From the NCBI GenBank assembly GCA_016219015.1, contig JACRCL010000016.1, positions 1-64,000 on the forward strand: 64,000 nt of DNA. Reading direction: 5' to 3'. Under the pieces are notes generated by a model. It was not told the DNA's origin. It saw only the letters and a list, made by a program, of their open reading frames with translations, and did not search any database. Positions 1-64,000 of the stretch are shown piece after piece. The stretch comes from Deltaproteobacteria bacterium (GTDB lineage Bacteria > Desulfobacterota > GWC2-55-46). Position numbers and translations under genes: made by a program. Each line of letters begins with the position of its first letter. Position 1 is the first letter of the stretch.

Positions 1-184
1 ACGAAACAGGCTCTTGGGGCCTGAGGTTGGGCACAGGTTCATCTCCCCCGTATTACCCGGGCGTCCCAGGGTAACTTTTACCAAGTAGCGGCCTTGAAAT
101 CCACTGTCTATAATATACAAGGGTGGGCTGTGCCCACCATTTAAATAGCACAGTAAGCATTTGCCGACCTATTAACACGACCGC

Positions 185-2077
185 CTAATACCCCATCTCC
201 CTCAAATAAGCCTCTGCCTGATTGAGGCCGAGCGAGGCCGCCTTCCTCAGATTATAGACCGCCCTATCCGTCTCCCCGAGCTTTGAGCTTATAACCCCGA
301 GGTTATAGTACGCGATCGCGTCGTCCGGGTTTATGGCGAGAGCCGCGTTGAAGTCATCGGTAGCCCACTTGTACTCGCCCTTTTTCATGAAGACCCCGCC
401 CCTGTTTATATAAGCCCCGGCAAAGCCGGGGTCGAGCGCTATCGAAGCGTTGTAATCCGCCAGCGCGGAATCGAGGTCGTCGAGGCCGGTGAAGGCGATG
501 CCCCTGTTGAAGTAGTCCCTTGCAAGCCTCGGGTCGCCGGGGCTCGACTCTATGTGTCTGCTTAAATCCCTTACCGCGTACCCGAACTCGCCGAGGTTTA
601 TGTACGCGGTCGCGCGGTTAAGGAGCGCGTCGGTGTTTTGGGGGTTCAGGGCGAGCGCCCTTGTGAAGTCTTCGAGCGATTCACCTGGCATCCCGGCCTT
701 AAGATATGCGACGCCCCTGTTGTTATACGCGTCGGCGTAGCCGGGGTCTATCTTCAAGGCCTTGTCATAATTATCTATCGCCTTCTTCAAATCGCCCCTG
801 TCTTTGTAGGCTATGCCGAGGTTACTGTAGCCTACGGGCTCGTCAGGGTAGACCTGAATCTCGCGCGACCAGAGGCTTACAGGGTCTTTCCAGACAGCCT
901 CCTGCCTTATGGTAATGAAAGCGAGAGGGACAAAGATAATTATCAGCAAGGCTGTCTTTACGACTCTGCCCCGGCCTAAGCATAACAGGGCCGCGACTAT
1001 AATGAACGGCCCGAGCGCAGGCAAATACATATACCTGTCAGCCGCGGCCTGCGAGCCGACCTGAATAACCCCGATTACAGGCGCGAGCGTCACCAGATAA
1101 TAGAGCCACGCGGCCATGTAGAGCTTATTGCTTTTTAATTTGTAAACGCAGAAGGCCGTTATCGCGATAACGACGACAATCGGCGCGAGGTAATGATAAT
1201 CTGAGATATTCGGGCTAACCTCACGCGGGTAAAAAGGCGCAAGGCCGAAGGGCAGGACGGTCTTGTACAGATAGAACGCGAGCGACCATAGCGCCGTAAG
1301 GAGGCGGGACGCGAGCGGGAAGCCCTCCATCGGCGCTATGGCCTCGGCGGACGATTGCGCCCAGAGGGTCAAAAGCGCGGCCCCAACGCTCAAAAGGAAG
1401 AAAGGCGCCTTCTCAAGGAGACGTTTTTTTACGGGGCTGGTATTTACGGGATAGAAATCTAAAATGAGCAGGACCGCCGGGAGTATAACGGCTATGGGCT
1501 TGCTCATCAGAGCCAGGGCGAAAGCGACGAGCGACGCGATATAGCCTGTGGCCGAGCCTTGTCTTTTATAATTGAGGTAGAAAAGCACGCTCATGAAGAA
1601 AAATAGCCCGCTCAGAACATCCTTTCTCCCTGAGGCCCATGAGACCGATTCCACGTGGAGCGGATGGAGCCCGAAAAGGAGCGCGGCAACACCTCCGGCA
1701 AAGGCCGCGTTCCTCCTGTCCCCGCCGTAATTGAAAAGCCGCGCGGTTATAAGCCCCACGAGAAAGGTATTTACCGCGTGGAGTATTATGTTCTCAAGGT
1801 GGTACGGGAACGGATTTAGGCCCCAGAGGCGGAAATCGATCGCGAAGGAGAGCATCGTAAGCGGGTGCCAGTTCGCCACGAGGACGCTCGTGAAGACGTG
1901 CCTTAAAAAACCAAAATTGAGCGAGCGGATATCGGGGTTATCGTATATATACGCCTGGTCGTCCCAGTTGACGAACCCGTGCTGCAAAGAGGGGAGGTAT
2001 ACAAGAAAGGCCGCCAGCGCGGCCAGGAAAGCCGCCGTGTACGCGTACCTGTCAATCTTATCCTTAAAGACATCCAT
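185..2077 (-). CDS. Multi-pass membrane protein with C-terminal TPR repeats (GT-C / TMTC-like putative glycosyltransferase)
   Basis: 630 aa ORF; N-terminal loop motif NWDDQAYIYDNP, HPLTMLS, LHPLHVESVSW.SGRKD, AADRYMYLP; many hydrophobic helices followed by several TPR units (AYNNRGVAYLKAG.. etc.). Confidence 0.85.
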   Translation of the reverse strand: MDVFKDKIDRYAYTAAFLAALAAFLVYLPSLQHGFVNWDDQAYIYDNPDIRSLNFGFLRHVFTSVLVANWHPLTMLSFAIDFRLWGLNPFPYHLENIILHAVNTFLVGLITARLFNYGGDRRNAAFAGGVAALLFGLHPLHVESVSWASGRKDVLSGLFFFMSVLFYLNYKRQGSATGYIASLVAFALALMSKPIAVILPAVLLILDFYPVNTSPVKKRLLEKAPFFLLSVGAALLTLWAQSSAEAIAPMEGFPLASRLLTALWSLAFYLYKTVLPFGLAPFYPREVSPNISDYHYLAPIVVVIAITAFCVYKLKSNKLYMAAWLYYLVTLAPVIGVIQVGSQAAADRYMYLPALGPFIIVAALLCLGRGRVVKTALLIIIFVPLAFITIRQEAVWKDPVSLWSREIQVYPDEPVGYSNLGIAYKDRGDLKKAIDNYDKALKIDPGYADAYNNRGVAYLKAGMPGESLEDFTRALALNPQNTDALLNRATAYINLGEFGYAVRDLSRHIESSPGDPRLARDYFNRGIAFTGLDDLDSALADYNASIALDPGFAGAYINRGGVFMKKGEYKWATDDFNAALAINPDDAIAYYNLGVISSKLGETDRAVYNLRKAASLGLNQAEAYLREMGY

Positions 2078-2176
2078 GGGGTATTAATACCAGAAAAGCG
2101 CGTATCAGGTCAAAGCGCTTTAGGGCCAGGGCCTTATTTCATTGACAGGGGCGGCCTTAATCTGCAATAATTTCCT

Positions 2177-2983
2177 TTGCTTAGGGACTATTCCCCGGAA
2201 AAAAACAGACCGCCTATGCTCCACGGAAAAAAGATAGTCGTAGTCCTCCCGGCGTACCACGCAGAGAAGACCCTCCTCATGACGTACAATGACATCCCCT
2301 TCGACATTGTAGACGACGTCGTGCTTGTGGACGATTGCTCAAGCGACAATACCGTGGCCGAGGGCAAGAGGCTCGGCATAAAGAATATCGTCGTCCATGA
2401 CAGGAACACCGGCTACGGCGGGAACCAGAAGACCTGCTACAAAGAGGCCCTGCGTCTTGGCGCGGACATAGTCGTGATGGTCCACCCGGACTACCAGTAC
2501 GCGCCGAAGCTCATAACGGCAATGGCCTCGATGATAGCCTCGGGCGAGTATGACTGCGTCCTCGGCTCAAGGATACTGGGGACGGGCGCGCTCAGGGGCG
2601 GGATGCCGTTCTACAAGTATGTTTCAAACAGGTTCCTGACATTGGCCGAGAACATGCTCCTGAAGGAGAAGATATCGGAGTACCATACCGGCTACCGCGC
2701 GTTCAGCAGGGAGGTGCTTGAGAAGATACCCCTCCTCGAGAACTCGGACGACTTCGTCTTCGACAACCAGATGCTCGCCCAGGTAGCCTACTTCGGCTTC
2801 AGGATTGGAGAGATAAGCTGCCCCACCAAGTATTTTACCGAGGCGTCTTCCATAAACTTCAGGAGGAGCGTCGTCTACGGCTTCGGCGTGCTTTCAACGG
2901 CCATGAAGTTCAAGCTGCAGAAGATGGGGATTAAGAAATACCCTATCTTCGATAATGGCGGAAGAAGACTAAGTAAGCTCTGA
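2177..2983 (+). CDS. Family 2 glycosyltransferase (polyprenyl-phosphate sugar synthase-like)
   Basis: [29 protein letters not shown] motifs. Confidence 0.85.
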
Positions 2984-2997
2984 TTAAATTATTACTC

Positions 2998-3225
2998 TTT
3001 CTGTCATTCTGAGGGAGCGGAGCGACCGAAGAATCTCGTAACTTGCTGATCGTCTACTACGAGATTCTTCGCTACGCTCAGAATGACATGCGGTTATGAA
3101 CACGCATAGCGAGCGCATTCCCCGCTGCTTGCAGCGGGGTCTTAGCGAGCGAATCGAAATTTTTTCCTTATGTGTCGAAGATTCCCCGCAGCTTGCTGCG
3201 GGGAGATTCAATTAATAAGAGGTTC
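2998..3225. repeat. Composite interspersed repeat: inverted 'gtcattctgag...ctcagaatgac' unit followed by a 'ccccgcagcttgctgcgggg' unit (repeat B)
   Basis: Shares long near-identical stretches with 6006-6092 (first unit) and 10050-10170, 21493-21585, 27849-27935 (second unit). Confidence 0.8.
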
Positions 3226-3235
3226 CCTAAATAAT

Positions 3236-4903
3236 TTATTGCGTCCGTAGCATCGCGCCCTTCTTTTTCGCCTCCAACGCCCTTTCATCCTCTCCGAGCC
3301 CTGAATACGCCTCGCTCAGTAGGTCGTAGGCTGAAGGCATCTCCGGGTTTATCCTTATCGCCTCGTTCAGGTCATTGATAGCGTCTTTGAAGTCCCCGGT
3401 CTTAAGCTCAGCCAGCCCCCTGTTGTAATAGGCCTCCATAAAGTCCGGCTTAAGCTCAAGGGCCCTGTTGAAGTCCTCTATGGCCTTTTGATACTCGCCA
3501 AGCCCGTTGTACGCGCTGCCCCTGTTCACGTACGAGTCCGCGAAGCCGGTATTGAGCGCTATCCCCGCTGTATAGTCCTCAATGGCCTTATCGAAGAGCC
3601 CTCTGTCCTCATAGGCCATGCCCCTGTTTATGTACGCGATAGGCACGGTTGTAGGGAAAAGCCTTATCTCATGCGACCAGAAAGATATCTCGTCTTTCCA
3701 GACCTGTATCTGCTTGAAAGTCGATAGAGATAAAAAAACAGCCGCTGACAGAAAGAGCGCGATTACCACGGGCCGGAAGGACTTTGCCTTCCGATACAAC
3801 CGTGCCCCTCCTGCACCAGCCAATAACGCGATGGAAAGCCCCGGCAGATAGGTATACCTGTCAGCCGCCGCCTGCCCCCCGGCCTGCACTATGCCTATGA
3901 CAGGCAGGAGCGTGATCAGATAGTAGAGCCAGGCCGATAGGAAGAGCTTGCGCCTTTTCCAGGTAAGTACGCAAAAGACCGTTATTGCCGCGAATACTGC
4001 CACGGGCAGGAGGTACTCCAAAGATAGCGGGTCGATATTTACGGCCCTCGGGTAGTACGGCGCGAGCCCCACGGGCAATATTGTCTTATATAGATAAAAT
4101 ATATACGCGCGCAGAGCGGAGAACACGCGGATATAAAGAGGGTATCTTTCAAGCGGTATTATCGCCCCGCCCGCCTTCTGCGCCCAGACGGTGGCGAGCG
4201 CGGAAGCTCCGCTTAAAAAAAAGAACGGGATCTTTTCGACGATAATCGCCGCCCCGTTTTTGAACCTCTCCGCAGGGTAATAGTCGATTATCAGGAGAAC
4301 AAGGGGCAGGGTTATTGCCATGGGCTTGCTAATGAGCGCGAGCGCGAAAAGCGCGAGCGAGGCGATGTAATGCGCCCATTTAAAACCTCTCAAATACCTG
4401 ACATAAAAATATACGCTCAAAAGGAAGAAGAACGCGCAAAGTACGTCCTTCCTCTCGGAGACCCACGCCACTGACTCGACCCTCAGGGGATGGACCGCGA
4501 AAAAGAGCCCGGCGAGGAATGACGCGCCCAGGGCCACGCCCCGGTCCCGCGCCTCCTTAAACCCGAAAAGGCTGAAGACCACAAGCGCGACAAGGAATGC
4601 GTTCGCTGAATGTAGGGCGACGCTTGTCAGATGGTGCCCTGCCGGGTTCAGGCCCCAGAGCCTGTAATCCATCGCGTGGGATACCATCGTCAGCGGGTGC
4701 CAGTTCGCCACGGCCGGGGTGGTGAACGCCCATCTGAGGAACTCGATGCCGAAAGAGCGGATATTCGGGTTGTTGAGGACATATGCCGGGTCGTCCCAGT
4801 TGACGAACCCGTTATGGAGGGCCGGGATATATAAAAGGAAAGTTATAACGGCTAAGAGGAGGAATACGGGAGCTGGAGCGGTTTTTTGGGTCAAAGAACG
4901 CAT
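3236..4903 (-). CDS. Multi-pass membrane TPR protein (GT-C / TMTC-like), paralog of 185-2077
   Basis: NWDDPAYVLNNPNIRS, WHPLTMVSHAMDYRLWGLNP, HPLRVESVAWVSERKD, AADRYTYLP, C-terminal TPRs. Confidence 0.85.
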   Translation of the reverse strand: MRSLTQKTAPAPVFLLLAVITFLLYIPALHNGFVNWDDPAYVLNNPNIRSFGIEFLRWAFTTPAVANWHPLTMVSHAMDYRLWGLNPAGHHLTSVALHSANAFLVALVVFSLFGFKEARDRGVALGASFLAGLFFAVHPLRVESVAWVSERKDVLCAFFFLLSVYFYVRYLRGFKWAHYIASLALFALALISKPMAITLPLVLLIIDYYPAERFKNGAAIIVEKIPFFFLSGASALATVWAQKAGGAIIPLERYPLYIRVFSALRAYIFYLYKTILPVGLAPYYPRAVNIDPLSLEYLLPVAVFAAITVFCVLTWKRRKLFLSAWLYYLITLLPVIGIVQAGGQAAADRYTYLPGLSIALLAGAGGARLYRKAKSFRPVVIALFLSAAVFLSLSTFKQIQVWKDEISFWSHEIRLFPTTVPIAYINRGMAYEDRGLFDKAIEDYTAGIALNTGFADSYVNRGSAYNGLGEYQKAIEDFNRALELKPDFMEAYYNRGLAELKTGDFKDAINDLNEAIRINPEMPSAYDLLSEAYSGLGEDERALEAKKKGAMLRTQ

Positions 4904-4966
4904 TTATGGTTTAAAGGGGAAGACGCCTTTCAGCTCCCTTGCGGTTATAAGCTTAAGGAGCTCTTG

Positions 4967-5012
4967 TTGTCATTGCGAGGAGCGAAGCGACGAAGCAATC
5001 TCAAGCTGCCAA
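4967..5012. repeat. REP-like palindromic element (gtcattgcgaggagcgaagcgacgaagcaatctc)
   Basis: Imperfect palindrome of the widespread 'cattgcgaggagcgaagcgacgaagcaatc' type. Confidence 0.6.
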
Positions 5013-5059
5013 AATCAAAGACGATCAGAGGCTCCCTTTGAATAATTATCAAAATTCGC

Positions 5060-5560
5060 CTAACACGGCCCGCACCCGCCGCCGCACCCGTCGTCGTGCG
5101 TGCCGCCGAGGTTCAGTCCGCAGTCAGGGCAGACGGCGGCCCCCTTCATGTCAGACCCGCACGCGGGGCATTGGCCCGCCTCTATTTTCTGCTCGGCCTC
5201 TCTTACCTCCGGGTTCATCTTGTCCCAGATAGACTGGAGCTTGTCGATAGCCACGCGGACGAGCGACTGCTTCACGAATATGCCGAAATCCCCGCCGCAC
5301 CCGCCGGAGCAGGAGTTGTCCTTGGTCATCCTCAGTATGTTATTCTCGACCCCGCTCGCCTCAAGCGCGCTTGAGAGCCTCGTTATTATGTCGTAGTCGC
5401 CCTCCTCGACGCAGACGAACGCGCCCTCGGCCTTCGGCACTTCCTTTTGCCGGGCGGCCTCTTCGGGCGTAAGGAGAGGCATTTCGCAGCTCCTGCAAAC
5501 ACTAATGTGCGCGAAGTACTCCGCGCCGCACTGCGGGCAGATCTTGACCTGTTCTTCCAT
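5060..5560 (-). CDS. Zinc-ribbon protein with Cys/Gly-rich C-terminus
   Basis: CPQCGAEYFAHISVCRSCEMPL and CPACGSDMKGAAVCPDCGLNL ribbons; tail DDGCGGGCGPC. Confidence 0.7.
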   Translation of the reverse strand: MEEQVKICPQCGAEYFAHISVCRSCEMPLLTPEEAARQKEVPKAEGAFVCVEEGDYDIITRLSSALEASGVENNILRMTKDNSCSGGCGGDFGIFVKQSLVRVAIDKLQSIWDKMNPEVREAEQKIEAGQCPACGSDMKGAAVCPDCGLNLGGTHDDGCGGGCGPC

Positions 5561-5643
5561 TTACATATCCTTTATAATATTATATAGTATTGTTCAAGGT
5601 TTTCCTTCAGGGCTTGATTATACCATAGAGTCGTGATACAAAT

Positions 5644-5670
5644 AAAAGCCGATTTTTCCGGCTTTTTTCT
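5644..5670. terminator. Rho-independent terminator-like hairpin
   Basis: aaaagccgatttttccggcttttttc, symmetric so could act on either strand. Confidence 0.6.
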
Positions 5671-5701
5671 ATTGAGGCTTATCGTTGGACCGGGGGCTTT
5701 G

Positions 5702-5793
<92 letters not shown>

Positions 5794-5929
5794 GTATTGC
5801 CCTGCGGCGTTAAGGGATTCGAACGACGCCCTCACGCCGACCAGGTGGGAGGATGAGGCTTCAGGATGAAGCCGGAAGTGAGGGCGGCCGGGGTCGTAAG
5901 GAGGAGGCAGGAAGCCGACGACTGAAGAC

Positions 5930-5955
5930 CGAATCCCCCCCTCTCCGCCAGTATT
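5930..5955 (+). repeat. Perfect 26-bp direct duplication of the tRNA-Ser 3' end
   Basis: cgaatcccccccTCTCCGCCAGTATT identical at 5773-5798 and 5930-5955. Confidence 0.9.
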
Positions 5956-6005
5956 CGTACCTGCGACATAGGCGAACGGCAAGTGGCGGGAAAATTCCTT
6001 AATCT

Positions 6006-6092
6006 GTCATTCTGAGCGCAGCGAAGAATCCCGGGGCTGATGAAATCAAAAAGTTGCGAGATTCTTCGACGCCTGCTGCTCCTCAGAATGAC
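6006..6092. repeat. Inverted-repeat element (gtcattctgagcgcagcgaagaatc...gattcttcgacgcctgctgctcctcagaatgac)
   Basis: Same family as 2998-3090. Confidence 0.7.
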
Positions 6093-6185
6093 AACTTCGG
6101 GGACTTTTTCATTCTGATAAAGAACCCCCGCTTCTTGCAGGGATGCTCGATCTTACCAAAAAGCACTTAACAATAAAAACAAAAT

Positions 6186-6262
6186 GCGCCCGTGGCTCAG
6201 CTGGATAGAGCATCTGACTACGAATCAGAGGGTCGGGGGTTCGAATCCCTCCGGGCGCACCA
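6186..6262 (+). tRNA. tRNA-Arg (anticodon ACG)
   Basis: gcgcccgtggctcagctggatagagcatctgactacgaatcagagggtcgggggttcgaatccctccgggcgcacca; complete cloverleaf and CCA. Confidence 0.95.
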
Positions 6263-6267
6263 AGATA

Positions 6268-6303
6268 AAAAAAGGGGTGCATTTCGCACCCCTTTTTTTA
6301 TCT
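6268..6303 (+). terminator. Rho-independent terminator after tRNA-Arg
   Basis: aaaaaaaggggtgcatttcgcacccctttttttat. Confidence 0.85.
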
Positions 6304-6419
6304 CCGTATGTCGGGTTTGAACCCCCGAAGGAGGTCGTCCGGCAGTCCGCCGCAGCCATAGCGAGGCGGACAATACAAAAGAAAAGTTCCATGCCGGTGA
6401 TAGCCCGAAGGGCTATCTC

Positions 6420-6437
6420 ATCCCTCCGGGCGCACCA
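6420..6437 (+). repeat. 18-bp duplication of the tRNA-Arg 3' end
   Basis: atccctccgggcgcacca identical at 6245-6262 and 6420-6437. Confidence 0.85.
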
Positions 6438-6542
6438 GCAAGTTTTTGTTTGCAGTAGCGTGATAATGTGATATGCAGGAATAGGAAAGAATGATGTCAA
6501 TGGTGGGGGTGCCCACCCTACGGAGCTGCCAAGGAGTGAACT

Positions 6543-7448
6543 ATGGATGAATGTCCTTTTTGTCAAGAGTTTAGTGATATAAAAACTGATGCTCGTACCG
6601 ATGGCCAGTTTATAAATTGTCCTCGTTGCGGTAAATATAAAATTACACTAGAAGCATTTACCGATTTGCGAAGCGAGGGCTTTGAACCTAGGGAGCGATC
6701 AAACATTTCTGCTTGGCTCAGAGAGAATGAGAGAAGCCATATCACTACTAATATTTTGGAAGGTTTACATAGTCTAAAAACTCCGAGTTTTCATGAGCGT
6801 GCGGATAAGCTTTTGATGGCTCTTGAAAGGAAAACTATATTTATAGGTGAAAAAATTAAACGTGACAAATCTTGGATAAGTTCGGCTTGGTGTATCAACG
6901 ATAAGGAATTAAATGAGATAATAAGCTATCTTGTTAGCGCAGGAAGGATAGCTTTAAGTAACACTAGTGATTTTAGTGAATGTAAGATTGCATTTAATGG
7001 TTGGGAGCATCTTGAACAACTCAAAAGAATCAATGCCGATAGCCCGCAAGGGTTTGTTGCAATGTGGTTTGAGGAAAGTTTAAAAAAAATCTATGATGAA
7101 GTAATTGCCCCAGCAATAATAGAGGCAGGGTATAAGCCACATCGTGTAGACCAAAGGGAACATAATAACAAAATTGATGACGAAATCATTGCCGAGATAA
7201 GGCGAAGCCGTTTCGTTTTGGCTGATTTCACAGGGCATCGGGGAGGAGTTTATTTCGAAGCAGGATTCGCAAAAGGATTGGGCATCGAAGTTTTTTGGAC
7301 ATGTCGAAAGGACGATATAGAAAATCTTCATTTTGATATACGGCAGTACAATTGTATTGAATGGGAACCAGACAAATTAGATGAATTCAAGCGAAGGATA
7401 ACTTTAAGAATTGAAAGTGTCCTTGGACGAGGAATTTATACAAGGTAG
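6543..7448 (+). CDS. Zinc-ribbon + nucleoside 2-deoxyribosyltransferase-like/TIR-like domain protein
   Basis: N-terminal CPFCQEFSD...INCPRCGKY ribbon; C-terminal GFVAMWFEESLKKIYDEVIAPAIIEAGY..RVDQREH..KIDDEIIAEIRRSRFVLADFTGHRGGVYFEAGFAKGLG. Confidence 0.75.
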   Translation: MDECPFCQEFSDIKTDARTDGQFINCPRCGKYKITLEAFTDLRSEGFEPRERSNISAWLRENERSHITTNILEGLHSLKTPSFHERADKLLMALERKTIFIGEKIKRDKSWISSAWCINDKELNEIISYLVSAGRIALSNTSDFSECKIAFNGWEHLEQLKRINADSPQGFVAMWFEESLKKIYDEVIAPAIIEAGYKPHRVDQREHNNKIDDEIIAEIRRSRFVLADFTGHRGGVYFEAGFAKGLGIEVFWTCRKDDIENLHFDIRQYNCIEWEPDKLDEFKRRITLRIESVLGRGIYTR

Positions 7449-7567
7449 TCAAGAAAACGATGAAGTCGAATCCTGTTCTTGTAAATTCAAGGCAACTTAG
7501 GAGCCTGTCGGAGAAATACTTTTAGCAGAAGGTATGAAATATTGACCTGAAAAGTGAGGGAGGGGTT

Positions 7568-7777
7568 ATGACTCAGCCTGTCTCAAAAAGGTATAGTAAC
7601 TGCAAACATTTTGATACCAGGCGTTGCCCGAACAGAGATGAGGATGCGATGATAAGAGTTCGGTATTTAGTCCATGAAGGTTCCGTGCCGATTTACGAAA
7701 GTTCCGATATCTTTGAAAAAGCGGACAGGCTCTGCGTCGAATGCGCTGAGTTTGAGGGTATAAGAAATGAACGATAA
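7568..7777 (+). CDS. Small Cys-containing protein of unknown function
   Basis: 69 aa, C-x5-C ... C-x2-C pattern (NCKHFDTRRC...LCVECAEF); no competing ORF. Confidence 0.55.
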   Translation: MTQPVSKRYSNCKHFDTRRCPNRDEDAMIRVRYLVHEGSVPIYESSDIFEKADRLCVECAEFEGIRNER

Positions 7778-8130
7778 GATAATAGCCTTGTATGTCGGGT
7801 TACGCTTTTAATCCAGCAAAATACAAAACAATAATCATTGGGTCTCGTTCCTCTGGCCAATTAAGGTCAATTTTCGACCATACCTTTTCCGTAGCTTCCC
7901 CCGCCCTTTTCTGATAAAATCTCCCTTCGAAATCGGCCCGTTATAAGGGTGACATCAGAGATTGCGGAAAAACCATTTCAGCCCGTTATTCCGGACGTAT
8001 AAGAAGAGATCAAGGAAGTTACGGGGTCCTTCTTCGCCTTCGGCTCCTCAAATTTTGGGGCTTTTTCCGCAACCTTTTTAGAATTATCTTTAGCGTCGCA
8101 AGAGGTTCCTTCACCATCATCTTAAGCATT

Positions 8131-9984
8131 TTGAGTAAAGAGCTAAACCGGACAATGCCTCCTAAAAACCGCATCAACCCGCGCCCGCTTTATCCGTTCC
8201 TCGTCTTCATAACCGCCTTTCTGGCCTACGCGGCGAGCCTGGCGAACGGCTTCGTGGGCGACGACAACTTCATCGTCCTTGCGAACAAGTGGATAACGGA
8301 CTTCAGCCACATCCCGGATATCCTCACCTCGTCCGTCTGGTCCTTTGCCGAGGGGAGCCCCTTGTCCAATTATTACAGGCCAATGATGCACCTCGTGCTC
8401 ATGGCCGGGTACAAGCTTTTCGGCTTCAACGCCTGGGGCTATCACCTCTTTAACGTTATTTTCCACTCGATAAATTCGGTCCTCGTCTTCCTCGTGGCCT
8501 CCCGCCTCCTTAAAGACGAAGACGACGAAAGAGCGCACGGGCTGGCCTTTATCGCGGGGCTTATATTCGCGTTAAATACAATGAACAGCGAGGCCGTATC
8601 CTGGATAGCCGCGGTACCAGAGCTTACCTTTACGCTCTTTTTCCTGCTGTCGTTTTACCTGTACCTGCGCTCTTACGAGAAAGGCAGGGTCAATTACATC
8701 TTCTATATCCTTTCTCTCGCCTCCTTCGCTTTGTCCCTTTTCTGCAAGGAGCCCGCGATAACGCTCCCCGTGGTGATAGCGGCCTATGACATTTTAAAGA
8801 GCGACAAACCAATACTTAAGAGGTTCATTCTCTATATCCCCTTTGCCGCGATAGCCGTCTTCTACCTCGCGGTGAGGGCCTCGGTCCTCGGCGGGGTCGT
8901 GAGCTTCGTGGGCATGAAGTTTACGCCCCTTGATTACATCATGAACATCCCGGTACTGTTCTTGAGGTACGTGCGGAAGTTCATCCTGCCGGTAAACCTC
9001 AACGCCTCATACGTCTTCCACCCGGTAAGGTCGTTTTCAGACCCTCTGGCCGTATATGCGTATATCTTTACGGCCGTCTATCTCGCGGCTATCGTGAGAT
9101 TCCGTAAGAATAGCGCGGTCTCCTTGAGCCTCTTCTGGGCCCTTGTTGCGCTCGCGCCAGCCTTCTACCTCCCGGTGATACCCGGCGGGTTCGCTGAGAG
9201 GTACTTCTACCTGCCCTCGGCGGGCTTTTCGATAATCGGGGCGCTCATTCTGGGGAGGGCCGCCTCATACAGGCCAATAAAAAAAATAGTCCCGGTATTC
9301 ATCGTCATACTCCTCGCGCTCTACGCCTTCGGGGATATAAGGAGGACGCTCACCTGGAGGGACGACTACACGCTCTGGAAAGATACGGTCCTTAAATCCC
9401 CGGACAGCCTCCCGGTCCATCTTAACCTCGCGAGGGCGATGCAGAAGAAAAACGACCTGACCGGCGCCATAGCGGAGCTTAACGAGGTCATCAGGCTCGA
9501 CCGTGATAAATCCGAGGCGTATAACAGGCTCGCCTACATATACAGGGACCTTAACAGGTTCCCGGAGGCGATAGCGAACTTCAAGGAGGTCCTTCGCCTC
9601 GAGCCGGATAACGACAACATCCATTACAACCTCGCGATGGCGTACCAGGCCACAGGCGACCTGAACGCGGCAAAGGCGCATTACGGGCAGGCGATAGCCA
9701 TAAACCCCGCCAACGAAAACGCCCTCTACAACCTCGCGTGGACATATCAGGAAGAGAAGGACTTTGACCGCGCCATAGCCCTGTACAGGCAGGTGCTGAC
9801 GCTCTCCTCAAGTAGTGTAGACGCGCGCTACAACCTGTCTGAAATATATTTCGGGCTTCGCAGGTTCGAGGAGGCAAAGTCCGAGCTCGAAGCGGTCCTC
9901 CGCATAGACCCAAATTATAAGGATACGAGGCTCAAGCTCGAAGCGCTTTCAAACCCTGCCAGGGCACCCCGCAAAAAACCCTAA
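8131..9984 (+). CDS. Multi-pass membrane TPR protein (GT-C / TMTC-like)
   Basis: NGFVGDDNFIVLANKW, YRPMMHLVLMAGYKLFGFN, FAERYFYLPSAG, C-terminal TPRs; start may be the internal ATG at 8155. Confidence 0.8.
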   Translation: MSKELNRTMPPKNRINPRPLYPFLVFITAFLAYAASLANGFVGDDNFIVLANKWITDFSHIPDILTSSVWSFAEGSPLSNYYRPMMHLVLMAGYKLFGFNAWGYHLFNVIFHSINSVLVFLVASRLLKDEDDERAHGLAFIAGLIFALNTMNSEAVSWIAAVPELTFTLFFLLSFYLYLRSYEKGRVNYIFYILSLASFALSLFCKEPAITLPVVIAAYDILKSDKPILKRFILYIPFAAIAVFYLAVRASVLGGVVSFVGMKFTPLDYIMNIPVLFLRYVRKFILPVNLNASYVFHPVRSFSDPLAVYAYIFTAVYLAAIVRFRKNSAVSLSLFWALVALAPAFYLPVIPGGFAERYFYLPSAGFSIIGALILGRAASYRPIKKIVPVFIVILLALYAFGDIRRTLTWRDDYTLWKDTVLKSPDSLPVHLNLARAMQKKNDLTGAIAELNEVIRLDRDKSEAYNRLAYIYRDLNRFPEAIANFKEVLRLEPDNDNIHYNLAMAYQATGDLNAAKAHYGQAIAINPANENALYNLAWTYQEEKDFDRAIALYRQVLTLSSSSVDARYNLSEIYFGLRRFEEAKSELEAVLRIDPNYKDTRLKLEALSNPARAPRKKP

Positions 9985-10049
9985 CCAAGCGAAAAGCAAA
10001 AGTTTTTTGGAGCGTCCAGACCGGGGCAAGCCCTGCTGTCTGGGCGGGC

Positions 10050-10170
10050 TTTGAATCTCCCCGCAGCAAGCTGCGGGGAATCTTCGACACATAAGGAAGA
10101 TTTCGATTTCGATTCGCTCGCTAAACCCCGCAGCAAGCTGCGGGGAATGCGCTCGCTATGCGTGTTCAAG
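10050..10170. repeat. Repeat B (aatctccccgcagcaagctgcggggaatcttcgacacataagg...cgctatgcgtgttca)
   Basis: Near-identical to 3100-3220, 21493-21585, 27849-27935. Confidence 0.8.
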
Positions 10171-10305
10171 GGCTGCCCTGCCTGGAAATAAGCCGTCTTG
10201 ACACCCTGCTCTACGAGGCATAGAATAATATTATAAGTGGCTCTATTTCGAGTGCTCCACGGCCCGATAACCGGGCCCGGTATAAGAGGGTATAAGGAGG
10301 GGTTT

Positions 10306-10533
10306 ATGGCAAAGGACCTCATCTGCGGCATGGAAGTCAACGAGAACGGAGCTGAGTTCATGACCCACATCGAGCACGAGACGTATTACTTCTGCTCGAA
10401 GGCCTGCCGGGACAGATTCGAGCTCTCCGAAGGCATCGTCGAGGAGGACGCCGACAAGGGCTTCTTCAGAAGGGCGTTGAACAAGATACTGAAGGAGCCG
10501 GCTGAAAAACCCCGGAAGTGCATCCACCTGTAA
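10306..10533 (+). CDS. YHS domain protein
   Basis: MAKDLICGMEVNENGAEFMTHIEHETYYFCSKACRDRF; preceded by aggagg at the right spacing. Confidence 0.8.
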   Translation: MAKDLICGMEVNENGAEFMTHIEHETYYFCSKACRDRFELSEGIVEEDADKGFFRRALNKILKEPAEKPRKCIHL

Positions 10534-10534
10534 A

Positions 10535-11326
10535 GTGCCAAAGGCCCTTTATCCAGTCATTTTCCTTCTGGCCGTTGCCGCGTTTTTGTATTTCCTTGGC
10601 CCTTTTCCGGGCATTATCGCGGCAGTTGCATTAGTCTGCATAATAATCCTATACAGTCTTGTTAGAGCCTACACCCGCCCATGTGAAGTCCCCGCTGAAG
10701 AGGCCCCAAAGACAAAAGGCATGCCCCTTAACTGGGTAGCGCCGGTCTACGACTGGTATTGCGCGAAGGTTGGGCTCGGGAAAAAATTCAGGCAGAGGAC
10801 CCTTGAGCTTGCCGGGGTAAGGGAAGGCGAAAGGGTCCTCGACGCCGGGTGCGGCACGGGCGTATTGACTCGCATGGCCGCTGCCTTGACAGGGCCTTCA
10901 GGCTATGTTGCAGGAATAGACCCCGCCCCCAGGATGATAGGTGTTGCGAGGAGTAACGCCTCTGCCGAAGGGAGCAGGGCCGAGTTCAGGCTCGGAGTCA
11001 TCGAGGAGTTGCCTTTCCCGGATAACAGCTTCGACTGCGTCCTTTCTTCCTTCATGGCGCACCACCTCCCGCCCGAGGTGAAGCTGAAAGGCTTCGGCGA
11101 GGTCTACAGGGTATTGCGGCCCGGCGGGAGGTTTCTCGTCGTGGATATCGGCAGGCCGTCGAACCCGCTCTGGTGGGCAGCGGTATTCCCGCTCCTTTTC
11201 TGGTCTTTCACAAAGGACCAGATAAGGGGGAGGCTAAACGGGTATTTCCTTGAATCAGGGTTTCCGGAAGTAGAGCAGAAGGGATGGTGGATGGGTTTGA
11301 TAAATTTCTGGCTGGCCCGAAAGTAG
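10535..11326 (+). CDS. SAM-dependent methyltransferase (UbiE/ArsM type)
   Basis: VLDAGCGTGVLTRMAA..PFPDNSFDCVLSSFMAHHLPPEVK. Confidence 0.85.
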   Translation: MPKALYPVIFLLAVAAFLYFLGPFPGIIAAVALVCIIILYSLVRAYTRPCEVPAEEAPKTKGMPLNWVAPVYDWYCAKVGLGKKFRQRTLELAGVREGERVLDAGCGTGVLTRMAAALTGPSGYVAGIDPAPRMIGVARSNASAEGSRAEFRLGVIEELPFPDNSFDCVLSSFMAHHLPPEVKLKGFGEVYRVLRPGGRFLVVDIGRPSNPLWWAAVFPLLFWSFTKDQIRGRLNGYFLESGFPEVEQKGWWMGLINFWLARK

Positions 11327-11408
11327 CAGGGTACTGAAAAACTCAAAATGGTATGGGTATGTCAGCCGCAAACACGATTTCGATTCGCTCGTTATGCGTG
11401 TTCGACGA

Positions 11409-11528
11409 GGCTGCTCAAAAAGCTCCAGATGCGAGGCGTCGAGAAGCGAGGAATGAGGCGTACTTTTCTGTACGCCGCAGTAACGAGTGACGAAGACAAC
11501 AAAGCAGATGGACTTTTTCAGCAGCCTC
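11409..11528 (+). repeat. Repeat A copy 1
   Basis: ggctgctcaaaaagctccagatgcgaggcgtcgagaagcgagg...gcagatggactttttcagcagcct. Confidence 0.85.
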
Positions 11529-11533
11529 GGGCG

Positions 11534-12757
11534 TCATAGCCCCCTTGTGTCTATCAAAAGCTTTTCCCTGAGCAGCATCCTGTCGATATTGCGGAACGCG
11601 CGGTGGTCGACGAGTATCACCACAATGTCGGCCTCTTTGAGGCTCTCGTCTATCGTTGAGAGCTCCACCTTCGGCAGCGCTTTAAGCCTATCGGGCAGGG
11701 CCTTCAGGTGAGGCTCCACCACGAGTATCCTTCCCGCCCTGTGCTTCGCGAGCCTTTCCACTATCTCAAGGGCCGGGCTCTCCCTCAGGTCATCTATGTC
11801 GGCCTTGTACGAAAGCCCGAAGCAGGCTATCGTCGGGTCCTTGAAGCGGGCCGCCTTCTTTATTACGTTCGCCGCGACGTACTCGGGCTTGGCGTCGTTC
11901 ACCTCCCTGGCCGTCCTTATTAGGCGCGCCGTGTCCGGGACCGAGTTGACGATGAACCACGGGTCAACGGCTATGCAGTGGCCGCCGACACCGGGGCCGG
12001 GCTTCAATATATTGACCCTCGGGTGCTTGTTCGCAAGGTTTATCAGTTCCCATACGTTGATGCCCATATGGTCGCATATTATCGAAAGCTCGTTTGCGAA
12101 CGCGATGTTCACGTCCCTGTACGCGTTCTCCACGAGCTTGCACATCTCCGCGGTGCGCGCGTTCGTGACATGGAGGTTGCCCTTGACGAACCTTGAATAG
12201 AAGTCCCGCGCCTTCTCCCCGGCCTCTTCAGTAAGCCCGCCTATCACCCTGTCGTTCTGCTCAAGCTCGTAGAGGATCTTCCCGGGCAGGACCCTCTCCG
12301 GGCAGTAGGCGAGCGTTATCTCCCCCTTGAGCTCGGGGCGGAGCGAATAAATATCCTCCGCGACTTTTTCGGTAGTGCCCACCGGGCTGGTCGATTCTAT
12401 GATAACGAGGTCGCCCTTCTTAAGATAAGGCGCGAGGCTCGTAACAGCCGACTCGATATAGGAGATATCCGGCCTGTGCCCCCCTTTTAAGGGAGTTGGC
12501 ACGGCGATGAGGAACACGTCGGCCTTGACGGGCTTCCGGTCGGCCTTGAGGAAGCCGTTCTTTACGACGTAGCTTACAAGGCCTTCGAGGTCCGGCTCGA
12601 CTATGTGTATCTCGCCCTTGTTTATCGTCTCCACGACCGAAGGGTTCACGTCCGTGCCGTGGACGCGTATCCCCTTGCTCGCTATGAGCCCGGCCGTGGG
12701 GAGCCCGATATAGCCGAGCCCCATCACAACTACGTCAGCATCCATTGCCTTTTTCAT
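11534..12757 (-). CDS. wecC: UDP-N-acetyl-D-mannosamine dehydrogenase (UDP-glucose/GDP-mannose dehydrogenase family)
   Basis: VVMGLGYIGLPTAGLIASKGIRVHGTDVN; GPGVGGHCIAVDPWF; adjacent wecB. Confidence 0.88.
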   Translation of the reverse strand: MKKAMDADVVVMGLGYIGLPTAGLIASKGIRVHGTDVNPSVVETINKGEIHIVEPDLEGLVSYVVKNGFLKADRKPVKADVFLIAVPTPLKGGHRPDISYIESAVTSLAPYLKKGDLVIIESTSPVGTTEKVAEDIYSLRPELKGEITLAYCPERVLPGKILYELEQNDRVIGGLTEEAGEKARDFYSRFVKGNLHVTNARTAEMCKLVENAYRDVNIAFANELSIICDHMGINVWELINLANKHPRVNILKPGPGVGGHCIAVDPWFIVNSVPDTARLIRTAREVNDAKPEYVAANVIKKAARFKDPTIACFGLSYKADIDDLRESPALEIVERLAKHRAGRILVVEPHLKALPDRLKALPKVELSTIDESLKEADIVVILVDHRAFRNIDRMLLREKLLIDTRGL

Positions 12758-13866
12758 GACCTCGAAAGCACCTCGATTATCTTATCCGACGCATGGCCGT
12801 CGCCGTAAGGGTTTCTCGCCCTGGCCATGGCGACGTAGGCGTCCCTGTCAGTAAGGAGCCGGGAAGTCTCAGTAACTATCTTATTGAAGTCCGTCCCGAC
12901 CAGCATTGCCGAGCCTTCCTCTATGCCCTCCACCCGCTCGGTCACCTCGCGCATCACGAGCACGGGTTTGCCGAGCGATGGCGCCTCTTCCTGGATTCCT
13001 CCAGAATCCGTAAGCACGAGGTACGACCTCTCCATGAGCCAGATGAGGCGCGGGTAGTCGAGCGGCTCGATAAGGCGGACCCTCTCGCAGCCCTTTAAAA
13101 TAGAATGCACCGGCCCCCTGACATTCGGGTTCAAATGCACGGGATATATTATCTCAACGTCCCTGAATTTTCCAGCTATCTCTTTTAAAGCATGGCATAT
13201 CTCCTCGAAAGGCCTTCCGAAGCTCTCCCTCCTGTGGCCCGTGACGAGGATTATCTTTTTTGAGAGGTCAACGGAGCTGAAGAAATCCTTAAACTCCTCC
13301 TCCCCGCGCGACCTTATCATATCGAGCCCGAGGAAGAGGGCGTCTATCGCGGTATTGCCGACAATGTAGACGCGGTCTTTTATCCCTTCTTTCAGAAGGT
13401 TCTCCCTTGCGAGGTCTGTAGGCGCGAAGTGATAGGAGGCGAGCCGCCCTATGAGGGCCCTGTTGACCTCCTCTGGAAAGGGGGAGTACCTGTTAAAGCT
13501 ACGGAGGCCCGCCTCTATGTGGGCTACGTCTATCTTCTCGTAGTACCCGGCGAGCGCGCCGACAAAGGCCGTGGTGGTATCGCCCTGCACGAAGATAAGC
13601 TCAGGCCTGTACCCTTTAAGCACGCCCTCTATGCCTTTCAACCCCCTGGCGGTTATGTCGAAGAGCGTCTGCCCCGGCGACATGAGGTCCAGGTCGTAAT
13701 CGGGCGTTATATCGAAAAAGGCGAGCACCTGGTCGAGCATCTCCCTGTGCTGGGCGGTTACGCAGCACCTGACCTCGAAGGACGGGTTTGCTTTCATCCT
13801 TTTGATGAGGGGGGCGAGCTTTATCGCCTCTGGCCTTGTCCCGAATATGAAGAGAGTTTTTTTCAA
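12754..13866 (-). CDS. wecB: UDP-N-acetylglucosamine 2-epimerase (non-hydrolysing)
   Basis: FGTRPEAIKLAPLI, FVQGDTTTAFVGAL, HIEAGLRSFN..PFPEEVNR, DSGGIQEEAPSLGKPVLVMR. Confidence 0.92.
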   Translation of the reverse strand: MKKTLFIFGTRPEAIKLAPLIKRMKANPSFEVRCCVTAQHREMLDQVLAFFDITPDYDLDLMSPGQTLFDITARGLKGIEGVLKGYRPELIFVQGDTTTAFVGALAGYYEKIDVAHIEAGLRSFNRYSPFPEEVNRALIGRLASYHFAPTDLARENLLKEGIKDRVYIVGNTAIDALFLGLDMIRSRGEEEFKDFFSSVDLSKKIILVTGHRRESFGRPFEEICHALKEIAGKFRDVEIIYPVHLNPNVRGPVHSILKGCERVRLIEPLDYPRLIWLMERSYLVLTDSGGIQEEAPSLGKPVLVMREVTERVEGIEEGSAMLVGTDFNKIVTETSRLLTDRDAYVAMARARNPYGDGHASDKIIEVLSRS

Positions 13867-13883
13867 CGGCTGCCTTTTTACCT

Positions 13884-15515
13884 TTACAGCCCGTTAAGGA
13901 GCTGCCGGGCCTGTATATTATCCGGGTCTTTCGAAAGTATTTCCTTCAAAACCTCTTCTGAATTTTCCCTCTCGCCCGTCGAGCTGTAGGCCCGGGCAAG
14001 TGCGAGCTTTACTATCGGCGAGGGGTTTTTCTCAAGGCATTTTTTAAGGATATCTATGGCCTCTGCTGTCCTGCCCCCGGTCCCGTACAGGCCGCTCAAG
14101 TTCACGCACGCGGCCGGGTAGCCGGGGTTCAGCCTGATGGCAGAGGCGTATTCGGCCATCGCCCTGTCCGGCATTATCCTGTGCCTGTACTCATCACCGA
14201 GCTTCAGGTGAGCGAGCGGGCTTTCCGGGTCTTTTTTTACGGAATCTTCCCACAGCGTCATGCCGTTCCTCCAGACATAGTTTCTCCTGAAGGAAGTGAC
14301 CGCCAATATCGCTACGACCGCGATGAACAGTATGGGGAGGAGCCTTTTTGCCATAGGGTTAAGCTCATAGAGCCTGTAAAAAGACCAGACCACAAGCAGC
14401 GAGAACGCGACGGTCGGTATGAAGAGGTACCTGTCGGCCCTCAGGGTGCTCGAAGGGAAGATGTTTATGACAGGCGCGAAGGTTATAAGAAACCAGATGA
14501 CCGTGAACGTGACGACACGCCTGCCCTTGAAATAAAAGACTATTGCCACGGCCATTAGCGCAAGGATCAGCAGCGCCGGCAGCAGGGCGGAGGCCTGGAA
14601 TATCGACGAAGGCAGGTCTCCAGCCGTGTAGTTGTAATAGACATTGGAGCTGAAAGGGAAGACCGCCATGCCCAGATACTCCGCAAGGAGCATGACGACA
14701 GTAAGCCCGCGCCTGTAGAGGCCCATGTCGGTAGTAAGGTAGCTCCCTTCAGCGAAGACCCTGTTCACATGGATGTAAAGGACGGAGAGGGCCCCGCTTA
14801 TGACGAAGTACGGGACCTTGTCGAGAATCCTTATCTTTTTTTCATTGAAGCAGATATCGTAAAGGATAAGAAGGACCGGCAGCGTCATGACGAGGGACTT
14901 GGAGAGCATCCCGAGGAGGAAGGCCGCGAGAGAGAGTATGTAGCAGGAGGCCCTGTTCCATTCCGAGCACGCGTACTTTATATACAGGTAAAATGAGGCT
15001 ATGAAAAAGACGAAAGAGAGCGAGTCTTTCGTGGCCGCTACCCATGTAACCGATTCGACGTGCGAGGGGTGGACCGTGAAAAGAAGGGTTGAGAGGAACG
15101 AAAGGAGCCTGTCTTCGATGAGCAGGCAGAGAAAGAAATAAAGTAGCGCGACGGAGAGAATATAAAGAGAGATGTTCAGCAGGTGATAGCCAACCGGGTC
15201 GAGGCCCTGGAGCCGGTATACGACGGCGTGGGCAAGGGTCGTCATCGGCAGGTACTCCTGGAGCTGGTCGGCCTTGTTCGAGATGATATCGTTATAATCG
15301 AATATACGGAGGATGCCGGGAACCGATATGTCCCTCACGCGCTGGTTATCCGTTATATACCTGTTGTCGTCCCAGTAGGTAAGCTCGTTATGGAGGGTGT
15401 TTGAATAGATGACGGCCGCGAGCAGGGCTAAAATAACGACGGATACGGTATTCGATATCGGGTTTGTCTTTACCGCCTTCATCTCTTTTCTTTTACGCAG
15501 AGCGCCATTGTCCAC
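13884..15515 (-). CDS. Multi-pass membrane TPR protein (GT-C / TMTC-like)
   Basis: LTYWDDNRYITDNQRVRD, HPSHVESVTWVAATKD, RADRYLFIP, C-terminal TPRs. Confidence 0.83.
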   Translation of the reverse strand: MDNGALRKRKEMKAVKTNPISNTVSVVILALLAAVIYSNTLHNELTYWDDNRYITDNQRVRDISVPGILRIFDYNDIISNKADQLQEYLPMTTLAHAVVYRLQGLDPVGYHLLNISLYILSVALLYFFLCLLIEDRLLSFLSTLLFTVHPSHVESVTWVAATKDSLSFVFFIASFYLYIKYACSEWNRASCYILSLAAFLLGMLSKSLVMTLPVLLILYDICFNEKKIRILDKVPYFVISGALSVLYIHVNRVFAEGSYLTTDMGLYRRGLTVVMLLAEYLGMAVFPFSSNVYYNYTAGDLPSSIFQASALLPALLILALMAVAIVFYFKGRRVVTFTVIWFLITFAPVINIFPSSTLRADRYLFIPTVAFSLLVVWSFYRLYELNPMAKRLLPILFIAVVAILAVTSFRRNYVWRNGMTLWEDSVKKDPESPLAHLKLGDEYRHRIMPDRAMAEYASAIRLNPGYPAACVNLSGLYGTGGRTAEAIDILKKCLEKNPSPIVKLALARAYSSTGERENSEEVLKEILSKDPDNIQARQLLNGL

Positions 15516-16087
15516 GGCAGCGGCGTAAGCGCCCTTTCCACGCGGAAGTATTTGCCAAGGAGGGTCAGGAAGCCTTTTTTACCCCACTTCTGTAGATGGC
15601 CCGGCGTGTTGCCGAGGTCCTTTATGTATTTGCCCCGAGCCAGGTTAAGTAGAGACCAGACAGGCTCCCTCGGCACGCTGAAGATGGCGTACTTCCCGGC
15701 GACCCTCTTTATCTCCCTTATGGCGGCATCCGGGTCTTTGAGGTGTTCGAGCACCTCGCAGGCTACCACCATATCGAAGCTACAGTCCCTGTACTTGAGG
15801 TCCGTGGCGCTGCGGACGGAAAATTTTATGCCGGGGTATTCTTTTTTTGCCATGGCGATGACCTCGGGGCTTACGTCGTTCGCCTCGATGTCGAGCTTGG
15901 GCCTGAGCTCTTTGAGAAAATGGGCGACCCTGCCTTCGCCGCAGCCTACCTCGACGAGGCTTTTTATCTCCAGCGGGCCTGTAAGTTCCTTGAGGCTTTC
16001 CATGAACCCGGCAACAAGGTATCTCGCCACCGGGTTTTTGGTATTGTACTTGTCGTAATAGTTCCCGGCAACGTTACCTTCCGTCAT
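15479..16087 (-). CDS. SAM-dependent methyltransferase
   Basis: LVEVGCGEGRVAHFLKEL..FDMVVACEVLEHLKDPDAAIREIKRV. Confidence 0.85.
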   Translation of the reverse strand: MTEGNVAGNYYDKYNTKNPVARYLVAGFMESLKELTGPLEIKSLVEVGCGEGRVAHFLKELRPKLDIEANDVSPEVIAMAKKEYPGIKFSVRSATDLKYRDCSFDMVVACEVLEHLKDPDAAIREIKRVAGKYAIFSVPREPVWSLLNLARGKYIKDLGNTPGHLQKWGKKGFLTLLGKYFRVERALTPLPWTMALCVKEKR

Positions 16088-17066
16088 TCCGCCCCACCCC
16101 TTCCTTCCGCCTCCCCTCGCGCCCCTTGAGCTCTATCTCCATCTTCCTTATCCTGAACTGCACGTCTTCTATGAGGCGCCGGTTTACCGAGATAAGGTCC
16201 CCGACGAGGCCGAGGACCATGATATTAAAGCCTATGGTCAGCAGGACCGCCAGCAATATCAAGGACTGTATATGGCCGGCGCCGTGGCCCGTCAGGTAGA
16301 AGTAAAGGAACCTTACGCCTATAATGAGGCCCATTGAGAAGACCGCTGCCCCGAGGTACACGAACGAGGCGAGCGGCTTATGGAACATGAAGATGCGGAA
16401 GATCGTGATTATTGATTTTTTTATATAGTCCGAGACGCTCTTTATGAGCCTCGATTCCCTGAGCTGCGGGTTTACCCTTATCGGGACCGAAGTTATGGCA
16501 ACACCCTTGAGCCCGGCCTGGATTATGGTCTCGAGGGTATAGGTGTATTCGCTGAAGATGTTCATCTTCAGGGCCGCGTCCCTCGATAGCGCCCTGAACC
16601 CGCTCGTTGCGTCCGGGATGTCCGTGCCCGAGACGATTCTTACGACAAGGCTCCCCAGGGACTGGAGCTTCTTTTTTATGAACGAGAAGTGCTCTATCTC
16701 GTTTACCGGCCTCTGCCCCACGACGTAGTCGGCCTTGCCGCCGAGTATCGGGGCTATGAGCTTTTCGATGTCAGAGGCGTTGTACTGGTTGTCGGCGTCG
16801 GTATTGACGATTATGTCGGCCCCGAGCTGCAATGAGGCGTCTATGCCGGCCATGAACGCCGCGGCAAGGCCTTTCCTCTTCGTGAACCTGACGACATGGT
16901 GGACTCCCAATGCCTTCGCGGCCTCGGCGGTGCCGTCGGTGGACCCATCGTCTATGATGAGGTACTCTATCTCGTCTACCCCCGGCAAAGACCTCGGCAG
17001 GTCCTTTATGGTCACCGGGAGGGTATCTTTTTCGTTGAGGCACGGTATCTGGATTATGAGCTTCAT
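16074..17066 (-). CDS. Family 2 glycosyltransferase with C-terminal TM segments (polyprenyl-phosphate sugar synthase-like)
   Basis: IIQIPCLNEKDTLPVTIKDLP..IDDGSTDGT..NTDADNQY; C-terminal hydrophobic helices. Confidence 0.87.
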   Translation of the reverse strand: MKLIIQIPCLNEKDTLPVTIKDLPRSLPGVDEIEYLIIDDGSTDGTAEAAKALGVHHVVRFTKRKGLAAAFMAGIDASLQLGADIIVNTDADNQYNASDIEKLIAPILGGKADYVVGQRPVNEIEHFSFIKKKLQSLGSLVVRIVSGTDIPDATSGFRALSRDAALKMNIFSEYTYTLETIIQAGLKGVAITSVPIRVNPQLRESRLIKSVSDYIKKSIITIFRIFMFHKPLASFVYLGAAVFSMGLIIGVRFLYFYLTGHGAGHIQSLILLAVLLTIGFNIMVLGLVGDLISVNRRLIEDVQFRIRKMEIELKGREGRRKEGVGRNDGR

Positions 17067-18802
17067 AGTCCGCCGAGGGATTCGAGTTTTGAGAGGGCCT
17101 CGGCGTTGGCCGGGTCGATCTCAAGGGCTTTTCTGTATTCGGACTCCGCCTGGCTGGCAAGCCCGGTCTTCAGGAATATGCCCGCGAGGTTCAAGCGGGC
17201 GGCAAGGCTTCCCGGGTTATACGCAAGGCCCTCCTCGTACTCCCTTATAGCCTCCTCGTAAAGTCCTTTACTCCCGAATATATATCCGAGCCCGAAATGG
17301 GCGTTGGAGTTCGAGGGGTCGTGCACAATGACCTTTTTATACTCTTCCATTGCCCCGTCCAGAAAACCCTCCTGTACGAGTATCCCCGCGATGTTGACCC
17401 TTGAGGAGACGTTGACCCTCGCGGCATCGTTGGAGGGGTTAAGCTCAATGGCCTTCCTGAACGCGGCAACGGCCATGCCGGGGTCGTTGCCCCTCATATA
17501 GCCCTGCCCAAGGACATAATGCGCGCCGCTGCTGTACGGGTACCTCGCAACGAGGTCTTGCCCGAGCGTGACGCCGTTCCTCCATACGGAGTTGCGCCCC
17601 ATATAGAGGGCCGAGTATATCACTACGGCAATCAGCACTAAGGCCGCGTAGACCTTCATATCGTCAAGACCGGACCGCCTCTTTAGCCCGCACGCGCATT
17701 CATGGAGCAGCGCCGCCCCCACGAAGGCGGCCCCAACCAGCATGATATATAATCTATGGTCGAGTATCAAAGAAAAATTTACCTTCATCTCGACTACCGT
17801 CGTGGGCAGGGCGGTTATAAGCACCCAGTAGACGAAGAAGATGACGTCCTTCCTTTTGGACCTTAAGTGGAGCAGCAGCAGGCCCGCGAGCATGAGGAGG
17901 ATGATCGCCAGCGAAAGGCCCGAGCGGAGGTCCAGATGGGCGGAAGGGTTGAAGTCGAGGTAGTAGAGGCTTAAGTCAGGGAACGCAAGGACCTTGAGCT
18001 GATACAGGAATATCCGGGCTGGCTGGTAGATGTTACGGTACAGGTGGTGCGCGCCTTCGAGCAGGCCCTCCGCTTTCAGCAGGCGGTAGCGTATGGCCAT
18101 GAAGACGGCGGATATTATAAAGTAGGGCGGATATAGGAGAAGAGTCTCCTTGATCCCTTCTCCGAGCTTCTTCTTCCTGAATATCAGGTAATAGGCCATG
18201 ATGACGAGCGGCAGGGTGATGCTCAGCTCCTTTGTAAAGAGCGCCGCCGCGTAAGCGGCAAGGGACCCCGCGAGGCAAAGCGCGCTCTTCCCCTTCGACC
18301 CGGGGGAGAACTTCAGCATGAAGAGGTAGAGCGAAAGGAGGTAGAAGGAGACCGAAAAAGAGGAAGACCTCGTGTTTATATAGTTTATCACCTCGGAGTT
18401 TATGGGATGGAGGCCGAAGAGCAGGGCCGTTGCCAGCGCGAGGAAATCCTGCCGGGTTATAAACCTTACGATAAGAAAGACCATCACTATGTTGAAGAGG
18501 TGGGCCAGGAGGTTGAATATATGGTACCCAAGGGGGTCGAAACCACCTAAGTAATAATTGAGCGCGAAGCTCGCGGTCGTTATCGGCCTGTAGCTCACCT
18601 GGGTGCCCCGGTACGAGCTGCCGGCGGCAAGGGACGTGAAGAAGCTCGGGATGTTCCTTAAGCTCCTTATGTAGAGGTTGTTGATTATGAAGTTATAGTC
18701 GTCCCCGAAGAACGAATCGTTACGCAGGAATGCCGCGTTGACCGCAAAGGCGAGCAGAAGGATTAAACAGAGCAGTATAATTGCCTTCTTCTTCTCCGTC
18801 AC
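17063..18802 (-). CDS. Multi-pass membrane TPR protein (GT-C / TMTC-like)
   Basis: FFGDDYNFIINNLYIRS, YRPITTASFALNYYLGGFDPLGYH, HPINSEVINYINTRSSS, C-terminal TPRs. Confidence 0.82.
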   Translation of the reverse strand: MTEKKKAIILLCLILLLAFAVNAAFLRNDSFFGDDYNFIINNLYIRSLRNIPSFFTSLAAGSSYRGTQVSYRPITTASFALNYYLGGFDPLGYHIFNLLAHLFNIVMVFLIVRFITRQDFLALATALLFGLHPINSEVINYINTRSSSFSVSFYLLSLYLFMLKFSPGSKGKSALCLAGSLAAYAAALFTKELSITLPLVIMAYYLIFRKKKLGEGIKETLLLYPPYFIISAVFMAIRYRLLKAEGLLEGAHHLYRNIYQPARIFLYQLKVLAFPDLSLYYLDFNPSAHLDLRSGLSLAIILLMLAGLLLLHLRSKRKDVIFFVYWVLITALPTTVVEMKVNFSLILDHRLYIMLVGAAFVGAALLHECACGLKRRSGLDDMKVYAALVLIAVVIYSALYMGRNSVWRNGVTLGQDLVARYPYSSGAHYVLGQGYMRGNDPGMAVAAFRKAIELNPSNDAARVNVSSRVNIAGILVQEGFLDGAMEEYKKVIVHDPSNSNAHFGLGYIFGSKGLYEEAIREYEEGLAYNPGSLAARLNLAGIFLKTGLASQAESEYRKALEIDPANAEALSKLESLGGL

Positions 18803-18859
18803 AAGCTTTACCGTTTTGGCTAACAGGTTACCGAAAAACTCAAAATAACATACAGCCTG

Positions 18860-20548
18860 CTAATTCATCAGTTCTTTAAGCCTCTCTGCGGCCTCACGGC
18901 TGTCCGGGTCGATCTCAAGCGCCTTCCTGTACTCTGTTTTGGCCGGGCCTTCGAGCTTTAGCCTGAAGTACAGGTCCCCAAGGCTCAAGCGCGCGGGCAG
19001 GCTCCTCGGGTTCACCTCAAGGCCCTCCACGTATTCCCTGACGGCGGCGTCATAGAGCCCCTTTTTGTCGTAGATATAGCCGAGCCCGAAATGCGCGTAA
19101 TAGTAGCCGGGGTTGTACTCTATTATCCTGTTGAGCTCAGAGGCGGCCTCGTCGAGCCTGCCCTCGGCCACGAGTATCCCCGCGAGGTTGTTCCGAGCTA
19201 TCGTTGCCGTCGGGTCGAGCTCGATGGATTTCCTGTAAGAGTCCTTCGCCTCATCGAGGCGGTTTTTCCTCGCGTAGCTCTCGCCGAGGAAGTAATGCGC
19301 GAGAGCTGCGCCGGGGTATTTCCTGACCAGGTCCTGCGAGACGCTCACTCCGCTACCCCAGACGATGTTCCTCTGGACGTGGATGATGGAAAATGAGGCG
19401 GCTATTATGATCATCACCACAGTGAAGGCCTTTTTTGACGCCCCGCCCGCGAGCCCGGAGGCTTTAAGAATTACGAAAGACGCAACGAAGGCAAACCCCG
19501 GCGCCATCACGTAGAGCCTGTGGTCGAGGATAAGCGAGGCCTGGGACTTCATCTCGAACGCGGCCGTGGGCAGGCCCGTAAGGAGTATCCACCAGAGCGA
19601 AAAGCCGAGGTCCTTCCTTATGAAGAACGGGGCTATGACCAGCGCGGCGATAATCGCGAGCGCAAAGGCCGAAGAGGCCGTAAGGTGCGCTACCGGGTTG
19701 AAGCCGAAGTAGAAGGCGCTCAAGTCGTACGGGAGCGCGAGCGTCTTTATCTGCCTGAGGATTACCTCGGCCGGTATCCAGATGTTATCGTAGAGCTGGT
19801 GCGATTTGCCGAGAAGGCCCTCGGCCTCGAGGAGACGGTGGCGCAGAATCATGTAAAGCGCAAGGACGATGAGATACGGCGGGGTCAAAAGGACGGTCTC
19901 TTTCAGCCCCTGCCCGAGCCTTTTTTTCCTGAAGAGCAAATAATGCGCCATGATGACGAGCGGTAGCGTTACCGCGAGCTCCTTTGTAAAAATGGACGCG
20001 GCGAAGAAGAAGAGCGACCCGGAGAGGAAAAAAAGCCTTCGCCCCTTTGACTCCGCCGACGCCTTGAGCAGATAGAAATAGAAGGAGAGGAGGTAGAAGG
20101 ATACCGACAGCTCCGATGACCTTGTGTTTATGAAGTTCATCACCTCGGAGTTTATGGGGTGGATCGCGAAGAGCAGGGCCGAGCCGAGGGCAAGGGTCTC
20201 CTCCGGGGATACGGCCCTTATGACGAGGTAGACGAGCACGACGTTAAACAGGTGTATCGCGAGGTTGAAGACGTGGTAGCCGAGCGGGTCGAGCCCGCCG
20301 ATGTAATAGTTGAGCGCGTATGTAGCCGCGGCCACGGGCCTGTAGACGACCTGGTTCTCCCTCGACGAGCTGCCGGTTGAGAGCGAGGTGAAAAAAGAGG
20401 GTACCTTCCCGATATCGCGTATCGCGGGGTTATTTACGATGAAGTGGTAGTCGTCCCTGAAAAAGGAGTCGTTCCTTAGAAAGCCGATATTAACGGCGAC
20501 GGACAGGAGGAGGATAAGTGCAAGGTATATGCGTTTCGGCTCTGCCAT
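18860..20548 (-). CDS. Multi-pass membrane TPR protein (GT-C / TMTC-like), close paralog of 17063-18802
   Basis: FFRDDYHFIVNNPAIRD, HPINSEVMNFINTRSSE, ILDHRLYVM, C-terminal TPRs. Confidence 0.82.
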   Translation of the reverse strand: MAEPKRIYLALILLLSVAVNIGFLRNDSFFRDDYHFIVNNPAIRDIGKVPSFFTSLSTGSSSRENQVVYRPVAAATYALNYYIGGLDPLGYHVFNLAIHLFNVVLVYLVIRAVSPEETLALGSALLFAIHPINSEVMNFINTRSSELSVSFYLLSFYFYLLKASAESKGRRLFFLSGSLFFFAASIFTKELAVTLPLVIMAHYLLFRKKRLGQGLKETVLLTPPYLIVLALYMILRHRLLEAEGLLGKSHQLYDNIWIPAEVILRQIKTLALPYDLSAFYFGFNPVAHLTASSAFALAIIAALVIAPFFIRKDLGFSLWWILLTGLPTAAFEMKSQASLILDHRLYVMAPGFAFVASFVILKASGLAGGASKKAFTVVMIIIAASFSIIHVQRNIVWGSGVSVSQDLVRKYPGAALAHYFLGESYARKNRLDEAKDSYRKSIELDPTATIARNNLAGILVAEGRLDEAASELNRIIEYNPGYYYAHFGLGYIYDKKGLYDAAVREYVEGLEVNPRSLPARLSLGDLYFRLKLEGPAKTEYRKALEIDPDSREAAERLKELMN

Positions 20549-20579
20549 ATTTTTACCGGCTGCCGGCTGGTTTGGCGCC

Positions 20580-21347
20580 TCAGGCCCTCCGGTGGAAACT
20601 TCGCGCCTGTGACTTCATCCGCCAGATGAATTTGAGGTACTGGTTTATGTTCTTTACCACCTTCATCTTGCTCGGCCCGGCCTTTGTCTCGTAATGGAGC
20701 TCGCAGGGTATCTCGGCGACCCTGAGCCTGTCCCCGAAGTATATCCGGGCCTTCACAAGCAGCTCGGTATTGCTGGTAAAGCCCGTGGTCTCTATGAGCT
20801 TGTCCTTGTAGAACGAGGATAGCTCCTTGAGGACCCTGGCGCTGTACGCCCTGTGGAATATGGTGAAGTCCCGGGCCTCCTTTTCGTTGAAGATGAAAGG
20901 GACCACGTACCTGGCCGCGTAGCTCAGGAAATTCCTGTAAAAAGGCACGCCGTAGATCTTGCTCCCCGGCCTGAAGCGGGAGGCTATGACGATGTCCTTG
21001 CCTCCGTTAACGACCATCTCGGCCATCCTCGGGATGAGCTTGACGTCGTGGGTGCCGTCGGCGTCCATCGTAAAGACGATATCGTCGTCCCTGGCGGACG
21101 AGAGCGCCGCCTTGAAGCCGGTCCTGAATGCCTCGTGGACGCCCCTGTTCACCTTGTGGTCAAGGATGGTCAGCGGCATCGAGCCGAGGAGCCTGTTCGC
21201 CACCTTTACTGTATTATCGGTGCTCCCGTCGTTCACGAGGAGCACGCGGTAGGGGATGCGCGCGCCGGTCAGGATAGACCTGATGTCTTTGAGGAGGTCG
21301 CCTATCTTGCCTTCTTCGTTGAAGGAGGGGAGGATGATGTAGACCAT
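20580..21347 (-). CDS. Family 2 glycosyltransferase
   Basis: MVYIILPSFNEEGKIGDLLKDI..LVNDGSTDNT; ORF track start (21416) lies inside repeat A, so the internal Met is preferred. Confidence 0.82.
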   Translation of the reverse strand: MVYIILPSFNEEGKIGDLLKDIRSILTGARIPYRVLLVNDGSTDNTVKVANRLLGSMPLTILDHKVNRGVHEAFRTGFKAALSSARDDDIVFTMDADGTHDVKLIPRMAEMVVNGGKDIVIASRFRPGSKIYGVPFYRNFLSYAARYVVPFIFNEKEARDFTIFHRAYSARVLKELSSFYKDKLIETTGFTSNTELLVKARIYFGDRLRVAEIPCELHYETKAGPSKMKVVKNINQYLKFIWRMKSQARSFHRRA

Positions 21348-21368
21348 CTGTTCTTCCGGGCCTCTAAC

Positions 21369-21491
21369 AGGCAGCTGAAAAAGTCCATCTGCTTCGTTGG
21401 CATCAAAGCTCGTCATTGCGACGTACGAAAAAAGTACGTCTCATTCCTAAGCTTCTCGACGCCTCGATCTGGAGCTTTTTGAGCAGCCTGA
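21369..21491 (-). repeat. Repeat A copy 2 (reverse orientation)
   Basis: ggcagctgaaaaagtccatctgcttcg...gatctggagctttttgagcagcct. Confidence 0.85.
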
Positions 21492-21492
21492 A

Positions 21493-21585
21493 AACGCATA
21501 GCGAGCGCATGAGCGAGCGAATCGAAATCGAATCTTTCCTTATGTGTCGAAGATTCCCCGCAGAAAAGCTGCGGGGAGATTCAAC
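21493..21585 (-). repeat. Repeat B copy
   Basis: acgcatagcgagcgcatgagcgagcgaatcgaaatcg...cttatgtgtcgaagattccccgcagaaaagctgcggggagattcaac. Confidence 0.8.
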
Positions 21586-21608
21586 AAATTCTGAGTTTTT
21601 GCAACCTG

Positions 21609-22565
21609 CTAAACCTGCTCCGGAGCAGGTTTAAGGTAGACGCCCTTCATCCATTCCACGGTGCGGCTTATCCCGTCTTCAAGGGTTATGACCGGCTTAT
21701 GCTTCAAGTCCCGGATCGCCTTCGAGCAGTCGATCCTCTTATCTTTGGTCGTAAACGGCTCGCCGTTCTCGATGTAATTGACGATAGAATCGTCCCGCCC
21801 GACGTTTTTAAGTATCAGGTCGGAGAGGTATTTGATGTCGTGGTACTCGGTGCCGCCTATGTTGTAGACCTCCCCCGGCTTGAAGTTGTCGATGATATTG
21901 CCGAGCGTCCTTACGGTATCCGTCACATAGGACGAGGTCCTGTGGTGGCCGAGGAAGACCTTGTACGGGAGGCCGAAAAGGGCGTGGTAGATAAAGAGGC
22001 AGACTACGCTCCTGTAGGGGCTGTAGTGCTCGCCGGGGCCGTACGTGTTGAAAAGACGCACCCTGACGGACTCGGTCTTGTGCATCGCGGCCGAGTTCAT
22101 TATCTGCATCTCGTTCACCCACTTGGTCATGGCGTAGTCGTTGAACTGCCGTATCTCGTATTTGTCCATGACGTCCTCGGACATGACCCCGTCGTAGTCG
22201 CCGTAGACCTCCGAGGAGCTGAAGTGTATGAGGCGGTAGCCGAGCTGCTCCTGGAGCCTTATGAGGTTCTTAGTGCCCACGCAGTTCGTGTACCAGAGGT
22301 TCTCGAAGTAGTCCTCCCCGTTCCACCTGCCGAACTCGGCGGCGAGGTTGTATACGTAATCGAACTTGTTTTTCTTGAATATCTCGGAGAGCTGGCGGAA
22401 CTGCGCTATGTCGCACCTGAAGTACTTCTGCGAGTGGTGGTGCAGGAGGTCGCAGACCCAGACGTCGTTGCCTTTCCTTTCAAGCTCTTTCACGAGCACA
22501 TGGCCGACTGTGCCCAGACCGCCTGTAACGAGTATCTTCTTCATAGACCTCCTCAAACCGGCCAC
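21609..22565 (-). CDS. NAD-dependent epimerase/dehydratase (extended SDR)
   Basis: ILVTGGLGTVGHVLVKEL; YxxxK-type DYAMTKWVNE; true start probably the internal Met (MKKILVTGG). Confidence 0.85.
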   Translation of the reverse strand: MAGLRRSMKKILVTGGLGTVGHVLVKELERKGNDVWVCDLLHHHSQKYFRCDIAQFRQLSEIFKKNKFDYVYNLAAEFGRWNGEDYFENLWYTNCVGTKNLIRLQEQLGYRLIHFSSSEVYGDYDGVMSEDVMDKYEIRQFNDYAMTKWVNEMQIMNSAAMHKTESVRVRLFNTYGPGEHYSPYRSVVCLFIYHALFGLPYKVFLGHHRTSSYVTDTVRTLGNIIDNFKPGEVYNIGGTEYHDIKYLSDLILKNVGRDDSIVNYIENGEPFTTKDKRIDCSKAIRDLKHKPVITLEDGISRTVEWMKGVYLKPAPEQV

Positions 22566-22830
22566 GTCGAAAAAGCCCCGGTGTCATGTAACTATTAAAT
22601 TTTTCTGGAAAATCTTACCATAAGGGCCGATAATTAATCAACCCTTTTTTCCTTTGGAAATGGAGGTTTTGAGGGATTCATTCTCTTTTATGGCTTATAT
22701 TCCGGCCTGACGCGCTCTTATAAAAAGGCCTTTTTGCGCGCTGCCGCGCCGGGCGGTTCAATTTCAAGGCAAGGGGAAGGAAGAAATTGGTTTTTTCTGA
22801 AATATATCGAAGAGTTTTAGCCTGAGGGGG

Positions 22831-23094
22831 TTATTTCAAGAAGTGCAGTCCTACGAGGTGTTTGCCGGCCTCCTCCTTCGCCCACTGCACCCGTGCTAAA
22901 AAAGAGACCTGCTCGCCGCTGTCCTTGAGGTCGAGGACGAAGGATATTATACTTCCGGGCTTCAGCTCCTTTGTGGTCCTTATGCGGGCGCCTTCGGCGC
23001 TTATGTCAAGGACCTCGGTGTCGGCCCCTGTCTTAACGATATCCTCGACAGAGATGCCCGGAAGCTCCATCCTTAAAAAGCTCCTTTTTTTCAT
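22831..23094 (-). CDS. PilZ domain protein
   Basis: RSFLRMELPGISVE..LDISAEGARIRTT..LKPGSIISFVLDL..AKEEAGKHLVGLHF. Confidence 0.75.
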   Translation of the reverse strand: MKKRSFLRMELPGISVEDIVKTGADTEVLDISAEGARIRTTKELKPGSIISFVLDLKDSGEQVSFLARVQWAKEEAGKHLVGLHFLK

Positions 23095-23262
23095 CTAACG
23101 CCCCCACTCAGGATTTTTTCAAAGCATATTTTAAAAGGCCCAAAAAGTCAATACACGCACCGGTCAAAACGGGCGTGGCGTTCCTTGACAGGGGGTACTT
23201 AATTACTGTAAGTTGATGGAGGCACCCTTTACATTTTAACGTGGAATCGTGGAATCAAGGAT

Positions 23263-23739
23263 TTGGAGACGGCTCAAGATATATTTTTCATGAAGGAGGC
23301 TTTAAGGCAGGCTCGATTGGCCCTTAAAAGAGGCGAGGTGCCTGTCGGGGCCGTTATAGCCCATAAAGGGGAGGTCGTCTCAAGGGGCTATAACAGGAAA
23401 GAGGCTGACAAGGACCCGAGCGCCCACGCCGAGATGATAGCCATAAGGAGGGCCGCCAAAAGGCTCAAGACCTGGCGCCTCAGCGACACGACCCTATATG
23501 TGACGCTCGAGCCCTGCGCCATGTGCATGGGGGCGATCATACAGGCGCGGATACCGAGGCTTGTCTTCGGGACCTTCGACCCCAAGGCAGGGGCTTGCGG
23601 GTCCGTATTCGACCTTTCCGCCGACAAGAGGCTCAACCACAGGGTGAAAGTATCGTCGGGGGTCCTCGAAGACGAGGCAATGGCGCTCCTCAAGGACTTC
23701 TTTAAAGGACTGAGGGGCCGGAGAAAAGGCCGGGGGTAG
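23263..23739 (+). CDS. tadA: tRNA-specific adenosine deaminase
   Basis: FMKEALRQARLALKRGEVPVGAVI, HAEMIAIRRA, TLEPCAMCMGAIIQARI. Confidence 0.92.
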   Translation: METAQDIFFMKEALRQARLALKRGEVPVGAVIAHKGEVVSRGYNRKEADKDPSAHAEMIAIRRAAKRLKTWRLSDTTLYVTLEPCAMCMGAIIQARIPRLVFGTFDPKAGACGSVFDLSADKRLNHRVKVSSGVLEDEAMALLKDFFKGLRGRRKGRG

Positions 23740-23808
23740 AAGTTTTTCCTGCGGCAGGCGTTTTTCCCTGTATAATTAAAATTAAAAACAGATCGGGGGT
23801 ACTTTCAA

Positions 23809-25251
23809 ATGACAGGCGTGCCGGATTCGATCTTCCGCGAATACGATATAAGGGGTACGGGTAAAGAGCTGACCCCTGAGATAGCCGAGCTGCTCGGCAG
23901 GGCGTACGCCATCTACATAAAAAAGCACGGGCTCAACCCCGGCCCTGATTTCAAGGTCTCGATCGGCAGGGACGTGAGGCTCACCTCTGACGGGCTCTTC
24001 GAGGGGCTTAAAAAGGGCCTGCTCTCCAGCGGCATAAATATCATAGACATAGGCACGTGCCCGACCCCCTTGCAGTACTTTTCCATGCACACGCTGCCCG
24101 TAAAGGGCGGGGTGATGATAACCGGCAGCCACAACCCGCCTGAGTATAACGGCTTCAAGGTGAGCGTGGGCAAGGAGACGATCTACGGGGAGGAGATACA
24201 GAGGCTTAAGAGGATAATAAACGAAGAGGTCATCGGAAAGCCCCTGCCCAAAATCGAGGCCGGTAAAGTCGAGAAGGCCGACATAATCTCAAGGTATGTC
24301 GATTATGTCGCCGGGAACATAAAGCTCCCGAAGTTGAAGAGGCCTTTAAAGGTAGTCCTCGACTCGGGCAACGGCACCGCCGGGCCTGTCGCGATCCAGC
24401 TCGTGAAAAGGCTTGGGTGCGAGGTGATAGACCTTTTCTCCGAGCCTGACGGCAGGTTCCCGAACCACCACCCGGACCCCACCGTGCCCGCGAACATAAA
24501 GGACCTTATCGATACCGTAAAAAGGGAGAGGGCGGACTTCGGGGTCGCCTATGACGGGGACGCCGACAGGATAGGGGTCGTCGATGAGAAGGGCGGGATA
24601 ATCTGGGGCGACAAGCTCATGATAATATTCTCAAGGGCGATACTGGAGGTGACCCCCGGCGTTACGGTCGTAGGCGAGGTCAAAAGCTCCCAGGTCATGT
24701 ACGACGAGATAGCTAAGGCGGGCGGCAAGCCCGTCATGTGGAAGACGGGACATTCGCTCATAAAGGCCAAGATGAAGGAGCTCGGGGCATTGATGGCCGG
24801 GGAGATGAGCGGCCACATATTCTTCGCGGACAGGTGGTTCGGGTTCGACGACGCGATATATTCCTCATGCAGGCTCATGGAGATAACGGCTGAGAAGCTG
24901 GCGAAAGACGGCCAATTCGTCTTCTCAAGCCTGCTCTCCGGGCTGCCCCGGACGATAGTAACGCCTGAGATAAGGATAGACTGCCCGGACGACGTGAAGT
25001 TCGCGGTCATAGACAGGCTCGACGAGGCGATAGGCAAGGGGACAAAGGAGTTCAAGGTAAAGGACATAATCAAGATAGACGGCCTCAGGGTCAACTTTGA
25101 GGGGGGTTGGGCCCTTGTGAGGGCGTCGAACACCCAGCCCGTGCTTGTGCTCCGCTTCGAGGCGGAAAACGAAAAGCTCCTCGAACAGGCCAAGGGCTTC
25201 ATAAAAGAGAGGCTGCAACTGGTAAGGCCGGGTTCGGCCTTGAACTTCTGA
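23809..25251 (+). CDS. manB: Phosphomannomutase/phosphoglucomutase
   Basis: IFREYDIRGTG, GVMITGSHNPPEYNGFK, DGDADRIGVVDEKG, RASNTQPVLVLRFEA. Confidence 0.9.
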   Translation: MTGVPDSIFREYDIRGTGKELTPEIAELLGRAYAIYIKKHGLNPGPDFKVSIGRDVRLTSDGLFEGLKKGLLSSGINIIDIGTCPTPLQYFSMHTLPVKGGVMITGSHNPPEYNGFKVSVGKETIYGEEIQRLKRIINEEVIGKPLPKIEAGKVEKADIISRYVDYVAGNIKLPKLKRPLKVVLDSGNGTAGPVAIQLVKRLGCEVIDLFSEPDGRFPNHHPDPTVPANIKDLIDTVKRERADFGVAYDGDADRIGVVDEKGGIIWGDKLMIIFSRAILEVTPGVTVVGEVKSSQVMYDEIAKAGGKPVMWKTGHSLIKAKMKELGALMAGEMSGHIFFADRWFGFDDAIYSSCRLMEITAEKLAKDGQFVFSSLLSGLPRTIVTPEIRIDCPDDVKFAVIDRLDEAIGKGTKEFKVKDIIKIDGLRVNFEGGWALVRASNTQPVLVLRFEAENEKLLEQAKGFIKERLQLVRPGSALNF

Positions 25252-25280
25252 GCCGCTTATCACTCCTGTCAAAAAATGGA

Positions 25281-25308
25281 ACGGGGCCTGCAGGCCCCGT
25301 TTTTTTAT
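25281..25308 (+). terminator. Rho-independent terminator
   Basis: acggggcctgcaggccccgttttttt. Confidence 0.85.
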
Positions 25309-25385
25309 TTCTTGTCACGCAAAAAAGCTGAACCTCTCAAACTCGGCTATAATAATAATGAACTTTAAGACCAAAGGAGGTACCT

Positions 25386-25802
25386 ATGGCAGACCTCGTC
25401 AGAAAGATAGCTTACTTCAAGGCAACGGCCCCGAACAGGCCGGGCGAAGGGGCGAAGGCCCTCGGCGCGTTGAAGGACGAAGGCGTTAACCTGCTCGCCT
25501 TCACCGGGTTCCCCCGGGCAGGGCGGGCGCAGCTCGATTTCATCCCCGAGGACGCGGCCGCTTTCAAAAGGGCCGCGAAAAAGGCGGGTCTCAGGCTGAG
25601 CGCGCAGAAGACCGGCTTTCTCATCCAGGGGGACGACAGGCCCGGGGCCGTGGCCGATATAACCGCAAGGCTCGCGGGGGCCGGGGTCAATGTAATCGCC
25701 ATGGACGCGGTCGCGGCAGGGGGCGGGAGGTACGGGGCGATACTCTGGGTCAAGCCCGCGGACGTGGCAAAGACCGCAAAGGCGCTCGGAGCGGTAAAGT
25801 AG
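25386..25802 (+). CDS. ACT domain-containing protein
   Basis: Two ACT-like repeats (KATAPNRPGEGAKALGALKDEGVNLLAF; GDDRPGAVADITARLAGAGVNVIAMDAV). Confidence 0.75.
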   Translation: MADLVRKIAYFKATAPNRPGEGAKALGALKDEGVNLLAFTGFPRAGRAQLDFIPEDAAAFKRAAKKAGLRLSAQKTGFLIQGDDRPGAVADITARLAGAGVNVIAMDAVAAGGGRYGAILWVKPADVAKTAKALGAVK

Positions 25803-25860
25803 CGGGTATTTTTGAAATCTCTTGACGGCCGGAGTTGACTTGATATAAACTCGCTGAATA

Positions 25861-26200
25861 ATCAGGCGGCCTGAGAGGGCCTTAAAAGGGAAGAACGGTG
25901 CGATACCGTCGCGGACCCGCCGCTGTAACCGGGGACGAAAACCGCAAACGCCACTGTCCGATAAACTCGGAATTTTGTTCAGGCTGCTCAAAATCGAGTC
26001 CGCGAGGCGTCGAGAAGCTTAGGAATGAGGCGTACTCTTTTGTACGTCGCAAAGACGAGCGACGAAGACAACAAAGCAGATGGACTTTTTCAGCAGCCTG
26101 CTAAAGGGAAGGCGCGGTGAGTAGACCGATCCGGGAGCCAGAAGACCTGCCTGAAATGCGGGACCCTTAAAAGGGTCTTATCCGCAGAAGACTTCTCGCG
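25861..26200 (+). ncRNA. Cobalamin riboswitch, interrupted by repeat A
   Basis: AAGGGAAGAACGGTGCGATACCGTCGCGGACCCGCCGCTGTAACCGGGGACGAAAACCGCAAACGCCACTG ... GGGAAGGCGCGGTGAGTAGACCGATCCGGGAGCCAGAAGACCTGCCTGA (B12 box); the ~124-nt repeat lies between the halves. Confidence 0.9.
25981..26104 (+). repeat. Repeat A copy 3, inside the cobalamin riboswitch
   Basis: aggctgctcaaaatcgagtccgcgaggcgtcgagaagcttagg...gcagatggactttttcagcagcctgcta. Confidence 0.88.
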
Positions 26201-26272
26201 GTCTGGAAGGTCTTTCCCCGAAGGGCAAAACCCCTTTGGGATAATGCTTGAGGGTCAAGGAAACAGGGTGCA

Positions 26273-26311
26273 ATCCTCAGGGCTTTTAAAGCTCTGAGGA
26301 TTTTTTATTTT
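26273..26311 (+). terminator. Probable riboswitch expression-platform terminator
   Basis: aatcctcagggcttttaaagctctgaggattttttatttt. Confidence 0.8.
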
Positions 26312-26342
26312 GACAGGTTGCTGAAAAACTCAAAATCACGTT

Positions 26343-26470
26343 CAGGCTGCTCAAAAAGTCCCAAGATGCAAGGAGTCGAAAAATGAGGAATGAGACGTAC
26401 TCATCTCGTACGTCGCAATGACGAATTTTGAAGACGACACAGCAGATTGGGCTTTTTCAGCAGCCTGCTA
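26343..26470 (+). repeat. Repeat A copy 4
   Basis: caggctgctcaaaaagtcccaagatgcaagg...gggctttttcagcagcctgcta. Confidence 0.85.
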
Positions 26471-26480
26471 AGGGGGATTT

Positions 26481-27782
26481 ATGACTCAGGTCGAATCCGC
26501 AAGGAAGGGCATCATAACAAAAGAGATGGAGGAGGTCGCCCGGAGCGAGAACGCGAGCGCCGACCGCATAAGGGAACTGATAGCCGAAGGCAAGATAGTG
26601 ATCCCGAACAACATTAACAGGAAGGCGAGGATCGTAGGGATAGGCAAGGGGCTCCGGACAAAGGTCAACGCGAGCATAGGGACATCTTCCGATATCGTCG
26701 ACCTGAAGGCCGAGGTCGAGAAGGCAAAAGCCGCCGAGGATGCAGGGGCAGATACACTTATGGAGCTTTCCGTGGGGGGGGACCTGGACACCATCCGCAA
26801 GGAGGTCCTGCGGTCAACGGGCCTTACCGTGGGCAGCGTGCCGCTCTACCAGGCCTTCAAGGAGGCGATAGAAAAGTACCATGACCCGAACAAACTTACC
26901 GAAGAGCTTCTCTTCGACGTATTGGAGAGGCAGTGCGCGGACGGCATCTCCTTCATGGCCGTCCACTGCGGGATAAACAGGCTTACGATAGAAAGGCTCA
27001 ACAGGCAGGGCTACCGTTACGGAGGGCTGGTCTCAAGGGGAGGCTCCTACATGGTGGGGTGGATGCTCAAGAACAACAGGGAAAACCCCCTGTACGAAAA
27101 TTTCGACCGCGTCGTTTCGATACTCAAAAAGTACGACTGCGTCTTAAGCCTCGGAAATGGCCTGCGCGCCGGGGCCGTGCACGACAGCCTGGACAGGGCC
27201 CAGGTACAGGAGCTCCTCATAAACTGCGAGCTTGCGGAGGCGGGGCTGGAGATGGGGTGCCAGATGATGTGCGAGGGGCCGGGACACCTGCCCCTTGACG
27301 ACATAGAGGCAAATGTGAAGCTCCAGAAGAGGATGAGCAACGACGCCCCTTTCTATGTGCTCGGCCCGCTTACGACCGACATAGCCGCGGGCTATGACCA
27401 CATCTCGGCGGCGATCGGGGCAGCCGAGGCCGCGAGGTACGGGGCGGACCTCATCTGTTACGTGACCCCGGCCGAGCACCTTGCCCTCCCTGACAGGGAC
27501 GACGTGGTCGAAGGCGTAAGGGCGGCAAGGATAGCGGCGCACGCGGGGGATATGGTAAAGCTCGGCAGGAAAGAGCGGGACATGGCGATGTCGAAGGCGC
27601 GGAGGGACTTGAAGTGGGAGGACCAGTACAGGCTGGGCCTATTTGGAGAGCGGGCGTCCGAGATAAGGGCCAGCCGCGCCCCTGAGGAGCCCGCGACCTG
27701 CACGATGTGCGGGAGCTTCTGCGCCCTCGAAAACGTCGGTTCGTATTTCAAGGAGAGCCTCAAGAACGGCGGCAAATCCTGA
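26481..27782 (+). CDS. bzaF: ThiC-family radical SAM enzyme, probably 5-hydroxybenzimidazole synthase (BzaF) rather than thiamin-pathway ThiC
   Basis: 433 aa short-form ThiC homolog (NRKARIVGIGKGLRTKVNASIGTSSD, CEGPGHLPLDDIEANV, C-terminal CTMCGSFC); located behind a cobalamin, not TPP, riboswitch. Confidence 0.75.
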   Translation: MTQVESARKGIITKEMEEVARSENASADRIRELIAEGKIVIPNNINRKARIVGIGKGLRTKVNASIGTSSDIVDLKAEVEKAKAAEDAGADTLMELSVGGDLDTIRKEVLRSTGLTVGSVPLYQAFKEAIEKYHDPNKLTEELLFDVLERQCADGISFMAVHCGINRLTIERLNRQGYRYGGLVSRGGSYMVGWMLKNNRENPLYENFDRVVSILKKYDCVLSLGNGLRAGAVHDSLDRAQVQELLINCELAEAGLEMGCQMMCEGPGHLPLDDIEANVKLQKRMSNDAPFYVLGPLTTDIAAGYDHISAAIGAAEAARYGADLICYVTPAEHLALPDRDDVVEGVRAARIAAHAGDMVKLGRKERDMAMSKARRDLKWEDQYRLGLFGERASEIRASRAPEEPATCTMCGSFCALENVGSYFKESLKNGGKS

Positions 27783-27848
27783 ATCGACTACTGGTGTCTG
27801 CTGAAAAACAGAACCTGGAAGGCCACAAGAGGGGCCTTCCAGGTTATT

Positions 27849-27935
27849 AATCTCCCCGCAGCAAGCAGCGGGGAATCTTCGACACATTAGGAAAAAAATT
27901 CGATTCGCTCGTTCATGCACCGCTATGTGTGTTCA
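27849..27935 (+). repeat. Repeat B copy
   Basis: aatctccccgcagcaagcagcggggaatcttcgacacattagg...gctatgtgtgttca. Confidence 0.75.
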
Positions 27936-28061
27936 GATTCTGAACAAACCCCTTAACTCTCCAACTTGCTAATCTGATTAATAAAATAATTTTCACGTTC
28001 AGGATATGAACAAAAACCGCTTGACGAAATTTTTGGCCTGTGCTATGTTCATTCCATGAAC
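27931..28061 (+). promoter_or_regulatory. Promoter with three GTTCA-N5-TGAAC palindromes (27931-27945, 27997-28011, 28047-28061)
   Basis: TTGACG (28021-28026) - 17 nt - TATGTT (28044-28049); palindromes GTTCAgattcTGAAC, GTTCAggataTGAAC, GTTCAttccaTGAAC. Confidence 0.75.
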
Positions 28062-28682
28062 AATAAGGAAGAGCATCAGGACGGCTACCGTTCTCTTCTT
28101 CTTCTTGACGAGATATCGAAAAACCACGAGCTTACGCAGCGGGACTTAAGCAAAAAGCTCGGGGTTGCTCTCGGCCTTATCAATTCCTACATCAAGAACC
28201 TCGCCTCAAAAGGCTACATAACCGTCTCCACTATCCCCCGCAAAAGATATACATATTACCTGACCCCCAGCGGCTTCGCCGAAAAGACCCGTCTTACTTA
28301 CCAGCACCTCCAGAACTTCACTAACCTCTACAGGGTAGCCCGCAGGGACTTCCATACCCTTTTCAACGACTTGAGGGGCCTAAAGATAAAAAGGGTCGTC
28401 TTCTGCGGTGTGGACGAGGTGACCGAGATAGCCTACCTGTCATTAAAAGAGGCCGAGCTCGAGCTTGCGGGCATTATCGACAAGGCCGAGGCGAAAAGGA
28501 AGTTCTTCGGCTACGAAGTCCTCCCCATCGACAGGCTTGAGGAAATAGATTATGAGATTATAATCATAACGTCGTTTAACGGCGGCGAGGCGCTCAAGAA
28601 GGCGCTCCTTGAGGCCGGGGTGGACGAGCGGCGGATATGCGGAATAAATACCGAGGGGTGGCTCAAGAGGATAGAGGGCTGA
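28056..28682 (+). CDS. Winged-helix transcriptional regulator (EPS-associated MarR-like) fused to a Rossmann-like C-terminal domain
   Basis: LLLDEISKNHELTQRDLSKKLGVALGLINSYIKNLASKGYITV wHTH; RVVFCGVDEVTEIAYLSLKEAELELAGIID...GYEVLPIDRLEEIDYEIIIITS Rossmann-like. Confidence 0.8.
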   Translation: MNNKEEHQDGYRSLLLLDEISKNHELTQRDLSKKLGVALGLINSYIKNLASKGYITVSTIPRKRYTYYLTPSGFAEKTRLTYQHLQNFTNLYRVARRDFHTLFNDLRGLKIKRVVFCGVDEVTEIAYLSLKEAELELAGIIDKAEAKRKFFGYEVLPIDRLEEIDYEIIIITSFNGGEALKKALLEAGVDERRICGINTEGWLKRIEG

Positions 28683-28693
28683 AAGATCATATT

Positions 28694-28820
28694 CAGGCTG
28701 CTCAAAAAGCTCCAGATGCGAGGCGTCGAGAAGCGAGGAATGAGGCGTACTTTTTCTGTACGCTGCAATGACGAGCGACGAAGACAACGAAGCAGATGGA
28801 CTTTTTCAGCAGCCTGCTAA
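28694..28820 (+). repeat. Repeat A copy 5
   Basis: aggctgctcaaaaagctccagatgcgaggcgtcgagaagcgagg...gcagatggactttttcagcagcctgcta. Confidence 0.87.
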
Positions 28821-29774
<954 letters not shown>

Positions 29775-29794
29775 CAGAAACCCTGAATTTGCTT

Positions 29795-29913
29795 AGGCTG
29801 CTCAAAATCGAGTCCGCGAGGCGTTGAGGAAGCGAGGAATGAGACGTACTCACCTTGCGTTATGACAAGACGATGACAACAAAGCAGATGGACTTTTTCA
29901 GCAGCCTGCTAAA
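29795..29913 (+). repeat. Repeat A copy 6 (diverged centre)
   Basis: aggctgctcaaaatcgagtccgcgaggcgttgagg...gcagatggactttttcagcagcctgcta. Confidence 0.83.
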
Positions 29914-29932
29914 AAATTCCTAAGGGGTTAAG

Positions 29933-31012
29933 ATGGAAAAAAAGATGAAGGCCCTGGTATTGAGCGGAGGAAAGGGAACGAGGCTCCGGCCCCTGACCTA
30001 CACGGGAGCAAAGCAGCTCGTGCCAATAGCGAACCGCCCGATACTCTCATATGTATTCGATAATATCGCCAAGGCCGGAATAAAAGAGATTGGGGTAATA
30101 ATTTCTCCGGAAACCGGCGCGGAGATAAGGGAGACGATGGGCGACGGGTCGAAGTGGGGCGTTAAGGTCGAGTACATCCTCCAGGAGGAGCCGAAGGGGC
30201 TCGCCCACGCCGTGCTCGTCGGCAAGGAGTTCCTCGGGGACTCGCCCTTCGTGATGTATCTGGGAGATAACCTCATAGGCTGCGGCATAGAAAAGTTCAT
30301 AGAGAAGTTCAGGAAGACGGGCGCGGACGCCGTCATACTGTTAAAGCCCGTTGAAAGCCCCCAGTCCTTCGGCGTGGCAGAGGTGGACGGCAAGGGGAAT
30401 ATTCTGGGCCTCGAAGAAAAGCCGAACAACCCAAAAAGCAACCTCGCCCTCGTCGGGGTCTATATATTCTCAAACGAGATACACAGGGCCATCGCGAGCA
30501 TAAGGCCCTCCGCGCGCGGCGAGCTCGAGATAACCGACGCCATACAGGACCTCATCACCAAGGGCAGGCCAGTGCAGAGCCATATCCTCGATACGTGGTG
30601 GCTCGATACCGGCAAGAAAGACGACCTCCTGGCCGCGAATACGATAGTCCTGGACGAATGGTTCAAAAGAAAGATAGACGGCAAGGTCGACAAGGCCTCG
30701 CAGATAACCGGGCGCGTCACGATAGACGCGGGCGCGGTTGTAAAGAACAGCACGCTCCGCGGCCCCATAGTGGTCGGGCCGGGCGCTGTGATAGAGGACA
30801 GCTTCATCGGCCCGTTTACGAGCATCGGGAACGACACGAAGATAACGAAGTCCATAATAGAGCATTCCGTCATTTTAACCGGCGCCGAGATAAGCCATGT
30901 CAACAGGATGGAGGACAGCCTCATAGGAAGGAACGCGAAGGTAATAAAATGCCAGGATAAGCACGAGGCCCTGCGCCTCATGATAGGCGACGACTCCGTG
31001 GTGGAGGTGTAA
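29933..31012 (+). CDS. rmlA: Glucose-1-phosphate thymidylyltransferase, long form
   Basis: MKALVLSGGKGTRLRPLTYTGAKQLVPIANRPILSYVFDNI..GDNLIG; left-handed beta-helix-like C-terminus. Confidence 0.9.
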   Translation: MEKKMKALVLSGGKGTRLRPLTYTGAKQLVPIANRPILSYVFDNIAKAGIKEIGVIISPETGAEIRETMGDGSKWGVKVEYILQEEPKGLAHAVLVGKEFLGDSPFVMYLGDNLIGCGIEKFIEKFRKTGADAVILLKPVESPQSFGVAEVDGKGNILGLEEKPNNPKSNLALVGVYIFSNEIHRAIASIRPSARGELEITDAIQDLITKGRPVQSHILDTWWLDTGKKDDLLAANTIVLDEWFKRKIDGKVDKASQITGRVTIDAGAVVKNSTLRGPIVVGPGAVIEDSFIGPFTSIGNDTKITKSIIEHSVILTGAEISHVNRMEDSLIGRNAKVIKCQDKHEALRLMIGDDSVVEV

Positions 31013-31015
31013 GGG

Positions 31016-31489
31016 ATGTTCAAGGACGGCGCGATAGAAGGCGTTCAGGTCAAGCCCCTCAGTAAATTCTCCGACGGCCGCGGCTGGCTGATGGAGGTCT
31101 TCAGGCACGACGAGCTCGACGGCGAATACCTGCCCGCTATGACCTATATCTCTATTACAAGGCCGGGGGTCGCGCGAGGCCCTCACGAGCACATCGACCA
31201 GGCCGATTACTTCTGCTTCGCCGGGCCTTCGCGCTTCAAGGTATACCTCTGGGACAACAGGCCGGAGTCCCCGACGTACAGGCACAGGATGGCGCTCGTC
31301 GCGGGCGAGGGGGCACCAATCGCCGTGATAGTGCCCAAAAGGGTCGTGCACGCGTACAAGAACGTCGGGGAGAGCGACGGCCTCGTTATCAACTGCCCTA
31401 ACCGCCTCTTCAAGGGCAACGGGAAAAAAGACCCCGTGGACGAGGTCCGCTACGAGGACGTTGCGGACTCCCCTTACGAGCTGGACTGA
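31016..31489 (+). CDS. rmlC: dTDP-4-dehydrorhamnose 3,5-epimerase family protein
   Basis: FSDGRGWLMEVFRHDE..ISITRPGVARGPHEH.DQADYFCF; between rmlA and rmlD. Confidence 0.83.
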   Translation: MFKDGAIEGVQVKPLSKFSDGRGWLMEVFRHDELDGEYLPAMTYISITRPGVARGPHEHIDQADYFCFAGPSRFKVYLWDNRPESPTYRHRMALVAGEGAPIAVIVPKRVVHAYKNVGESDGLVINCPNRLFKGNGKKDPVDEVRYEDVADSPYELD

Positions 31490-32388
31490 TGGAAATATTG
31501 GTAACAGGCTCGGCCGGACAGCTCGGCAGCGACTTGCGGCCCCTTCTCGTGAACGGGGGCTGCGGCGTACACGCCTTTCCTTCATCCGCCCTTGATATCA
31601 CGGACAGGGAGAGGGTCTTCGAGGCCGTAGGCTCCGTAAGGCCGGACGTCGTCATAAACTGCGCGGCCTACACGAAGGTAGACCTGGCTGAAAAGGAGAG
31701 GGATAGGGCCTTCGCCGTGAACAGGGACGGGGTTAAGAACCTCGCGGAGGCCGCAAACAACGCGGGCTCCGCGCTCATCCACATCTCTACGGACTTTGTC
31801 TTTGACGGGAGAAAATCGACGCCCTATCTGGAGATTGACGGGACGAACCCTCTGTCCGCCTACGGCGAATCGAAGCTCGAAGGCGAAAGGGAGGCCATAG
31901 GGGCGTTAGACAGGCACATCATAATCCGCGCCTCCTGGCTCTACGGCCTTGAGGGGAATAATTTCGTGAAGACGATATTACGGCTCGCGGGGGAGAGGGA
32001 GGCCTTGAAGGTAGTCTACGACCAGGCCGGCACGCCGACATGGACACGCGACCTCGCGGGCGCGATTACGAAGATAATAGATGACCTGAAGGCCGGGAAA
32101 GCGGATTACGGCGTATACAACTACTCCAATGAAGGCGTGGCGAGCTGGTACGACTTCGCCGAGGCGATAGTGGAGGAGGCGAAAGTGGCCGGGGTGAAGC
32201 TGAAGTGCTCCTCCATAGAGCCGATCCTCACCTCCGAGTACCCGACACCTGCGAAAAGGCCGGCCTACTCGGTGCTCGACAAGAAAAAGATAAAAAGCGC
32301 CTTCGGGGTAAAGATACCCCACTGGAGGAGGTCTCTAAAAGAGATGATGAAAGAACTCTGCCGCAGGAACGGGGGAAAAGATGCGTAA
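31489..32388 (+). CDS. rmlD: dTDP-4-dehydrorhamnose reductase
   Basis: [37 protein letters not shown]. Confidence 0.92.
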
Positions 32389-33460
32389 GATACTCGTAAC
32401 AGGCGGCGCGGGCTTCATCGGCAGCAACTTCGTCCTTTATATGCGCGGGCGCTATCCTTCGGACAGGATAATAGTGCTCGATAAGCTCACCTACGCCGGG
32501 AACCTGGAGAATTTGAAGTCCCTCGCGAGCGGCCCCGGCTACCTGTTCGTAAAAGGCGACATAAACGACTCCGCCCTCCTCGACGGATTGTTTGAAAAGG
32601 AAGGGATAGATACCGTGGTGAACTTCGCGGCAGAGTCGCACGTGGACCGCTCGATACTCGGGCCAAAGGCCTTTATCGAGACGAACGTGCTCGGCACCTT
32701 CACGCTCTTAGAGGCCGCGAGGAAAAACTGGTCCGCGCCAGGGGATAAAAGGTTCCTCCATGTATCGACAGACGAGGTATACGGCTCGCTGGGAGATAAG
32801 GGCTTTTTTACCGAATCGACCCCGTACAGCCCGAACTCCCCTTATGCCGCGTCAAAGGCCTCCTCGGACCACCTCGTGAGGGCGTACTTCCACACTTACG
32901 GCCTGCCTGCCGTTACCACGAACTGCTCGAACAACTACGGGCCTTACCAGTTCCCCGAAAAGCTGATACCGCTCATGATAATAAACGCGTTAAAGGGCAA
33001 GGGTCTGCCGGTCTACGGGGACGGGCAGAACGTGCGCGACTGGCTCTACGTCGAGGACCACTGCAGGGCCATTGATACTGTCCTTAGCAGGGGCAGGCTC
33101 GGGGAGACCTACAACATAGGCGGCCGGAACGAGATGAAGAACCTCGATCTTGTAAACGAGGTCTGCTCGATAATAGACGAAAGGCTTTCGGCAGATAAAT
33201 CCTTATCCGTGAAGTACCCTTTCAAGGGGAGCAGGAAGGGGCTCATTCACTTCGTGAAGGACCGCCCCGGCCATGACAGGCGCTACGCCATCGACTGCTC
33301 GAAGATGGAAAAGGAGCTTGGCTGGAGGCCTGAGCACGACTTCAACTCCGGGATACGGAAGACCATAGACTGGTACATCGATAACCCCGGCTGGTGGGAG
33401 CGGATAACCTCCGGCGAGTACAGGGACTATTACGACCTCCAGTACGGGGACAGGATTTAG
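32381..33460 (+). CDS. rmlB: dTDP-glucose 4,6-dehydratase
   Basis: [57 protein letters not shown]. Confidence 0.93.
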
Positions 33461-33462
33461 TA

Positions 33463-33609
33463 GTTGAAAAAGTCCTTCCTGGACTTTTTCAACCACGGTT
33501 TGGCCGGAATGAATCCGGCCAAACCTCACAAATTGCTCGACTTTTAAAGTCTCGCAATTTGGCAATCCATCCGTGGATTGCTTAGCAGGCTGTTTTCAAC
33601 AAGCCTGCT
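33463..33609. repeat. Array of five consecutive hairpins
   Basis: gttgaaaaagtcc/ggactttttcaac; ggtttggccgga/tccggccaaacc; caaattgc..gacttt/aaagtc..gcaatttg; gcaatcca/tggattgc; agcaggct/agcctgct. Confidence 0.85.
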
Positions 33610-34480
33610 AAGAAAAGAAGAAAGGGTAAAGAAGGGTCGAAGGCCGATAGCTGTGAGCGATTTAGCTGAAATAGTAATAGAGCCGAAAAAGGGCTGGATA
33701 CCCGTAAACGTCCGCGAGGTCTGGAGGTTCAGGGAGCTCCTTTACTTCCTCGCCTGGCGCGACGTTAAGGTCAAATACAAGCAGACTTTTATCGGCATAG
33801 CATGGGCCGTGCTCCAGCCCGTGCTCGCCATGCTGATATTCTCGGTTATCTTCGGCCGCTTCGCCAATATGCCGTCGGACGGCGCGCCTTACCCGATATT
33901 CGTATTCATTGGGTTGCTTCCCTGGACCTACTTCGCCTCTGTCCTCGGGCAGTCCACGAACAGCCTCGTGGCTGGCTCCAACCTCCTGAGCAAGGTCTAC
34001 TTCCCGAGGCTCATTATCCCCTTAAGCTCCGCGATAACGGCCCTTATCGATCTATTCTTCGCCTCCCTCGTCCTCGGCGCGATGATGGTCTATTATAAAG
34101 TCGGCATCAGCTTCGGCATTGTCCTCGTGCCAATACTTGTATTCATAACGATGATAAACGCCCTCGGCTTCGGCATCTGGCTATCCGCGCTTAACGTGAG
34201 GTACAGGGACATCCAGTACGCCGTCCCGTTCCTCATCCAGGTTTGGATGTTCGCCACCCCCGTGATATACCCGAGGAACCTTCTCGGGGAGAAGTGGGGC
34301 TGGGTGCTCCTTTTAAACCCAATGGGCGGGGTGATAGAGGCGTTCAGGCCAGCTCTCCTCGGCAACGCGGGGATACCGTGGGCCGGGCTCCTTGTCTCAT
34401 CGGCCATAGGCGCGGCCATATTCATAGGCGGGGTATTCTACTTCCGCCGGGTAGAGCGCTATTTCGCGGACGTGATCTAA
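33578..34480 (+). CDS. wzm: ABC-2 type polysaccharide export permease
   Basis: LLYFLAWRDVKVKYKQTFIGIAWAVLQPVLAMLIFSVIFGRFANMPSDG; true start probably downstream (e.g. GTG at 33653) because the predicted start lies in the hairpin array. Confidence 0.88.
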   Translation: MLSRLFSTSLLRKEERVKKGRRPIAVSDLAEIVIEPKKGWIPVNVREVWRFRELLYFLAWRDVKVKYKQTFIGIAWAVLQPVLAMLIFSVIFGRFANMPSDGAPYPIFVFIGLLPWTYFASVLGQSTNSLVAGSNLLSKVYFPRLIIPLSSAITALIDLFFASLVLGAMMVYYKVGISFGIVLVPILVFITMINALGFGIWLSALNVRYRDIQYAVPFLIQVWMFATPVIYPRNLLGEKWGWVLLLNPMGGVIEAFRPALLGNAGIPWAGLLVSSAIGAAIFIGGVFYFRRVERYFADVI

Positions 34481-35706
34481 TGAAGCAGGTAATAGAGGTA
34501 AAAAACATATCCAAGAGGTACGCCATCGGCGCGAGGCAGTCCTACGGGTCGCTCCGCGAAGAGGTGATGGAGTCGTTCAAGTCCGTCTTCAGGAAAGGCC
34601 CTGCCGCGGACGAGAACTCCATCTGGGCCTTGCAGGACGTATCCTTTACGGTGAACGAGGGCGAGGTCCTCGGCATAATCGGCAGGAACGGCGCGGGCAA
34701 ATCGACGCTCCTCAAGGTGCTTTCGCGCATAACCGAGCCGACGGAAGGCACCATCACCATGCGCGGCAGGGTGGCGAGCCTCCTTGAAGTGGGCACGGGC
34801 TTCCACCCGGAGCTTACCGGCAGGGAGAACATATTCTTAAACGGCGCGCTCCTCGGCATGACGAATAAAGAGATACGCTCCAAGTTCGACGAGATAGTGG
34901 CGTTCTCCGAAATAGAGAAGTTCCTCGACACGCCCGTTAAAAGGTACTCAAGCGGCATGTACGTAAGGCTCGCCTTTGCCGTGGCCGCGCACCTCGAGCC
35001 CGAGATACTTATAATAGACGAGGTCCTGGCCGTGGGCGACGCCGCGTTCCAGAGAAAATGCCTGGGCAAGATGGGGGACGTGGCCAAAGGCGGCAGGACG
35101 GTACTGTTCGTGAGCCATAACATGGCGGCGGTAGAGTCCCTCTGTCAGAGAGCTGTCCTCCTTGCGGGCGGAAAGCTCATTAAAGACGGCAAAGCTGAAG
35201 AGGTCGTAAGCGCCTATAACAGGGAGTCGATCAGAAGGGCTGAGGTAGAGCTTCTTAACCGGCCTGATAGGGCCGGAAGCGGCAGGATAAGGCTTAAGTC
35301 TATAAGTGTAAGTCCTACTAAAGGACGTGATGCAATAAGGTGCGGTGAGAGGATCGATATAAGGGTCAGCCTTGATTCGAGGGAGGAAGTAAGCAGGTAC
35401 GCCGTCCTTTTTTCAATTATCGACTCGATGGGGATGCCTATCTATTGGCTCGATAGCCGTTACGAGCTGAGCCTTCCTGAAGCCGTAAGCTCTTCTTCAG
35501 TCATCAAATGTATTACAAACCCGATTAATTTGATACCAGGCACTTATTATATAAATGCCGCACTCATTGTAAACGGAGAAGTTACTGATCAGGTGGAGTC
35601 TGCTGCCTGCTTTGATGTGGAGGCGGATGATTTCTTCGGAGTGGGCAAGCTCCCCTCGCGCCAGCACGGGACCTGTCTTCTTCCCCAGAGGTGGCATGCC
35701 GAGTAG
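34480..35706 (+). CDS. wzt: ABC polysaccharide export ATPase with C-terminal Wzt-type domain
   Basis: GIIGRNGAGKSTLLKVLSRI, YSSGMYVRLAFAVAAH, EILIIDEVLAVGD; C-terminal beta-rich extension. Confidence 0.9.
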   Translation: MKQVIEVKNISKRYAIGARQSYGSLREEVMESFKSVFRKGPAADENSIWALQDVSFTVNEGEVLGIIGRNGAGKSTLLKVLSRITEPTEGTITMRGRVASLLEVGTGFHPELTGRENIFLNGALLGMTNKEIRSKFDEIVAFSEIEKFLDTPVKRYSSGMYVRLAFAVAAHLEPEILIIDEVLAVGDAAFQRKCLGKMGDVAKGGRTVLFVSHNMAAVESLCQRAVLLAGGKLIKDGKAEEVVSAYNRESIRRAEVELLNRPDRAGSGRIRLKSISVSPTKGRDAIRCGERIDIRVSLDSREEVSRYAVLFSIIDSMGMPIYWLDSRYELSLPEAVSSSSVIKCITNPINLIPGTYYINAALIVNGEVTDQVESAACFDVEADDFFGVGKLPSRQHGTCLLPQRWHAE

Positions 35707-36226
35707 TTTTTTAAACAGGTCGATTTCAGGTTTAGCAGAAATAGCCGGACGGCTCTGGTCGAGGTTCACGCTCTCCACTTTGGGGATGAACGCTTTATCC
35801 GCGTTCAGGTCTGCTTACTGGCAGTCAAGGCTTGCCTCGTTCGGCGAGGGGAGCCATATATACCCGAATGTGGTCATAAATTCTCCTGAAAAAGTAAGAA
35901 TTGGAAGGAGAGTAAATATCGTCAATTTTGTGCATATGTGGGGAGGAGGAGGGATTGAAATAGGTGACAATACGATAATCGCCTCCCATGTAGTCATTAC
36001 TTCGCAAACACATGATAAATATTCTAAGATATTTCGAGATAGTAACAAAATGGCTCCGGTTATTATAGGGCGGAACTGCTGGATAGGATCAGGAGCCATT
36101 ATCCTTCCGGGCGTGAGCATAGGCGAGGGGTGCGTTATAGGCGCTCAGGCCGTGGTCACTAAAGACATTGAGCCGCGTTCCGTCATTGTCGGCGTGCCAG
36201 CGCGGCTTCTTGAGAAGTTGAAATAA
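35696..36226 (+). CDS. Hexapeptide-repeat acetyltransferase (WcaF/Maa type)
   Basis: IGDNTIIASHVVITSQTHDKYSK..GRNCWIGSGAIILPGVSIGEGCVIGAQAVVTKDI. Confidence 0.85.
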   Translation: MPSSFLNRSISGLAEIAGRLWSRFTLSTLGMNALSAFRSAYWQSRLASFGEGSHIYPNVVINSPEKVRIGRRVNIVNFVHMWGGGGIEIGDNTIIASHVVITSQTHDKYSKIFRDSNKMAPVIIGRNCWIGSGAIILPGVSIGEGCVIGAQAVVTKDIEPRSVIVGVPARLLEKLK

Positions 36227-36257
36227 TGGTGAAAAGCCATTTTAAGAGAAAATTTTA

Positions 36258-37196
36258 ATGCGCTGCCCTGTCTGTGAAAAGGAATGCAGTCCTGCGGGCA
36301 GTCTCTACGACGACCGCTACGGGTACCCCGGAGCCTTTCCGCTCTACGGGTGCGCCTCGTGCGGGCACAAATTTTTAAAGGCCGAATTTTCGGAAGGTGA
36401 TTTAAGAAAGCTCTATTCGGAGTATTACCCCCGCTCAGGCCGGTCGCTCGAAAGCTACATTGTGCCGGAGGAGAAAGCGGGGCTTAAGCCCTGGTTTCAG
36501 GGCGATATGTGCTCGCCTTTCAGGTGGGTGCCGGAGAAGGTAAAGGTGCTCGATATCGGGTGCGGTTTCGGGGAATCGCTCGGCTACTATGAAAAGAGGG
36601 GCTGCGAGGCGTACGGTGTCGAGGCTGACGAGAACATAAGGCGCGTCGCCGAGAGGTTCGGCTTCAAGGTCCATGTTGGGCTATTTGACCCTGATATGTA
36701 TAAAGAGAATTTTTTTGATTATGTGACGATGGCGCAGGTGATCGAGCATGTAGCAGACCCATTGGCGAACTTAAAGGGCGCCGCGAAGGTGCTCAGGCCC
36801 GGAGGCACGCTTATTCTATCGACCCCTAACTCGAACGGCTGGGGCGCACGTTTCTTCGGCAGGAAGTGGATAAACTGGCACGCGCCGTATCACCTCCAGC
36901 ACTTCTCGATAAAGTCCATGAGAATAGCGGCGGAAAATGCCGGGCTTGAGGTAAAGGGGTGGAGGACCGTAACAAGCTCCGAGTGGCTCTACTACCAGTG
37001 GCTCCACCTTGCGGCCTACCCGAAGGCGGGCGAGCCTTCGCCGTTCTGGTCGCAGAAAGAACTGACGAAAAGGCAAGGCCGCCTTGCGGGCGTTATCGCA
37101 TGGCTCCATGCAAGAAAGCTAAACCACTTCGTCACGAGGTTTTTCGATTCAATAGGCATGGGAGATAATTTCGTGTTCGTTCTTACGAAGCCTTGA
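36258..37196 (+). CDS. SAM-dependent methyltransferase with N-terminal zinc-binding Cys cluster
   Basis: CPVCEKEC..CASCGHKF; VLDIGCGFGESLGYYEKRG; AQVIEHVADPLANLKGAAKVLRPGGTLILSTPN. Confidence 0.85.
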   Translation: MRCPVCEKECSPAGSLYDDRYGYPGAFPLYGCASCGHKFLKAEFSEGDLRKLYSEYYPRSGRSLESYIVPEEKAGLKPWFQGDMCSPFRWVPEKVKVLDIGCGFGESLGYYEKRGCEAYGVEADENIRRVAERFGFKVHVGLFDPDMYKENFFDYVTMAQVIEHVADPLANLKGAAKVLRPGGTLILSTPNSNGWGARFFGRKWINWHAPYHLQHFSIKSMRIAAENAGLEVKGWRTVTSSEWLYYQWLHLAAYPKAGEPSPFWSQKELTKRQGRLAGVIAWLHARKLNHFVTRFFDSIGMGDNFVFVLTKP

Positions 37197-37197
37197 G

Positions 37198-38100
37198 ATG
37201 ATAACCATATTCACCACGGCGAAACCCTTCAAGGGAAAGGCAAGGATAAGCCAGCTCAATGCGCTCCGGAGCTGGAAGGCCCTCGACCCGGAAATAGAAG
37301 TCATGCTCTTCGGCAGGGGCGAGGGGTATGATGAGGCCTCAAGAGAGCTCAAGCTCCTCCATATCCCCGATGTGGAGGTAAGCGCGCGAGGCACGCCCCT
37401 TGTAAGCTCGATGTTCGCCATAGCCGGCGCGCGCGGGAAATATGAGCTTCAGGCGTATATCAACTGCGACATCATCCTTACGGAGGATTTCCTTCTGGCG
37501 GCGCGGCGGATAGACCTGAAGCGCTTCATGATGATCGGCCAGAGGTGGGATATGGACGTTGATGAGGAGATGGATTTTAAAACCGGCCTCTGGCAAAAAA
37601 AATTAAAAGATAAGATGCGCCCCGAAAGCCTCCACCCCCCTACAGGGTGCGACTATTTCCTTTTCAGGCGCGGGACATGGAAGGACCTGCCGCCGCTTAT
37701 CGTGGGCAGGGCGTCTTACGACAACTGGCTCATATACTACTGCCGCTCTAACGGGATTAGCGTGATTGACGCGTCGGATGTTGTCACGGCGATACACCAG
37801 AACCACGACTATTCGCACCTCAAGAAGGGGAAGGAAGAGGCGTGGAGCGGGAGCGAGGCGCGGAACAACTTCAGCCTCACGGGCGGGTACGACACGATAT
37901 TTACGATAATCGACGCTGATATGCGCATTACGGAAAAGGGTCTGGTCAAGAACTATTGCAGGGGGGATCTTTACCGTTTCTTCGAGGTGAAGATGATACT
38001 CAATAAGGACTCGGGCTGGGGGAGGTTTGGACTTTTTGGATTAAGGACGGCGAACAGCCTCTTCAAAAGGTTGCCTATCCACGGGAGGCAAAAGGCATGA
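37198..38100 (+). CDS. Putative glycosyltransferase
   Basis: ITIFTTAKPFKGKARISQLNALRSWKAL, QAYINCDIILTEDFL; start/stop coupled with neighbours. Confidence 0.65.
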   Translation: MITIFTTAKPFKGKARISQLNALRSWKALDPEIEVMLFGRGEGYDEASRELKLLHIPDVEVSARGTPLVSSMFAIAGARGKYELQAYINCDIILTEDFLLAARRIDLKRFMMIGQRWDMDVDEEMDFKTGLWQKKLKDKMRPESLHPPTGCDYFLFRRGTWKDLPPLIVGRASYDNWLIYYCRSNGISVIDASDVVTAIHQNHDYSHLKKGKEEAWSGSEARNNFSLTGGYDTIFTIIDADMRITEKGLVKNYCRGDLYRFFEVKMILNKDSGWGRFGLFGLRTANSLFKRLPIHGRQKA

Positions 38101-39017
38101 AAGGGCTGAACGCCCCCATAGTCTTTTTCGCCTACAGGCGCCCGGCGCACGCGAAGGCCTCGCTCGAAGCCCTCTCAAAGTGCGAGGGCGCGAAAGAGAG
38201 CGAGCTGTTCATCTTCTCGGACGGAGCGAAAGGGGAGACGGACAGGAAGCCCGTCGAGGAGGTAAGGGAACTGATAGCGGGCCGCAAATGGTGCGGGCGC
38301 GTGAATATTATCGAGCGCGAAAGGAACCTCGGCCTCGCCGCCTCCGTCATCTCCGGGGTGACGGAGCTTTGCGAAAAGTACGGGCGGGTGATCGTGCTGG
38401 AGGACGACCTCATAGTATCTACCCAATTTTTAAATTACATGAACGATGCCCTGGACATATACCAAAGCACGCCGGAGGTAATGCATATTTCCGGTTATAT
38501 GTTGCCGATTAAGGCAAAATTACCTGAGACATTCTTTTACCGCGCGACGTCTTGCTGGGGCTGGGCGACATGGCAAAGGGCGTGGGATTCATTCGAGCCT
38601 GACCCCAGGAAATTGTTGGATGAGATCATTGAGAAAGGCCTTCTGGAAGAATTCGACGTGAAAGGTTCTACGGGCTTTTCAGAGACCCTGAAGGCCAATG
38701 CCGAGGGCCGCATGAAGACCTGGGCCATAAAATGGTACGCAAGCGTCTTTTTAAAGGGCGGGCTCTGCCTCCACCCAGGGGAGTCGCTCGTCAGGAATAT
38801 AGGCCTTGATGGTTCGGGTGTGCACTGCGGGAAATCCAAGGATTATGACGTTAAGGTCCGGGAACGGAGAATAAAAGATTTTACCGAAGATATAAGGGAA
38901 AACGAGGCCGCTTTAAACGCGATGGTCGAGTTCTATAAATCAATCGGGCCGTCATTAGGCGCGAGTATAATCAATGGATTGAAATCCAGGGGATCAAAAA
39001 TTCTGAGATGGTTCTGA
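38097..39017 (+). CDS. Glycosyltransferase (GT-A fold)
   Basis: APIVFFAYRRPAHAKASLEALSKCEGA, VIVLEDDLIVSTQFLNYMNDAL, SCWGWATWQRAW. Confidence 0.8.
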   Translation: MKGLNAPIVFFAYRRPAHAKASLEALSKCEGAKESELFIFSDGAKGETDRKPVEEVRELIAGRKWCGRVNIIERERNLGLAASVISGVTELCEKYGRVIVLEDDLIVSTQFLNYMNDALDIYQSTPEVMHISGYMLPIKAKLPETFFYRATSCWGWATWQRAWDSFEPDPRKLLDEIIEKGLLEEFDVKGSTGFSETLKANAEGRMKTWAIKWYASVFLKGGLCLHPGESLVRNIGLDGSGVHCGKSKDYDVKVRERRIKDFTEDIRENEAALNAMVEFYKSIGPSLGASIINGLKSRGSKILRWF

Positions 39018-39952
39018 ACTGCCCGTTATGCAATTCCGGTTCTGTTGCAAGTATAGAGAGCGTCAAGGTATCAGAGCTGGCGGAGCTTTACAGCCAAATG
39101 CTCGGAAGGTCCATAATTGAGGAATTTTCGGGGCATAACGAGTTTGGCTTTTTCCTGTGCGGCGGCTGTGACCTCAGGTTTTTCCATCCGGCTGTTACAG
39201 GCTCGGAGGGATTTTACGAGAGCTTGCAGAAGTTCGACTGGTATTATCTGGAGGATAAGGACGAATACGAGTTCGCCAGAAGATATGTCCCTGAAAATTC
39301 GTGCGTCCTGGAGATAGGGTGCGGCAAGGGGGCCTTCGCCAAAAAGATAGATACCGGAAACTATACGGGCCTGGAATTCAGCTCAAAGGCAAGGGAGATG
39401 GGCGAAAGCGCGGGGATAAGGATCCTGAACGAGACCGTTCAGGCGCATGCGGTAAAAAACGCCGGGAGATACGACGTTGTCTGCTCGTTCCAGGTCTTGG
39501 AGCATATAGCCGACGTAAGCGCGTTCCTGGGGAGTTCGATTGAATGCCTTGCGCCCGGAGGGCGGTATATAATCTCCGTGCCGAGTGCGGATTCCTTCAT
39601 ATCATCGGCAACTAATGCGACCCTTAATCTGCCCCCGCATCATGTTACGCACTGGTCTGATAAGAGTCTTTGTTCGATAGCGTCAATTTTTGACCTTAAA
39701 ATGGTAGAGCTTTACCATGATAAGCTGGCTGATATACACAGCCGTTGGTATTCAATTACCATGGCGCAACAAATGCTTAACGCCATTTTCAGAAAGAAGA
39801 AAAAGCTTATAGACCTGAGCTTTTCAAGCAGGGTTTTAACCAGGCTGGCGGGAATACTGGTTGACCATCATTTAGCCGGGAAGCAAAAAAAAGGCTCTCT
39901 CCCGCGCGGCCATTCCGTAACAGTCGTTTATAGGAAGCCCATAAGGAAATGA
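39008..39952 (+). CDS. SAM-dependent methyltransferase
   Basis: CPLCNSGS..CGGCDLRFFHP; VLEIGCGKGAFAKKID; SFQVLEHIADVSAFL. Confidence 0.83.
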   Translation: MVLNCPLCNSGSVASIESVKVSELAELYSQMLGRSIIEEFSGHNEFGFFLCGGCDLRFFHPAVTGSEGFYESLQKFDWYYLEDKDEYEFARRYVPENSCVLEIGCGKGAFAKKIDTGNYTGLEFSSKAREMGESAGIRILNETVQAHAVKNAGRYDVVCSFQVLEHIADVSAFLGSSIECLAPGGRYIISVPSADSFISSATNATLNLPPHHVTHWSDKSLCSIASIFDLKMVELYHDKLADIHSRWYSITMAQQMLNAIFRKKKKLIDLSFSSRVLTRLAGILVDHHLAGKQKKGSLPRGHSVTVVYRKPIRK

Positions 39953-39962
39953 ACCGTTTTTT

Positions 39963-41243
39963 ATGAATATCGTTCAGGTAAATACTCATGACGTTCAGGG
40001 CGGAGCAGCAAGGGTGGCATACGGCCTCCACCTCGCGTTCAGGAGCGCAGGCCATGATTCAAAGATGATAGTGGGGGTTAAACGCGGCAGCGACCCGGAC
40101 GTCCTTACAATACACCCGGACAGTGGGTTCTTCGCAAAAAAGGCGCTGAACCTTAAATGGATTTGCTCCGAGTGGATCGAGCAGGCAAGCGGACTCCAGT
40201 ATTTTCTCTTCTCCTCGTCGAGAAGCATAATGCGGAAGGGCCCTGCAAGGAGAGCCGATATAGTGCACTTTCATAATACGCATGGAAGTTACCTGAACCA
40301 GTGGGCTATAAGGGGGGTGTCGCACGAAAAGCCAGTAGTCTGGACGCTTCATGACATGTGGGCCCTTACGGGCCACTGCGCCCATAGCTTCGATTGCGAG
40401 AGATGGAAGACAGGTTGCGGGATGTGCCCGGCGCTGGATACATACCCGTCTATCAGGTCAGACAGGACCCGCATGCTCTGGAAAATAAAATCAAAGGTCT
40501 TCCGGGAATCCGGCATCATCCTGACCGTCCCGTCAAAATGGCTGATGGACAAGCTGCCGGACTCGATACTTTCGCATTTTCCGGCCTATCTCGTGCCAAA
40601 CGCTGTGGACACGGACATCTTCAAGCCAAAAGACAGACAGGCCTTGCGTAAAGCATTAGGGCTCCCTCAGGACAGGTTCATCGCCATTTTTGTGGCGGAT
40701 ACGGGCAGCAGAAATAAATGGAAAGGCTTTGAGCACCTCGTGGGCGCCCTGTCCATAATAAAGAACGGGTACGGCTATAGGCCATACCTCGTGGTTATAG
40801 GGGATGCTGAAAAGTCCTCGCTTGAGGGGATCGGCCTGGAAGGCAGGTCCATAGGGGCCACGAGTGACCCAAGAGTAATCGCCGATTACGATGCCGCGTC
40901 GGATGTATATCTTGCGCCCTCTTTAGCTGAAAACAGCCCTTTAGTGGTGCTTGAGGCCCTCGCCTGCGGGATACCCGTCGTCGCCTTCAGGGTAGGCGGG
41001 GTCCCTGAGATAATCAAGCATATGGAGACCGGCTATATAGCGGGATACAGGGACGAGAGGGATTTCGCGGAGGGCATAAAATGGCTTATGGACATGGACA
41101 GAGGAAAATATCTTGATATGAGCGGAAAATGCGTATCGGAGATAAAAGAAAGGCATACATTAAAGCAGCAGGCGAGCAATTTTCTTGGCGTCTATGAGCA
41201 TGCAATAAAAAAACATCGATATAAAAAAGGGCATCCTCAATGA
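39963..41243 (+). CDS. Family 4 glycosyltransferase
   Basis: VNTHDVQGGAARVAYGLHLAFR, LHDMWALTGHC, LAPSLAENSPLVVLEALACGIPVVAF. Confidence 0.88.
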   Translation: MNIVQVNTHDVQGGAARVAYGLHLAFRSAGHDSKMIVGVKRGSDPDVLTIHPDSGFFAKKALNLKWICSEWIEQASGLQYFLFSSSRSIMRKGPARRADIVHFHNTHGSYLNQWAIRGVSHEKPVVWTLHDMWALTGHCAHSFDCERWKTGCGMCPALDTYPSIRSDRTRMLWKIKSKVFRESGIILTVPSKWLMDKLPDSILSHFPAYLVPNAVDTDIFKPKDRQALRKALGLPQDRFIAIFVADTGSRNKWKGFEHLVGALSIIKNGYGYRPYLVVIGDAEKSSLEGIGLEGRSIGATSDPRVIADYDAASDVYLAPSLAENSPLVVLEALACGIPVVAFRVGGVPEIIKHMETGYIAGYRDERDFAEGIKWLMDMDRGKYLDMSGKCVSEIKERHTLKQQASNFLGVYEHAIKKHRYKKGHPQ

Positions 41244-42175
41244 ACATAACCTACTCCATAGTCGTCCCGGTCTTTAACGAGGCCTCGGTAATGGACGAGC
41301 TCTGCAAAAGGCTCCTTAAGGTCATGGACAATTTGAAAGAGCCTTTCGAGGTCGTATTCGTCGACGACGGCAGCTCGGACGATACCTTCAGGAAGGCCGC
41401 TGAGTGGGTCGGGAAAAGAAAAGAGGTAAAGGCTTTGAGGTTCTCGCGGAACTTCGGCCACCAGATAGCCATAACCGCGGGCATGGACTCTGCCGCTGGA
41501 GAAGCCGTTATCGTCATGGACGGAGACCTCCAGCACCCGCCCGAACTGATCCCGGAGATGATAGCCGCGTGGAAGAGCGGCTATAACGTGGTCAATACCA
41601 TAAGGCAGGAGACCGAAGGCATCCCTCTTAAGAAGAAGCTCTTCTCAAAGGCGTTCTACAAAGTCATAAACCTCGATTCAGAGGTCGTGATACAGCCGGA
41701 CGCCGCAGACTTCAGGCTTATGGACCGCGCCTCGTGCGACGCGTTCAAAGCGCTCCGGGAGCAGGACAGGTTCGTCCGGGGGCTTACGAGCTGGATAGGC
41801 TTCAAGCAGACGAATATCCCGTACAGGGCCGACGCCCGCCACTCGGGGCAGAGCAAGTATTCCTTCTCGAAGATGCTCAAATTCGCCATAAACGGGATAA
41901 CCTCGTTTACTACCCTGCCGCTCAAGGCCGTTGGATTTTTCGGCCTCGCTGTCGCCGGGGTAAGCTTCGTTTATGCGGCTTATGCCCTATATGTCAGGCT
42001 CGTCCTTAACATCGCCGTAGAGGGCTGGACGTCTCTTCTTGTCGGGGTCCTTTTCCTCGGCGGGGTCCAGCTCATAAGCATCGGCGTTTTGGGCGCGTAC
42101 ATAGCGCGGATATTCAGGCAGGTCAAGAACAGGCCTCTTTACATAATCCAGGAGAGGGCGGGGTGGAAGGAATAG
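41240..42175 (+). CDS. Family 2 glycosyltransferase with TM segments (polyprenyl-phosphate sugar synthase type)
   Basis: YSIVVPVFNEASVMDELCKRL..FVDDGSSDDT..VIVMDGDLQHPPELIPEMI. Confidence 0.88.
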   Translation: MNITYSIVVPVFNEASVMDELCKRLLKVMDNLKEPFEVVFVDDGSSDDTFRKAAEWVGKRKEVKALRFSRNFGHQIAITAGMDSAAGEAVIVMDGDLQHPPELIPEMIAAWKSGYNVVNTIRQETEGIPLKKKLFSKAFYKVINLDSEVVIQPDAADFRLMDRASCDAFKALREQDRFVRGLTSWIGFKQTNIPYRADARHSGQSKYSFSKMLKFAINGITSFTTLPLKAVGFFGLAVAGVSFVYAAYALYVRLVLNIAVEGWTSLLVGVLFLGGVQLISIGVLGAYIARIFRQVKNRPLYIIQERAGWKE

Positions 42176-42859
42176 ATGGAGAAGAAGGGCCTTTTCTACG
42201 ACAGGTTCGCCTCTGAGTTCGACGCCAAGATGAACATGTACGACACCGACAAGCGCCTCGAGGTGGTATTCGAGAGGCTCTTTAAAAGCGGCGAGCTGAA
42301 GGGCAAAGTCCTGCTGGACGCCGGGAGCGGCACGGGCTGGTTCAGTAGAAGGGCCGTCGAGCTCGGGGCCAGGGTCACCTCGCTCGACGTGGGCGAGAAG
42401 ATCTTGAACGAGGTTAAAAAAAAGTGCGACACCGTGAGGGTCGTCGGCGACGTGACGAATTTGAAGTTCCCGGACAGGTCCTTCGACTGCATAGTATCGA
42501 CCGAGGTGATAGAGCATACTCCCGACCCGGCCAAAGCCATAAAGGAGATGTCGCGGGTGATAAAAAAGGGCGGCGTCCTCGCCCTTACGGTGCCGAACAG
42601 GGCGTGGCACTTCGCGGTTGTCATTGGCAACGCCCTTAAACTGCGGCCCTACGAGGGGTTCGAGAACTGGGTCCGGTACGGCTGGCTTAAAAAGGAGTTA
42701 GAGAAGAACGGCTTCAGGGTCGTGGAGCAGTTCGGGTTCCACGCCCTCCCGTTCGTGTCGCCTAAGCTCTACGGGGTGATAGACCGCCTCGATAAATACG
42801 GGGGCGGCCTGCTCGGGCGCTTCATGGTGAATATCGCGGTAAGGGCGGAGAAGGAGTGA
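42176..42859 (+). CDS. SAM-dependent methyltransferase
   Basis: VLLDAGSGTGWFSRRAVELGARVTSLDVG; IVSTEVIEHTPDPAKAIKEMSRV. Confidence 0.85.
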   Translation: MEKKGLFYDRFASEFDAKMNMYDTDKRLEVVFERLFKSGELKGKVLLDAGSGTGWFSRRAVELGARVTSLDVGEKILNEVKKKCDTVRVVGDVTNLKFPDRSFDCIVSTEVIEHTPDPAKAIKEMSRVIKKGGVLALTVPNRAWHFAVVIGNALKLRPYEGFENWVRYGWLKKELEKNGFRVVEQFGFHALPFVSPKLYGVIDRLDKYGGGLLGRFMVNIAVRAEKE

Positions 42860-43746
42860 AACCCCCCCTTGTCTCCGTAATAACCCCTTCTTTCAATCAG
42901 GGGAGGTTCATAGAGGAGACGATAAAGAGCGTCATCTCGCAGGAGGGGGATTTTTTTCTCGAATACCTTATCATGGACGGCGGCTCGACCGATGGTTCGG
43001 TCGAGGTCATGGAAAGATACGGCCGCCTCCTTAAAGAGGGGAAGTGGCCCATAAGGTGCAATGGGGTTGAATATAAGTGGGTGAGCGAAAAGGACAATGG
43101 GCAGGCTGACGCGGTAAACAAGGGTTTTAGAAGCGCGAAGGGCGGGATATTAGGCTGGATAAATTCGGACGACACATACATACCGGGCGCGATAAAAAAA
43201 GCGAAAGAGTTCCTCGAAGCTCACAAAGACGTTTTGATGGTCTACGGCGAGGGGTATTACATAAACGAGGGCGGGGAGATAATAGAGCGGTATCCTACCG
43301 GACTTGATATCAAAAGGCTTGCCGAGGCCTGCTTCATTTGCCAGCCCACGGTCTTTTTAAGGAGGCGGGTTCTTGAGGAGGTGGGGTTCCTGGACCCGGA
43401 TCTCCACTACTGCATGGACTATGAGTACTGGATTAGGATATCGAAAAAGCTTAAAATGGGCCATATTGGGGAGTTCCTGGCGAACTCCAGGCTGCATCCA
43501 GAGACAAAGACGGCGTCGAAACGCCTTGAGGCGTGCGAAGAGGCCGTAGGGATGCTGAAGCGGCGATATGGCAGGGTGCCGTCCTCCTGGGTCTTTGCCT
43601 ATGCCCACGTCAAACTCGAAAATCGTCTCAGGAGAGGCACGCCGTTCAGAGAGTACCTCTTTAAAGCCGTCTGGGGCCTTTCCTCCGCATATGAGTATCT
43701 GAGGATAAACGGCCCACTGGCGCGAAAAACATATAACAACCCGTGA
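42856..43746 (+). CDS. Family 2 glycosyltransferase
   Basis: VSVITPSFNQGRFIEETIKSV..MDGGSTDGS; LGWINSDDTYIPGAI. Confidence 0.87.
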   Translation: MKPPLVSVITPSFNQGRFIEETIKSVISQEGDFFLEYLIMDGGSTDGSVEVMERYGRLLKEGKWPIRCNGVEYKWVSEKDNGQADAVNKGFRSAKGGILGWINSDDTYIPGAIKKAKEFLEAHKDVLMVYGEGYYINEGGEIIERYPTGLDIKRLAEACFICQPTVFLRRRVLEEVGFLDPDLHYCMDYEYWIRISKKLKMGHIGEFLANSRLHPETKTASKRLEACEEAVGMLKRRYGRVPSSWVFAYAHVKLENRLRRGTPFREYLFKAVWGLSSAYEYLRINGPLARKTYNNP

Positions 43747-45020
43747 AACAGTATCAGATTATAAAATACCTCATGACGTTCCTCGGGCGGCTGCTTAACC
43801 CTCTCCTTAAAAGCCAGAGGCTCGCCTTGCCCGTGGCCAGGCTTAACGCCATGATAAACATCAGGCTCGCTCTGCGCGCAATCGAATCGGTTAAGAAAGG
43901 CAGGGTCATAAGGGGCGCAAGGGGGATAAACATAGCCGGGCAGATAGCGTCCGAAAGCGGCGTGGGAGAGGCCGCAAGGTCCAGCATAAGGGCGATAGAG
44001 GCCGCGGGCATCCCGCATGTCCTCAACAACATCCCCGGGCTGTCAAGGCAGAACGACCTTACTTACACGGATTTTTCGGAAGGAAACCCCTATATGATTA
44101 ATTTGATACACGTCAACGCCGATGGCGCGCCTGATTTTTTCCTGAGGGGGCCCGGGCGCTTCAAGGACAGGTATAATATAGGGTACTGGCTTTGGGAGCT
44201 GTCCGAATTTCCACGGCAGTGGCGCGACAGTTTCAGGTTTTTCGACGAGATATGGACCTCCAGCGACTTCTGCGCGGAATCCATCTCAAAGTCCTCTCCC
44301 GTGCCCGTTGTCAAGATCCCCCTTGCCGTGGAGGTGAAGGGGTTGAAAAACCTTAAACGGCCCGACTTCGGCCTCGAAGAGGACAAATTCATCTTCCTCT
44401 TCGTCTTCGATTTTTACAGCTACATCGAGAGGAAAAACCCCCTTGCGGCGGTGGAGGCGTTCAGGCGGGCCTTCGGCGGGTCAACGCGCGCCCAGCTCGT
44501 GCTCAAGTGCTCCAACTCCCACTGGAACATCCGCGAAAGAGACAGGCTCCTGGAGGCGTCCAGAGGGCTTGACGTGAAGCTTATCGACGGGTATCTCGGG
44601 AAGGAAGAACTGCATACGCTCGTTTCGCTTTGCGATTGCTACCTTTCGCTGCACCGCTCCGAGGGGTTCGGTTTCACGCTCGCGGAGGCGATGTATCTTG
44701 AAAAGCCTGTCATAGCCACGGGTTATTCGGGCAACATGGATTTTATGGACGACACCAACAGCTTTCTCGTCAGGCATTCAATGGTAAAGATAGAGAAGGA
44801 GTCAGGCCCTTATAAAAAGGGTAACGTCTGGGCGGAGCCCGACGCGTCCCATGCCGCCGAGCTGCTGCGACTTGTATATGAGAACAGTGACCTGGCAAGG
44901 AAGGTCGGCAGGAAGGCGGCGGCCGATATAAAGGCTCTGTTGTGCCCCGCGTCCGTGGGAAAGATGATACACGCAAGGGTCGCGGAGATAGAAGGGTCCG
45001 TGGCCGGGAAGCTAATATGA
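43743..45020 (+). CDS. Family 4 glycosyltransferase
   Basis: IAGQIASESGVGEAARSSIRAIEAAGI; LSLHRSEGFGFTLAEAMYLEKPVIATGYSGN. Confidence 0.86.
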   Translation: MKQYQIIKYLMTFLGRLLNPLLKSQRLALPVARLNAMINIRLALRAIESVKKGRVIRGARGINIAGQIASESGVGEAARSSIRAIEAAGIPHVLNNIPGLSRQNDLTYTDFSEGNPYMINLIHVNADGAPDFFLRGPGRFKDRYNIGYWLWELSEFPRQWRDSFRFFDEIWTSSDFCAESISKSSPVPVVKIPLAVEVKGLKNLKRPDFGLEEDKFIFLFVFDFYSYIERKNPLAAVEAFRRAFGGSTRAQLVLKCSNSHWNIRERDRLLEASRGLDVKLIDGYLGKEELHTLVSLCDCYLSLHRSEGFGFTLAEAMYLEKPVIATGYSGNMDFMDDTNSFLVRHSMVKIEKESGPYKKGNVWAEPDASHAAELLRLVYENSDLARKVGRKAAADIKALLCPASVGKMIHARVAEIEGSVAGKLI

Positions 45021-45045
45021 AAAGCTCTTCTCAAAACCTCTGCCG

Positions 45046-45975
45046 ATGAGCGGCAAAAGGGCTGCAAAGAAGGCCGCGGTCATTGTTTTGAACTGGAACG
45101 GCCTCGGCGATACCGTGGAGTGCGTACGCACGCTGAAACAACTTACTTACCCGGACTATAAGATAATAATGGTGGATAACGGCTCCACGGACGGCTCGGC
45201 GGATGCCTTGCAGCGGGTTTTCCCCGAGATTGAGATCATCAGAAACGAAAAAAACCTTGGCTTCGCCGGGGGTGAAAACACAGGTATGCGACGCGCCCTC
45301 GCCGAAGGGGCCGAGTATATAGCCATCATCAATAATGACGCCACGGCTGACCCGGGTTTCCTCACCGAGCTTGTAAGCGCGGCCGAATCGGAAAAGGGCG
45401 CCGGCATGCTGTCCTCGAAAGTGTATTTTTTTGACAGTCCCCGGATACTCTGGTACGCCGGGGCATCTTTTCACCCGTGGATAGGCTGGGGCCGCCACAG
45501 GGGGTTCAACATGCCGGACCGGGGGCAATTCGACGACATCGAAGAGACACAGAGACCTTGCGGCTGCTCCATGCTGGTCACAAAGGAGCTATGCGAAAAG
45601 ATCGGGCTTCTCGACGAGAGGTTCTTCTGTTACTCCGAGGACATCGACTGGGGGATGAGGGCCGGCAAGGCGGGGTTTAAGGTACTCTATGTGCCGGGAT
45701 CGAAGGTGTGGCACAAGGTTTCAAGGGCCACGGGGGGGCCTTCAAGCGCGGTTGCGCTTTATTATACAGTGAGAAATACACTGATGTGCGTCGACAAGAA
45801 CAAACCCCTGCCCCTGCCCTTGAGGTCATTACGGTACGCGGCGATAATCGGCGTAAGTTTTTTAAGCCTTTTAACGATGCGGGTGCCGAAGGCGCTGGGA
45901 TCAAGGCGCATTGTGCAGGGCGCGAAAGATTACTTCCTCGGCAGGTGCGGGGAGCTCCGTAGGGGGAATAGATGA
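45046..45975 (+). CDS. Family 2 glycosyltransferase (rhamnosyltransferase-like)
   Basis: AVIVLNWNGLGDTVECVRTLKQLTY..MVDNGSTDGS. Confidence 0.86.
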   Translation: MSGKRAAKKAAVIVLNWNGLGDTVECVRTLKQLTYPDYKIIMVDNGSTDGSADALQRVFPEIEIIRNEKNLGFAGGENTGMRRALAEGAEYIAIINNDATADPGFLTELVSAAESEKGAGMLSSKVYFFDSPRILWYAGASFHPWIGWGRHRGFNMPDRGQFDDIEETQRPCGCSMLVTKELCEKIGLLDERFFCYSEDIDWGMRAGKAGFKVLYVPGSKVWHKVSRATGGPSSAVALYYTVRNTLMCVDKNKPLPLPLRSLRYAAIIGVSFLSLLTMRVPKALGSRRIVQGAKDYFLGRCGELRRGNR

Positions 45976-46922
45976 AGATACTTGTGACAGGCGGCGCGGG
46001 CTTTATCGGGTCTAACGTGGCCGACGCGTACATAAACGCGGGCCATGAGGTCATAATAGTCGACGACCTCTCTTCCGGGAAGAGGGAGAACGTCAACCCC
46101 AAGGCCCGCTTCCATCAGGTGGATATCCGCTCAAAGGAGCTGAGGGAGGTAATAAAGTCCGAAAGGCCGGACATAATAAACCACCACGCGGCGCAGATTT
46201 CCGTGCCCGCCTCCGTGGAGGACCCGCTCTACGACGCCGACGTGAACGTGAAGGGATTCATAAACGTCCTCGAGGCCGCAAGGCTAAACGACACCAAAAA
46301 GGTCGTCTTCATCTCGTCAGGCGGCGCCATATACGGCGAGGCCGGGGAATATCCCACCACGGAGGATTACCCCGTCCGGCCGCTCTCCCCGTACGCCATA
46401 ACCAAATTCGTCTCGGAGAAGTACCTCGCCTTCTACCGCCACCAATACGGGTTAGACTACACGGTGCTCCGGTACGCGAACGTCTACGGGCCGCGACAGG
46501 TCCCGCACGGCGAGGCCGGGGTCGTGGCGATATTCATCGACAGATTGCTGGACTCCAAGGAATGCGCGCTCTACCATTTCAAGGACGATCCGCGTGGCAT
46601 GACAAGGGACTACTGCTTCGTGGGCGATGTTGCGAGGGCCAACCTCCTGGCCATCGACAAGGGCAGCGGGGAGGCCTTCAATATAGGCACGGGCGTTGCC
46701 ACCCACACCGGGGAGCTCTTCAGCGTCATCTTTGAATCGATAAAGAAGAGGCGCAACATCCCGGACGAGCTTAAAGCGCCCAAAAGGGGCCCGGCAAGGG
46801 CCGGGGACATCAAGAGGAGCTGCCTGAACGCCGGGAAGGCAGGCAGGACGCTCGGCTGGAGGCCGGAGTTAGACCTGAGGAAGGGCATAGAGGCTACGCT
46901 TGATTGGCGGCTTAAGAGATGA
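45972..46922 (+). CDS. UDP-glucose 4-epimerase-like SDR
   Basis: [51 protein letters not shown]. Confidence 0.86.
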   Translation: MKILVTGGAGFIGSNVADAYINAGHEVIIVDDLSSGKRENVNPKARFHQVDIRSKELREVIKSERPDIINHHAAQISVPASVEDPLYDADVNVKGFINVLEAARLNDTKKVVFISSGGAIYGEAGEYPTTEDYPVRPLSPYAITKFVSEKYLAFYRHQYGLDYTVLRYANVYGPRQVPHGEAGVVAIFIDRLLDSKECALYHFKDDPRGMTRDYCFVGDVARANLLAIDKGSGEAFNIGTGVATHTGELFSVIFESIKKRRNIPDELKAPKRGPARAGDIKRSCLNAGKAGRTLGWRPELDLRKGIEATLDWRLKR

Positions 46923-46929
46923 CCCATAA

Positions 46930-47919
<990 letters not shown>

Positions 47920-47940
47920 GCTTTTTTTAAGGGGAGGCTT

Positions 47941-48903
47941 TTGGAAAAGGTACTCATAACAGGCATCGCGGGCTTCGTGGGCTCTCACCTTGCCGAGAGG
48001 CTCGGCAACAGGGCGGAGCTATGGGGAACCCTGCTCGACGACCACGTCCGCAATATCTCGAAGATAAAGGGGCTCAACCTCGTAAAGTGCGACCTCCTCG
48101 ACGCGCCCGCGGTCAAAGACCTCATCGAAAAGGTGCGCCCGGACAAGGTATACCACCTGGCCGCGCAGTCCGTCCCTTCGCTGTCGTTCTCGAACCCGGC
48201 CGAGACGCTCAAGGTCAACGTCTTTTCCGCCCTTAACCTCTTCGAGGCAACCGTAGCCCTGTCGCCCGGCGCGGTCGTATTGAACATAGGCTCCGGCGAC
48301 GAGTACGGGGACGTCGATGAAAAGGACCTGCCGTTGAAGGAGACGGCGCTCTTGAAGCCCATCAACCCCTACGCCGTAAGCAAGGTGGCGCAGGACCTGC
48401 TCGCCTTCCAGTACTGGAAGAGCAAGGGGCTCAAGGTGGTGCGCTGCAGGCCCTTCAACCACTTCGGCCCGAGGCAGTCAGAGGCGTTCGTAACCGCGGC
48501 CTTCGCGAAGCAGATAGCTGAAATAGAAGCCGGGATAAAGAAGGAGAAGGTGCTCGATACCGGGAACCTGGAGGCCTCCAAGGACTTCCTCGACGTGCGG
48601 GACGTGGTGGCCGCCTACGAGCTGCTGATCGACAGGGGCGTCCACGGGGCCGTCTACAACGTGTGCTCCGGGTCGGTTGTGAAGATAAGGGAGATGGTAG
48701 AGACGCTCGTCTCGTTTTCAAAGGAGAGGATAGAGGTCAGGGAGGACTCGTCGAAGAGGAGGCCCACGGACACCGTGGCGATATGCGGTGACGCCTCCAG
48801 ACTAAAGTCCCTCGGCTGGAGGCAGGAGTACGGCCTCCAGGAAGGGCTCAAGTCCGTGCTCGACTTTTGGAGGAAAGAGGTCAGGGGGGCGGCAGGCTGC
48901 TGA
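47941..48903 (+). CDS. GDP-4-dehydro-6-deoxy-mannose reductase-like SDR
   Basis: VLITGIAGFVGSHLAERLGNRAELWGTLL; adjacent to gmd; stop codon lies at the edge of repeat A. Confidence 0.83.
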   Translation: MEKVLITGIAGFVGSHLAERLGNRAELWGTLLDDHVRNISKIKGLNLVKCDLLDAPAVKDLIEKVRPDKVYHLAAQSVPSLSFSNPAETLKVNVFSALNLFEATVALSPGAVVLNIGSGDEYGDVDEKDLPLKETALLKPINPYAVSKVAQDLLAFQYWKSKGLKVVRCRPFNHFGPRQSEAFVTAAFAKQIAEIEAGIKKEKVLDTGNLEASKDFLDVRDVVAAYELLIDRGVHGAVYNVCSGSVVKIREMVETLVSFSKERIEVREDSSKRRPTDTVAICGDASRLKSLGWRQEYGLQEGLKSVLDFWRKEVRGAAGC

Positions 48904-49019
48904 AAAAGTCCATCTGCTTTGTTGTCTTCGTCTTCGCATAGCGTAAGGAGAGTACGTCTCATTCCTAAGCTCCCCTATTTCAATGGGGCCTCGCATCTGG
49001 AGCTTTTTGAGCAGCCTGA
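48893..49019 (-). repeat. Repeat A copy 7 (reverse orientation), followed by a truncated end fragment to ~49050
   Basis: caggctgctgaaaaagtccatctgctttgttgtcttcg...gcatctggagctttttgagcagcctg. Confidence 0.83.
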
Positions 49020-49071
49020 ATGTAATTTTGAATTTTCCCAGCAGCCTGCTAAAATTATTCGGAGAATTGTC

Positions 49072-50238
49072 TTGCGGATAGGCATAAACGCTCTATACCT
49101 CCTTCCGGGAAAGGTCGGGGGGAGCGAGATATACGTGAGGAACCTCGTAGCAGCGCTGCCCGATGCGGCAGGCGATAACGAGTATTTCATCTTCATAAAC
49201 AGGGAGAGCGCCGGGATATTCGAGAAGCTCGCCCCCGGCGTTACGGTCATACCCTGCCCGATAAGGGCCGAGAGCCGCCCCCTGAGGATACTTTGGGAGG
49301 AGCTTATCCTGCCTTTCCAAATAAGGAAACATAAGATAGACGTGCTCATCTCCGCGGGGATGTCCGCGCCGTTTTTCTGCCCCGCGCCGTCCTTCGTCGT
49401 CGTCTACGACCTGCAGCACATAAACCAGCCGCAGAACTTCAACAGGCTCTATCTCGTTTTTCTGAAGACCATAATCTACCTGAGCGCGAAACTGAGCGAC
49501 GGGGTAATAACGTTATCAGAGAAATCCAAGGCCGATATCGTAAAGTCCTACCATATAAGACCGGAGAAGGTCGGGGTCACATATCTTGCCTCAGACTCGA
49601 AGGCATTCTATAAAAGAACTTCGTCGGAGGTTGCCGGGATAAGGAAGAAGTACAACCTCCCGGAGCGCTTCGTCCTCTACATAGCCTCGTCCCTGCCGCA
49701 TAAGAACTACGAGCGGCTTCTGCAGGCCTTCAAGACCGTGAAAGAGAAGAGCCCCGGTATAAAGCTCGTCCTTATAGGCGCGAGGGACTACGGCCATGAC
49801 GCCATCTCAAGAAAAATCGACGAGCTCGGGCTGAGGGCCGACGTCGTCTTTCTCGGCTGGCTCCCGTTCGAGGATATCCCTGTCATATACTCGGCCGCGG
49901 AGGTCTTCGTCTTCCCCTCGCTCCACGAGGGGTTCGGCATCCCGGTGCTCGAGGCCTTTGCCTGCGGCGTGCCCGTGGTATGCTCGCGGATAGAGCCTCT
50001 TACAGAGTTCGCCTCCCCGGCCGCGCTCTTCGTGGACCCGCTCCGTCCGGATGATATCGCCAAAGGCATACTATCGGTTTTGGGCGACAGGGGGCTTAGA
50101 GACAGGCTTGTAAATGAGGGCCTCAGGAGGGCGGCTGACTTCAGCTGGGAGAAGACGGCATTGAAGACGCTTTCAACGATAAGCTCCTGCCCTGGAAATG
50201 GCGGAAAAAGGGACGCATGCAAGACCTCCCCAAGATAA
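49072..50238 (+). CDS. Family 4 glycosyltransferase
   Basis: MRIGINALYLLPGKVGGSEIYVRNLVAAL (TTG start); FPSLHEGFGIPVLEAFACGVPVVCS. Confidence 0.87.
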   Translation: MRIGINALYLLPGKVGGSEIYVRNLVAALPDAAGDNEYFIFINRESAGIFEKLAPGVTVIPCPIRAESRPLRILWEELILPFQIRKHKIDVLISAGMSAPFFCPAPSFVVVYDLQHINQPQNFNRLYLVFLKTIIYLSAKLSDGVITLSEKSKADIVKSYHIRPEKVGVTYLASDSKAFYKRTSSEVAGIRKKYNLPERFVLYIASSLPHKNYERLLQAFKTVKEKSPGIKLVLIGARDYGHDAISRKIDELGLRADVVFLGWLPFEDIPVIYSAAEVFVFPSLHEGFGIPVLEAFACGVPVVCSRIEPLTEFASPAALFVDPLRPDDIAKGILSVLGDRGLRDRLVNEGLRRAADFSWEKTALKTLSTISSCPGNGGKRDACKTSPR

Positions 50239-51014
50239 CGGTAATAACGCCCTCGTTCAACCAGGGGGAGTTCATCGAAAGGACGATAGAGAGCGTCCTT
50301 GGGCAGAATTATCCCAACCTTGAGTACCTTGTCATCGACGGCGGCTCTACGGACAATACCGTAAGCATACTTAAAAGATATGAGAAAAATCTAAAGTGGG
50401 TATCTGAAAAGGACAAGGGGCAGTCGGACGCCATCAATAAAGGTTTGAGGAGGGCGAGCGGGGATATAATAGCCTACTTGAACTCCGACGACACCTATGA
50501 GCCGGGCGCGCTTGAAAGGGTGGCGGAGTTTTTTACAAAGAACCCTTCGGTCAAGTGGGTTACAGGCAAGTGCAGGATAATAGACGTTGACGACAGAGAG
50601 GCAAGAAAGGCGATAACGGGCTATAAAAATTTTTTGCTTAGGAGATACAGTTATAATATACTTCTGGTGACGAACTTCATCTCACAGCCCGCTACTTTCA
50701 TGAGGAAAGAGGTCTTCAAGGAGTTCGGGCTCTTCGACGTGGACCAGCACCGCGTCATGGATTACGACTACTGGCTTAAGCTCGGCAGGCTCTTTAGACC
50801 CGGCTTCATCGACGAGTACCTCGCCTGCTTCAGGGTCCACCGGGCCTCGAAGACCTCAAGCTCTTTCAGAGAGACCTTCAGGCAGGAACTCGACTTATCG
50901 AGGAAGTATTCCGGCTCGCGCCTTATAAACGCGCTCCATTACATGAGCTACCTCGGCATCTGCGGGGTATACACTCTTCTGGACAGGGCCGGGCGCAGAA
51001 ATCGTACCCTGTAG
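50217..51014 (+). CDS. Family 2 glycosyltransferase
   Basis: ITVITPSFNQGEFIERTIESVLGQNYPNLEYLVIDGGSTDNT. Confidence 0.88.
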   Translation: MQDLPKITVITPSFNQGEFIERTIESVLGQNYPNLEYLVIDGGSTDNTVSILKRYEKNLKWVSEKDKGQSDAINKGLRRASGDIIAYLNSDDTYEPGALERVAEFFTKNPSVKWVTGKCRIIDVDDREARKAITGYKNFLLRRYSYNILLVTNFISQPATFMRKEVFKEFGLFDVDQHRVMDYDYWLKLGRLFRPGFIDEYLACFRVHRASKTSSSFRETFRQELDLSRKYSGSRLINALHYMSYLGICGVYTLLDRAGRRNRTL

Positions 51015-51039
51015 GGACAAGGAGGTTACTGAAGGCATC

Positions 51040-52476
51040 ATGGGTAAGCAAACGAAAAAGGCAGGCAAAGGCAGGCTCTACGCCGCGATACTCGCCGGCG
51101 GCATAGGCAGCCGCTTCTGGCCGCTAAGCAGGGAGACGACCCCGAAACAGCTTTTGAAGGTGGTCGGGGACGAGTCGCTTCTTAAATCCACCATACGGCG
51201 GCTAAAGCCCCTTGTCCCGCCTGAGCGCGTGGTGATAGTCACGAACGCCCGTCAGGCCGAGATAATAAGGCTTCACCTCTCCTACGAGGGCAGGGCCCTT
51301 TCCCCCGGGTACTGCATCGAGCCGATGGGCAAGAACACAGCCCCGGCGATAGGGCTTGCGGCGCTGGAGCTTTATAAAAAGGACAAAGACGCGATAATGG
51401 CCGTCCTACCGGCAGACCATATAATAGAGGACGGCAAGGGGTTCATAGACGCACTCGCCGCCGCAACGCAGGCCGCCGCCGAAGGCCACCTCGTCACCTT
51501 CGGCATAGTGCCCACCTCCCCCGAGACCGGCTACGGGTACATAAAAAGCGGGAAGCGGGCAATAAAGAAGATAAACGGCTTCCCCATCCGGCCAGTGGAG
51601 AGGTTCGTTGAAAAGCCCGACATAAACAGGGCGAAGAGGTTCTTGAAGGAGGGCGGGTACTTCTGGAACAGCGGCATATTCCTCTGGAAGGCATCGAGGA
51701 TACTGGAGGAGCTTAAGACCCACCTGCCGGACATATACAGGGGCCTTAGCGAGGTCGTCGAGGGCGTAAGCCTTTCGGACACCTATAAGACCTTCAGGGA
51801 CATATCGATCGACCACGGGATACTCGAGAAGGCGGACGACGTGGTCGTCATCCCGGCGGAGTTCCCCTGGTCCGACATGGGGAGCTGGTCTTCCTTCGGC
51901 GAGGTCCTCGAAAACGACCCCGACGGGAACATCATCAAGGGGAGGGTCGTGGACCTCGGCTCCCGGAATTCGATCATCATAGGCTGCGACAGGGTGGTGG
52001 CGACGATAGGCTTGAAGGACTTCATCCTCGTGGACACCCCGGACGCCACCCTCGTATGCCCCAAGAACAGGGCGCAGGAGGTAAAGGACGTCGTCAACAT
52101 GCTCAAGAGGAAGGGGTATGTCGAGCACGAGGTCCACAGGACGGTCGAACGGCCCTGGGGCTCGTATACGCTCCTTGAAAACGGCGACGGCTACAAGATA
52201 AAAAAGATAAGGGTCGAGCCCAAGAGGAGGCTAAGCCTCCAGCTCCACCACCACAGGAGCGAGCACTGGGTCGTGATAACCGGCGTCGCTAAGGTCCAGA
52301 GGGGCGAGGAGATAGTCGAGATAGGGATAAACCAGTCCACCTACATCCCGAGGGGCGTCAAGCACAGGCTTGAGAACCCGGGGGATTCGCCCCTTGAGAT
52401 AATAGAGGTGCAGAACGGCGAGTACGTGGAGGAAGAGGACATTGTCCGTTTCGACGACGACTTCGAGAGGAAATAA
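51040..52476 (+). CDS. manC: Mannose-1-phosphate guanylyltransferase / mannose-6-phosphate isomerase
   Basis: YAAILAGGIGSRFWPLSRETTPKQLL; VERPWGSYTLLENGDGYKIKKIRVEPKRRLSLQLHHHRSEHWVV. Confidence 0.93.
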   Translation: MGKQTKKAGKGRLYAAILAGGIGSRFWPLSRETTPKQLLKVVGDESLLKSTIRRLKPLVPPERVVIVTNARQAEIIRLHLSYEGRALSPGYCIEPMGKNTAPAIGLAALELYKKDKDAIMAVLPADHIIEDGKGFIDALAAATQAAAEGHLVTFGIVPTSPETGYGYIKSGKRAIKKINGFPIRPVERFVEKPDINRAKRFLKEGGYFWNSGIFLWKASRILEELKTHLPDIYRGLSEVVEGVSLSDTYKTFRDISIDHGILEKADDVVVIPAEFPWSDMGSWSSFGEVLENDPDGNIIKGRVVDLGSRNSIIIGCDRVVATIGLKDFILVDTPDATLVCPKNRAQEVKDVVNMLKRKGYVEHEVHRTVERPWGSYTLLENGDGYKIKKIRVEPKRRLSLQLHHHRSEHWVVITGVAKVQRGEEIVEIGINQSTYIPRGVKHRLENPGDSPLEIIEVQNGEYVEEEDIVRFDDDFERK

Positions 52477-52480
52477 GCTC

Positions 52481-52858
52481 ATGGCCACGGAAAAAAGTCA
52501 TAAGGCCGTCCTCACCGGCGTGGACCTCGTATCGATCGAAAGGATAAGGGCGGCCTCGGGCAGGGAGCGCTTCCTTGCAAGGGTCTTTACTGAAAAGGAG
52601 CTTGAGTACTCGTTCGGCAAAAGGCTCCCCTACAGACACCTTGCCGGGAGGTTCGCGGCAAAGGAGGCGTTCATAAAGGCCCTTTCCTCCATAGGCCCGT
52701 CCATAGCCCTCAAGGACGTCGAGGTCGTAAATAGCGATAGCGGCGCGCCTTGCCTCAAGACAAGCCCGAAGGCAAGGGCGCTATTGGGCGGTAGACAGGC
52801 CTTTTTAAGCATATCCTATTCAAACGGCCTTGCTCTTGCCTTTGTCGCCATACAGTAG
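52481..52858 (+). CDS. acpS: Holo-[acyl-carrier-protein] synthase
   Basis: GVDLVSIERIRAASGRERFLARVFTEKELEYS; HLAGRFAAKEAFIKAL. Confidence 0.9.
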   Translation: MATEKSHKAVLTGVDLVSIERIRAASGRERFLARVFTEKELEYSFGKRLPYRHLAGRFAAKEAFIKALSSIGPSIALKDVEVVNSDSGAPCLKTSPKARALLGGRQAFLSISYSNGLALAFVAIQ

Positions 52859-52934
52859 AATTCAGGGTTTGACTTTTAAAACCTTTCCCCATATAAGGCT
52901 ACTTTTTATGCTACCGCTGTAAAAGGGTATACAT

Positions 52935-55900
52935 ATGGATTCCTTAACTACATTTAATAATTTTTTATCAGATACTGAGCTTGATTGCGATAAAGGACTT
53001 CTTCGTATTAATGATATCGCAAAGTATTCAGCTCGTGAAACCCATTTTTTAACATGGGGACAACAAAAAATTGGTTCAGAGGCTGTATTTGTACAGTACA
53101 CGCCACAGCTAGGGTCTTGTATTCCTCTTATATATTTTAAACTACTTGAAGAGCCGGATCCAAAAAGTATAGCTGAAGCTCATAAATTAGCATGGAATTT
53201 AGGCCAAGCCCCTCTCCTTATGATCGTGCTTCCCGGAGAAATAAGAGCTTATAGTGCGTATGTTAATCCACGAATAAAAAAAGGAACAAATAAATTAGAC
53301 GAAACTGCCGGCCTAATTGAAAAAATCGAATTTGCACAAAAATGGCGAGTCGAGCTTGCTAAGTTCAAGCGTGAAGAACTGCTTTCAGGCAAATTTTGGG
53401 AGCTTCACAAGGCACGTTTTAATCCAAGGACACGTGTAGAAAGAACCCTTTTAGAGAATCTTACAGAAATACGCAAACTACTTCTCAAAAACAACAAGCT
53501 AAGTTCGCCGCTTGTGCATCGACTGTTGGGACGTTCGATATTTATTCAATATCTACAGGATAGGCAAGATACCAACAAAAAAAATGTTTTCCCAGAAAAT
53601 TATTTTGAAAAGTACGTGCCTGGTGCAACATGCTTCAGTGATGTCCTTGGAGATAAAAAAGCAACATATAACCTCTTCAAGGATTTAGAAGAAAAATTCA
53701 ATGGGGATCTTTTTCCTGTTTTAAATAATGAAGAGCGAACAGTTTCTGATGAGGATTTGAAACTGCTTTCTGATTTTCTAACAGGCAAAGCTGAGTTAAG
53801 AACAAGGCAATTAACTCTTTGGCCTTATTATTCTTTCAACGCAATACCAATCGAATTTATAAGCAACTTATACGAATCATTCTTTCACTTGGAAAGTGAC
53901 AAAAACGCCATGGCAAATGAAAACTCAAGAAAGAACAGGGCAGGAACTTATTATACGCCACACAAACTTGTTGAGTTCCTATTGGATGAAGTTTTGCCTT
54001 GGGATGGCACAAATGAAGAGATTAGCATTCTCGATCCTTCTTGCGGTTCAGGAATTTTCCTTGTTGAATCATATCGTAGGTTGGTTGCGAGATGGCGTCA
54101 AAGAAATCAAAACGCAAAGCCCACTGCTGAAGATTTAAAGAAAATACTTACAAAAAATCTTTATGGGGTAGATTCGAACCCTGAGGCAATAAAGGTTGCA
54201 GCTTTTAGTCTTTATCTTACGATGTGCGACTATTTAGAACCAAGATATATTTGGAATCAAGTAAAATTTCCTAAACTGAATGAAACAAATCTATTGGCAA
54301 GCGATTTCTTCGATTTTATAAAAAATGTGCCTTTTAAACAAAAAAAATTCGATATTATAATTGGCAATCCACCTTGGGAAAGCAAAGTCTCGGATTCAGC
54401 CTCAAAATATCTATGTAGTCATTCGCGAACTATAGGTGATGACCAAATTGCTCAAGCTTTCTTATGGGGCGCAGCTGAGTTAAGTGATAAAAACGGCGAA
54501 ATAGTTCTACTCGCACCCAGCAAAGGGCTTTTATTTAATGCTTCGGAACCGAATAAGGAATTTAGAAAAGAACTCTTTTCTTCATTTGAAGTAAAAGCCA
54601 TAATAAATTTTTCAGCGCTTCGCCGCTTACTTTTTCCAACAGCTGCCGGGCCTGCTTCTGCAATTTTCTACAAACCTATTCCTCCTAATAATGAGAAAAA
54701 AATCCTTTATTGTTGTCCAAAGTCATCTAATTCACCAGAAGATAGCTGGCGATTTATTATAGAATCTCAGGATATATCATATATCCCTTTAAAAGTGGCT
54801 AAAGAAAATCAGTATATATGGAAAGCTGCAATGTGGGGAACTCCACGTGATTGGGAATTAATTCAAAAACTAGAAAAGCTACCCAAACTTAGAGATATTT
54901 GTGATTCTCGGGATTGGATTCATAGCGAAGGTTTTATTGTTGGAAATAAAAAAATACAGGCAACGTGGCTGACAAAAAAACCATATGTAACGGCTGATGT
55001 TTTAACACCTTTTGTGGTGGACGAATCTGGATTAACCAAATTAGAAATTGATCGATTCGAAAGACCGCGTACTAACAAAGCCAAAATCTATAAAGGGCCA
55101 CATTTATTGATTTCGCAGACTCCTAAAAAGGAAAAAGGATTTATTGCGGCAATGTTAAGAGACGAAGCTGTTTTTACAGATTCAATTTTAGGTATTTCCG
55201 CACAAGCAGGAGAAGATGCTGATATTCTTGGAACAATTTGTATATTAGTAAATAGCTTTGTATGGACTTATTATGCAATGCTTACTAGCCGGAAATGGTT
55301 AATAGAACGAGACGAGCTTCAAAAAGATGAGTTTATGTCACTTCCTATCCCAGTCAGCGTTTTTGAAGGTAAAATAAAAACTTCCTATTCTGACCTAAAA
55401 AAATTTGCAGATTCAAATAATATAAACATCCTATGGGATAAAATAATTTCTCTGTATGGGTTGACTAAGGATGAGGTATTTTTGATGAAAGATGCCTTGC
55501 AATACAATCTTAGCTATTTTTATGAAAAAGATAGAGCCAATCTCAATCAGATCTCTTCAATGAGTCTCTTAGAATATGGACATAGCTTTTGTAATACTTT
55601 AAATAATTCTTTCAGTAAAAAGAATGCTTTTGCAATCAACATAATATCTGGCGATATGCCTATGATTCTTGCTCACGTAATTTTGGATAAACACAAGCCA
55701 ACCAACCAAGTAACTTTTGAAAATGCGCCTGATAAGCTTATTCAATCATTGAGACAATTAGATAAAATTCTTTTAGAGAAAGAGTCAAGCAGTGTTTATA
55801 TTCGTAGGAATGTTAGAATTTATCACGGAAATAACATATATTTACTTAAGCGTAATCAAGATCGTTTTTGGTCTAGATCCGCTGCTCAGCGTGATGCAGA

Positions 55901-55946
55901 TGAAGTTTATGCAGAGATAATGACTAGCTGGAGAGATAATTTTTGA
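52935..55946 (+). CDS. N6-adenine DNA methyltransferase of restriction-modification type (Eco57I/type IIG-like)
   Basis: SILDPSCGSGIFLVESYRRL (motif I), KKFDIIIGNPPWES (NPPW), AGTYYTPHKLVEFLLDEV; strongly AT-rich relative to flanks. Confidence 0.82.
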   Translation: MDSLTTFNNFLSDTELDCDKGLLRINDIAKYSARETHFLTWGQQKIGSEAVFVQYTPQLGSCIPLIYFKLLEEPDPKSIAEAHKLAWNLGQAPLLMIVLPGEIRAYSAYVNPRIKKGTNKLDETAGLIEKIEFAQKWRVELAKFKREELLSGKFWELHKARFNPRTRVERTLLENLTEIRKLLLKNNKLSSPLVHRLLGRSIFIQYLQDRQDTNKKNVFPENYFEKYVPGATCFSDVLGDKKATYNLFKDLEEKFNGDLFPVLNNEERTVSDEDLKLLSDFLTGKAELRTRQLTLWPYYSFNAIPIEFISNLYESFFHLESDKNAMANENSRKNRAGTYYTPHKLVEFLLDEVLPWDGTNEEISILDPSCGSGIFLVESYRRLVARWRQRNQNAKPTAEDLKKILTKNLYGVDSNPEAIKVAAFSLYLTMCDYLEPRYIWNQVKFPKLNETNLLASDFFDFIKNVPFKQKKFDIIIGNPPWESKVSDSASKYLCSHSRTIGDDQIAQAFLWGAAELSDKNGEIVLLAPSKGLLFNASEPNKEFRKELFSSFEVKAIINFSALRRLLFPTAAGPASAIFYKPIPPNNEKKILYCCPKSSNSPEDSWRFIIESQDISYIPLKVAKENQYIWKAAMWGTPRDWELIQKLEKLPKLRDICDSRDWIHSEGFIVGNKKIQATWLTKKPYVTADVLTPFVVDESGLTKLEIDRFERPRTNKAKIYKGPHLLISQTPKKEKGFIAAMLRDEAVFTDSILGISAQAGEDADILGTICILVNSFVWTYYAMLTSRKWLIERDELQKDEFMSLPIPVSVFEGKIKTSYSDLKKFADSNNINILWDKIISLYGLTKDEVFLMKDALQYNLSYFYEKDRANLNQISSMSLLEYGHSFCNTLNNSFSKKNAFAINIISGDMPMILAHVILDKHKPTNQVTFENAPDKLIQSLRQLDKILLEKESSSVYIRRNVRIYHGNNIYLLKRNQDRFWSRSAAQRDADEVYAEIMTSWRDNF

Positions 55947-56521
55947 GTCTTTCTGATTTATCAAAAAGACAGCATGCGCCTGACCTGGCGAAGCAACTTG
56001 GAGCCGATGGTATAAGGTGTTTATTAAAATTGATGTGTGAAGCATATCATGAATTGCTTGCTAGCGGTTTTGTACAGAAAGATACCCCGGAAAATACAAT
56101 AAATGAACAATGGAGTGCTTATATTATTATGAAGTGGCGCCAAAATCAGTCTATCTCTGTTATCCCAATCCCTCAAAAAGAGGACCTTACGCGTGGGAAA
56201 AAAGGTAAGCGTTCACCAACTATCGATTTTTGTTTTCGTGCCGAGCTTTATCCGGAATCATATTTTGGGGCCGAGTGCAAATTATTAGATGAAGGGAACA
56301 AAAAACATATACACGAATACTTAAGTGATAAAAATGGTATCGGCAGATATCTAGATGGTAGATATGGCGCTAAAAGTAGCGCAGGCGCAATGGTTGGGTA
56401 TATTAGAGTTGGAAAATCTACAAATGTTATAAAAGACCTGTCAGGAAAAATTTCTACACTATCGGGCAAGCCTCGTAATGGTAAAAGAAAAGCCTGTAGG
56501 AACTTTTTCCGAATTATATAA
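55943..56521 (+). CDS. Putative PD-(D/E)XK-type nuclease partner of the methyltransferase, probably frameshifted at its 3' end
   Basis: SPTIDFCFRAELYPESYFGAECKLL (D...ExK arrangement); overlaps the MTase stop by 4 nt; +1 frame continues to 56597 as ..VKEKPVGTFSELYKSSHGRSFGLSPFKIYHLFYAFNLS. Confidence 0.6.
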   Translation: MSLSDLSKRQHAPDLAKQLGADGIRCLLKLMCEAYHELLASGFVQKDTPENTINEQWSAYIIMKWRQNQSISVIPIPQKEDLTRGKKGKRSPTIDFCFRAELYPESYFGAECKLLDEGNKKHIHEYLSDKNGIGRYLDGRYGAKSSAGAMVGYIRVGKSTNVIKDLSGKISTLSGKPRNGKRKACRNFFRII

Positions 56522-56709
56522 ATCTTCTCACGGTCGAAGTTTTGGATTATCTCCTTTTAAAATTTATCACCTATTCTATGCTTTTAATTTATCATAAAAA
56601 TGATCTACAGGAAGAGGTAACGCAATTAATAATCAATTTCTAAAAATTTAATTTAAAGTTCGGCGGGACGCAAACGGGCCTTGGGGGATTTCCGGCAAAG
56701 GATATCGGT

Positions 56710-58251
56710 ATGAAACAAAGGGAGCAGTGGGGCTCCAGGATAGGGCTCATACTCGCGATGGCGGGCAACGCCATAGGGCTCGGCAATTTCCTGAGGTTCC
56801 CGGTCCAGGCCGCCCAGAACGGCGGCGGGGCCTTCATGATACCGTACTTCATATCGCTCGTGATACTCGGGATACCGCTCATGTGGGTCGAGTGGGGCAT
56901 AGGGCGCTACGGCGGGAAGCTCGGCCACGGCACGGCTCCGGGCATGTTCGACGCCCTGTGGAAGAACAGGGCGGCCAAATACATCGGCATCTTAGGGATA
57001 TTCCTCCCGCTTGTCGTCACCATCTATTACACCTACGTCTGCTCGTGGACCCTCGCCTTCAGCGTATTTTCGATAATCGGCTCTTACCCGAAGCCGCCCC
57101 TGTCCGGGACTATTTCCGCCATGGAATATTTAAAGCCCTACCAGAGCTACCTCTATGACTTCATAGGCGCGTCGTCTGGCGGAGCCTTTCTTACGCCCGA
57201 GCCGGTGGCGTACGTCTTTTTCGTAGTTACGCTTATCCTCGCGTTCTGGATACTCGGCAAGGGTGTCTCCGCCGGGATAGAGGTCTTGAACAAGCTCGCC
57301 ATACCGGCCCTGTTCGTAATGGGACTCATATTGTTCATAAAGGTCCTTACGCTCACCTCCCCGACAAATTCGGAATACACGGTTACGAAGGGGCTCGCAT
57401 TCCTCTGGGAGCCCGACTTCAGCGGGCTCCTGAGCAGCAAGGTCTGGCTCGCGGCAGCGGGGCAGATATTCTTCACCTTATCTTTGGGCCTCGGGGCCAT
57501 CCTTACTTACGCAAGCTACGTAAAGCCCGACGAGGACATAGCGCTCGACGGCCTTTCCACCGCGAGCCTCAACGAGTTCGCGGAGGTCGTCTTCGGCTCG
57601 ACGATAGCGATAACCTCGGCCGTCGTCTTCTTCGGCCCTACGGGGGCCGGCGAGATTGCCAAAGGCGGTGCCTTCAAGCTCGGCTTCATAAGCATGCCCG
57701 CCATATTCACCCACATAGGCGGGGGGCAGTTCTTCGGGTTTCTCTGGTTCCTGCTGTTGTTCTTCGCGGGCATAACGTCGGTCGTAGCCCTCGCCCAGCC
57801 GGTCATAGCCTTTTTAGAGGACGAGTTCGGGTGGGAGAGGAAGAGGTCGGTCGTCATCATGGGCGCGATATGCTTCCTTTCGGCGCACCTGCCGATATTC
57901 CTGAGCGGCAGCCTCGACGAGATGGACTTCTGGGCAGGGACCTTCGGGCTCGTGATACTCGCCCTCTTCGAGATGATTATATTTTTCTGGATATTCGGGG
58001 CCGAGAAGGCCTGGGAGGAGATAAACAGGGGCGCGAGGATAAGGATACCCCGGATATTCTTCTATATAATGAAGTACGTGACGCCCGCCTTCATCTCCGT
58101 AATACTCATCGCCTGGGGGTACCAGCAGCTCCCTGAGGTTATCTCAAAGGGCGACGGCGGGGCCTGGGCCACCAGGGTCTTCCTCCTCCTTCTCCTGGCG
58201 GTCAATATCGCCGCCGTGGAGCTTATCTGGAAAAAAAGGAGGCAGCAGTGA
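56710..58251 (+). CDS. Neurotransmitter:sodium symporter family transporter
   Basis: WGSRIGLILAMAGNAIGLGNFLRFPVQAAQNGGGAFMIPYF signature. Confidence 0.93.
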   Translation: MKQREQWGSRIGLILAMAGNAIGLGNFLRFPVQAAQNGGGAFMIPYFISLVILGIPLMWVEWGIGRYGGKLGHGTAPGMFDALWKNRAAKYIGILGIFLPLVVTIYYTYVCSWTLAFSVFSIIGSYPKPPLSGTISAMEYLKPYQSYLYDFIGASSGGAFLTPEPVAYVFFVVTLILAFWILGKGVSAGIEVLNKLAIPALFVMGLILFIKVLTLTSPTNSEYTVTKGLAFLWEPDFSGLLSSKVWLAAAGQIFFTLSLGLGAILTYASYVKPDEDIALDGLSTASLNEFAEVVFGSTIAITSAVVFFGPTGAGEIAKGGAFKLGFISMPAIFTHIGGGQFFGFLWFLLLFFAGITSVVALAQPVIAFLEDEFGWERKRSVVIMGAICFLSAHLPIFLSGSLDEMDFWAGTFGLVILALFEMIIFFWIFGAEKAWEEINRGARIRIPRIFFYIMKYVTPAFISVILIAWGYQQLPEVISKGDGGAWATRVFLLLLLAVNIAAVELIWKKRRQQ

Positions 58252-58343
58252 GCGTTGCCGGCTGGCTCTTCCTTTCGATATCATGGGGGATAGTCGCGGG
58301 GTTCGTCGTCTACTGCTTCTACAGGGTATTCCTTAAGGAATAG
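58248..58343 (+). CDS. 31-aa MetS-like small subunit of NSS transporter
   Basis: GTG start overlapping the transporter stop (GTGA); MSVAGWLFLSISWGIVAGFVVYCFYRVFLKE, single TM helix; absent from the supplied ORF track because of length. Confidence 0.75.
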   Translation: MSVAGWLFLSISWGIVAGFVVYCFYRVFLKE

Positions 58344-58353
58344 GCCCTTCGCC

Positions 58354-58914
58354 TCACCCGCCGTGCGTCTCAAGCCTCCGGAGCCTTTTGAGCGCCTTTT
58401 TCTTCCTGTGCCTTATGACGGCCCTTTTAACAAGGTAATACGCCGCCCCGGTAAAGACGGCTGATACGAGGACGTTGCCGACCATATAGACCAAAGAGGC
58501 CCGCTCCGCGCCCATAAGCACCCCTTCGGTCTTCAGCCGCTCGAGGATCGTCCGGCTGTCCTCGCGCATTATGAAGCTCCCTACGAAGATGCTGAGCGTC
58601 CAGAAAAACGGCGACGTGAGCGGGTTTACGATGAAGCTGCCGAGCACCGCCGCCGCCTTGTTCGCCTTCAGCACAAAGGCCGCACCGAGCGATAATAGCG
58701 TGCCCAGGCCGAACGTCGGGAGCACGCCCATCAGCACGCCTATGGCCGCTCCCCTGGCTATCCTGCCGGGCGGGTCGTCGATGCGGATTATCTTCAGGTA
58801 GATAAGCCGGGCCCGCCTTTTGATCTTCGTGAGGGGGTGCCTTTTATTGTTGTTTTTTTTATTATAGTTATTTTGGGGCATAAAATAGGTTCGATATACG
58901 GCATGCGATTTCAA
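58354..58914 (-). CDS. DUF2062-type membrane protein
   Basis: PPGRIARGAAIGVLMGVLPTFGLGTLLSLGAAFVLKANKAAAVLGSFIVNPLTSPFFW. Confidence 0.8.
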   Translation of the reverse strand: MKSHAVYRTYFMPQNNYNKKNNNKRHPLTKIKRRARLIYLKIIRIDDPPGRIARGAAIGVLMGVLPTFGLGTLLSLGAAFVLKANKAAAVLGSFIVNPLTSPFFWTLSIFVGSFIMREDSRTILERLKTEGVLMGAERASLVYMVGNVLVSAVFTGAAYYLVKRAVIRHRKKKALKRLRRLETHGG

Positions 58915-59056
58915 GGCGGGGATTGTATCCTGTTCCTTTTAAATTATCATAAAGAATTCGGATAAGTCAATCGGGCGCTCGGCAGGTCAATCCGCGCAGT
59001 TTCCGCATTATGCGAAAAGTCATTGCCGTAATGTAATTCTTTGATATATTTACACC

Positions 59057-59479
59057 GTGAGGACGGTAGCCCTTCTGCTCGTATTGGCCCTTTTCAGCCC
59101 TGTTTTAAGGCCGCTTGCCAACGCCTTCTCAGGCGGAAAGGCCGGGGTCTGCGCGCTTTCGAGCCGCCACGATTGCAGGCACGGCAAGTCATGCAAACTC
59201 AAAGACGCTTCAGCCAAAAAGGTATGCGGCCTTCACGGCCAACACGGCAATGGCCATAAGAACGGCCAAAAATGCGGCGCCTTCTTCGAGTGCGGTGGAA
59301 AGGACGACCCCCTCGACATGACAGCGGGGGCGGAGATGCCCTTTCTCGTTGATATGGCGACACCCCTGACACTTCAGACCTTCGAGCCCCTTCTTGAAAA
59401 GGGGCCGGTTACCTATGATAGCGTTTTCCTCAAGACCCCGGATAAGCCTCCCGCCGCAACCTCCCAGTTAAAGTCCTGA
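59057..59479 (+). CDS. Secreted Cys/His-rich protein of unknown function
   Basis: Signal peptide-like N-terminus, then CALSSRHDCRHGKSCKLK..CGLHGQHGNGHKNGQKCGAFFECGG. Confidence 0.6.
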   Translation: MRTVALLLVLALFSPVLRPLANAFSGGKAGVCALSSRHDCRHGKSCKLKDASAKKVCGLHGQHGNGHKNGQKCGAFFECGGKDDPLDMTAGAEMPFLVDMATPLTLQTFEPLLEKGPVTYDSVFLKTPDKPPAATSQLKS

Positions 59480-59548
59480 TACGCCCGCCTGCCCGGAAGC
59501 AGCATCTCCGGCAGGCGCGGTCAAAAAATCTATTCCGGAGGCTATCCA

Positions 59549-60523
59549 GTGAACAAGCACATCCTTGCTGCCCTGCTGGCGATAGGGTTTCTATTGCCTT
59601 TTTCAGGCGAGAGTATCGCCTGCGATTACTGCCTGCTGTCGCAGGGCATCTCCCCGCTTGAGACCATCAAAGGCTCTGGCATAAAAATAAATGAAAGGTA
59701 TACCCGGCTTACGAAACCGTACAAGGGGACCGAAAGGCTCCACCTCGACGCTGGCGCAAAGGAAGAGTACTGGACGACCGAGTTGACGGGCTTCTACGGG
59801 GTCACCGAAGACATTACAGTCCTCGGCGTCGTACCGCTTCGGAAAACAAAGGTGGACGGGCACCTCCATGTCCATGCCGACGGCACGCCTGAGGTCCATA
59901 CCGACGTGACGGGCACGGAGTTCGGGCTCGGCGATATCGCGCTCATCGGGCGGTACGCGTTTTTCAAAAAACATACGCTCGATTCGACCACTACCATCGC
60001 CGGGCTCTTCGGCGTGAAGCTCCCCACGGGAAAGACGAGCGGCAAGACGGACGACGGGGCCGAGTTCCTTGACGCGCACCAGCAGCTCGGCACAGGCTCG
60101 ACGGACTTTATATTGGGTATATCCGCAAACCGCGCCAAAGATAGGCTTACCCTTTCGGCCAACCTCCTCGGCACCGTGACCACAGTTGGCAGGGCAGGGG
60201 ACAGGACGCACAGGTTCGGCGATATGCTCAATTACGACCTGACGGCCAAGTACAGGGTCTACCCAACGTCCCTGGCACAGGGCCCGCAGGTCTTCGTGGC
60301 CCTGGGCCTTAACGGTGAGCTGAGGCAGAGGGAGAAGGAGGATAACGTCGAGGTCGCTGATTCGGGAGGTCATACAATCTACCTCTCCCCCGGCATTCAG
60401 GTGGCGGCCGCCGAGCACTGGGTCTTTGAGCTCACTTACCAGCAGGCAATCTACCATAACCTTTACGGAGCGCAGCTCGGGGAGGACTATAAGGCTTCGG
60501 GAGGGGTGACGTATCTTTTTTAG
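59549..60523 (+). CDS. Outer-membrane beta-barrel (transporter-like) protein
   Basis: Signal peptide, CDYCLLSQGISPLE, amphipathic beta-strand pattern, terminal aromatic residue (VTYLF). Confidence 0.7.
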   Translation: MNKHILAALLAIGFLLPFSGESIACDYCLLSQGISPLETIKGSGIKINERYTRLTKPYKGTERLHLDAGAKEEYWTTELTGFYGVTEDITVLGVVPLRKTKVDGHLHVHADGTPEVHTDVTGTEFGLGDIALIGRYAFFKKHTLDSTTTIAGLFGVKLPTGKTSGKTDDGAEFLDAHQQLGTGSTDFILGISANRAKDRLTLSANLLGTVTTVGRAGDRTHRFGDMLNYDLTAKYRVYPTSLAQGPQVFVALGLNGELRQREKEDNVEVADSGGHTIYLSPGIQVAAAEHWVFELTYQQAIYHNLYGAQLGEDYKASGGVTYLF

Positions 60524-60580
60524 GAACACTTTAAAATCCTTAAAGCCCCTCCCTAACGGGAGGGGCAAAAGGAGGCCCTT

Positions 60581-61120
60581 ATGGGTTTCAAGGTACTGAT
60601 ACCGGTATTTTTGGTTTTCTTGTTTTTTACGCCCTCCTGGGCGCTCGATAAAAAGGCGCTTAAGGAGGCCGGGGTACAGGAGCTGAGTGAGGAGGCCCCG
60701 GACTTTATTCTTGTCGATAAAGACGGGCAGAGCGTAAGCCTCAAGGGGCTTAAAGGCCGTGCCGTATTGCTCCATGTATGGGCGACGTGGTGCAAGCCCT
60801 GCAAGGAAGAGTTCCCGCTCCTTGACAAGCTCTACCGGGAGTTCAACGGCAAGGGGCTTGTTCTTCTCCCAATCGCCATAGACCCGAAGATCTCGCAGGG
60901 GGAGATAGACTCGTTCGCAAGGTCGCTCGGCGGCAGCTTCCCGGTCTATCTCGCGAACAGGGGCACTATCACCGACAGATACTGGACATGGGGCGTGCCA
61001 GTCACTTATTTTATCGACAAGAAGGGCAGGATAGCGGGCAGGGCCATAGGCCCGAGGGACTGGGGCTCGAAGGAGATTAAAGAGATAATCACGGCGCTTA
61101 TCGGAGAGAAGGCCGGGTAG
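60581..61120 (+). CDS. TlpA/ResA-like thioredoxin-fold protein
   Basis: APDFILVDKDGQSVSLKGLKGRAVLLHVWATWCKPCKEEFPLL. Confidence 0.9.
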   Translation: MGFKVLIPVFLVFLFFTPSWALDKKALKEAGVQELSEEAPDFILVDKDGQSVSLKGLKGRAVLLHVWATWCKPCKEEFPLLDKLYREFNGKGLVLLPIAIDPKISQGEIDSFARSLGGSFPVYLANRGTITDRYWTWGVPVTYFIDKKGRIAGRAIGPRDWGSKEIKEIITALIGEKAG

Positions 61121-61121
61121 G

Positions 61122-62459
61122 TTATTCGACAAGCCCTATCGCTATATCCATCACGTTAGTGCCCGTGGGGCCTGTTATAAAGAGGTCTTTCAGCTTTTTA
61201 AAAAACCTGTATGAGTCGTTGTCGTCAAGGTATTTGCGTACGTCGAGCCCGGCGCTCCTGCCCCTCTGCACGGTCGAGCAATCCGCGAACGCCCCTGCCG
61301 CTTCCGTAGGCCCGTCCGTCCCGTCTGTCCCCGCGGAGAGGACTGTTATCCCCTCCGAGCCTTCAAGCCCGATGGCAGAGGCCAGCGCGAGCTCCTGGTT
61401 CCTCCCGCCGAGCCCCGTGCCTCTTACCTCCACGACCGTCTCCCCGCCCATGATGATACAGCAGGGCGGCCTTAGCGGGTTGCCGTTCTTTTTCGCCTCT
61501 TTCAATATCGACGTAAAAAACCCGGCCGCCTTGCGCGCGGGGCCTGTTATCGTCGATGACAGGACAAGGGACCTGTACCCGAGGGACGAGGCCTTCTCTT
61601 TAGCGGCCCTGAGTGCCATCGAGTTGTTTACGATTATTATGTTCTCGCAGTTCTTGAAGACCTTCTCACCCGGCTTCGGTGTCTCTACTATGGCGCCGGA
61701 CGCGCCCATTTTTAAAAAAGAGATCGCCTTTGGGGGCGCCTTTTTCAAAAGCCCGTATCTTTTTATAACGTCGAGCGCGTCCGTATAGGTGGAGGGGTCG
61801 GGGGCGGTGGGGCCTGAGGCTATTGAGGAGATGTCGTCGTTGACCACGTCGGATACGATAAGGGTTATCACTCGCGCCGGATAAGCGATATCCATAAGGC
61901 GGCCGCCCTTTATCCGGGATAGGTGCTTTCTTACGGTGTTTATCTCCTGAATCGACGCGCCTGAGCCTATAAGGAGCCCCGTGAGCCTTTTTTTGTCCTT
62001 GAGGCTCAGGCCTTCGACAGGCGCGGGCAGTAGCGCCGAGGCCCCGCCTGAAAGGAGGAAGATTACGAGGTCGCCCTGTCCCGCTGACCGCGCTATCTCG
62101 AGTATTTTTTGCGCGCCTTTAAGCCCGTTCCTGTCCGGCAGGGGGTGCCCCGCCTCGATGACCTCGGCGTACTTCAGCTTCAACGCATGATTGTATTTCG
62201 TGACAACGCAGCCTGCCTTTATGCGGCTGCCGAGCGCGTCTTCCACAGCCTTTGCCATGGGGCAGGCCGCCTTTCCGGCGCCTATCAGGTAGATGTTTTT
62301 TATTGATTTAAGGTCTAAGGAGAGGTTGTATATCTTTAACTTCTTTGAAAGGAGCTTGAGGTTCGATCTTACAGAATCGTACGGCGAGGCCGCGGAGACG
62401 GCTGCCCGAAAGATTTCTTCAGCCGCTTTCCTCGAGCTTTTATTTCGAGCCGTTCTCAT
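61122..62459 (-). CDS. Glycerate 2-kinase (MOFRL family)
   Basis: IYLIGAGKAACPMAKAVE, EAGHPLPDRNGLKGAQKIL, LLSGGASALLPAPV, GGETVVEVRGTGLGGRNQELALA. Confidence 0.9.
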   Translation of the reverse strand: MRTARNKSSRKAAEEIFRAAVSAASPYDSVRSNLKLLSKKLKIYNLSLDLKSIKNIYLIGAGKAACPMAKAVEDALGSRIKAGCVVTKYNHALKLKYAEVIEAGHPLPDRNGLKGAQKILEIARSAGQGDLVIFLLSGGASALLPAPVEGLSLKDKKRLTGLLIGSGASIQEINTVRKHLSRIKGGRLMDIAYPARVITLIVSDVVNDDISSIASGPTAPDPSTYTDALDVIKRYGLLKKAPPKAISFLKMGASGAIVETPKPGEKVFKNCENIIIVNNSMALRAAKEKASSLGYRSLVLSSTITGPARKAAGFFTSILKEAKKNGNPLRPPCCIIMGGETVVEVRGTGLGGRNQELALASAIGLEGSEGITVLSAGTDGTDGPTEAAGAFADCSTVQRGRSAGLDVRKYLDDNDSYRFFKKLKDLFITGPTGTNVMDIAIGLVE

Positions 62460-64000
62460 ACCCGTTGGTTATAGGCATCCTCCTGTCTTTTCCGAGGGCC
62501 CTTGGGGTTATCTTCACTCCGGGCGGCGCCTGCCTCCTCTTGTATTCGCTCAAGTCGACCATCCGCACTACCTGCCTTATAAGGGGCTTTTTAAAGCCGA
62601 GGGCGGCTATCTCGTCGATGCTCTTGTCCTCCTCGACGTAGGCCTTGAGTATCTTATCGAGTATATCATACGGCGGGAGCGTGTCCTGGTCGGTCTGATT
62701 GGGCCGCAGCTCTGCGGTGGGCGCCTTGGTAAGGACCCGCCCGGGTATGAGTGTCTTCCCGGCAAGCTCGTTGACCTTTTCGGATACCTTGTAGACGAGC
62801 GTCTTGGGCACGTCCTTTATCACGGCGAACCCGCCGGCCATGTCGCCGTAAAGGGTGGCGTAGCCCACGGACATCTCGCTCTTGTTGCCCGTGGTAAGCA
62901 CAAGCCAGCCGAACTTGTTCGAAAGCGCCATAAGTATGTTCCCGCGTATGCGCGCCTGTATGTTCTCTTCGGTGATGTCTTCTTTCCTCCCCTTGAAGGC
63001 CGGCCTCATCATCTCGAGGTAGCTGTCGAAAGCGGCGTTTATGGGGATATTAAGGAGCCCTATCCCGAGGTTCGAGGCGAGGGCTTCGGCGTCCTCGCGG
63101 CTCTCCATCGAGCTGTACTTCGAAGGCATGAATACGCCCGTGATATTTTCGCTGCCGAGCGCCAAGGACGCGACCGACGCCACAAGTGAAGAGTCTACCC
63201 CTCCGCTAAGACCCACGACCACGTGCCTGAAGCCGTTCTTATGGACGTAGTCGCGCGTGCCGAGCACAAGGGCCTTCAGGACCTCCTCAACGGCCTCGGG
63301 CCTTTCGGCCTCCCTCTTGAGTATGGGTTTCCTTTTGGGCTTTTTTGCAATGGGGGGGAGAATGACCTCGTTAAGTTCTATCTTCGTCTTTCTTTTTACT
63401 TCCCTCCTCCTCGGGTCGTGGAGGCGCGCCATGAATGTGGCCTCCAGGTCGAGGTCAACGACGATAAGGTCCTCCTCGAAGGCCTTCCCCCTCGCTATTA
63501 TCCGGCCGCCCTCGTCTATTACCATGCCCTGGCCGTCGAAGACGAGTTCGTCCTGCCCGCCGACCGTATTGTTGTAGGCGATTATCACCTCGTTGTCCAT
63601 GGCCCTTGTGGCAAGCATCTCCTCCCTTGTCCAGGGCTTTCCCGTATGGAACGGCGAGGCGTTTATGTTCACTATCACCTCGGCCCCGGCAAGGGCCTGC
63701 GCCCTGGCGGGGCCTTCGGGGTACCAGATGTCCTCGCATATCTCGAGCCCCACGGTAATCCCGTTAAGGACGAAGTTCATGGGAGCGGCGCCCGCCTGGA
63801 AGTACCTCTGCTCGTCGAAAACGCCGTAGTTGGGCAGGAACATCTTGTGGTAGACGCCCGCTACACGGCCGTCATGGACGATCGCCGCGGCGTTGTATAT
63901 GTCAGCCTTCTTGTCCACGAAGCCGATTATGGCGGTCACGCCGCGGAGCTTTTTGGCGAGCCTTTCAAGCTCTTTGATATTGTCTTCTATGAAACTCGGC
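62440..64000 (-). CDS. nadE: NAD+ synthase (glutamine-hydrolysing), 5' end beyond window
   Basis: Nitrilase domain (GLEICEDIWYPEGPA) plus synthetase (VVGLSGGVDSSLVASVA); frame stays open upstream of 63939 to the window edge. Confidence 0.92.
   Translation of the reverse strand, partial: PSFIEDNIKELERLAKKLRGVTAIIGFVDKKADIYNAAAIVHDGRVAGVYHKMFLPNYGVFDEQRYFQAGAAPMNFVLNGITVGLEICEDIWYPEGPARAQALAGAEVIVNINASPFHTGKPWTREEMLATRAMDNEVIIAYNNTVGGQDELVFDGQGMVIDEGGRIIARGKAFEEDLIVVDLDLEATFMARLHDPRRREVKRKTKIELNEVILPPIAKKPKRKPILKREAERPEAVEEVLKALVLGTRDYVHKNGFRHVVVGLSGGVDSSLVASVASLALGSENITGVFMPSKYSSMESREDAEALASNLGIGLLNIPINAAFDSYLEMMRPAFKGRKEDITEENIQARIRGNILMALSNKFGWLVLTTGNKSEMSVGYATLYGDMAGGFAVIKDVPKTLVYKVSEKVNELAGKTLIPGRVLTKAPTAELRPNQTDQDTLPPYDILDKILKAYVEEDKSIDEIAALGFKKPLIRQVVRMVDLSEYKRRQAPPGVKITPRALGKDRRMPITNGYENGSK

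Follow-up and report, generated by a model that had tools for sequence, protein, structure and literature searches.

Cobalamin riboswitches of the terminator-controlled, kissing-loop type (Rfam RF00174) share a core, a B12 box, an L13-type hairpin, a terminator and a B12-related gene. The riboswitch described here, from a 64,000-nt stretch of the genome of an uncultured deltaproteobacterium (the window), is like them in all of these. It differs in that 150 nt of dispersed repeat stand where the innermost P6-extension stem would have its distal part.

Several described systems come close to this arrangement. In the pneumococcal trp operon, a BOX repeat separates two T-box riboswitches with no apparent loss of function (PMC3049150). 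That leader, like ours, holds a small dispersed repeat next to switches that appear to be still working, but BOX sits between two aptamers whereas the window repeat sits inside one (PMC3049150). The Chunjie MITE of Geobacter uraniireducens, as cited in PMC10969869, is a small non-coding multicopy repeat inserted in an operon. By this brief description, and not by sequence, it is comparable to the window repeat: both are small, non-coding, present in many copies, found in a deltaproteobacterium and inserted in a transcribed region, although Chunjie lies in an operon and the window repeat in a regulatory RNA. The same review of prokaryotic MITEs only speculates about riboswitch effects (PMC10969869). 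The metE B12 riboswitch of M. tuberculosis has a uORF within its P9-P10 extension (PMC11260477). There too the peripheral P6-extension carries extra sequence, and B12 sensing remains; the extra element in metE is a translated uORF, whereas in the window it is a repeat insertion. In the open-licence literature searched, we came across no dispersed repeat described within a riboswitch aptamer, the nearest precedent being BOX and the T-boxes.

Our preferred reading, to which we give a probability of about 75%, is that the window carries an intact cobalamin riboswitch with a MITE-like repeat as a tolerated side arm in the innermost P6-extension stem. A non-autonomous MITE-like repeat has inserted in the innermost stem of the peripheral P6-extension domain, and its RNA would fold on itself during transcription, hanging off the GCC/GGC stem. 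The B12-binding junction, the kissing loop and the choice between terminator and antiterminator would operate as before, and B12 would still switch the probable BzaF gene off. The insert may be tolerated because this arm can vary freely in length and because a sequence that folds on itself stays out of the core.

Layout of the leader and its gene

The RF00174 match spans 25846-26168, covers all 189 model positions and scores 88.2 bits (E 2e-20; cmscan, Rfam), against a gathering score of 31.5 bits. The alignment leaves 150 nt (25956-26105) unaligned as a local end between CCACU, which ends at 25955, and GGGAAGGC, which starts at 26106. Both riboswitch halves and the repeat thus lie where the original prediction placed them, and its proposal that the insertion falls in a variable peripheral stem between conserved blocks is borne out by the alignment. 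Features of the leader are collected in Table 1.

Table 1. Features of the leader and its target gene (window coordinates)
Feature	Position	Strand	Basis
Sigma-70-like promoter match, TTGACT-16-AATAAT	25835..25862	+	Consensus match only, 10/12; overlaps aptamer start from just upstream
Cobalamin aptamer 5' part, ending ...GCCACU	25846..25955	+	cmscan RF00174 alignment
Inserted interspersed repeat, 150 nt, MITE-like, in innermost P6-extension stem	25956..26105	+	Rfam local end; repeat matches; orthologs without it
Junction hairpin TCCGATAAACTCGGA at left end of insert, mostly repeat sequence	25957..25971	+	MFE folds; repeat match from 25958/25960
Repeat left inner arm CAGGCTGCT	25980..25988	+	Sequence; alignment of copies and fold
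Repeat right arm AGCAGCCTG, complementary to left inner arm	26092..26100	+	Sequence; alignment of copies and fold
Cobalamin aptamer 3' part, GGGAAGGC..., with B12 box AGCCAGAAGACCTGCC	26106..26168	+	cmscan RF00174 alignment
Hairpin with loop CTTCTCGCGG, probable kissing-loop partner (L13)	26189..26213	+	Loop kept in relatives; role inferred
Probable antiterminator segment CTTGAGGGT...CAGGGTGCAATCCTC	26247..26278	+	CAGGGTGCAATCCTC identical in relatives; pairing inferred
Intrinsic terminator, 14-bp stem and T tract	26272..26311	+	Stem kept via paired changes in relatives
Second, long-form copy of inserted repeat	26312..26471	+	Between terminator and start codon
ThiC-family gene, probably BzaF (5-hydroxybenzimidazole synthase)	26481..27782	+	NCBIfam; second ThiC paralog; operon context in relatives

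From the known architecture of B12 riboswitches, the hairpin with loop CTTCTCGCGG is the probable kissing-loop partner (L13). Judged by its sequence, the leader as a whole (25846-26480) is an ordinary terminator-type, kissing-loop cobalamin riboswitch ahead of a probable BzaF gene.

The protein encoded by this gene matched the ThiC models above cut-off (NCBIfam); it scored 550 bits against BzaB (TIGR04386), the listed model for the B12 lower ligand, under the 700-bit cut-off of that model. The host genome has a second ThiC homolog (G000:C8:83766, 52% identical), and nearly all relatives searched also have two. At five loci in relatives (L121, L123, L125, L127 and L131), the gene has no riboswitch of its own and directly follows the end of a cobyrinate-diamide-synthase-like ORF, as read by eye. 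BzaF forms the lower ligand of B12 anaerobically (bza pathway). The cobalamin riboswitch and the cobyrinate-diamide-synthase-like neighbour in relatives point to this enzyme and, together with the ThiC paralogy, make the gene probably BzaF.

The inserted repeat and its empty site in relatives

The host genome is a 2.24 Mb draft of 33 contigs. The repeat is short (~125-160 nt), non-coding, multicopy and dispersed, with at least 7 copies in the window and at least 42 matches genome-wide at E<=1e-3 (40 candidates scored). Its terminal arm CAGGYTGCTGAAAAA, allowing at most one mismatch, occurs 149+136 = 285 times in the 2.24-Mb genome, and the reversed control 0 times; this abundance is far beyond chance. 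Three of four other genomes searched have the same repeat, one of the same genus and two from other genera of the family.

Long copies start with TAACAGGTTGCTGAAAAA and end with TTTTTCAGCAGCCTGTTA, which form terminal inverted repeats, with inverted terminal arms TAACAGGTTGCTGAAAAACTC at the start and GACTTTTTCAGCAGCCTGTTA at the end. By eye, no clear target-site duplication was found at the long copies. Aligned copies (n=31) have a common predicted hairpin of 26 pairs, three of them with changes on both sides; most outer pairs never vary and so say little. Given the terminal inverted repeats and the empty site in relatives, the repeat appears to be a non-autonomous, MITE-like element.

In the window insert, the left inner arm CAGGCTGCT and the right arm AGCAGCCTG are exact inverted complements, and the left outer arm is eroded or truncated. 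All or part of the segment from 25958/25960 to 25979 (GATAAACTCGGAATTTTGTT) aligns with the 5' extension found in five long copies, and none of 500 shuffles matched as well. The left edge of the insertion therefore lies at about 25956-25960, and the insertion is essentially all repeat. The original prediction had given the repeat as 25981-26104 (124 bp, left edge uncertain by ~20 nt); its presence stands, and the left edge shifts to ~25958-25960, for an insert of ~150 nt. We had considered TCCGATAAACTCGGA as a leftover riboswitch stem and dropped this, as the aligned copies show repeat from ~25958/25960 onward. Across the left junction (25957-25980), a weak terminator-like pattern arises within the aptamer, a 5-pair stem followed by ATTTTGTT.

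Three repeat copies (26312-26471, 28692-28821 and 29788-29913) have the same orientation and end 10-20 nt ahead of a start codon, so that three genes have the repeat right next to their ribosome-binding site. The window also holds a second dispersed palindromic repeat family (CTCCCCGCAGCAAGCTGCGGGGAATCTTCGACACATAAGGAA), at 3097-3211, 10047-10168, 21512-21563 and 27842-27924.

Seven genomes have an uninterrupted orthologous riboswitch (aptamer 176-202 nt), with 84-88% identity in the downstream orthologous protein. An eighth relative (G006, locus L116) likewise has an uninterrupted riboswitch ahead of the orthologous gene. Comparison with the orthologous locus, a check proposed with the original prediction, thus finds the riboswitch in eight relatives, all without the insert, which makes the insertion lineage-specific. 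One same-genus genome (G001) has a BzaF orthologue with no detected riboswitch and so stands outside this comparison. At the insertion point, relatives have CCACTGGGG...CCCCGGGAAGG or a similar sequence in the arm; the repeat takes the place of the distal part of this stem in the window. At L066/L118 and L064/L116, the interval from terminator to start codon, which in the window is occupied by the second repeat copy, holds other dispersed-repeat-like sequences.

Conservation and predicted folding of the interrupted riboswitch

Strongly conserved positions, counted as upper-case consensus positions in the RF00174 alignments, are kept at 58/64 in the window, 56-59/66 in the uninterrupted orthologs and 62/66 in the same-genome paralog. 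Four of the six window deviations are common to the orthologs, which also have the single change in the B12 box AGCCAGAAGACCTGCC. In the expression platform, CAGGGTGCAATCCTC is identical in the window and seven aligned relatives, the CTTCTCGCGG loop is kept in six of the seven (the exception is L078), and the terminator stem is maintained through paired changes.

Alleles match in the stems flanking the insert, with CCG:CGG in the window, L064, L067 and the paralog L002, and CCA:TGG in L063, L066, L068 and L074. The pairing was judged by eye, MAFFT having misplaced GGGAAGG in the joined-flank alignment. Matched alleles argue against both decay of the riboswitch and an assembly artefact. An artefact would be a chimera in which unrelated contig ends were joined via an abundant repeat copy, and a draft of 33 contigs with hundreds of repeat arms offers occasion for one. 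We consider it highly improbable: the 5' and 3' parts add up to a single riboswitch whose stems match across the insert, its platform and gene follow downstream as expected, and a chimera would presuppose that another riboswitch had been broken at the identical position.

Decay is the more serious alternative, though an unlikely one. The insertion could have killed or weakened a riboswitch that is now decaying, leaving the gene constitutive or otherwise regulated. Against RF00174, the window riboswitch scores below both other cobalamin riboswitches of the host genome (88.2 vs 106.3 and 122.5 bits), which would fit decay, and it also falls below the uninterrupted orthologs (98-122 bits). The lower score should partly be an insert penalty. 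The weak terminator-like pattern at the left junction and the presence of a second repeat copy in the same leader also speak for decay. Against it, the core, the kissing-loop hairpin and the terminator are conserved as in the uninterrupted orthologs, and the stems across the insert are matched. Moreover, the closest copies elsewhere in the genome are ~8% divergent from the insert, which is thus probably not a very recent arrival, and still no core position stands out as uniquely damaged.

We compared predicted folds with and without the insert; such folds leave aside ligand, tertiary contacts and co-transcriptional order. Minimum free energies were -105.7 kcal/mol for the intact aptamer, -55.5 for the aptamer without insert and -50.0 for the insert alone, with the same core helices. 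The first value is about the sum of the other two, so the insert is predicted to fold mainly on itself, and its fold is stronger than those of shuffles (z -2.69). The original prediction of an extra hairpin arm holds as far as self-folding goes (MFE -50 kcal/mol) and fails as a pure extension, the distal part of the stem having been replaced. Its expectation of an intact core agrees with the models: consensus core pairs have a mean probability of 0.408 both with and without the insert, whereas dinucleotide-shuffled inserts disturb the core (0.293 +/- 0.052), only 2/100 reaching the native value. When the real insert was tried at every position, the actual site ranked 53rd of 173; thermodynamics thus gives the insertion site no special standing.

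In the equilibrium fold predicted for the whole leader, the insert pairs with the downstream copy, with ~30 expected pairs between the insert and sequence outside it. This would suit a repeat that has become a functional element of the switch, for example by pairing with the same-orientation copy beyond the terminator or through altered pausing during folding. We regard such recruitment as very unlikely. The second copy is transcribed only after the terminator decision, so we give copy-copy pairing little weight; the arrangement is kept in no relative, and copies are dispersed genome-wide. On conservation and predicted folding, the riboswitch looks functional after the insertion, as our reading of a tolerated side arm would have it.

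Other interrupted cobalamin riboswitches

A survey of 61 genomes gave 140 RF00174 matches, 79 in the host's family (30 genomes) and 61 outside it (summed by hand). Only three of the 140 exceed 300 nt, although searches with Rfam models may miss much longer insertions. All three are in the host's family: the window riboswitch (323 nt) and one each in genomes G029 (326 nt) and G023 (390 nt). The next longest match, also in the host's family, is 261 nt, and none of the 61 matches outside the family exceeds 250 nt.

In both G029 (L103:3196-3330) and G023 (L104:1920-2110), the insert lies in the P4 loop and is another dispersed repeat, with 17 matches in G029 and 32 in G023, respectively. The G023 riboswitch is insert-free in two same-genus genomes, with downstream flanks 88-89% identical. 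On the evidence of these loci, repeats have inserted into variable arms of cobalamin riboswitches on at least three occasions in this family, involving three repeat families and two arms. A mobile-like element inside an aptamer, described as unusual in the original prediction, is not unique, G029 and G023 being interrupted as well.

The G029 repeat family also turns up at other loci. The repeat between terminator and ATG at L118 belongs to the same family as the G029 P4 insert (match G011:C16:22433-22561). In one uninterrupted ortholog, the 5' end (L078:2664-2710; GGAAAAAGCAATTTTTAGAGCCAACC) looks like the right-hand end of the G029 repeat, and another repeat may thus have overwritten the outer stems of this riboswitch.

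Natural insertions show which riboswitch arms can accommodate large added domains: in the window it is the tip of the innermost P6-extension stem, and two relatives have theirs in the P4 loop. Such arms may be of use to riboswitch design and to finding interrupted riboswitches that scans may miss. Dispersed repeats have entered a regulatory RNA repeatedly, with no evident loss of its conserved core.
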